33,106 nt of DNA from Chloroflexota bacterium (GTDB taxonomy: Bacteria > Chloroflexota > Anaerolineae > Promineifilales > Promineifilaceae). The stretch spans positions 1 to 33,106 of the forward strand of contig JAACFF010000020.1 of the NCBI GenBank assembly GCA_009937635.1, read 5' to 3'. Under the pieces are notes generated by a model that saw only the letters and a list, made by a program, of their open reading frames with translations, had not been told where the DNA came from and made no database searches. The position numbers and the translations under genes are program-made. This document shows, one piece after another, positions 1 to 33,106 of the stretch. The first letter of the stretch is position 1; every line of letters begins with the position of its first letter.

Positions 1-362
1 GCCGATTTGAGCAATGAGAGCTGGTCAATATCCTGTAATGCGCCGCGCCCACGAAGCGCGGTCGGCACTGCTCCGCCGATTAGTACCACTGGCGACTGTG
101 CTGCCTGTGCGTTCTTAACGGCCGTCACGGTATTGGTGACGCCGGGGCCCGCCGTCACCGCTGCAACTCCTGGAATTCCTGTCAACCGGGCAGTTGCATC
201 CGCTGCAAAAACAGCCGTAGCTTCATGTCGCGTATCGATAACTCGAATGCCCTGCCGCTTGGCTCCCACCAATATCGGCGAGATATGACCCCCACAGAGC
301 GTGAAAAGAAATTGAACACCCTGGTTGCGTAATACCTGAGCTATAAGTTCACCACCGTTCAT
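1..362 (-). CDS. Thiamine-diphosphate-dependent enzyme, acetolactate-synthase-like (N-terminal part, cut by window edge)
   Basis: The first 120 residues of a ThDP enzyme are visible; the rest lies beyond base 1. They match the N-terminal pyrimidine-binding domain of the acetolactate synthase/benzoylformate decarboxylase superfamily. The start has the [16 protein letters not shown] helix and a GGH turn. Then comes [18 protein letters not shown], whose Glu47 is the family's cofactor-activating glutamate, then TAGPGVTN and a QSPVVLIGG strand. The start ATG has a GAGGAG ribosome site seven bases upstream, and this site overlaps the stop codon of the histidine kinase gene (gap 10 bp). The gene is therefore the third member of the regulator-kinase operon and is probably translationally coupled. 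The substrate cannot be judged from this part. Members of this family include true acetolactate synthases as well as many decarboxylases and lyases, so a biosynthetic ilvB role is not claimed. Confidence 0.85.
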
Positions 363-372
363 TATATTCTCC

Positions 373-1452
373 TCAAGTTCTTTCCAGGGGCATGGATATG
401 ATAAAAACGCTACCTTGTCCGCTTCCCGGGCTGGTGACTGTTATGGAACTCTCGTGGGCTTCGACAATTGCTTTGACGATTGCCAGCCCTAAACCCGTGC
501 TGTTTCTATCACGACTGCGAGCCTTGTCGATCCGGTAAAATCGTTCAAAGACGTACGGTAATTGATCGGCAGGGATACCTTCACCAGTGTCAGCAATCCA
601 TATTTGCAGATTGCCCTGAACTTGTTCGACCGAAACCGTGATCGTCCCACCATTTGGCGTGTGGCGCAGGGCATTATCAAGTAAATTGTGTATAGCCTGG
701 CGCATGCGGGCTCTATCGATAGTGACCTTCTCGGGCATGGTGCCCAACAGCTCCACACGTAAATCGATGTTTCTGGCAGACGCAAGGGGGTTGAATGAGG
801 AGGCCGTCTGTTTTACAAGCGTCGCGATATCCGTTTCCTGTTTAAAAAGAGGCAATTGTTGTGCCTCCGCTTGAGCCAGGACGTGTAGATCATTCACCAA
901 CACTGATAAATGCTGAGTCTGATCGACCAGGCGCATTATTTCATCCTTGTTAAGAGGGTACACATCGTCCAGGATTGCCTGCAAATTGCCCTGTAAAATA
1001 TGGACCGGATGGCGCAATTCGTGAGTCACATCGGCCAAGAGGTTGCGGCGCAGCTTTTCCTCTTGTTCCAACTGTGCCGCCATATTGTTAAAGGCGATGG
1101 CCACCGCCACCATTTCCTGGCTGCCATGTACAGGAACGCGGTGGCTCAAGTCTTGCCCTGCAATTGCGCCCGCGCCATCCTCCAACTCAGATAATGGCTT
1201 GGTGAGGCTGCGACTCATCCATACACCGGCGCTAATGGCAATGACGCCGACGACAATGGCTACAACCGTCACGTCCGGAGCGAAGTCCGTGCGACGCTGG
1301 CTTTCGAAATACTCGATAACCTCAGGTGGAGGCGGGTTCTCAGAGTCACGGCTCCCACTACTGGTCAGACGCACGGTTAATGTGATGGCCAGAACCGCAA
1401 CGACAACTACGGCCGTAAATAGTAAACTTAGACGAATCCAAAGGCGGTTCAT
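373..1452 (-). CDS. Membrane sensor histidine kinase, HAMP-HisKA-HATPase (BaeS-like)
   Basis: A 359-residue two-component sensor. A first membrane helix (about residues 8-28) is followed by a very short outer loop of about 30 residues. A second helix (60-80) leads into a HAMP linker (80-135). The HisKA dimerisation helix holds the H-box [11 protein letters not shown] with phospho-acceptor His144. The ATPase domain shows the N-box ([10 protein letters not shown], 255-264), G1 box (DTGEGIP, 288-294), F-box (FERFYR) and G2 box (GLGLAIV, 320-326). The start overlaps the regulator's stop by four bases (ATGA), so the pair is translated together. Odd point: the residue four after the histidine, usually Thr or Asn and needed for phosphatase activity in HisKA kinases, is His148. 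With so small an outer loop, the signal is probably sensed in or at the membrane. Kinase identity is certain; the stimulus is unknown. Confidence 0.95.
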
Positions 1453-2141
1453 GTGCTGGCAGTCAATCGATATCCAACGCCGTACACGGTGTGGATATAA
1501 GTGGGATTGCGCGGGTCTGGCTCGATCTTTTGCCGTAAATTGCGAATGTGGCTGTCAAGCGTTCGTTCCAGCCCTTCATAGTCGAGCCCCATTCCTTTGC
1601 GGATCAAATCGCTACGAGTAAAAACAAATCCTTCTTGCTGCATGAGGACGTGTAGTAAGTTGAACTCGGTTGGTGTCAGATCGATTGACTGACCATCGAC
1701 CTCGACAATTCGCCGGTCCACATCCATTTCCAGCCTCCCAACGCGCAATGTGTTGGTTAGGAAGGCATCTTGGTTCCGCAGGCGTGCCCTGACCCGTGCG
1801 ACCACCTCGCGAGGATTGTAAGGTTTGGTTACGTAATCATCTGCCCCAAGCTCCAGTCCAATGATTTTGTCCGTATCATCTACACGTGCTGTCAGCATTA
1901 TGATCGGAATATGTGCAAGCGAGGGATCCCGGCGTGCCAGCCTGGTGATATCGTAACCATCCCGGTCGGGAAGCATCAGATCGAGGAGAACAAGATCCGG
2001 CTTTTCTCGCCGTAAGTTATGGACGGCCGATTCGCCATCATAGGCGACCAAGACTTCGTACCCGGCCTGTTCCAGGTAGGCACGCATAAGTCGCACCACT
2101 TCGCGGTCGTCGTCCACGACCAGAATTCTCTCATTGGCCAT
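1449..2141 (-). CDS. OmpR/PhoB-family response regulator
   Basis: A 230-residue regulator. The receiver domain (1-120) has the acidic pocket D10-D12, phospho-acceptor Asp54 in LLDLMLPD, switch Thr84 and conserved Lys106 in the TKPYNP turn. The C-terminal winged helix (about 130-228) has the LTPTEFNLLHVL start, the RTLDSHIRNLRQKIE recognition helix and the VYGVGYRL hairpin. It heads the operon with the histidine kinase (four-base overlap) and the ThDP enzyme. OmpR-type regulators bind direct repeats spaced by one helical turn. Such a site, three TGCAG words 11 bp apart, lies 164 bp upstream of this start, and another lies in front of the efflux operon. Hence I infer autoregulation and control of efflux. 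The gene's own ATG lacks a good ribosome site, but a 14-codon leader ORF stops four bases before it. Confidence 0.95.
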   Translation of the reverse strand: MANERILVVDDDREVVRLMRAYLEQAGYEVLVAYDGESAVHNLRREKPDLVLLDLMLPDRDGYDITRLARRDPSLAHIPIIMLTARVDDTDKIIGLELGADDYVTKPYNPREVVARVRARLRNQDAFLTNTLRVGRLEMDVDRRIVEVDGQSIDLTPTEFNLLHVLMQQEGFVFTRSDLIRKGMGLDYEGLERTLDSHIRNLRQKIEPDPRNPTYIHTVYGVGYRLTAST

Positions 2142-2145
2142 ACTG

Positions 2146-2190
2146 CTAGCTAAGGGTTGCGATAAGTTTATCGCCAGACAAAGTCATCAT
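2146..2190 (-). CDS. Possible 14-residue leader peptide upstream of the response regulator
   Basis: Reading MMTLSGDKLIATLS and then stop. It has an AAGGG ribosome-like site seven bases before its ATG and ends four bases before the regulator's ATG, which itself has no convincing ribosome site. This arrangement suggests translational coupling. The ORF includes the palindrome at 2159-2174. It is too short for a coding-bias test, so it remains a proposal. Confidence 0.3.
   Translation of the reverse strand: MMTLSGDKLIATLS
2159..2174. promoter_or_regulatory. Perfect inverted repeat just upstream of the response regulator
   Basis: GCGATAAGTTTATCGC has two 7-base arms around a 2-base centre and lies 18 bp before the regulator ATG. 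It could be a protein-binding palindrome or a small hairpin in the regulator's leader. The centre is too small for an unstrained full-length RNA stem, which favours a DNA operator. No transcription factor is identified. Confidence 0.4.
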
Positions 2191-2304
2191 CGCAGTTCCC
2201 TTATTTCTCCTGATGAACATACTTTAGCACTTCACCCTACCATCTTCAACCGGGTTTCGCACCAGGTCGCATAAGTGCCACACATCTATTTTCGCAAACG
2301 AATC

Positions 2305-2331
2305 TGCAGAAATTGTGCAGGGCCAGTGCAG
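2305..2331. promoter_or_regulatory. Triple TGCAG direct repeat, 11-bp period (candidate response-regulator site)
   Basis: TGCAG occurs at 2305-2309, 2316-2320 and 2327-2331, with exactly 11 bp from each to the next. OmpR/PhoB regulators typically bind tandem half-sites with such spacing. The site lies between the divergent response regulator (start 2141) and the MFS gene (start 2393). It has a near twin at 9483-9509: the first 18 bases from TCTGCAGAAA onward differ at only two positions. Candidate -10 boxes for the MFS gene are TAGGAT at 2356-2361 and TAAAAT at 2379-2384. Binding by the local regulator is an inference. Confidence 0.6.
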
Positions 2332-2392
2332 TACCTAAGTAAATCGCTAACCAGTTAGGATCACGATTACGCATCAGATAAAATACCCGCCT

Positions 2393-3616
2393 ATGTCTGA
2401 TCCTCAAGCAACCATTATCCACGCCCTCGATGAAAAATCGGCCATGCAAGATGAAGCGGTGTCCGGCGCATTCCAAACTGGTCAAGTAGGCTCCATCGCA
2501 GCTGGGCATCTCACTCATGATGTTTACAGCTCCTTTCTAACTCCACTACTCCCATTGATTCAAAAGAGCATGGGTCTAAGCTATACGTTGGCCGGCAGCC
2601 TCGTCATCTTTACTCAAATACCCAGCTTGCTCAATCCTTTTATTGGTTATATGGCTGATAGGATCAGCGTGCGTTACTTCGTCATTCTGGCACCTGCCCT
2701 AACGGCGACTTTTTTTAGCAGCATCGGTCTGGTGTCAAGTTACGTTGCCCTAGCGCTCCTACTGTTTGCAGCGGGTCTTAGCATCGCTGCCTTCCATGCG
2801 CCGGCTCCAGCCATGATCGCCAAAGTATCTGGGCGGCGTGTTGGGGCAGGGATGAGTATTTTTATGGCAGCCGGAGAGTTTGCACGGGCGATTGGACCCT
2901 TATTTGTCGTCGCTGGCGTGGCTTGGTTTGGATTGGATGGCATCTGGCGACTGGCGGCAGTAGGCTGGTTGATGTCCCTATTTCTCTATTTCCGCTTGAG
3001 ACGGGTACCCGCCACCCCTCGCAACCAAAACGGCGCTTCCTTGTCCACATTTTGGCCACAAGCACGACGTGTTTTTCCACCCTTAACCTGGCTGCTGCTC
3101 GGCCGTATTTTCATGCTCGCGGCTCTGACTACCTATTTACCCATCTACATGAGTGATGTACGGGAAGGGACGTTGTGGTTGGCGGCCGCGTCATTGACCG
3201 TTTTAGAAGCGGCGGGTGTGGCGGGCGCCTTGCTTTCTGGTACGCTGAGTGACCGCTTCGGCCGCAAACGCGTTTTATTCTTCTTGTTGTGTACAGCCCC
3301 AATATTGCTTCTCGCTTTTGTCTACGGGCCTGCCTGGCTAGCATTGCCCTTGCTTCTGCTGTTGGGCTTCATATCGATATCACCCCAACCAGTCATGTTG
3401 GCTACCGTTCAAGATCAGTTCCCGGAAAACCGGGCCTTGGGCAATGGCACCTTTCTGGCGCTTAACTTTCTGATACGAGCTTTGGGAATATGGGTGGTAG
3501 GTATGTTTGCCGACGCTTTTGACTTAAATATCGCCTTCACTGTAGCCGCTTTCCTTGCCTTGCTAAGTATCCCTGCCGTGTTTTTTCTACCTGCCAAACG
3601 AATGGAAGTCGCCTGA
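2393..3616 (+). CDS. MFS transporter, fosmidomycin-resistance (Fsr)-like
   Basis: A 407-residue major facilitator protein with about twelve hydrophobic helices. The N-terminal part resembles the Fsr-type subgroup: GHLTHDVYSSFLTPLLPLI in helix 1, a PFIGYMADR loop between helices 2 and 3, then AAFHAPAPAMIAKVSG. The central loop (about 205-225) is polar. The second half opens with GTLSDRFGRKR, the repeated MFS signature between helices 8 and 9. This subgroup exports drugs or metabolites, and the true substrate is unknown. It is divergent from the two-component operon and shares with it the TGCAG triple repeat, so joint control is likely. No ribosome site precedes the ATG, and TAAAAT ends eight bases before it, so the message may be leaderless. 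A later start at residue 18 is possible. It converges with the efflux operon, with a 16 bp gap. Confidence 0.88.
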   Translation: MSDPQATIIHALDEKSAMQDEAVSGAFQTGQVGSIAAGHLTHDVYSSFLTPLLPLIQKSMGLSYTLAGSLVIFTQIPSLLNPFIGYMADRISVRYFVILAPALTATFFSSIGLVSSYVALALLLFAAGLSIAAFHAPAPAMIAKVSGRRVGAGMSIFMAAGEFARAIGPLFVVAGVAWFGLDGIWRLAAVGWLMSLFLYFRLRRVPATPRNQNGASLSTFWPQARRVFPPLTWLLLGRIFMLAALTTYLPIYMSDVREGTLWLAAASLTVLEAAGVAGALLSGTLSDRFGRKRVLFFLLCTAPILLLAFVYGPAWLALPLLLLLGFISISPQPVMLATVQDQFPENRALGNGTFLALNFLIRALGIWVVGMFADAFDLNIAFTVAAFLALLSIPAVFFLPAKRMEVA

Positions 3617-3632
3617 CGGTTCACACGTGCAT

Positions 3633-3935
3633 TTACGGAATATCTCCTTTTCTGTCATCACTAGGCTCAAATGCCTCGTTTCTAGCTTTGTTTTCCAACC
3701 GTTCGCGCCAATTCTGCATGGCTGTTAGCAACAGCCAGGGCAGCAGAATCAGCGCTGCCCCACCCAATAGACAGGGTAGGGCGGTCAATAATGCTTCGGG
3801 TCCGTAGATTACCGCTATTAAAAAACCGCCAACAACCACCAAGGTAAATAATACCAGGATCAGGTATTTGCGGTCGCTCTCACGTCGCCTACGGCGCGTA
3901 TTGCTTGGTGGCAAAGGGTTGTCGTTGCTACTCAT
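3633..3935 (-). CDS. Small two-helix membrane protein of the efflux operon
   Basis: A 100-residue protein not recognised as a named family. A basic N-terminal stretch (TRRRRRESDRKY, about 13-24) precedes two adjacent hydrophobic segments (about 25-43 and 47-70). A charged cytoplasmic tail follows (NWRERLENKARNEAFEPSDDRKGDIP). The reading frame is open further upstream. I chose the ATG at 3935 because it overlaps the permease stop by eight bases (ATGAGTAG), which fits coupling. It is the last gene of the efflux operon, so it could be an accessory subunit of the transporter. This is inferred from position only. Confidence 0.6.
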   Translation of the reverse strand: MSSNDNPLPPSNTRRRRRESDRKYLILVLFTLVVVGGFLIAVIYGPEALLTALPCLLGGAALILLPWLLLTAMQNWRERLENKARNEAFEPSDDRKGDIP

Positions 3936-5148
3936 AGCGCAGAGCTTCAATTGGACGCAAATTGGATGCGCGCCAGGCCGGGTAAATGCCAAAGATGAGA
4001 CCCACCGCCGCCGCAAAACTTGCAGATAGCAGCACAGTACCCAAGTCAATAGCCATCGTGAGATCGAATATTGTGCCCGCGAGAGACGAAATAGCCCATC
4101 CCAACATTATTCCTATGGCACCGCCCAGCAAGCTGAGCACCATCGATTCCAAAAGAAACTGCGTCAAAATATCCCTTCGAAGCGCCCCAATAGCCTTTCG
4201 TATGCCAATCTCGCGTGTTCGTTCAGTAACACTGACCAGCATGATGTTCATAATGCCGATGCCGCCAACTACCAGGGAAATGGCCGCAATAGCACCTAGA
4301 AATGCGGTCATTGACCCGATAACCGTGTTTACCGTGTCCAGGAGGCTCGACTGATCAAAAATCCTAAAGTCATCGTCATCCCCATAGTTAATACCATGTC
4401 TATCTCGCAGCGTTTTCGTAATCTCGTTGATGGCCTGCTCAACTGATTCGCTGTCGGCCGCTTGCATCGTAATGGAGGACACTATTTTATCGCCGCTTCG
4501 TGTCCGATCTGTATACAGCCGGCTTTGGGCAGTCGTCAAGGGTACGTAAACCGTGTCATCAGTGTTGCCGGCCAATCCGCCCCCAGATTCCTCTAACACG
4601 CCTACCACTTCATAACTGACTCCATTGATTCGGATCTGTTCACCTACGGGAAATTCTGTGCCAAACAACTCTGAAGCAATCCCCGCGCCCAATACGGCCA
4701 CCCTTGCGCTCGTGTCTAGATCGTTATTAGTTAATCCATCACCTAGCTGGAATTCGTCCAGGCTATTCATTTCCAGGTAATTAGCCATGATGCCGGAGAC
4801 AGTAGTGGTTTTTGATTCACCTCCAAATACCACCGCCACGTTGCCGTCGATCTTGGCCGTAATGTCGCTGACGCTAGGTACATTGAGGGGATCTGAAAGA
4901 GCTTCTACGTCATTGAAGCTCAAGGCTTGATATCCGCCGCTGCCCTCGACATCAGTGGAGACGTTTATTAAATTCGTGCCAATAGAGGTGATTTGATTGG
5001 TGATGTCCTCGCTAAATCCATTGCCAATGGCCATCAAGGCAATAACAGAAGCCACGCCGATGATCACCCCCAGCATCGTCAGAATGGATCGCATTCTATT
5101 GGCCAAGATTGCATCCAGGGCGGTTGTGAAGCTTTCCGTAATATCCAT
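3928..5148 (-). CDS. MacB/FtsX-type ABC transporter permease
   Basis: A 406-residue permease of the MacB/LolC (FtsX) superfamily. One N-terminal membrane helix (about 20-41, following LDAILANRMRSILTMLGVIIG) is followed by a large outer MacB_PCD domain (about 45-270). Three C-terminal helices (about 280-400) include the conserved ERTREIGIRKAIGALRRDI coupling segment and the ending RPIEALRYE. I chose the ATG at 5148, which has AGGAG seven bases upstream. An in-frame GTG at 5154 sits directly against that ribosome site and is less likely. It works with the ATPase encoded just upstream and with the two adaptors. Proteins of this type move peptides, lipids or macrolide-like compounds outward by a mechanotransmission cycle rather than by forming a channel. 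The substrate cannot be read from the sequence. Confidence 0.93.
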   Translation of the reverse strand: MDITESFTTALDAILANRMRSILTMLGVIIGVASVIALMAIGNGFSEDITNQITSIGTNLINVSTDVEGSGGYQALSFNDVEALSDPLNVPSVSDITAKIDGNVAVVFGGESKTTTVSGIMANYLEMNSLDEFQLGDGLTNNDLDTSARVAVLGAGIASELFGTEFPVGEQIRINGVSYEVVGVLEESGGGLAGNTDDTVYVPLTTAQSRLYTDRTRSGDKIVSSITMQAADSESVEQAINEITKTLRDRHGINYGDDDDFRIFDQSSLLDTVNTVIGSMTAFLGAIAAISLVVGGIGIMNIMLVSVTERTREIGIRKAIGALRRDILTQFLLESMVLSLLGGAIGIMLGWAISSLAGTIFDLTMAIDLGTVLLSASFAAAVGLIFGIYPAWRASNLRPIEALRYE

Positions 5149-5238
5149 AATCACACTCCTATAGATTTCGCTGTTGACGATTTTCGTTTACCATTTCTGT
5201 AATTCTTTGAGTTCAAAAAAGAGTCACCATGTTGTTAA

Positions 5239-5997
5239 TTACTGGTCCCCGTTCACAATCAGCCCATCTCTGAGCCAGATAACTCGGTGTGCGCGCTCGG
5301 CAACCATGGACTCGTGAGTTACGGTAATGATTGTCATTCCCTGTTGGTTAAGCTTGCTAAATAGATCCATGATCTCGTCGCCGGTTTGGGAGTCCAGAGC
5401 GCCGGTGGGCTCATCGGCCAGGATGATGCTTGGCCGTGTTACCAGCGCGCGCGCGATGGCGACACGTTGCTGTTGGCCGCCGGACAGTTCGTCCGGGCGG
5501 TGATCCATACGATCTGCCAAGCCAACCTTCGTAAGCGCTTCGGCGGCATGCCGCAACCGTTCGCTTCGCGCGACCCCTGAGTACATTAGGGGCAAGCTGA
5601 CTTGTTTGAGGGCGGGTGTCCGCGCAAGAAGATTAAATTGCTGAAAAACAAAGCCGATGCGTTTATTGCGGATTCGGGCTCGATCATCGCTGCTCAGTTC
5701 ACTGACATCCTCGCCGTCTAATAAATAGACACCGCTATTGGGTACGTCCAGCACGCCAATCATATTCATCAATGTGCTTTTGCCTGACCCGGACGGGCCC
5801 ATAATGGCCACATATTCGCTCTCTTTTATGGTGAGGTCTACACCACGCAACGCGTGCACAACCTGTTCGCCCATTTCATAGCTCTTCGTGATATTCGTCA
5901 TTTCGATGACGTTATTCATAGCGAGCGATTCTGGCAATACGCTACTGGTAACTGCGGGTGGCGTCTCTGTTATTATCTGCTTTGTTTTTTTATTCAT
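5239..5997 (-). CDS. MacB/LolD-type ABC transporter ATPase
   Basis: An ABC ATPase with every catalytic motif intact (numbered from the chosen start): Walker [10 protein letters not shown] at 67-75, Q-loop FVFQQFNLL, signature LSGGQ at 171-175, Walker [11 protein letters not shown] with catalytic Glu196, and switch His228. The YVAIMGPSG and EPTGALD wording is typical of the LolD/MacB-partner group. The frame stays open to 6084, but that part overlaps the upstream adaptor gene. I therefore start at the ATG at 5997, 40 bp after the adaptor stop, giving 252 residues. An ATG at 5919, nearer the domain start, cannot be excluded since neither has a strong ribosome site. It energises the permease encoded next, across a gap of about 90 bp. 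Confidence 0.92.
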
Positions 5998-6037
5998 CTT
6001 GTGTTCCCAGGGTCCTTCCCTATGCGAATTAGTCGGC

Positions 6038-7705
6038 TCAAAAATCGGGAGGTCCATCTTGGTCACCATCGCCGCCAGGACCAAAGGTCTGCGTGGGCGC
6101 GTCGAAGTCGCCTAACACGACGACGTCGCCTTCAACCAGACCACTCACAATCTGCGTGAAATCATCGTCTTTTAGCCCAATCGTCACATCGATGGGGGTG
6201 ATGGACTTGCTGCCGTCTTCTGTAGTACGAACCAAGTTAACGGAGTAAGTCCCCTTGTCACGGTCAGCAGTAATGGCCGCATTCGGCACCAGTAGCACAT
6301 TTTCTCCAACCTCAGTTATTAGGTCTGCATTAGCCGTCATCCCCACCAGAATCGGCAGGTCACTCTGATCGAGGGTCAGGTGCACGTTAAAAGTGACTAC
6401 CCCGGAAGCGCTATCAGAGGATGCGGGTGCAATAGTTGTGATCTCGCTTTCAATCTCGTTTCGTGGCCAGGTTTCCATGGTTACCGTAGCAGGTTGTCCC
6501 ACGGACAAGCGCCCCACATCTATTTCGTCCACTGCTAAAACGACCTCTAGGCTCTTGTTGTCCACCAGTTCTACAGCCAGTCCTGAAGCGTTTTCCCCTT
6601 CGGAGATGTGTACTGCAGTGACAACACCATCAAACGGTGCAGTAAGTGTGGCATCGGCCAAAGCATGTTGTGCTTCCTTCAAAGCTGTTTGTGCCTGCGC
6701 CACGCGGGTCTCATAAGTTTTTAGACTCGCATCAGAGGGGCCTGATAACAGGCTGTCTAGCGAAGCCTCTGCGCTGGCCAGGTCTGCTTCAGCGGCAGCG
6801 ATCTCCGCCTCCGTTGCCCCCAATAATAGCGCCTCGTGCCGGGCTACAGCCGCATCATATTGAGCCGAAGCAGATGACCAGCCGGCCTGTGAAGAGGCGA
6901 CGCTGTTAGAGTCCGGGTTACGTAGTTCGTCGAGTTTCGCTTGGGCAATCGCAACCTGTGCATTCGCAACCTGGACCTCTTCGGTTGCTGCTTCCATTCG
7001 TTCATTGTCAACTTTTGGCGTGCAAGTATGTGTGCCTTGCACGTTCCCCTCACATTCGGCTAGGTTAACCCACGTATCGTGGACCGCTTGCTGCGAGTCA
7101 AGGGCTTCCTGTAAATCCTTCTCAGCAGCAAGAACATCTGCGTCACTTACCGTATTTGAGGTTTGAACCTTGCCGGAAGCCGACCACATATTCGCCTGTG
7201 CCGCCTTCACACCAGCCTCAGAAGACTCAATTTCTTCTTCAGTGGGCCCGGCAAGCAGTGCATCAAGCTTTGCTTGCGCACTGACAACAGCTGCTTCTGC
7301 CGCAGCAACTTCTTCTTCACCGGCTGCGGACAGAAGCTTGGCCAGATCTGCTTCGGCGATGGCCAAATCCTGTTCCGCAGATGCCACAGACCGCGCCAGC
7401 GCCGTACTCTTGAGTTGAACCAGCACGTCGCCCTTTTTAACGGCGTCCCCTACGGCGACTTCTAGCTGTTCTACGACGCCCGTGAAGGCCAATGACAATG
7501 CAGCTTCACGTATAGCTGAGACTTTCCCGCTTGCCGTGGCGCTTTCCGCGAGATCGCCGACAAAAGCCACGGCCGTCTCGCCAGTTTCTTCAGTCGCCAT
7601 AGCAGCCCTATCTCTACTGCGCATCACCAAGAACGCAGCCAGTCCACCAACCACGGCGATCGCCCCAATTATCCAGATCCATTTGTATTTCTTGATTGTA
7701 TCCAT
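6038..7705 (-). CDS. HlyD/MacA-type efflux adaptor with extended coiled coil (copy 2)
   Basis: A 555-residue membrane-fusion protein. An N-terminal anchor (about 10-30) is followed by a biotinyl-lipoyl half-motif, which includes [18 protein letters not shown]. Next comes an unusually long Ala/Glu-rich helical region (about 95-345), built from repeats such as [20 protein letters not shown]. The second lipoyl half, [18 protein letters not shown], is then followed by beta-barrel and membrane-proximal domains ([39 protein letters not shown]). The tail is Gly/Asp-rich. It is a clear paralogue of the gene 72 bp upstream, with the same start of the mature part (GDLA-SATASG) and the same C-terminal wording. 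A CxnC pair lies within the helical region ([17 protein letters not shown]), a small insertion absent from the paralogue. The adaptor would link the MacB-type permease to the outside of the cell. Confidence 0.92.
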
Positions 7706-7777
7706 TTGAATTTATTCCAAGCCAGACAACGAAATCTATTTGTCGACCCTAAGTCCGCTAAAACGAAAAGCGTCGGA

Positions 7778-9385
7778 CTAATTCCCTCCCCGGAAGCCGC
7801 CGCCAAATTGCACAGTAGGCGCGGCGAGTTCGCCGACAACAACTTGATCGCCCTCAGATAGGCCACTCGTGATTTGCGTAAAGTCGCTGTCCTTTAAACC
7901 AACGCCAATCTCTACCTTCTCAGTCTCCGGCTGGCCATCTACTTCGCCGGTGACCCTATTGACCCAATACGTTCCAGCCTTTCGATCGGCAGTGACCGCC
8001 GCATTGGGGACCAGCAGCACATTTTCGCTGTTCGCTGTGATCAATCTGGCATTAGCGGTCATACCTACCAGGATCGACAAGTCCGAGGGCTCTTCAAGGT
8101 TGATTTGCACGTCGTACGTTACCAAACTGTCTGAATCGCTGCCGGCGCTGGGAGCGATGGAGACGATTTCCCCGGGAATGTCTACGTCCGGCCAGGTTTC
8201 CAGAGTAATAACGGCTTCCTGGCCAGGGGCCAGCACGCCGATGTCTATTTCATCCACGCTCAAGACGACCTTCAACTCGTCAGAAACGAGTTCCACTACT
8301 TCGCCTGTGGCCCGTTCGCCTTCGGCTACGTAAACAACCGTGACCATGCTATCAAATGGAGCAGTAATCGTCGCATTGCTCAAAGCTTCCTCCGCGTCCG
8401 TAAGGGCAAGACGCGCTTGTTCGACTTCCGCTTCGGCAATAACAATGTCTTCTGGGGTAGTGCCATCAAACAACTTGGCCAGATTCGCCTGCGCCTGCGC
8501 TAATGATGCCTCTGCTGCGGCAATCGTATCAGTCGCAGACCCAGCAAGCAGTGAATTATGGTTGGCCCTGGCTTGTGCGAGGTTAGAGGAGGCAGCCGAG
8601 ATATCGGCCGTGGCGCTATTCAGGCTGCCCTGATTTGCCCCGGCCTTCAATTCATCCACCTTGGCCTGGGCGATCATCAAATCCTCTTCTGCGTCAATCA
8701 TCGCTTCATGGGTGAAGCTAAATGCGAAATCCTCGTTCCGTTCCTTGGCCTGGTCATAGGCGATTTGCGCGTTAACCAACTCCGCTTCCGCGGAGGCGAT
8801 CGATGACGCGCTGACTGAATCTCGTGTACTGCCCAAACTGGCAGACGCAGAGGCTACCGCGGCCAGCTGTTGCCGGATAGTGGCCTCTGATTCGGCGATA
8901 TCTTGCTCGGTGGGTCCTGCCAATAATTCGTCGAGCCTGGCTTGTGCGCTGGCAATCGCAGCTTCTGCCGAAGCCACTTCCCATGCGTCAGGTCCTTCTA
9001 GCAAGGACTCTAGGTTGGCCTCCTTAAGCGCCAGGTTCTGTTCTTCTCTGGCCACTCGTAATTCCAAATCAGTGATATCCAATTGAACCAGCGCATCCCC
9101 AGCCTCAACCGGCATCCCTTCACGTACCAGAACCTCTTTTACTAACCCTGGACTGCTGGCAGACAGTCGAGCAACTTGTTCAGATTCGACTTGACCACTG
9201 GCCGTCGCACTGGCGGCTAAATCTCCAATGAAAGCAGTGACGACGTCGCCCGTTTGCGTGTCGCCGGCTGCCGCTTGACTGTTTCGCTGTCTGAGAAAGA
9301 AGAATCCTATCACCAAGAGCAAAACGACGACAACCCCTCCGATTATCCACCAGATCTTCCCTCTCTTCTTTTTTTGAACTGCCAT
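7778..9385 (-). CDS. HlyD/MacA-type efflux adaptor with extended coiled coil (copy 1)
   Basis: A 535-residue adaptor, first gene of the efflux operon. The basic start MAVQKKKRGKI precedes a membrane helix (about 11-31). A lipoyl half-motif with VREGMPVEAGDALVQLDI leads to a long helical hairpin region (about 100-325) made of repeated ASAQARLDELLAGPTEQ-like units, then ITAPFDSMVTVVYVAEGE and C-terminal barrel domains. The C-terminus ends FGGGFRGGN. The ATG has GAGGAG seven bases upstream, the best ribosome site in the operon. The protein closely parallels the second adaptor, so the pair arose by tandem duplication. Two different adaptors could form a mixed ring on one permease, or be alternatives. 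Its promoter region carries the TGCAG triple repeat at 9483-9509. Confidence 0.92.
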   Translation of the reverse strand: MAVQKKKRGKIWWIIGGVVVVLLLVIGFFFLRQRNSQAAAGDTQTGDVVTAFIGDLAASATASGQVESEQVARLSASSPGLVKEVLVREGMPVEAGDALVQLDITDLELRVAREEQNLALKEANLESLLEGPDAWEVASAEAAIASAQARLDELLAGPTEQDIAESEATIRQQLAAVASASASLGSTRDSVSASSIASAEAELVNAQIAYDQAKERNEDFAFSFTHEAMIDAEEDLMIAQAKVDELKAGANQGSLNSATADISAASSNLAQARANHNSLLAGSATDTIAAAEASLAQAQANLAKLFDGTTPEDIVIAEAEVEQARLALTDAEEALSNATITAPFDSMVTVVYVAEGERATGEVVELVSDELKVVLSVDEIDIGVLAPGQEAVITLETWPDVDIPGEIVSIAPSAGSDSDSLVTYDVQINLEEPSDLSILVGMTANARLITANSENVLLVPNAAVTADRKAGTYWVNRVTGEVDGQPETEKVEIGVGLKDSDFTQITSGLSEGDQVVVGELAAPTVQFGGGFRGGN

Positions 9386-9442
9386 AAGCTGCTCCTCGTA
9401 TCATTCACCCGACTTATCAAATCCACACAGTCAGGCACACGC

Positions 9443-9515
9443 ATTTATTTGCATTATGCATCCATAGTCTAGTAGACAATTCTGCAGAAAATATGCAGAA
9501 GCTATGCAAATAAAT
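9443..9515. promoter_or_regulatory. Efflux-operon promoter region: TGCAG/TGCAA triple repeat and 12-bp inverted repeat
   Basis: Three words, TGCAG (9483-9487), TGCAG (9494-9498) and TGCAA (9505-9509), are spaced exactly 11 bp, as at 2305-2331. In the direction of transcription (minus) a CATAAT -10 box lies at 9458-9453, 25 bases beyond the repeat edge. The repeats would thus cover roughly -38 to -65, a usual place for an OmpR-type activator. The -35 is poor (TTGTCT, 15-base spacing), as expected for an activated promoter. In addition ATTTATTTGCAT (9443-9454) and its perfect complement (9504-9515) form a 12-bp inverted repeat around this block. Confidence 0.55.
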
Positions 9516-9729
9516 CGATTATTATAATTGTTCTGCTATGGTTGGGTGGGGGGGATCTACAGGACAGCGAAAACCGGCCTAAAGGTTTGCGCCGGACCTT
9601 CTGACATGGGTTACTGATTCACGACCATTCCCGAAAAGCGTTACGCCGGTCCAATTACACAGACTGCTTGGACCAACGAGATAGGCAATATGCCGCCGCA
9701 TAGTTTGCCTGATGTTGCAACTTATTTGG

Positions 9730-9834
9730 TTATGCGTCCTCAGATTGCTGGCGATTTTGAATTTGGGGAACAATAATTGCAATCAGAACAAGGGCCAAGA
9801 AAATGGCGAAGATAAAGATTCCTAGGGGTTCCAT
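9730..9834 (-). CDS. Putative 34-residue single-helix membrane microprotein
   Basis: The frame reads MEPLGIFIFAIFLALVLIAI, then IVPQIQNRQQSEDA and stop. One strongly hydrophobic helix (about 4-23) is followed by a short polar tail. GGAG stands six bases before the ATG, an ideal distance. Such a helix, clean ribosome site and proper stop are unlikely to be pure chance, but no family is recognised. It lies between the recombinase and the efflux operon, on the same strand as both, 345 bp before the first adaptor. The rest of the 9386-9962 interval holds the efflux promoter block and nothing else I can support. Confidence 0.5.
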   Translation of the reverse strand: MEPLGIFIFAIFLALVLIAIIVPQIQNRQQSEDA

Positions 9835-9962
9835 CAAGTTCTCCAATTGGTTTGTGACTTCGGTTAATAGTAGTTGCTCATTCGCCAAATGAATCAGATA
9901 AAGTAAGTGGTGCGTACCCTCAGATGCGCGCGATTCCGCGGCGACGATCCAGAAGCCATATT

Positions 9963-11021
9963 TTAACCTGATTCAACCATATTCGCAGCTTCCTCCGGGG
10001 TGACATCCACATTATCTAACCATTCGCTGACCACATGTACGCCAAGAACAGGCGCATAAACGCTACGTGTTGTTGAGATATCCGAATGACCCAAAAATTC
10101 TTGCACCACTTCCAAGGGCATTCCCTCGCGCAGCAGTTGTGTGGCTCGATAATGGCGAAAGTCATGGGCGGAGAGGCTGGCATCTAAATGGAGCGCCTTC
10201 ACGGCACGTTTGACAATATTATGTGCGGAGGTGACAGATAACCTTGAATTACGTGCGTTACGACTGTGGGCTACAAATAGTGCAGGGTTCGCATCGCGCC
10301 GTTCTCCAAGATAAGCAGTGATGGATTGGCGCGCATAATCGCGCAAGTGGATGGTACGTGGTTTATTTCCTTTCCCAGTGATGGTTGCAAACCTGGACTG
10401 ACCGCGATCGACATTATTTCTATCCAGTGCGACTACCTCTGAGATACGCGCAGCGGTCGAGTAAAGCACTTTTACCAATGCGCGATCCCTCAGAAGCGAC
10501 AAGCGCCTGTTGTAAAGATCGTTTTCCACAGGCAGTGGCAGCTCATCGTAATATTCAATGATCAGCGGGATGGCTTGACGGGCCAGATCTAGATCGATCA
10601 CGGTTTCTGCCTGGTTTCGGTCTATCTGGCGCCGGGATATCTGTCTCTGTAACTTTCCAAGTTGCACCCCAGCGGGCAAGGCATCAATGCCATCCAGAAA
10701 CTGCAAATAGCCGATTACGGCCGCCGAATAAGTCGTGGTTGTTGAGCGTGATCGATTCGCCAGCAGCCATGAGCGGAAGCTAAGCACAATAGCGGTCGTC
10801 AGTGGGGCAGGCGAAAGCGGCCACTCACCATCTTTCGCATAGACGTCTTGCCGAAAACTTTGTAACCAATCGGCGAACATACGTAACCCGCTGCGGTAGG
10901 TGGCCTCCGTCTTCAAACTGCGTATGCCTGCTTCTAATAAAAACTGGTTTTCATACAACCAGCTTGGCCGGTCGGGCAGGGGGCGCTGGGAAATTGGTAG
11001 GAGATAATCGCGTTGTGACAT
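9963..11021 (-). CDS. Tyrosine recombinase (XerC/D-like integrase)
   Basis: A 352-residue site-specific recombinase. The N-terminal SAM-like core-binding domain (about 20-120) has the helices of phage-integrase DNA binding. The catalytic domain shows the full active-site set: Arg192 in STAARISEVVALD, Lys217 in TGKGNKPR, His286 and Arg289 in LSAHDFRHYRAT, His312 in FLGHSDISTT, and nucleophile Tyr322. All are intact, so the enzyme should be active. It stands alone, without excisionase or phage genes. It may be a chromosomal Xer-like protein, an integron-unrelated orphan integrase or a remnant of an element. No ribosome site is seen before the ATG. Directly upstream is an AT-rich block with tandem repeats (11035-11068) that could be its binding site or operator. 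Confidence 0.92.
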   Translation of the reverse strand: MSQRDYLLPISQRPLPDRPSWLYENQFLLEAGIRSLKTEATYRSGLRMFADWLQSFRQDVYAKDGEWPLSPAPLTTAIVLSFRSWLLANRSRSTTTTYSAAVIGYLQFLDGIDALPAGVQLGKLQRQISRRQIDRNQAETVIDLDLARQAIPLIIEYYDELPLPVENDLYNRRLSLLRDRALVKVLYSTAARISEVVALDRNNVDRGQSRFATITGKGNKPRTIHLRDYARQSITAYLGERRDANPALFVAHSRNARNSRLSVTSAHNIVKRAVKALHLDASLSAHDFRHYRATQLLREGMPLEVVQEFLGHSDISTTRSVYAPVLGVHVVSEWLDNVDVTPEEAANMVESG

Positions 11022-11034
11022 AATGAATGTTAAT

Positions 11035-11068
11035 ACATACTTAATTTAACATACATTAGTTTAACTAA
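11035..11068. repeat. AT-rich tandem repeat and palindrome upstream of the recombinase
   Basis: ACATACTTAATTTAAC (11035-11050) is followed, sharing two bases, by ACATACATTAGTTTAAC (11049-11065), which differs by one insertion and one substitution. The second copy runs into the palindrome TTAGTTTAACTAA (11056-11068, two 6-base arms around one base). It lies 14 bp before the recombinase start. It could be a core/arm site for the recombinase or an autoregulatory operator. Confidence 0.4.
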
Positions 11069-11186
11069 GATTGTCATTTCTGTCAAGTACAATCTCATGG
11101 CCCATAACATTGTGGCATCCAGTACGTGCCCCATATTGCCTTTTATCCTCTATTCTGCTAATTTACCCGCAGAACAACAATAGTTA

Positions 11187-11223
11187 GCGGTCGGCAGTCA
11201 AGCGGCGCTTGGGCCCTAACCGC
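11187..11223 (+). promoter_or_regulatory. Possible hairpin in the glgB leader
   Basis: GCGGT (11187-11191) can pair with ACCGC (11219-11223), enclosing an inner CAAGC-GGC-GCTTG hairpin (11199-11211). It lies just before the glgB ribosome site (AAGG, six bases before ATG). Two short stems in 37 bases could be accidental. No known riboswitch is recognised. Confidence 0.25.
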
Positions 11224-11240
11224 ATAAGGAAAGGTAAAAG

Positions 11241-13439
11241 ATGAACTATCCAACAATTCCTTACGAAGAGATTGATGCCATTGTTGGTGGTTATCACGGG
11301 GATCCATTTTCCATATTGGGTCCCCACAAATACGAAGACGGCGTGATAGTGCGCGCTTTTTTACCCCTGGCCGAAGACGCCGAGGTGATGATCAGCAGCA
11401 GGGATCTTTTTGCGATGGAGAAGGTCAAAGCTGATGGTTTCTTTGAGGTTTTCCTACCCCAGCGCAATTTGCCCTTCGCCTACTTGCTAAAGACAAAGAT
11501 TTACACTGGGGAAACAGTGCTATACGAAGATCCTTATGCTTTCCCTTCCACGCTTTCTGATTTTGATGCGCATTTGCTTTCAGAGGGAACCCATATGCAT
11601 ATGTACGAGAAATTGGGAGCCCACCTCATAGAACTCAACGGCAGTGCCGGTGTATTATTTGCTGTTTGGGCTCCCAACGCCTTACGTGTAAGCGTGGTCG
11701 GTGAGTTCAATCAATGGGACGGCCGCCGGCACACCATGCGTTTTCATTCCAACAATGGAATCTGGGAGATATTTATTCCCGGTATTGGCGAGGGCATTCT
11801 CTATAAATATGAAATTAAGACCCGTTTCCAGGGTTATATGACCACGAAGGCAGATCCGGTAGGATTTTTCAGCGAGATGCGGCCCAAAAACGCGTCTATC
11901 GTCTGGGACATCGACAAGTATGAGTGGCAGGATAAGGCATGGATGGAGACTCGTGCAAAGCGTCAGGCTGCAGATGCTCCTATCAGTATTTACGAAGTGC
12001 ATCTAGGATCGTGGCGGCGTAAGGACGGCTGGGAGTGGTTGACATACGAGGATCTGGCTCGTGATCTCATTCCCTATATTCAGCACATGGGCTACACTCA
12101 TATTGAACTCTTGCCAATTACTGAACATCCGTTTGATGGATCATGGGGCTACCAGGTTACCGGTTTCTTTGCCCCTACCAGCCGCTTTGGGACGCCGGAT
12201 CAATTTATGGCCTTTGTCGATGCTTGCCACCAGGCCGGCATAGGCGTCATCCTGGACTGGGTGCCTGCTCACTATCCAAAGGATGAAATTGGCCTTGGAT
12301 TCTTTGACGGAACACACCTATACGAACATGCTGATCCGCGACAAGGCGCGCATCCGGACTGGGGCACGTACATATTTAATTATGCCCGCAATGAAGTAAG
12401 CCAATTTCTTGTCAGCAATGCTCTTTTCTGGTTGGACAAATACCACATTGACGGGCTTCGAGTTGACGCTGTGGCTTCGATGCTCTATCTTGACTTCTCT
12501 CGTGAGCCCGGACAATGGATTCCAAATCGATATGGCGGGCGTGAGAATCTAGCCGCGATTGAATTCATACGGCGCTTCAACACGGCCGTAACCGAATCTT
12601 TCCCCGGCGTAGTGACTATTGCCGAGGAATCGACCTCCTGGCCAGGCGTAAGCCAACCTGTCTCCGAGGGTGGCTTGGGATTTGATTACAAATGGAACAT
12701 GGGCTGGATGCATGATACGCTGCAATACATGGAAAACGATCCCATATATCGTGCTTACCATCACGGTACTTTGACCTTTTCCCTCTTGTACGCTTTCAGC
12801 GAACAATTTATTCTCCCCTTCTCCCACGACGAGGTAGTCCATTTAAAGAAAAGCATGTTGGATAAAATGCCTGGTGATTTGTGGCAGAAATTCGCTAATC
12901 TTCGTTTACTATTTGGTTATAAGTGGAGCCACCCTGGCAAAAAGCTGCAGTTTATGGGCAGCGAATTTGGTCAATGGCGCGAATGGAATGAGGCCCAGAG
13001 CCTTGACTGGCATCTTATAGAGCAAGATGATAGGCATCGAGGTCTACAAGACCTGGTACGGGATTTGAATCAATTATACACCTCGGAACCAGCGCTATAC
13101 GAAATCGACTACTCCTGGGAGGGCTTTTTCTGGGTCGATCTTCACGACAGCCAGAATAGCGTATTGGCCTACGGCCGTCGCACGGCTACCGATGGCGATA
13201 CCATTTTGATCGTTTGTAACTTTACGCCGGTAGTCAGACCAGGGTACCGGCTTGGTGTGCCGCAGGAAGGGACTTACGTTGAAATACTCAACACGGATGC
13301 TGCAGAATACGGCGGGAGCAATGTCGTAAATACAACACGGGAAACTTCCCCTACCCGTTGGCATGACCAACCTCACTCCATACAGATAACGCTGCCACCC
13401 TTAGGGGCTGTCTACTGGAAATTGCAATCCGAAGAATAA
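11241..13439 (+). CDS. glgB: 1,4-alpha-glucan branching enzyme
   Basis: A 732-residue glycogen branching enzyme, the usual length for the long GlgB form. An N-terminal beta-sandwich N1 domain (about 10-110, with [11 protein letters not shown]) is followed by a CBM48 module (about 115-220, [22 protein letters not shown]). The GH13 barrel comes next. Its conserved regions are DWVPAHYP (339-346), [10 protein letters not shown] with nucleophile Asp409, TIAEEST with acid/base Glu462, and [10 protein letters not shown] with Asp530. The C-terminal beta domain is complete. It transfers cut alpha-1,4 chains to alpha-1,6 positions during glycogen synthesis. No other glycogen gene is in the window. The start is supported by AAGG six bases upstream. 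Its stop codon directly abuts a methyltransferase remnant on the other strand. Confidence 0.97.
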
Positions 13440-13440
13440 G

Positions 13441-13733
13441 AGGAAGGTCCAATTCGTGCATCGCCGTTGGTACAGTTGGAGCGACAGGCCTTCAGCCTCC
13501 GCTTTTTCATGGCAGAGCGCCAGCATCTCAGCCGAAATATCACAGCCGTCTACGTCCAGGCCAGCGCGTATGTAAGGCAATAACAGGCGACAGGCGCCGC
13601 AAGCGACGTCCAACGCAGGTTGGCCGAAACGTTCGATCAGCTTCCGATAATACGGTATATCGTCTCCATCGACGTTAAACTCAGCCCACCACCGGGCCAC
13701 CAAGCCATAATGCCAGGTCTGCGGTTGATCCAT
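13441..13733 (-). pseudogene. Truncated and frameshifted SAM-dependent methyltransferase remnant
   Basis: The 5' part of a class I methyltransferase gene: MDQPQTWHYGLVARWWAEFN, then motif I LDVACGACRLLLPYIRAG, motif II DVDGCDISAEMLALCHEKA and LSLQLYQ. AGGAG precedes the ATG by ten bases. After LQLYQ (about 13467) the frame degenerates, but shifting frame restores AMHELDLP, the continuation expected for this family. This homology stops at 13441, one base from the glgB stop (13437-13439). The gene has thus lost its 3' two thirds and carries a frameshift. The unshifted frame runs on to 13401, inside glgB. It is most likely a dead remnant left by a deletion or rearrangement that joined it tail-to-tail with glgB. 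An expressed short fragment cannot be excluded but would lack much of the catalytic fold. Confidence 0.75.
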
Positions 13734-13873
13734 TATATTCACGCTCCTACACATGGAATATTGACATAGGTAAATATAAGATGATTATATCAAGACAAAC
13801 TCTTTTGCTATTTGTTGCCAATCATATTATCAAGATCCCTACCCCAGCAGCAATTAGAAGCAATTAGTAATCC

Positions 13874-13910
13874 TTGACAGAATAGTTCGGTACCGTACAA
13901 TATCAATTGT
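13874..13910 (+). promoter_or_regulatory. Promoter of the MarR/ABC operon with overlapping palindrome
   Basis: A -35 TTGACA (13874-13879) and -10 TACAAT (13896-13901) are 16 bases apart. This is a near-consensus sigma-70-type promoter, 40 bp before the MarR start. The palindrome ACAAT-ATCA-ATTGT (13897-13910) sits on the -10 and the transcription start. MarR proteins usually repress their own operon by covering such a site, so this is a candidate operator. A second small palindrome, CGGTACCG, lies in the spacer (13888-13895). Confidence 0.7.
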
Positions 13911-13941
13911 TAAATCCGGCATCATTGATGGAGACTAGTTT

Positions 13942-14481
13942 ATGAAAAGCAGGGTTCTGAACGTAGAGAAAAGAGAGAAATGGATTTCACTCCTGCAAGA
14001 GATGCAGTCAGATATCGATCCCCAGACCGTGCGCTTGATGGACAAGATGCGTCGTGTTGCCCATGCACTTTACCAGTTGGGTGAAAGCAGCCTGGCTTCG
14101 GCTGGACTCTCCTTTGCCCGATTCAGGCTTTTGATGAGCCTCTTAGTCAGTGAAGAATTGGACGGCCGGCAAGAACTTAATCCATCAGAGATTAGTGCGC
14201 GGCAGGGAATAAGCCGTAATACAGTGAGCACACTTATCCGGGATCTCGAGCGCGAAGGGCTCATTGAGCGACACCTGGACAATGACGACCGGCGGCGATT
14301 CAATATTCGTCTGACGCAAGCCGGCCGGTCCCTGGTGCGTGACAACGCAAGCCAACATTACCACATCATCGCCGGCTGTTTTGATGTACTCACGTCTGAA
14401 GAACAAGAGAACCTCAACCGCGTGCTCACCAAACTAGATGCGAGCATCACCGAAACTCGCGAATCTTTGGATAAACGTTAA
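13942..14481 (+). CDS. MarR-family transcriptional regulator
   Basis: A 179-residue winged-helix regulator. A longer than usual N-terminal helix (1-50) precedes the MarR core. The recognition part is LNPSEISARQGISRNTVSTLIRDLEREGLIERH (79-111), and the wing is DNDDRRRFNIRLTQAG (113-128). C-terminal dimerisation helices follow. GGAG lies eight bases before the ATG. It is the first gene of an operon with the two ABC exporter subunits (44 bp to the next start). MarR repressors commonly control adjacent multidrug exporters and release DNA upon binding small phenolic or drug-like ligands. That role is inferred from the arrangement here. A palindrome on its promoter suggests autoregulation. Confidence 0.92.
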   Translation: MKSRVLNVEKREKWISLLQEMQSDIDPQTVRLMDKMRRVAHALYQLGESSLASAGLSFARFRLLMSLLVSEELDGRQELNPSEISARQGISRNTVSTLIRDLEREGLIERHLDNDDRRRFNIRLTQAGRSLVRDNASQHYHIIAGCFDVLTSEEQENLNRVLTKLDASITETRESLDKR

Positions 14482-14524
14482 AGAGGACCTGATTGGTCTG
14501 CTTCAATCCTTAAAGGAGCATGTT

Positions 14525-16423
14525 ATGCAAATGACCGCTGCAAGATCAAGACGAAAAAATGGGACGCAAGGCGATAATGGTAATCGACGGTCATTAGGCC
14601 GGGCCATGCGCTATATTAGCCGCTATCCCAAAATCGCCCTCATTGCTACTGTTGCGCTCCTTGTTGCCACGGCGGCCCAGTTGGCGGTACCGCAGCTTGT
14701 CCAGAATATCCTGGATACGATCACAGGCAGCGCTGCCAATAAGTTCATTTTGGACCTACCCCCTAACGTGCAAGAAACAGCTGCCGAGCAGCTAGGCCTG
14801 GATCTTATGGCCATGCAGGCTGACCTAAGCAATGCTACCCGGGCCTTGATTATCGGCGGCCTGATCATCGTCGCTTTTGCTGTGGCCCGTGGGCTGTTCG
14901 CTTTTGTCCAGATGTATATGTCGCAAGCCCTGTCCCAAAGCATCGCTTTTGACTTACGCAATGACCTTTACTCTAAGATTCAACGACTGAGCTTTAGCTA
15001 CCATGACCGTAACCGCACGGGCCAACTTATGATTCGCGCCACGGATGATGTCGAAAGATTACGCATGTTCCTCGGCCAGGGATTATTGATGGCCCTGCAA
15101 GCGGTGATTTTATTGACAGGAACGCTGATCATATTGTTCCTGACAAACCCACGTTTGACGTTGGTGGTGATACCGACCTTGCCCATCGCTTTTGCTCTTT
15201 TTATGTTTTTTGGCGCTAAAGCAATGCCTCTTTTCCGCGAGGTGCAGAGGCGCCTGTCGCGCGTCAACACAGTTTTGCAGGAGAACCTCGCCGGGCTCAA
15301 AGTAGTCAAAGCATTTACCAGCGAACAACGAGAAGAGGAACGTTTTGGCGAAAGCATAGATTCCCTGCTTGAACAGCGGCTTGTTGTTAGCCGCTTTTTC
15401 GCCTTCCTCTTCCCCATTATTTTCCTTATAGCCAATCTTGGCCAGGCGGCCATCCTCTATTTTGGTGGAAGGCAAATTATCGAAGGCACCCTGACATTGG
15501 GCGAGTGGCAGAAGTTCAGTCTCTACCTAGTCTTCGTGTTTATCCCTATGGGGCAACTGGGCATGATAATTTCCTTGATGGCCCAGGCATCGGCCAGCGC
15601 AGACCGCATCTTTGAAATTTTGGATGCTAAGAATGATGTCGAAGATAAGCCAGATGCCGTCGCTCTCGATGATGTCGAAGGCCACGTGCAGTTTGACGAC
15701 GTCACCTTTCGCTACTTTGAGCATGGGGAGCCGGTGCTTGAGCATGTCAGCTTCACAGCCGAACCAGGGCAAACTGTAGCCTTGCTCGGCTCAACCGGCA
15801 GTGGCAAGTCAACCGTAATCAATTTGATACCTCGTTTCTACGATACAAGCTCGGGACAGGTTTTAATCGACGGCAACGATGTCAAAGATGTGACCCGAGA
15901 TAGCTTGCGCCAAAGAATCGGCATTGTGCTGCAAGAAACGACCCTTTTCGCCGGAACGATTCGTGACAATATCGCCTTCGGCCGTCCTAAAGCCTCCGAT
16001 GAGGAAGTAGAAGCCGTCGCCAAGGCCGCGGCGGCGCACGACTTCATAATGGAGTTTCCGAATGGATACGACACACTTGTTGGCGAGCGTGGATCTACGC
16101 TCAGTGGAGGTCAAAAACAACGCATTGCCATCGCACGCGCCTTGCTCATGGATCCCCACATCCTTATCCTGGACGACTCCACAAGCAGCGTCGATCTCAA
16201 TACTGAATACGAGATCCAAAAAGCGCTGGACGAGCTCATGTTAGGACGCACTTCATTTGTCATCGCCCAACGTATCAGCACAGTGCTCAATGCTGACCAG
16301 ATTCTAGTGCTGGATAAGGGGCGTGTCGTCGACAGTGGCGTACACGAGGATCTTATGGAAAACAGCGCTATCTATGCCGAGATTTACCATTCGCAGCTAG
16401 CCGAGGACGTGGAATTAACGTAG
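14525..16423 (+). CDS. Heterodimeric ABC exporter, subunit with degenerate ATPase site
   Basis: A 632-residue half-transporter, with six membrane helices (about 35-350) fused to an ATPase domain (about 385-620). Walker A GSTGSGKST (422-430) and signature LSGGQ (526-530) are canonical. The Walker B tail reads LDDSTSSVD, with Asp551 in place of the catalytic Glu. The switch His is Gln582 (IAQRIST). These two changes are those of the degenerate subunit in TM287/288 and BmrCD-type exporters. An insertion of about 40 residues (66-105) lies in the first outer loop. I chose the ATG at 14525, six bases after AAGGAG. The open frame reaches 14438, but that part overlaps marR and lacks a ribosome site. 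The partner is the next gene. It probably exports a hydrophobic drug or lipid-like compound. Confidence 0.94.
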   Translation: MQMTAARSRRKNGTQGDNGNRRSLGRAMRYISRYPKIALIATVALLVATAAQLAVPQLVQNILDTITGSAANKFILDLPPNVQETAAEQLGLDLMAMQADLSNATRALIIGGLIIVAFAVARGLFAFVQMYMSQALSQSIAFDLRNDLYSKIQRLSFSYHDRNRTGQLMIRATDDVERLRMFLGQGLLMALQAVILLTGTLIILFLTNPRLTLVVIPTLPIAFALFMFFGAKAMPLFREVQRRLSRVNTVLQENLAGLKVVKAFTSEQREEERFGESIDSLLEQRLVVSRFFAFLFPIIFLIANLGQAAILYFGGRQIIEGTLTLGEWQKFSLYLVFVFIPMGQLGMIISLMAQASASADRIFEILDAKNDVEDKPDAVALDDVEGHVQFDDVTFRYFEHGEPVLEHVSFTAEPGQTVALLGSTGSGKSTVINLIPRFYDTSSGQVLIDGNDVKDVTRDSLRQRIGIVLQETTLFAGTIRDNIAFGRPKASDEEVEAVAKAAAAHDFIMEFPNGYDTLVGERGSTLSGGQKQRIAIARALLMDPHILILDDSTSSVDLNTEYEIQKALDELMLGRTSFVIAQRISTVLNADQILVLDKGRVVDSGVHEDLMENSAIYAEIYHSQLAEDVELT

Positions 16424-16465
16424 AAGCCCGCCATTCCTTGGAATTGGGTTTCTCTGGAGATGATT

Positions 16466-18466
16466 ATGTTTCATGCAGATAGAGCTTTTGGAGTAGAAGA
16501 GGAAAAAGCCAGCAGCGTTTCGGGCACCGTACTCCGTTTGACAAGCTATTTTCGCCGCTATTGGCTGATCATGCTCGCAGTTGCCGCTTTGATCATCGTC
16601 GGAACCTATATGCAGGTGTTGGTACCCGATCTCACGGGCCAGGTTGTTGACTGCTATCTAACGCCATATGTAGCCGGTTCCAGTGCCAGTCAGGCGATTG
16701 GTAACCAGTTGCCCCCTGACCTGGTGGCGGCTGGCGGCCCAGGACAGAATAGCGGCGCTGCCAGCAACTGTTGGTACACGACACCAAACCCACAGGCCAC
16801 CGCCGAAGAAACTATCGCTGGACTTGGCGGATTGGTTCTGATAATCGCGGGCCTATACGTGGGGAATGCCATCTTCAGTGGTCTGTCCTTCTACCTCATG
16901 CGCTGGGCCGGATACCATGTCCTGCGCGATCTCCGGGCCCAGATCTTCCGCCATGTTCACAAACTCTCGCTCGGTTATTTCACCAAGCACGAAGCTGGCG
17001 ACATCATGAGTCGCTTCACCAACGATATGGATACTTTGCAGCAAGCGATTGGCTTCGCTTTGATTCAAGTCCTTCAAGGTGGCTTGCTTATCGTGTGGAT
17101 AGTTTACGAGATGTTTTCCAAGAGCATACCATTTTCGCTGATCACGCTCATTACCCTTCCGCTGATGTTCATCGCCACGCGTTGGTTTTCGGGCCAGGCC
17201 CGCCGGGCATTTCGCCAGGCCCGCCAGGAAATAGGTTCTGTGAACGCCGATCTGCAGGAGAGTTTTTCATCGGTTCGCGAGGTCCAGGCATTTAGCCGCG
17301 AGGAAGAAAATATCAAACAGTTCCGCCTCAGCAATGCAGCCAACCGTGACGCCAACATCCGCGCCCAGGCCTATACGAGTGCGCTTGCCCCCACCCTGGA
17401 AGCGTTGGGCTACGTCAGCCTGGCAATCGTGGCCACAGTGGGCGGTATATTATTACTAACGGACCGCTCTCTTTTGGGCACGACAATGTCCCTGGGTCTG
17501 ATCATTACCTTTATCGCCTACACGCAGCAGTTTAACCGTCCCGTGCAGCAGATTTCTGTATTGTGGACCAATGTCCAAAGCGCAATCGCCGGCGCCGAGC
17601 GCATTTTTGGCCTGCTGGATGATGAAGCTGAGATTACGGACAAGCGTGACGCAGCGTTGATGCCGCCAATTGAGGGTGTAGTACGCTTTCAGAATGTGTG
17701 GGCCGAATACAATCCAGGAGAGCCGGTGCTAAGGGGCATCGACATCGAGACGGAGGCGGGAAAGACCGTGGCTATCGTTGGTCCGACGGGTGCTGGAAAG
17801 ACCACCATAATTAATCTATTGCCCCGCTTCTGGGATGTCAGCGACGGCCGTATTACTGTTGACGGTTATGATGTACGTGAGGTAACGGCCGAAAGTTTGC
17901 GCGGCCAGATCGGTCTTGTATTGCAGGATACATTCCTATTCAGCGACACAGTGATGAATAACATTCGTTACGGCCGTCCGCAAGCGACTGATGCTGAAGT
18001 GATGGCAGCGGCGCGATTGGCCCGGGCCGATGACTTCATCACCCGGTTAGAAGATGGCTACGACACCAAACTAGGTGAACGGGGTGCCGGCCTCAGCCAG
18101 GGGCAGAGGCAGCTCTTGGCCATTGCTCGGGTTGCCCTGACCGATCCGCGAATTCTAATCCTCGACGAAGCCACTAGCAGCGTTGATACGCGCACAGAGC
18201 GCCAGATTCAGAAGGCTCTGGATCAATTGTTACAGGGCCGGACTAGCTTCGTCATCGCTCACCGCCTCAGCACAATTCGCAATGCGGACGAACTGTTGGT
18301 CCTTGACAATGGTGAGATCATCGAGCGCGGCACACACAAAGAGCTGCTGGAAGCAAACGGTTTCTATTTTGATCTTTACATGAGCCAGTTTCGCCGGCAA
18401 ATTGATGAGGAAACCGCCTCAGATAAACTTGAGAATGAAGATGCCTTCTTCGTTCTTGGTGACTGA
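16466..18466 (+). CDS. Heterodimeric ABC exporter, subunit with consensus catalytic residues
   Basis: A 666-residue half-transporter, partner of the preceding gene (gap 42 bp). The membrane domain (about 30-375) is followed by an ATPase with Walker A GPTGAGKTT (439-447), complete Walker B LDEATSSVD (catalytic Glu568) and switch His599 (IAHRLST). Its signature is LSQGQ (543-547) rather than LSGGQ. With the partner's Asp/Gln substitutions this yields one good and one weak ATP site in the dimer, as known for this class. The first outer loop is enlarged (about 60-115), Gly/Pro-rich, with two cysteines (Cys63, Cys102) that could form a disulfide. The ATG at 16466 has GGAG six bases before it; an ATG at 16460 touches that site and is unlikely. 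The gene is followed by a perfect 15-bp hairpin. Confidence 0.94.
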   Translation: MFHADRAFGVEEEKASSVSGTVLRLTSYFRRYWLIMLAVAALIIVGTYMQVLVPDLTGQVVDCYLTPYVAGSSASQAIGNQLPPDLVAAGGPGQNSGAASNCWYTTPNPQATAEETIAGLGGLVLIIAGLYVGNAIFSGLSFYLMRWAGYHVLRDLRAQIFRHVHKLSLGYFTKHEAGDIMSRFTNDMDTLQQAIGFALIQVLQGGLLIVWIVYEMFSKSIPFSLITLITLPLMFIATRWFSGQARRAFRQARQEIGSVNADLQESFSSVREVQAFSREEENIKQFRLSNAANRDANIRAQAYTSALAPTLEALGYVSLAIVATVGGILLLTDRSLLGTTMSLGLIITFIAYTQQFNRPVQQISVLWTNVQSAIAGAERIFGLLDDEAEITDKRDAALMPPIEGVVRFQNVWAEYNPGEPVLRGIDIETEAGKTVAIVGPTGAGKTTIINLLPRFWDVSDGRITVDGYDVREVTAESLRGQIGLVLQDTFLFSDTVMNNIRYGRPQATDAEVMAAARLARADDFITRLEDGYDTKLGERGAGLSQGQRQLLAIARVALTDPRILILDEATSSVDTRTERQIQKALDQLLQGRTSFVIAHRLSTIRNADELLVLDNGEIIERGTHKELLEANGFYFDLYMSQFRRQIDEETASDKLENEDAFFVLGD

Positions 18467-18476
18467 TCGATTCCTG

Positions 18477-18510
18477 AGACTGGACCAATCTCCATAGATT
18501 GGTCCAGTCT
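18477..18510 (+). terminator. Hairpin terminator candidate after the ABC exporter
   Basis: A perfect 15-bp inverted repeat (18477-18491 and 18496-18510) with a CCAT loop starts 10 bp after the exporter stop. The stem is GC/AT mixed with ACTGGACC at its core. No T-run follows, so it is either an atypical terminator or an mRNA 3'-end stabiliser. Confidence 0.6.
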
Positions 18511-18664
18511 ACGCCAAAAGCTCCTGAAAGGTTGTTTGTGGACCTTGCTGGACGAGGTTTTAGAACAATATCGTCGAGTAAGAAGCCCTTTAAACGTGCC
18601 TTTTCCACTCTGAAAATCCACTTATGACCTCGATTTTAGGGTGGCATATCATATGTTCACGCGG

Positions 18665-18670
18665 TAGAAT
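18665..18670 (+). promoter_or_regulatory. Candidate -10 box for a leaderless message
   Basis: TAGAAT (18665-18670) ends six bases before the ATG at 18677. Transcription would begin at or next to the start codon, and no ribosome site is present. The -35 is weak. This fits a leaderless transcript for the small zinc-ribbon gene. Confidence 0.35.
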
Positions 18671-18676
18671 AACAAC

Positions 18677-18874
18677 ATGAAAATAGCGACGTTGGCGGAT
18701 GGGAAAAAGATTGAAGCTGGGTGCGAGGCGCCGCCTCAAGCCCTTTGCCCCTATTGCAGCGGCACCGTGACGTTACGTAAGCGAAAATTGATGAATAATC
18801 AAGGCTACTCGTACTTCTGGCGCCATCTTGATAATCAAAATCTGCAATGCCAAGCTCGCCTTCGTCGTCGCTAA
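18677..18874 (+). CDS. Small putative zinc-ribbon protein
   Basis: A 65-residue basic protein. It has Cys16 and a CPYC knuckle (residues 24-27) in ALCPYCSGTVTLRKRKL. Further on come YFWRHLDNQNLQC, with a His and a Cys that could complete a metal site, and a basic tail ending ARLRRR. The CPYC-GTVTLR and F-W-R-H pattern is reminiscent of the small N-terminal metal-binding segment of CoiA-like proteins, but no family is assigned. It stands alone between the exporter hairpin and the repeat-array leader. The frame, the cysteine pattern and the upstream TAGAAT box support a real gene; its function is unknown. Confidence 0.6.
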   Translation: MKIATLADGKKIEAGCEAPPQALCPYCSGTVTLRKRKLMNNQGYSYFWRHLDNQNLQCQARLRRR

Positions 18875-18975
18875 TCCTTCTACTGATTAGCTCGAGCTGA
18901 ATGATCCCTTCAACTTAGCCCCTGACCTACCCCTACTTAAATCTGTTCCATTTCAACTTTTATTACGCCTTACTA

Positions 18976-19005
18976 TAGACATAATACTTTAACAGATGGT
19001 ATACT
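18976..19005 (+). promoter_or_regulatory. Promoter of the repeat-array leader and surface-protein operon
   Basis: A -35 TAGACA (18976-18981) and -10 TATACT (19000-19005) are 18 bp apart, each one mismatch from consensus. Transcription would start near 19012 and run through the four-unit array into the gene at 19334. The stretch 18875-18975 before it shows nothing else that I can support. Confidence 0.65.
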
Positions 19006-19028
19006 GTCTCAACTCAACAGGAGTTATC

Positions 19029-19052
19029 ATGAGCAATTCTGCTCACCAATAA
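19029..19052 (+). CDS. Putative 7-residue leader peptide in the first array unit
   Basis: AGGAG (19019-19023) stands five bases before the ATG of MSNSAHQ-stop. The spacing is ideal and the site is at the very start of the presumed transcript. The later array units keep an aligned ATG-AGC-AAC/T start (MSNCSPIM, MSNCSPIT, MSNC), but without a comparable ribosome site. It could couple ribosome movement to folding of the hairpins behind it. Confidence 0.4.
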   Translation: MSNSAHQ

Positions 19053-19320
19053 CGTAAAGCAACCTTTCCAGGTTGCGATCAAGCTAGAAGGCTTGACCTT
19101 GGCATGAGCAACTGCTCACCAATAATGTAAAGCAACCTTTCCAGGTTGCGATCAAGCTAGAAGGCTTGACCTTGGCATGAGCAACTGCTCACCAATAACG
19201 TAAAGCAACCTTTCCAGGTTGCGATCAAGCTGGAAGGCTTGACCTTGGCATGAGCAACTGCTAACCAATAACGTAAAGCAACCTTTCCAGGTTGCGATCA
19301 AGCTGCAAAGCTTGACATTG
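19029..19320 (+). repeat. Four tandem 73-75 bp units, each with conserved hairpins, in a 5' leader
   Basis: Units begin at 19029, 19104, 19177 and 19250. Each holds hairpin A, GCAACCT-TTCC-AGGTTGC, at 19059-19076, 19132-19149, 19205-19222 and 19278-19295, identical in all copies. Each also holds hairpin B (TCAAGCT, a four-base loop, then GGCTTGA or AGCTTGA) at 19079-19096, 19152-19169, 19225-19242 and 19298-19315. A third short stem, TGAGC-GCTCA, opens units 1-3. The loop of B is AGAA, AGAA, GGAA and GCAA. Its closing pair is U-G in units 1-3 and U-A in unit 4, so the changes keep the stem, and the last two loops are GNRA tetraloops. The array ends on the ribosome site of the next gene. I infer a structured RNA leader of unknown type. 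Confidence 0.85.
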
Positions 19321-19333
19321 GAAGGAGGAAATT

Positions 19334-20089
19334 ATGAACCCTTGGACAGCATTATTGATTGGTCTTCTTTTAGGCTGGCTAATCGAGTACGCAATTGATT
19401 GGTTTTTCTGGCGGCGTAAAACGGCAAAAGAAAAAGACATCGAGGAGTTGAAGGCTCAGTTGCAAGCTACACAAGATAAAGTGGTGGACTTAGAAGCCCA
19501 GCTTGCAGTATCCCAAGCCGGCTATTCTGATTTGGAAGTTGAGACGACAGCCAAAGTGGCAGAAGTAGAGCAAAAAGCAAAGGAAGATATCGAGGCCAGC
19601 AAGCCGAAATACGATTCTGACGATTTCAGGGGTGGCGTTACAGGTAAATTGGCCGGACTCGGTATTGGAGCCGCTGCTGTTGGGGCTGCCGTTACGGCAG
19701 ACGATGAGTCCGACACGGCCGAAGAGTCCGATGTGGCCGAGGAGGATGAACTATCTGGCGAAGAGGATGCTTCAGCGGAGGAACTCGACGACGCGGCAGC
19801 GGCCGAAGATGGCGAACTGCCAGATAATGCCTCCGGGCCAGAAGAAACCGCAGCGATTGTTGAAGAGCCGGAAGCAGGCGATCCAGAGCCTGACGAAGCG
19901 ATCGAGCTCGATGAATCCGGCCAGGTTGAGGAAGAACCTTCCGTAGCTGGTGTTGACCCAGATAGTGACGTACCAGAAGCCTCAATAGATTCTGCAGAGG
20001 CGGATGCTGGCATCGAATCGCAAGACGTAGACAACACGCCAGCCCCCGGTGAACCAAGCACTTCCGATGAAGGAGGGCAGGCGTCATGA
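19334..20089 (+). CDS. Membrane-anchored coiled-coil protein with acidic tail
   Basis: A 251-residue protein of no named family. One N-terminal helix (about 4-26, LLIGLLLGWLIEYAIDWFFW) is followed by RRK, so the rest may be cytoplasmic by the positive-inside rule. A coiled coil follows (about 32-90, IEELKAQLQATQDKVVDLEAQLA). Next is a Gly/Ala-rich hydrophobic stretch (about 104-122, KLAGLGIGAAAVGAAVTA) that could be a second membrane pass. A strongly acidic, low-complexity tail (123-251) ends the protein. AAGGAGG stands five bases before the ATG. The stop overlaps the next start (ATGA), and both proteins have acidic low-complexity segments, so they probably work together. The 320-nt repeat leader suggests regulated or unusually stable expression. 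Confidence 0.8.
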   Translation: MNPWTALLIGLLLGWLIEYAIDWFFWRRKTAKEKDIEELKAQLQATQDKVVDLEAQLAVSQAGYSDLEVETTAKVAEVEQKAKEDIEASKPKYDSDDFRGGVTGKLAGLGIGAAAVGAAVTADDESDTAEESDVAEEDELSGEEDASAEELDDAAAAEDGELPDNASGPEETAAIVEEPEAGDPEPDEAIELDESGQVEEEPSVAGVDPDSDVPEASIDSAEADAGIESQDVDNTPAPGEPSTSDEGGQAS

Positions 20090-22842
20090 TACACAATCGC
20101 ACACCAGAAGAGGTGCGGCGCTACGATATACTCAAACTTGTTGTCCTCCTGATTCTCCTGGTGCTCATTGTCTTCATGTTATTCCGAGACAGCGACACGG
20201 AGACCTTGACCACGACCGCTGATCCGGCAGCTATATCAGAAGTTGATGAAGCTGCCGCAGAACCTGATGAAACCTCATCGGAAATGCCAGAATCAGTGGA
20301 GGACACCCAGGACGCGGCTACAGAATTAGAGGAAGGGTCTGAAGCGCCAGAAGAAAGTACAGAAGAATCGGACACGGCCGTAGCAGAGGGCGCACAGGAC
20401 GAGACTGGAACCGAAACTGGTGAAGCTGATACCGAGATTGAAGACACTGAAACCGATTCTGAAGCATCGGAAGATGTCGATGCTGAAGCGGATAGTGTCG
20501 CGCCGCAACTTCTATCACCAGCCCCTGGCGCAGAAGTGGAATCGGACGCGGTCCTCTTTTCTGGAACCGGCGCGCCAGACAGCATGATTCGTGTCCTGGC
20601 TGATGGATCAGAGGCGGGGCAAACGCAGGTTGACGCCGACGGAAATTGGCTTTGGGAAGGTGAGCTTGAAGCTGGTGAACCACTCATTGAACTGCAAACG
20701 CTTGATGCTGAGGGCAATGTGACCGCCTCATCTGAACCTGTTGCCATAGTCGTGATCGAGGCTGAAAAGACCGTTGCCACTCCGGATCTCGTGTTGAATG
20801 AAATGAATTTATACGCCGGTAGCGTGGCCTTGGCCGGTTCTGGCGAGCCGGACCAAAGCATCAACATTATAGTTGATGGAGAGGAGATAGCTACGGCGCA
20901 GGTAGATGAAGCCGGTAACTGGTCACTGCCGCTCGATCTAGAAGCCGGTAGTTCTTCAGTCAGCTTACAAACTGTGAACGAGAACGGCGAAGTAATCAAC
21001 GAAGCCGGACCATTTGAGATTACAGTCCAGGACGCGATTTTGCCAACGGTCGATCTTCCCGACGCCGATGTATTTACCGGTGGTATGACGCTGACCGGTA
21101 CTGGACAGCCGGGAGCACAAGTGCAGTTGTATGCTAATGAACTGGTTATTGGTGTGGCCAAGGTAGATGCCGGCGGCAACTACACGATAGAGGTAGATCT
21201 AGAGGCAGGCAGATACGATATTGACGTAGCGCAACTGGATAGCTCCGGCAACCCCGGCGATCTTGTACCGGCGCTCTCTTTGCCGGTTTTGCCCTTGCCC
21301 GGACCTACAACGACCTTCTCAGACCTAGATGTACCGGATTTTGATCCATTGAGTGGCCTTACTTCTTGGCAGGGCACGGCTGATCCCGAGGGTAAAGTGG
21401 TTCTTCTAGACAACGGCGAGGTTGTAGGCGAAGCGACCGCCGATGCCGACGGCAACTGGGCGATGGTAATCGATCTTGAGCCCGGATCATACGAAATTAC
21501 CGTGGCCAGCCTCGATGTTGACGGAAATGTGATCGCCGAATCCAATCCAATTATGTTTGATCTCACCGGTGAACCACCCCATTTCGTTCTACCGGAATAC
21601 AGCGTTGTCGAGAGCGAATCAACTGATGGAGAACGTTTGCAAACAGCCATCCAGTTAACGGCTGGTGACTTTGCTTGGAGTGGAGAAGGCGAACCCAATG
21701 GTTCGATTGCCGTGATCGTCGACGGAGAGGTCGTGGGTACTACTTCTGTCGCTGAGGACGGCACATGGACCATCACCAGTAATCTTGAAGAAGGGGATCA
21801 TGAGGTCCAACTGGCCACTTTAGATTCTGCAGGAAATCTCGTTAGCCGCTCCGTGTCGATATCGGTTAATGTTGCCGCCGTCACTCTGCCCGCTATAGAA
21901 ACCCTAGAACTAGAACAGGACAGTGGTAAAGGCACGATCAGCGGCACGGCTGATCCAGGTACAACGGTGATGGTCAGGGCCAACGGCCGTATCGCAGGTA
22001 TTGCCACCACCGGAGAAGACGGCAAATGGTCAGCAAACGTGGATCTTGGTACAGGCTCATTCGAGCTTCAAGTTCAAGTGCTCGACGAAGACGGCAATGT
22101 GGCGCTCTCCTCTGAAAAGAAGACGGTAGAGGTCACTGGTGAAACCGCGCCTGCCGAGGTCGAAGATGATGTCATCGACGCCACCGCCGCGCGTGGAAAT
22201 TTCTCAACGCTCATCACTGGCTTAGAATCCGCGGGGCTCACGGCGCGTCTATCCGAAGTCGAAGACGCATATACGCTCTTCGCCCCAACCGATGAGGCCT
22301 TTGCCTCGCTTCCCGAGGAAGTCATTGCTGCCTGGAACGACAATCCGGAGGCTTATAAGGAAATCATGTTCTATCTCGTCCTTGAGGGCGCTTACACACA
22401 GGAAGAACTTGCCGCCGCTCAAGTCTTGACGACGTTAGCGGGAACCAACGTTGGCATAACCACCGGCGATACTACGGTCTTAATCAACAAGGTACCCGTT
22501 GTGGAAAGCATTCCAGCCGGTAACAGCATTGTTCATGCTATCGAAGAGGTGATCCTTCCTCCACTGGGTTATCAGGCGCAACCGCCGATCATTGACATAT
22601 CTGGTGTCTCGATTTTCACTGGTGATTATCTGACGGTCGTGGGCAAGGCCGAACCGGGTACTACAATCTTGCTCCAGGTCGCCGGCGAAAACTTTGGAGA
22701 ATTGGCTGCTGTCGATGAATCAGGTTCCTGGCTCGTTTCCGACAATATCAGCAGCGGCGTACAGGAGATAACCGCCTACATGCTTGACGAAAGTGGCATA
22801 CTGATGGCTATTTCGCAGACAGTAAGCTTGCCCGTGCAATGA
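20086..22842 (+). CDS. Surface protein with acidic stalk, seven Ig-like repeats and a FAS1 domain
   Basis: A 918-residue protein. One membrane helix (about 15-33) is followed by a long acidic low-complexity stretch (35-138). Six bacterial Ig-like beta repeats come next (about 140-225, 232-315, 318-400, 408-492, 498-595 and 602-684). Each has the wording SGTG-PG--V-V--DG, D-DGNW and LE-G-YE--V--LD-DGN. A fasciclin (FAS1) domain follows at about 697-826 (LFAPTDEAFASLP, AGNSIVHAIEEVILPP), then a seventh repeat (835-915). FAS1 domains mediate adhesion, and such stacked Ig repeats usually form stalks. I infer a cell-surface adhesion or envelope protein. It is translationally coupled to the coiled-coil gene by an ATGA overlap and followed by a perfect 20-bp hairpin. 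Confidence 0.88.
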   Translation: MIHNRTPEEVRRYDILKLVVLLILLVLIVFMLFRDSDTETLTTTADPAAISEVDEAAAEPDETSSEMPESVEDTQDAATELEEGSEAPEESTEESDTAVAEGAQDETGTETGEADTEIEDTETDSEASEDVDAEADSVAPQLLSPAPGAEVESDAVLFSGTGAPDSMIRVLADGSEAGQTQVDADGNWLWEGELEAGEPLIELQTLDAEGNVTASSEPVAIVVIEAEKTVATPDLVLNEMNLYAGSVALAGSGEPDQSINIIVDGEEIATAQVDEAGNWSLPLDLEAGSSSVSLQTVNENGEVINEAGPFEITVQDAILPTVDLPDADVFTGGMTLTGTGQPGAQVQLYANELVIGVAKVDAGGNYTIEVDLEAGRYDIDVAQLDSSGNPGDLVPALSLPVLPLPGPTTTFSDLDVPDFDPLSGLTSWQGTADPEGKVVLLDNGEVVGEATADADGNWAMVIDLEPGSYEITVASLDVDGNVIAESNPIMFDLTGEPPHFVLPEYSVVESESTDGERLQTAIQLTAGDFAWSGEGEPNGSIAVIVDGEVVGTTSVAEDGTWTITSNLEEGDHEVQLATLDSAGNLVSRSVSISVNVAAVTLPAIETLELEQDSGKGTISGTADPGTTVMVRANGRIAGIATTGEDGKWSANVDLGTGSFELQVQVLDEDGNVALSSEKKTVEVTGETAPAEVEDDVIDATAARGNFSTLITGLESAGLTARLSEVEDAYTLFAPTDEAFASLPEEVIAAWNDNPEAYKEIMFYLVLEGAYTQEELAAAQVLTTLAGTNVGITTGDTTVLINKVPVVESIPAGNSIVHAIEEVILPPLGYQAQPPIIDISGVSIFTGDYLTVVGKAEPGTTILLQVAGENFGELAAVDESGSWLVSDNISSGVQEITAYMLDESGILMAISQTVSLPVQ

Positions 22843-22846
22843 CTCA

Positions 22847-22889
22847 TGCGCGAAGGTTGTTTCAAGAATCTTGAAACAACCTTCGCGCA
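22847..22889 (+). terminator. Perfect 20-bp hairpin after the surface-protein operon
   Basis: Arms 22847-22866 and 22870-22889 are perfectly complementary around an AAT loop, starting four bases after the stop codon. The stem is very stable (GCGCGAAGG core). No T-run follows on either side, so it may act as a rho-independent-like block, an RNA 3' stabiliser or a bidirectional barrier. The remaining stretch, 22890-23117, shows no gene. Confidence 0.65.
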
Positions 22890-23117
22890 CGCAAACATAC
22901 CCAGCATGTAAATGAGGTTTAGCATCTCAATTCCGTTTTTGAATCAGCGATTCGGTGTGTGACCGCCCTACCGACTATAATCCGGTACGCGTCCCGCCTA
23001 CATCCAGAATAGAAGATTCATTTGTAACAGAGCCGGAATTACCTGGTTAAGTGAGCACAGTTGGACAAAATGGTCATGCTTTGTGACTGTCATGTCACCT
23101 TATCAACTACTGATGGG

Positions 23118-23339
23118 TTATTCGGATCCTCTCTCGTGGGGATGTATCAACGACGGAGTCGGATATGCATATGTATCCGCATCTCCAACCTGCCTTCCTG
23201 CTCTGATCCAAACCAAGGTTAGCGTATATACAAGCACAGAACCCAAACCCACCAGGATGACGGCGACGCCACCAATTCCAGGCGTGTGCAACAGCCAGAA
23301 AAGAAATTGTATGACCGGATTATCAACGGGAATACTCAT
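23118..23339 (-). CDS. Small membrane protein at the end of the redox operon
   Basis: A 73-residue protein not recognised as a family. MSIPVDNPVIQFLFWLLHTPGIGG leads into a clear membrane helix (about 22-44, GGVAVILVGLGSVLVYTLTLVWI). The first segment, FLFWLL, may be a re-entrant or partial helix. A polar tail ends HPHERGSE. I start at the ATG at 23339 because it overlaps the TorD-ferredoxin stop (ATGA). The frame is open slightly further upstream, but only inside that gene. It is the ninth and last gene of the operon and could stabilise the membrane complex, judging by position only. Confidence 0.6.
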   Translation of the reverse strand: MSIPVDNPVIQFLFWLLHTPGIGGVAVILVGLGSVLVYTLTLVWIRAGRQVGDADTYAYPTPSLIHPHERGSE

Positions 23340-24331
23340 TGCTGCTTCTCCAATAACTCCGAGCGGCACAGTTGGCAGTAAGTTAACCAGCCCGGCCGGC
23401 CTATCTGCTCGGCCACAAAATCAATCTCTGCACGGCTGACAGTGGCCTCACCACAAATTGGGCAGTAGACGCGCGAAGACCGGCGCAATGTTGTATGCGC
23501 TTCATAGACAGGATTTCCATCATCTGCGCCATTCATCGCTAACGCCCCGGCTGGGCAGACATTTTTACATTTTCTACAACCGTTACAAGCGGAGCTAGAA
23601 AGCAGCAGAATTGTGTCGCGTGGGGTCTCATTAATGGTTAGCGCTCGGGTCGGGCAAACTTGTACGCAAAAACCACAGAGGCTGCATAACTCCTGGTGCA
23701 CTACGATAGGCAACCGGAAGCTCAGGGTCAATTTACGCTTCTGCTTTTGTGGACGACCTTTGTCCAATAGGAAGTCGGCCATGAACTCGCCAATGGGTCC
23801 ATATACTTCATCACCGGACGCAGCCAATGAGCGACCAAGGGCCGGAAGCCATTGACCGGCGTGCTTTTTAATGAAATCTCGTTCCAACTTCTGCCACAAA
23901 ACAGCATATTCTGGCTCCGCCTCCTGTTGTTTCGAGAGGTGAGCCAGGAAAGCTAATTCTACAGAGGCATGATCAGGGGCCTCAGCGCCGACGATACGTA
24001 AGCCTGCCCCTTTATAAAGTTGCTCCAGTGAGATCGTTTCTGGTCCAAGAAAGCGTCCGCTGCGCCACATAGACTCGTATAACCAGAACCTGGGCCGGCC
24101 GGGTCCGGCGAATAGCCGCGTGTGGCGAGCACGACGGGTCGTCTCAGCCTCAGCTGGGATTTGCGCCATTGCCTCAGCCGCAGTCGAAAGAGGCACCAAT
24201 TTTGCTGCGGCCTGGGTCAGCGGCCATTCGCGGCCCGGGAGCATCAGCCATGGTGGCAATTCAGCCAGAACTTCCGCCAATGTGTAATATAGCTCGGCGC
24301 GTCGTTCAAACATGCCGCGAACACTATCCAT
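23336..24331 (-). CDS. TorD-like chaperone fused to two-cluster ferredoxin and zinc ribbon
   Basis: A 331-residue fusion. Residues 1-190 are helical and match the TorD/DmsD/NarJ chaperone type (RAELYYTLAEVLAE, RHTRLFAGPGRPRFWLYES, EAPDHASVELAFLAHL, YGPIGEFMADFLL). That family inserts cofactor into Mo enzymes and guards their Tat signal. Residues 212-262 form a 2[4Fe-4S] ferredoxin with Cys216/219/222/226 and Cys249/252/255/259. Residues 288-325 add a zinc-ribbon-like pair (Cys290/293 and Cys319/322). There is no signal peptide, so it is cytoplasmic. In this operon its client should be the Tat-exported Mo subunit. Why the chaperone carries redox clusters is unknown; it may sense redox state or reduce the client during assembly. 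Confidence 0.85.
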   Translation of the reverse strand: MDSVRGMFERRAELYYTLAEVLAELPPWLMLPGREWPLTQAAAKLVPLSTAAEAMAQIPAEAETTRRARHTRLFAGPGRPRFWLYESMWRSGRFLGPETISLEQLYKGAGLRIVGAEAPDHASVELAFLAHLSKQQEAEPEYAVLWQKLERDFIKKHAGQWLPALGRSLAASGDEVYGPIGEFMADFLLDKGRPQKQKRKLTLSFRLPIVVHQELCSLCGFCVQVCPTRALTINETPRDTILLLSSSACNGCRKCKNVCPAGALAMNGADDGNPVYEAHTTLRRSSRVYCPICGEATVSRAEIDFVAEQIGRPGWLTYCQLCRSELLEKQQ

Positions 24332-24354
24332 AAGAATCCGACCAAATACCCATT

Positions 24355-25125
24355 TTACTGATTGTCATCATCGCCCTTGAGTGCCGTTGCCGCCAGGCGA
24401 ATGATATCCAGTGGGATGGGCAAAATGGTTGCATTCTGCTCACTGGCCACCTCCACTAACGTCTGCATATAACGAAGTTGCATGCTATTTGGAGATTGCG
24501 AAAGACGATCTGCCGCCTGTCCCAACGCCTCTGCCGCCAGCCGCTCGCCATCTGCATGTATAACCTTTGCCCGCTTCTCCCGTTCAGCCTCAGCCTGGCG
24601 AGCCATTGTCCGCTGCAACCGTTCGGGCAAAAGCACATCCTTCACTTCTACTATTTGAACCTCGACACCCCAGGGCTCTGTGTGATCATCGACATATTTC
24701 TGTAATCGCTCGTTGATGCGATCACGATGAGATAACAATTCGTCCAGATCAGATTGTCCCAATACGCTTCTCAAGGTTGTGAGGGCAACCTGGCTGGTGG
24801 CCTGAGCGTAATCAACAACCTTGATGATCGCATCCTGGGCATTAACTACTCGATAATACACCACCGCATCAACCTGTGCAGTGACATTATCCCGGGTAAT
24901 TACCTCCTGTGGATCGACAACCAATGTTTCCACACGCATATCTATCTTTTTCATACGGTCAATATATGGAATGATAAAATTTATTCCTGGCCCTCTTTCG
25001 CTGCGAAATTTACCTAAACGAAAAACTACACCTATTTGATACTGCCATACGATATTGACCGTTGGGATGATCAGGGCGAGCAATACAATAACTCCAATGA
25101 CAATGGCAAGTGTTTGATTCGACAT
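24355..25125 (-). CDS. Slipin/stomatin-like SPFH (band 7) membrane protein
   Basis: A 256-residue SPFH protein. An N-terminal membrane helix (about 5-27) is followed by the SPFH domain with GVVFRLGKFRSERGPGINFIIPYIDRMKKID, then VDPQEVITRDNVTAQVDAVVYYRV. A helical region, RQAEAEREKRAKVIHADGERLAAE (about 174-197), follows, with a C-terminal segment ending in LPIPLDI. Such proteins form large ring-like membrane scaffolds and protect or organise membrane complexes. AGGAG lies six bases before the ATG, and the gene starts nine bases after the NrfD subunit stop. No NfeD partner protease is adjacent. Its place between the NrfD subunit and the chaperone suggests that it organises or quality-controls this redox complex. 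Confidence 0.92.
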   Translation of the reverse strand: MSNQTLAIVIGVIVLLALIIPTVNIVWQYQIGVVFRLGKFRSERGPGINFIIPYIDRMKKIDMRVETLVVDPQEVITRDNVTAQVDAVVYYRVVNAQDAIIKVVDYAQATSQVALTTLRSVLGQSDLDELLSHRDRINERLQKYVDDHTEPWGVEVQIVEVKDVLLPERLQRTMARQAEAEREKRAKVIHADGERLAAEALGQAADRLSQSPNSMQLRYMQTLVEVASEQNATILPIPLDIIRLAATALKGDDDNQ

Positions 25126-25134
25126 TGAATACTC

Positions 25135-26718
25135 CTATCTTCTTAGGCCCCATCTAGGCAGCCTGCGTCTTGTTCCGGCCGGTTCCGGCTGCGGAATTTC
25201 GATTTTAGATTGTGCATCAGCAATCACGCGACCTTCTACAACTTCCCAAATAGAAACAGCCGGGAATAATTTGAAGAAGATCAGAAACAATAGGCAAAAC
25301 AGGGCCATCGATCCTGCCGTGAGCGCAATCTCTGTCATAGTAGGCTGGTAAGTTGCATAACCGATCAACCTCGGGTGGGTCATGGTTGGTATGATAATGT
25401 TCCAACGCTCCAGCCACATCCCCACAACCACGCATATGGCAGCGATCACCGTAGCGAAGACCGGCCGGGGTTTAAGCCACATAAGAAAGCCCAATCCTGC
25501 GCCGATAATAAAGAGAATTAATAACATCCAGCCTACAGCCCGCCATAAGGGTACTGACTGTGATACGGCAACAGGTGTAATCTGTGGGAAGAACATCAAA
25601 ATGGCGACTACAACGGCGCCCACAGCAGAGGCCAGCGCATAACGGGGCTGGAGCAGCGGCAGTCGAACTGCCTCTGGAGATGGGAGTAATGACGGTATAA
25701 CCATGACCAGGAAAGCAACGATCATCAATCCAATCATTGTCCAGAAACCAGTTGCAAATTCCCCCCACAGCTTGCTCGCCAGGACCGGGAATTCCTCACT
25801 CCCTTGCCCGGCGGCAATGCCGAGCTGTTCGCTGTAGGTGAAATAAGCCCAGATAGCCGTCATCGCAATAAACAGCAGGCCCAAATTGAAATACTGCTTT
25901 TGCGTAATGTAACCTTCCAGCCCAAATGCGCGCCGGATGGCCGTCATGGCCAGGAACAACGCGCCAATACCGGAAAAGATCGCCCCGACCACGAAATAAG
26001 GGCCAAAAATGGATGAGTGCCAGCCCGGCTGCACGGTTGTGGCCAGAAGCCAGGAGATAATTGTGTGCACCGAGATCGCGATAGGAATAATGAAAATGGC
26101 CATCACCGAGATCGCCTTTTCCAGGCGTACCCACTGCTCCCGGTTGCCTCGCCATCCCAATGCAAGTACTTCGTAAAGACGTCGCTGCCAGGCTGGTGCG
26201 TTACTTGGCGTGTTATCCCGAACGATAGCCATATCCGGCATAAGCGGTAGATAAAGATACATTACCGAAGCGAGGAAATAGGTTGTGACCGATATCACGT
26301 CCCACAGGATTGGCGATTGCAGACGACCATGACTGATAACAAAATACAATCTATCCGGGCGTCCCATGTCGATGATGATTTGAAGGGTACCGACAATCAG
26401 CGCAAATGCGGTGATCGCCTCGGCAACGCGGGTAATAGGTCGCCGCCACTCTGCCCCTGTCACCCGTAACATTGCGGAAATCAGCGTACCGGCGTGGCTG
26501 ATACCGATGAAGAAAATGAAGTTTACCATATAGATCCCCCAGAATGTGGGGCGATTCATGCCGGTGAGTCCCAGGCCGATAGTTAATTGTTGGACGTAAT
26601 GATAAATTCCCCAGGCAAGGACGGCCGTCAATATGATAAGCAGCAGCCAGAAACCTCTTCCTGATCGGAAAAGCGGGTCAATCAACTTTTCTTTATCCTG
26701 GGGATCAGCTTTAAGCAT
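25135..26718 (-). CDS. NrfD/PsrC-like quinone-interacting membrane subunit (ActC-type, about ten helices)
   Basis: A 527-residue polytopic subunit of the complex iron-sulfur molybdoenzyme class. About ten hydrophobic helices are visible, as in the longer ActC/ActF-type NrfD proteins rather than the eight-helix PsrC. Helix 2 reads FFIGISHAGTLISAMLR (about 69-85), and its His75 and neighbours are typical of this group. The next loop has the conserved RPDRLY stretch. A basic, Pro-rich tail ends the protein. It should exchange electrons between the menaquinone pool and the ferredoxin subunit. AAGGA precedes the ATG by six bases, and the start is only three bases after the ferredoxin gene. ActD, ActE and a second NrfD are absent from the window, so this is not a complete alternative complex III. 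Confidence 0.92.
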   Translation of the reverse strand: MLKADPQDKEKLIDPLFRSGRGFWLLLIILTAVLAWGIYHYVQQLTIGLGLTGMNRPTFWGIYMVNFIFFIGISHAGTLISAMLRVTGAEWRRPITRVAEAITAFALIVGTLQIIIDMGRPDRLYFVISHGRLQSPILWDVISVTTYFLASVMYLYLPLMPDMAIVRDNTPSNAPAWQRRLYEVLALGWRGNREQWVRLEKAISVMAIFIIPIAISVHTIISWLLATTVQPGWHSSIFGPYFVVGAIFSGIGALFLAMTAIRRAFGLEGYITQKQYFNLGLLFIAMTAIWAYFTYSEQLGIAAGQGSEEFPVLASKLWGEFATGFWTMIGLMIVAFLVMVIPSLLPSPEAVRLPLLQPRYALASAVGAVVVAILMFFPQITPVAVSQSVPLWRAVGWMLLILFIIGAGLGFLMWLKPRPVFATVIAAICVVVGMWLERWNIIIPTMTHPRLIGYATYQPTMTEIALTAGSMALFCLLFLIFFKLFPAVSIWEVVEGRVIADAQSKIEIPQPEPAGTRRRLPRWGLRR

Positions 26719-26721
26719 AGT

Positions 26722-27453
26722 TTATCCTTCGCGGAGATAGATTACTTTTGGGTGAGTTCCCAGGTCCTCAAAAAGACGAAATGCTCTCGGACTCTTTTCC
26801 AATTTAGAGACTGTACTGTTTGGGTCTTCCAGATCGCCAAAAAAGCGCGCTTTGCCGGTACAGGTTTGCACACAGGCCGGAACATAATCCTCTGGCCGGA
26901 AATCCCTGCCCTCCGCCTCACCCTGCGCTCGAGCCTTGTATAAGCGTTGAATGCAAAACGTACACTTCTCCACAACACCCTTAGGTCTGACAGCAGGACC
27001 CTCCAGGGCATCATCCCCTTCGATCTGGTCAGGATTGAGATACTCCTGAAAAGATCCTTCCCACTCGGGCGTAAACCAGTTGAAGTAACGCACACCGTAA
27101 GGACAAGCTACCGTACAAAAGCGGCAGCCGATACATCGCGAGTAATTCTGTCGAACCAATCCTTCCTCATCTATGTAAGTAGCCTGTACCGGACAAACCT
27201 TAATGCATGGGGGGTTGTTGCAGTGCATGCACGGCCGTGTGAGGTAGCGTGTTTTGACGTTTGGGAATTCTCCAGTCTCTTCGGTTGGGTTGACCGGTAA
27301 GGCGAAGACCTCGTTCCAGCGAATCGCCCTTCCTTTCAAGGCCTCATCTGGTTTCACAGCCGGCGTGTTATTTTCAAATCGGCAGGCGATGCTGCATCCC
27401 TGGCAGGCAACGCATTTATCCAAATCGATAACCATGGCCCATTTCGGCATCAT
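26722..27453 (-). CDS. Four-cluster [4Fe-4S] electron-transfer subunit (PsrB/DmsB-like)
   Basis: A 243-residue ferredoxin-like subunit with 16 conserved cysteines arranged for four [4Fe-4S] clusters: Cys14/17/20/24, 75/78/83/87, 107/110/113/117 and 164/167/194/198. The wording CVACQGCSIACR, CMHCNNPPCIKVCP and CIGCRFCTVACPYGVRYFNW is typical of PsrB, DmsB and TtrB. It carries electrons between the Mo subunit and the NrfD membrane subunit. It has no signal sequence, so it presumably hitch-hikes on the Tat signal of the Mo subunit. Two adjacent ATG codons (27453 and 27450) are possible starts. GAGG is four bases before the first and seven before the second, so the second is slightly favoured. 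The gap after the Mo gene is nine bases. Confidence 0.95.
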   Translation of the reverse strand: MMPKWAMVIDLDKCVACQGCSIACRFENNTPAVKPDEALKGRAIRWNEVFALPVNPTEETGEFPNVKTRYLTRPCMHCNNPPCIKVCPVQATYIDEEGLVRQNYSRCIGCRFCTVACPYGVRYFNWFTPEWEGSFQEYLNPDQIEGDDALEGPAVRPKGVVEKCTFCIQRLYKARAQGEAEGRDFRPEDYVPACVQTCTGKARFFGDLEDPNSTVSKLEKSPRAFRLFEDLGTHPKVIYLREG

Positions 27454-27462
27454 TGAACCTCG

Positions 27463-29847
27463 TTACACCCGGTATACCTTTACCCGCGTGTTAGTAAATG
27501 AAGCTAGGCCGCTGACTGGCTCCGATGCGGGATCAAGCAGCTCAAGACCATTCACACCCCGATCCCTGGCCCACTGGCCGACTGCCTTATGTCCCTGGTT
27601 ATAGGGCAAATTAACCACATCCGGTCGTAAAGCGCTCACTATTCGCATTTTGACCTTCACCCTACCGAACGGACTTTCCACCCATACCTCCTCTTCATCG
27701 TGCAAGCCCAGTTCGTGCGCTGCTTCAGGATTCATTTCCAGCCAGGAGCCCCAGGTTTCGTTTACTGTCATACCGCTGATTTCTTGCAGTGTCGGTAAAT
27801 TAGCTGCCGCGCTGACCGGTCCCAAGCTTATCAGCGTAATAACGTTTAGCACAAACGGATATTCATTGGTGTCACCTGCGTATTGTGTCGGAACATACTG
27901 TGGCAGGAAGGCTGCCTCGATATCTTCGCCCAACCCCAATGCTTTGAGTTGTTCCTGGTCCAGGTCGCCCAGGATGCACTTCAACTCGCGGCTATAAAAA
28001 TCGAAATAGCCGTCACGTGGGGCAGAGCGGCGATCACGTCCAATCACTTCCTCTACCCATTTGTCGCTGCCACGGCGGGCAAAACGGTAACCTGGCGTCA
28101 TCCAAACGCCCAGCTCGCGCAATGTGTCCCAGTCAGTTCCCACATTTCGCAATTGGTAGCGCAAGAGTCCCTGGTAAGTACGCCATGGAAAGGCTTGGGA
28201 CAGTGGTCCACCCATGGCATCTGCTACCCGCAACAGAAAATCGCCAACACTAAGTGTGTCATGCCGGGGATGGATGACCGGCTGTCGAAGTCCAACCCCA
28301 GGATAGCCCAATCCTTCAATAAAATGATCCTCGTAGCGCTCGAGAAAAGTTGGCTCCGGCAGCACCAGGTCGGCAAAAGTAGCGCTTTCATCCAGAAATG
28401 AGGCAAAGGAAATCACCAATGGCACCTGCTGGAAGGCTTCCACAAAGCGTGTTCCCCCGGGGGTCTCAAAAACCGGATTGGCATCATAAAGCATTAATAC
28501 CTCAACCGGCTGCCCAGCTAGAATTCTGTCGGCGGCGGCTTGGTAAGCAGTGTGTGCCACTGGGAAAACGGACCCTGCTCCATCGATCCGTTCCATCTGG
28601 CAACCACGGTCAGCAATAGGATCCTCAGGGAGTTCAGGCCAGCTTTGCTCTTGCGGGTATCGCTGGGTCATCACCCCACCAGGTTTTTCAATGCTGCCCA
28701 CTAACGCGTTCAGACAATGAACAGCCATGGCGGCGTAAACACCCCCAAAAGTGCCATTCAGCAAGCCCCCCTTGCCGGGCAGGACGGCGACGGCCGGTTT
28801 GTTGCCAGCGAAATCACCGGCAATGCGGGCGATGGTGGTAGAACTTACTCCTGTAATCTTTGCAACCTTTTCCGGCTTGTAATTCTCAAGAACAAAGTTC
28901 TTGAATCCTTGAATGATTCGGGATTCTGTCTCATCGGGAAAGTCTTCGTAGCCAAAGCTGAAATTGTTTACCGAACTGGAATCGACCAGGCCAGATTGGA
29001 TGATCACGTTGGCAATCCCCAGCGCCAATGCGGCATCAGTCCCGGGCACGATTGGAATCCATTCATCCGCCTTGGCACCAGTGACACCCTGCCGGGGATC
29101 AATGACGACCACTTTTCCTCGAGTAGATCGGCCGCGCCTCAAATATGAATATCCGGATACAATCCGTTGGGGGACCGGCCCGGCCTCCAACAGATTAGCG
29201 CCGAATGCTAGAACATAATTTGAATTTTCCATATCGTATGCTGGAAAGTCGTAAATACCCTGCGTCAGGTACATGCCCAGTTTTGTCGCCGCCGTATTGA
29301 GACTCTCGCGAGAGATTACATTTGGTGAGCCGACAGCACGCATGAAGCGCTGGAAAAAACTGCTCAGATGGCCGCGTGCCTCACCGTGCATAAGCACAGA
29401 GCGCTCGGGATGACCGGCGGCACGTAATTCATTCAACTTGTCTGCCAAAAGAAGCACGGCATCTTCCCAGGAAATGGGTTTCCATTCACCGGAGCCACGC
29501 TCACCAGTGCGCTGCATAGGGCCAGTCAACCGGTCGGGGTTATAAAGCAATTCCGGCGCGGCCTGCCCTTTAGGACACAAGGCACCGAGATTGATCGGGT
29601 GCATCGGGTTGCCCTCCAGCTTGACTGCTCGTCCGTCGGCTACACGGGTGAGGATGCCACAGCCACTGGGACAAAGGAGGCAAACGCCGGACACAATAGC
29701 TTCTTCTGTATTGGTTTGCAAAGCGGTTTCCTTGGAGCGCGAAAAGCGCGGCGAGAGCATACTTTGCAAACCGGCCACAACAGTCACACTACTGATGGAA
29801 GCAGCGCTCATCCGCAGGAACTGTCGCCGTGTCAATGGGGTGGACAT
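27463..29847 (-). CDS. Tat-exported molybdopterin oxidoreductase (catalytic subunit)
   Basis: A 794-residue member of the DMSO-reductase superfamily. It starts with a Tat signal (TRRQFLRMSAASISS, with twin Arg7-Arg8), followed by a [4Fe-4S] site Cys56/59/63/91 (CLLCPSGC and CPKG with Lys93). Bis-MGD binding regions follow (VVIDPRQGVTGAKADEWIPIVPGTDAALALG and VLMLYDANPVFETPGGTRF). The C-terminal cofactor-binding domain contains LGLHDEEEVWVESPFGRVKVKMRI. It would act outside the membrane with the ferredoxin and NrfD subunits. In the segment where Cys commonly binds Mo in PsrA-like members (SRESLNTAATKLG, about 179-191) there is no Cys; Asn184 or Thr185 takes that place. The substrate is open: sulfur, nitrogen, arsenic and chlorine compounds are all handled by this superfamily. 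Confidence 0.93.
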   Translation of the reverse strand: MSTPLTRRQFLRMSAASISSVTVVAGLQSMLSPRFSRSKETALQTNTEEAIVSGVCLLCPSGCGILTRVADGRAVKLEGNPMHPINLGALCPKGQAAPELLYNPDRLTGPMQRTGERGSGEWKPISWEDAVLLLADKLNELRAAGHPERSVLMHGEARGHLSSFFQRFMRAVGSPNVISRESLNTAATKLGMYLTQGIYDFPAYDMENSNYVLAFGANLLEAGPVPQRIVSGYSYLRRGRSTRGKVVVIDPRQGVTGAKADEWIPIVPGTDAALALGIANVIIQSGLVDSSSVNNFSFGYEDFPDETESRIIQGFKNFVLENYKPEKVAKITGVSSTTIARIAGDFAGNKPAVAVLPGKGGLLNGTFGGVYAAMAVHCLNALVGSIEKPGGVMTQRYPQEQSWPELPEDPIADRGCQMERIDGAGSVFPVAHTAYQAAADRILAGQPVEVLMLYDANPVFETPGGTRFVEAFQQVPLVISFASFLDESATFADLVLPEPTFLERYEDHFIEGLGYPGVGLRQPVIHPRHDTLSVGDFLLRVADAMGGPLSQAFPWRTYQGLLRYQLRNVGTDWDTLRELGVWMTPGYRFARRGSDKWVEEVIGRDRRSAPRDGYFDFYSRELKCILGDLDQEQLKALGLGEDIEAAFLPQYVPTQYAGDTNEYPFVLNVITLISLGPVSAAANLPTLQEISGMTVNETWGSWLEMNPEAAHELGLHDEEEVWVESPFGRVKVKMRIVSALRPDVVNLPYNQGHKAVGQWARDRGVNGLELLDPASEPVSGLASFTNTRVKVYRV

Positions 29848-29853
29848 ATTACT

Positions 29854-30441
29854 TTAATTTCCTCCACAAGACATAGGTATGGTTGCCAGGCATGTAAACT
29901 CCGCCGGAGGCAGCAGGAATTCAGAAGGTAGGGGTGGTCCCAGGCTCAATTCGGCCACAAATGCGGACAATGCCTCAAGCTGCTCATCCGTGAACTGGCC
30001 TTCAAAGGCCGGCATGTCTAATTCCGGGATGCCGCGACGAATGAAAGAGCGCGTTGCCGCTTTAGAAATGCTTCTTTGGGCAAGGTCAATGGCATAAAGC
30101 CCTTCGCCGCTGTTTCCATGACAGCCTGCGCAGGCGATATCATAGAGTTCCAAGCCGTCTGTTATTTCGGGCGAAATTAACATTCCAGGTAATTGCGGTA
30201 CGTCATCCGGCCGGCCCCGGGCAGCCCAAAGTAAACCGCGCAAGGTCCGCGGTCCGCCGCCGCCGGGGTTGACATGACAGGCCCCACACGGCTCAGCAGT
30301 ACGTTCGGTAAACTCTGGCAGGGCGTGGGCGACCTGTTCGGCATCCAACCACAGGCGGACACCTAAGTATGCTGCAAGGGCCATCGCCAGAATTAACGAC
30401 ATTTGTGCCAGACGTAGAAGCGTACGCAATATTTCATTCAT
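29854..30441 (-). CDS. Membrane-anchored diheme cytochrome c
   Basis: A 195-residue cytochrome with an N-terminal membrane helix (about 10-30) that is probably uncleaved. It has two heme-binding CxxCH motifs: CGACH (Cys52), within AEPCGACHVNPGGGGPRTLRG, and CAGCH (Cys104). The second belongs to an ordinary class I cytochrome c fold with likely axial Met143 (ELDMPAFEGQFTDEQLEALSAFVAEL). Two further cysteines near the end (Cys184, Cys192) are unexplained. It lies between the decaheme lipoprotein gene and the Mo oxidoreductase gene (six bases to the next start), so it probably relays electrons between the membrane complex and the decaheme protein. The ribosome site for the Mo subunit lies inside its last codons. 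Confidence 0.92.
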   Translation of the reverse strand: MNEILRTLLRLAQMSLILAMALAAYLGVRLWLDAEQVAHALPEFTERTAEPCGACHVNPGGGGPRTLRGLLWAARGRPDDVPQLPGMLISPEITDGLELYDIACAGCHGNSGEGLYAIDLAQRSISKAATRSFIRRGIPELDMPAFEGQFTDEQLEALSAFVAELSLGPPLPSEFLLPPAEFTCLATIPMSCGGN

Positions 30442-30513
30442 AGCTATTTTGGATGGGTCCCACCTTCCCGGATGCGGGGTGCTGAATACTTCCGAAAAGG
30501 TGAAGCCTGGTTG

Positions 30514-32667
30514 TTAATCATGGGCGGTAGAAACATCAAACTCGCTGCCTGCTCCGTGGCAGACTTCGCACGTTTCAATACCGGATGCCGTTGTTTGTAG
30601 CTCGGCGTGTCCCGCAGCGGCCGTCGTGTCATGACAGGCGTTGCAAACGGAGCGGCTGGGCAACACGCTGCTGACGACAGATTCATCCTGCGTCACAGTT
30701 GTGGGTTGAACCCCGTCCGGCAGCGGCAAACCATATGTGCCTTGTAAGTGGCAGTTCTGACAATTCGCCAAATTGCCGGGAAAGACCAGGTTGCTGAAAT
30801 CGTGTTCAGAGCTGTTGAAGCCGTAGACAATGGTGGGCTGCTGGGCGAGTTCTTCACCACGATGGAGACGATGAATTAGAACGGGGAAGTTAATACTTGT
30901 CGGGGGCATTTCCTCCGCCGGACGGACCTCCTCATCAGAAGCAGTCGCATTATGGCACATCACGCAGTATTCCGTGTTCTTGCGGATACCGCCGTGAATG
31001 GCCAGATCGTCATGGCAGGTATTGCACAGCTCGCGATCAACGACCTGGCGACGCGGCGTCGGGTCACTGCCGTCCACAGCAACGAAAGTCACCGGGTTGA
31101 ATGCGGTCACACGTACCGGATCCGCCAAATCGTTGAGTGTCTCATTGACATAGCCCTCCATTCCGAGGGCATAGCTACCTGCGTCTTCTTCTGGGAAGGC
31201 GAACTCCAGGTTATAGCTGAATGCACCATCGCCAATGTCCTCAACCGCAGGTGGGGTTTCGGATGGGGCACGGAATATGGTCTCGGTCACACGTGTTGTA
31301 TAGTCGGTTGTTGGACCGGCGATGGTGACCGCCAGATAATCCATATCAGCCGGATTGATGCTGTTTCCGGCGTTATCAGTGACTTGGAATGTAATCGTTG
31401 GTGATCCACCTGCAAGCACATTGCCTACCGAAAGGATTTCGATGTTTACACCTGCAATCTGTTCTGAGTAGCGCGGGATTACGTGCGAGCCAACCACCGA
31501 AGCATCAAACTCATCCCCTTCCGGTTCATGACAAATATTACACCGGCTATCGTCCTTGCGGCCTCCTCCGTGATTATCGCCGGTTATCAGGTTGACGTCA
31601 TCGTGACAGGCCGTGCAGGCCGCTGTCTGTGGAGCCGTTTTAAAGTTGTCGCCATCCGCTGCACCTGAATGGCAGGTCGTACAGTTACGTACGTCCTGTG
31701 GCCAGGTGCCCGTTGAATAGTCATGACTGGTTTGACGGAATCCAACAATCTGATATGGCTCACCTGCTTCTACACTAGGCAGAAATTCCCCACGGTGTAA
31801 CTTATGGATCATGACTCGGAAATCCAACCCGTTGCCCGTTTCCGGATCAATCGTCTGGTCTGTATGACAGGTAACGCACAGACCCACCTCTTGCCTCGTA
31901 CCCCCGTGGAAAGCCAACGGCTCATGGCAAGCATTACAGTTTTCAGTGAGCACCACCTCACGTGTCAGAATAGGTTCACCGCCGGCTGGAACGAAGGTGA
32001 AAACGTCATTTGCTACGCTGGCGCGATCATCTCTGTAAAGGTATGCACCGATGCTGGTTGTCAGATCTGGGTTGACTTCACTTGATAGATCACTGGCAAA
32101 GGTGTAGGTAAAGGTGCCATCTTCACCCTCAGCCCACTCACCATCTTGGTCAGCATAAGCCTGCGTGGCTGAGGACATGACTGGTTGCATGGTCTCGCCG
32201 CCGACTGTAAACGGCTGACCTTCAACCTCGCGCACCAAAAGGCTTTGATAGCGGGAGATCTCTGTCTCCTCATCCTGGACAACCTGGGCAATAGTGAAAC
32301 CATATCCTTCCAAATCCGCCGGAGTCAATGGAAAATCGGCTCCATCGCTCAACAGAACCGTCACAACTGGTTTGCCAGAGGATAAATCAACCTCGGTTAT
32401 TGCCGCGTTTAGACCAGGACCGGGAGTGAAAAAGGATGCAGCTTGTGGTCCCGCTTGACCAGGAGAGCCAGCCGGTCCCGGGGAGCCCTCCGGTCCGGCC
32501 AGTCCGACCGGCCCAGCTGGACCTGGAGGCCCTTCGGGACCGGGCGGCCCGGCTGGTCCGGGTTCGGCTGGCTCGCTAGCACAGGCAACAAGTGCCACGG
32601 CAGTTAGCAGCAAGCCTGTGATTATCAGGGCAATTGTCCGTCTGTACTTTACGGAAACATCAGTCAT
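30514..32667 (-). CDS. OmcA/MtrC-type decaheme c-type cytochrome lipoprotein with collagen-like stalk
   Basis: A 717-residue protein. The signal peptide ends in the lipobox ALVAC with lipid-bearing Cys29. A Gly-X-Y collagen-like segment (about 34-74, PGPAGPPGPEGPPGP and on) follows. Then come a beta domain (about 80-230), five CxxCH hemes (Cys244, 264, 329, 351, 376), a second beta domain (about 400-535) and five more hemes (Cys548, 568, 636, 675, 700). The beta-pentaheme-beta-pentaheme plan is that of MtrC/OmcA, the extracellular terminal reductases of Shewanella. GGAG lies seven bases before the ATG. As a lipoprotein it should sit on the outer face of the membrane, raised by the stalk. I infer electron exchange with an extracellular partner through the diheme cytochrome. 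No MtrA/MtrB-like conduit is in the window. Confidence 0.95.
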   Translation of the reverse strand: MTDVSVKYRRTIALIITGLLLTAVALVACASEPAEPGPAGPPGPEGPPGPAGPVGLAGPEGSPGPAGSPGQAGPQAASFFTPGPGLNAAITEVDLSSGKPVVTVLLSDGADFPLTPADLEGYGFTIAQVVQDEETEISRYQSLLVREVEGQPFTVGGETMQPVMSSATQAYADQDGEWAEGEDGTFTYTFASDLSSEVNPDLTTSIGAYLYRDDRASVANDVFTFVPAGGEPILTREVVLTENCNACHEPLAFHGGTRQEVGLCVTCHTDQTIDPETGNGLDFRVMIHKLHRGEFLPSVEAGEPYQIVGFRQTSHDYSTGTWPQDVRNCTTCHSGAADGDNFKTAPQTAACTACHDDVNLITGDNHGGGRKDDSRCNICHEPEGDEFDASVVGSHVIPRYSEQIAGVNIEILSVGNVLAGGSPTITFQVTDNAGNSINPADMDYLAVTIAGPTTDYTTRVTETIFRAPSETPPAVEDIGDGAFSYNLEFAFPEEDAGSYALGMEGYVNETLNDLADPVRVTAFNPVTFVAVDGSDPTPRRQVVDRELCNTCHDDLAIHGGIRKNTEYCVMCHNATASDEEVRPAEEMPPTSINFPVLIHRLHRGEELAQQPTIVYGFNSSEHDFSNLVFPGNLANCQNCHLQGTYGLPLPDGVQPTTVTQDESVVSSVLPSRSVCNACHDTTAAAGHAELQTTASGIETCEVCHGAGSEFDVSTAHD

Positions 32668-32722
32668 AAAACGTCTCCAAAACCTCTCGCGTCACAAATA
32701 TTTTGTGTCTCGATTGGGTTGG

Positions 32723-33049
32723 CTATAGTATCAGCCGCAACAAGTCGCCGGCTTCGCCTACAATCCAATTCTCACGAGAGTAAATTTGTAATCGGTTGTC
32801 GTCCAAGCTGACACAGATCAACCGCACAGGTGCTGATTCCGTCTCTAAAAGTTCAATCAACTTTGCTGGAAGACCACCCTCCACCTCTTCCACTATTATT
32901 GTGTCAGGGTGTAGCATATGAATGGTCTCTTGAGCGGATGCATAGTTCGATGTCGTACCAAGCCATTCAATCTCAGGATGATCTAAAAGTAAATGGACAA
33001 AGTCGCGAAATATTGGGTTCGTCCAAACCATGAAAAGCTGCCGGGGCAT
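32723..33049 (-). CDS. Orphan pseudo-receiver (response-regulator-like) protein
   Basis: A 108-residue protein whose strand/helix pattern fits a stand-alone receiver domain, but the active site is lost. The N-terminal acidic pair is replaced (LFMVWTNPIFRDFV against the usual IVDDHPLVREGL). The phospho-acceptor site in PDTIIVEEVEGG carries Glu54 instead of Asp. No conserved Lys is found near the end (WIVGEAGDLLRLIL). A Glu at the acceptor often mimics the phosphorylated state. There is no output domain. It is the first visible gene of the redox operon, 55 bp before the decaheme gene. It may bind a partner constitutively. The family assignment is by fold pattern only. The bases from 33050 to the window end show no gene. 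Confidence 0.65.
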   Translation of the reverse strand: MPRQLFMVWTNPIFRDFVHLLLDHPEIEWLGTTSNYASAQETIHMLHPDTIIVEEVEGGLPAKLIELLETESAPVRLICVSLDDNRLQIYSRENWIVGEAGDLLRLIL

Positions 33050-33106
33050 TCCACCACCTAAAAGCGAATCTTTATACTTGATCTTTATGTTAGGGTAGAA
33101 AGGCAG

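Follow-up and report, generated by a model that had tools for sequence, protein, structure and literature searches.

REPINs, or BIMEs, are defined as GTA-tagged palindromes that occur in inverse pairs together with a REP-associated tyrosine transposase, or RAYT (PMC8266576, PMC3116915). The RAYTs characterised to date cut single-stranded DNA, for the most part at CT, and the way in which REPs spread has been described as poorly understood (PMC8266576). Published GTAG/CGTC REPs are mostly found towards ORF 3' ends, and their distance from downstream starts varies (PMC3733652). MIRUs are short mobile-looking repeats that sit at translation starts with apparently little harm to the gene (PMC12548453). 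IS200/IS605 elements and their non-autonomous derivatives combine terminal hairpins and a Y1 HUH transposase with strand-specific insertion beside a short target.

Here, we describe a tandem array in a stretch of 33,106 nucleotides (hereafter the window) from a Chloroflexota bacterium. The window genome, G000, is a bin of 658 contigs, and its contamination is estimated at 8%. Our preferred reading, to which we give a probability of roughly 0.78, is that the array is a tandemly amplified REPIN-type miniature element that was spread by a RAYT and inserts next to AGGAG, or CTCCT on the complementary strand, thus becoming an mRNA leader. The family resembles REPINs with their RAYT (REPtrons) in having tagged inverse palindrome pairs that are dispersed and often tandem, in RAYT genes flanked by or adjoining copies, and in the canonical GTAG tag carried by relatives of the window genome. 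Unlike published REPs, it lies a few nt 5' of the Shine-Dalgarno (SD) sequence of a ribosome-binding site in a fixed orientation, and the tag of its main subfamily is GTAA. Placement at translation starts is shared with MIRUs. However, MIRUs insert at start codons and contribute an ORF coupled by a -4 overlap, whereas the present element precedes the SD, consists of a palindrome doublet linked to a RAYT and has no consistently coupled ORF, the frames varying between loci (by inspection only).

Four units lie between a promoter-like site and the ribosome site of the downstream gene, as the first-pass annotation had described and as both TRF and the sequence confirmed (Table 1). TRF on the window returned 4.0 copies of period 73 with 95% matches. 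Hairpin A (GCAACCT TTCC AGGTTGC) is unchanged in 4/4 copies, with repeats at 19132, 19205 and 19278, and hairpin B, present in every window unit, has the loops AGAA, AGAA, GGAA and GCAA in unit order, again in agreement with the earlier description. Counterparts of hairpin C in other copies read GGGC TAGC GCCC or GCGC CGCA GCGC. In the family consensus, GTAAA and TTTAC form an outer pairing; the window units have lost it, and CCAA/TTGG is able to pair there instead. The location of the array in a presumed 5' leader was supported, and this leader (349 nt) folds far more strongly than its shuffles (z = -6.35). No Rfam family reached its gathering score anywhere in the window, consistent with the earlier statement that the array matches no known riboswitch or leader class. 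Elsewhere in the window, TRF found three imperfect 18-bp tandem units (CGGCCCGGCTGGACCGGG) at 32509-32562 within a long-ORF region, and a phage-integrase-family gene (9963-11021, - strand) lies upstream of a glycogen branching enzyme gene.

Table 1. Features of the array and its surroundings, in window positions.
Feature	Position	Strand	Basis or remark
Sigma-70-like promoter candidate, TAGACA-N18-TATACT	18976..19005	+	10/12 consensus matches; consensus match only
Left AGGAG, 5' border motif of full-length element	19019..19023	+	here at -35..-31, versus -36..-32 in the family, before core
Tandem array, four 73-75 bp units	19028..19321	+	TRF
Hairpin C of unit 1 (TGAGC...GCTCA)	19030..19045	+	sequence
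REPIN-like core, copy 1	19054..19101	+	48-nt family match; covariance-model match, 56.6 bits
Hairpin A of copy 1, 7-bp stem, TTCC loop	19059..19076	+	sequence; pairing kept across 59 copies
Hairpin B of copy 1, 7-bp stem, AGAA loop	19079..19096	+	sequence; pairing kept across 59 copies
REPIN-like core, copy 2	19127..19174	+	48-nt family match; covariance-model match, 56.6 bits
REPIN-like core, copy 3	19200..19247	+	48-nt family match; covariance-model match, 58.2 bits
REPIN-like core, copy 4, adjoining SD	19273..19320	+	48-nt family match; covariance-model match, 57.4 bits
Presumed SD, AAGGAGG, immediately 3' of copy 4	19322..19328	+	sequence
Downstream gene: N-terminal hydrophobic stretch, then charged/acidic coiled-coil-like sequence	19334..20089	+	ATG start codon at 19334 (sequence); no Pfam family
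Second gene of presumed operon (ATGA overlap), adhesin-like: Ig-like repeats (Big_6, Big_13) and fasciclin domain	20086..22842	+	

When one window unit was used as query against the whole genome, only four of the 61 matches fell inside the window, and exact hairpin patterns gave 73 matches each, versus 0 for a reversed control pattern. The copies collected with their flanks comprise about 80 instances of a 48-nt core, dispersed over 65 extragenic loci and forming three subfamilies; because the searches that collected them started from the window unit, more diverged relatives may be under-sampled. Against the hundreds of copies in E. coli (PMC8266576), this number is modest for REPs, and it counts against our reading. 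The core is an inverted doublet in which GTAA and a palindrome (loop TTCC) are followed by a short spacer and by an inverted partner (loop GGAA) ending in TTAC. In other words, the pattern GTAAAGCAACC...TTTAC represents two REPs in inverse orientation, single or in tandem, and its two 18-nt hairpins with their GTAA tags correspond to the imperfect palindromes of 20-50 nt that characterise REPs. The GTAA of the main subfamily also counts against our reading, since the usual tag is GTAG, although GTAG is present in most copies of subfamily S2 and in the relatives G050, G009 and G187. Main-subfamily copies resemble one another over a block bounded by two AGGAG motifs, one about 36 nt upstream of the core and the other 2 nt downstream, with similarity at background level beyond. 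Over 59 copies, hairpin pairing was kept in 95.8% of cells while the base pairs differ between subfamilies. Cells with a double change numbered 30, versus 7.4 in shuffles, and slid versions of the hairpins were 19-44% paired. The earlier claim that pairing is maintained despite variation is therefore borne out by conserved hairpins with compensatory changes.

Tandem arrays are also present on contigs C32, C82, C313, C177 and C435, which means that amplification is common in this family, and we read the window array as the fourfold tandem amplification of one REPIN-type insertion. The array on C32 (L062 3000-3393, - strand) lies before an oppC-like gene and consists of about eleven tandem 34-bp units with the second hairpin only (GGTTGCGATCAAGCTGGAAAGCTTGAGTTACG), an amplification unit unlike that of the window array. 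Neither the plasmid and phage collections nor viral contigs contained a match to the element. Among the GTDB r220 contigs, only two tandem copies were detected, on one contig (L098 500-1100) of a MAG named Haliea sp., where they directly precede an ATG; the contig may have been misbinned and belong to a relative of the window organism.

The unusual feature of the family is its location 5' of the SD. In a strict placement test, which required an SD, a start codon and an ORF of >= 60 codons all within 30 nt of the element, 30/50 loci of the main subfamily (S1) were positive (p about 3e-27), compared with 3/50 at the opposite end of the same elements and with 4.7-5.8% in a null of random positions, which was sampled from the sequence fetched around the repeats. 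An SD-like motif was present <=10 nt after the core in 44/56 copies, versus 5% in the control. Several of the 20 failing S1 loci are leaders too, in which tandem partial units or short genes intervene, examples being a thymidine-kinase-like gene on C58 and a Flp-pilin-like gene on C631 (recognised by eye from translations). For subfamilies S2 and S3, the SD was found on one side at 10/15 loci and on the other at 0/15; relative to the palindrome in its original notation this is the opposite side, and in gene sense the architecture equals that of S1. The orientation relative to the SD is fixed, with one orientation per subfamily. The least diverged copies were SD-linked at 14/16 loci, compared with 16/34 for the rest (Fisher p = 0.012), while copies are also found outside leaders, where their average divergence is higher. 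Even where no start codon follows, copies adjoin AGGAG or GGAG at several loci (C424, C440, C546, C592 and C79:9861). The first-pass annotation had said that its proposal would be refuted by REP/MITE-type units spread across the genome and unconnected with 5' leaders: the scattering, as a REP-type repeat, was indeed observed, but the link to leaders is strong.

The covariance-model search that the annotation had suggested identified related doublets in 14/52 genomes of the family and 22/298 of the class. Placement before an SD was seen in relatives at 13/18 loci in G050 (other side 0/18), 4/4 in G187, 2/3 in G169 and 4/7 in G009, where one start is ambiguous in that a tandem copy may follow, as well as at single loci in G018 and G011. 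Other REPIN families of the class lacked this placement (0/11 in G128 and 0/4 in G204), which indicates that the method alone does not generate the pattern.

No common function is evident among the genes behind the element, whose products include ketol-acid reductoisomerase (ilvC), EF-P, LysX, a LacD-type aldolase, transaldolase/PGI, acetyl-CoA synthetase, enoyl-CoA hydratase, an M32 peptidase, a PEP hydrolase-like protein, OppC and pyruvate:ferredoxin oxidoreductase. In the same-genus genome G001 the element was absent from 12/12 leaders examined, which comprised clean orthologues aligned at the start codon (ilvC, EF-P, lysX and the genes on C10, C184, C314, C335 and C657) and some pairs of other kinds. 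Since the covariance model also gave no match at all on G001, the insertions appear to be recent on that scale; transposition, excision or an exact empty site was not seen, G001 being too diverged to show one. A dedicated regulatory element of the window operon or of a regulon is not supported, in view of the unrelated downstream genes and the congener's leaders. In its broader form, this proposal would make the copies a cis-regulatory RNA kept for regulation of about 40 genes through a trans-acting protein or sRNA. Conserved structure with compensatory changes, a GNRA-type loop, a strongly folded leader and a fixed position and orientation relative to the SD would all suit such an RNA. So, at least compatibly, would the finding that in two species of one genus, G056 (L209) and G057 (L210), an element lies directly before the same SDR-like gene, near ~2000. 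This common copy shows that some insertions persist, and it was apparently inherited. Yet we consider this alternative improbable: besides the unrelated genes and the element-free leaders of the congener, the youngest copies are the most SD-linked, as expected of an insertion preference and not of slow selection, no consistent change in SD accessibility is predicted, and the balance of G-U to A-C variants over both hairpins, 18:10 when cells are counted but 8:8 by pair, gives no clear sign of strand-specific RNA selection.

Predicted SD accessibility bears on another earlier suggestion, namely a block of translation through pairing of CCTTTCC (hairpin A) with GGAAGG at the SD, its strength depending on the number of copies. 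The two motifs are complementary apart from one bulge, and a single unit slightly raises the predicted cost of opening the SD, from 5.6 kcal/mol with 0 units to 6.8 with 1. With 2-4 units, however, the predicted cost falls to 3.5-3.7 kcal/mol, and across 10 loci the element causes no rise (median 4.3 with it versus 5.5 without). Moreover, CCTTTCC belongs to the palindrome and hardly varies between copies. A role as ribosome-site blocker is therefore not supported, and we regard it as very improbable. Accessibility that is not predicted to fall fits a tolerated insertion, and suggests a near-neutral effect on translation.

A candidate for the enzyme that spreads the family was found on contig C79, where an ORF (L090:77-592) was identified as a RAYT by NF047646 (108.5 bits, cut-off 80) and by similarity to TnpArep (PDB 4er8, 3e-11), and its stop is followed, 20 nt further on, by the start of a divergent copy of the element. 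On C14, a RAYT-like ORF with a weaker score, below the cut-off, is flanked on both sides by its own palindromes, as is the RAYT of G009 (C171; 76 bits, just below the cut-off) by its own REPs. A RAYT gene linked to the same REPs, as in known REP/REPIN systems, is present on C79, with lower-scoring candidates on C14 and on C171 of G009. We infer that these RAYTs mobilise the family, with which the element-free leaders of G001 agree indirectly. The link was not reproduced in G050, where the flanks of the RAYT loci held no exact match to the palindromes of that genome. A second RAYT gene (Y1 transposase) of the window genome, on C82 (L063 1-1070), is probably not the driver because a different repeat family (GAGTAGTAGGCATCC...) surrounds it. 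Classical IS200 transposases (C245 and C191) had no adjacent copies in the stretches read. Strand-specific insertion of the IS200/IS605 type would give a fixed orientation, as in the family here, but no complete IS with the ends of the element was found, and the C79 enzyme scores 108.5 bits as REP_Tyr_transpos, above the cut-off, versus 18.7 bits as IS200 transposase, below the cut-off.

On the preferred reading, the mobile unit would be a pair of inversely oriented palindromes, each with a GTAA tag, in most cases together with a small hairpin upstream and a bordering AGGAG on either side, and would probably be spread by a RAYT. In single-stranded DNA, this transposase would insert the unit next to CTCCT, which is complementary to AGGAG. 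A unit that enters on the 3' side of CTCCT would come to lie immediately 5' of the SD, always in the same orientation, and would add a structured mRNA leader without removing the SD, which would still work. A target present on one strand only would account for the fixed orientation, for AGGAG occurring at both borders and for its presence beside gene-less copies. We tentatively propose, at somewhat less than even odds, that RAYTs of this class recognise CTCCT in single-stranded DNA and that REPINs home in this way to ribosome-binding sites genome-wide. The gap between palindrome and SD varies in the sister families (about 3-8 nt), so that the SD may not be the literal target.

Selection against insertions elsewhere could produce the same placement pattern, and this is the main rival to targeting. 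It accepts the REPIN identity and contests the targeting step only: insertion would be random, and the SD-adjacent copies would be those that survived because they are harmless or provide an SD. Insertions between promoter and SD should indeed be tolerated, and the higher average divergence of copies away from leaders agrees with this explanation. Nevertheless, we think it unlikely, given that the youngest copies are already SD-linked at 14/16 loci, that tolerance alone leaves a fixed orientation unexplained for a nearly palindromic core, that AGGAG adjoins copies with no start codon behind, and that REPINs elsewhere in the class survive well away from SDs (as in G128).

A family placed at SDs in fixed orientation offers a concrete and testable target rule for the spread of REPs; in the literature, which we searched as open-access text only, no earlier report of an SD-placed REP family was found. 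The family also provides a natural series of leader insertions before unrelated genes, in arrays of one to many units. If homing to CTCCT holds true, REPINs would be removable mRNA leaders of variable copy number.

A conserved leader peptide (MNVKQPFQVAIKLES...) was considered and rejected: many copies are open in that frame, but the ATG is not conserved and the frame relative to the gene varies. The element may be translated at some loci. At one locus of G050 (C219; L191 ~1270-1350), a short upstream ORF crosses the palindrome in frame into the downstream protein.
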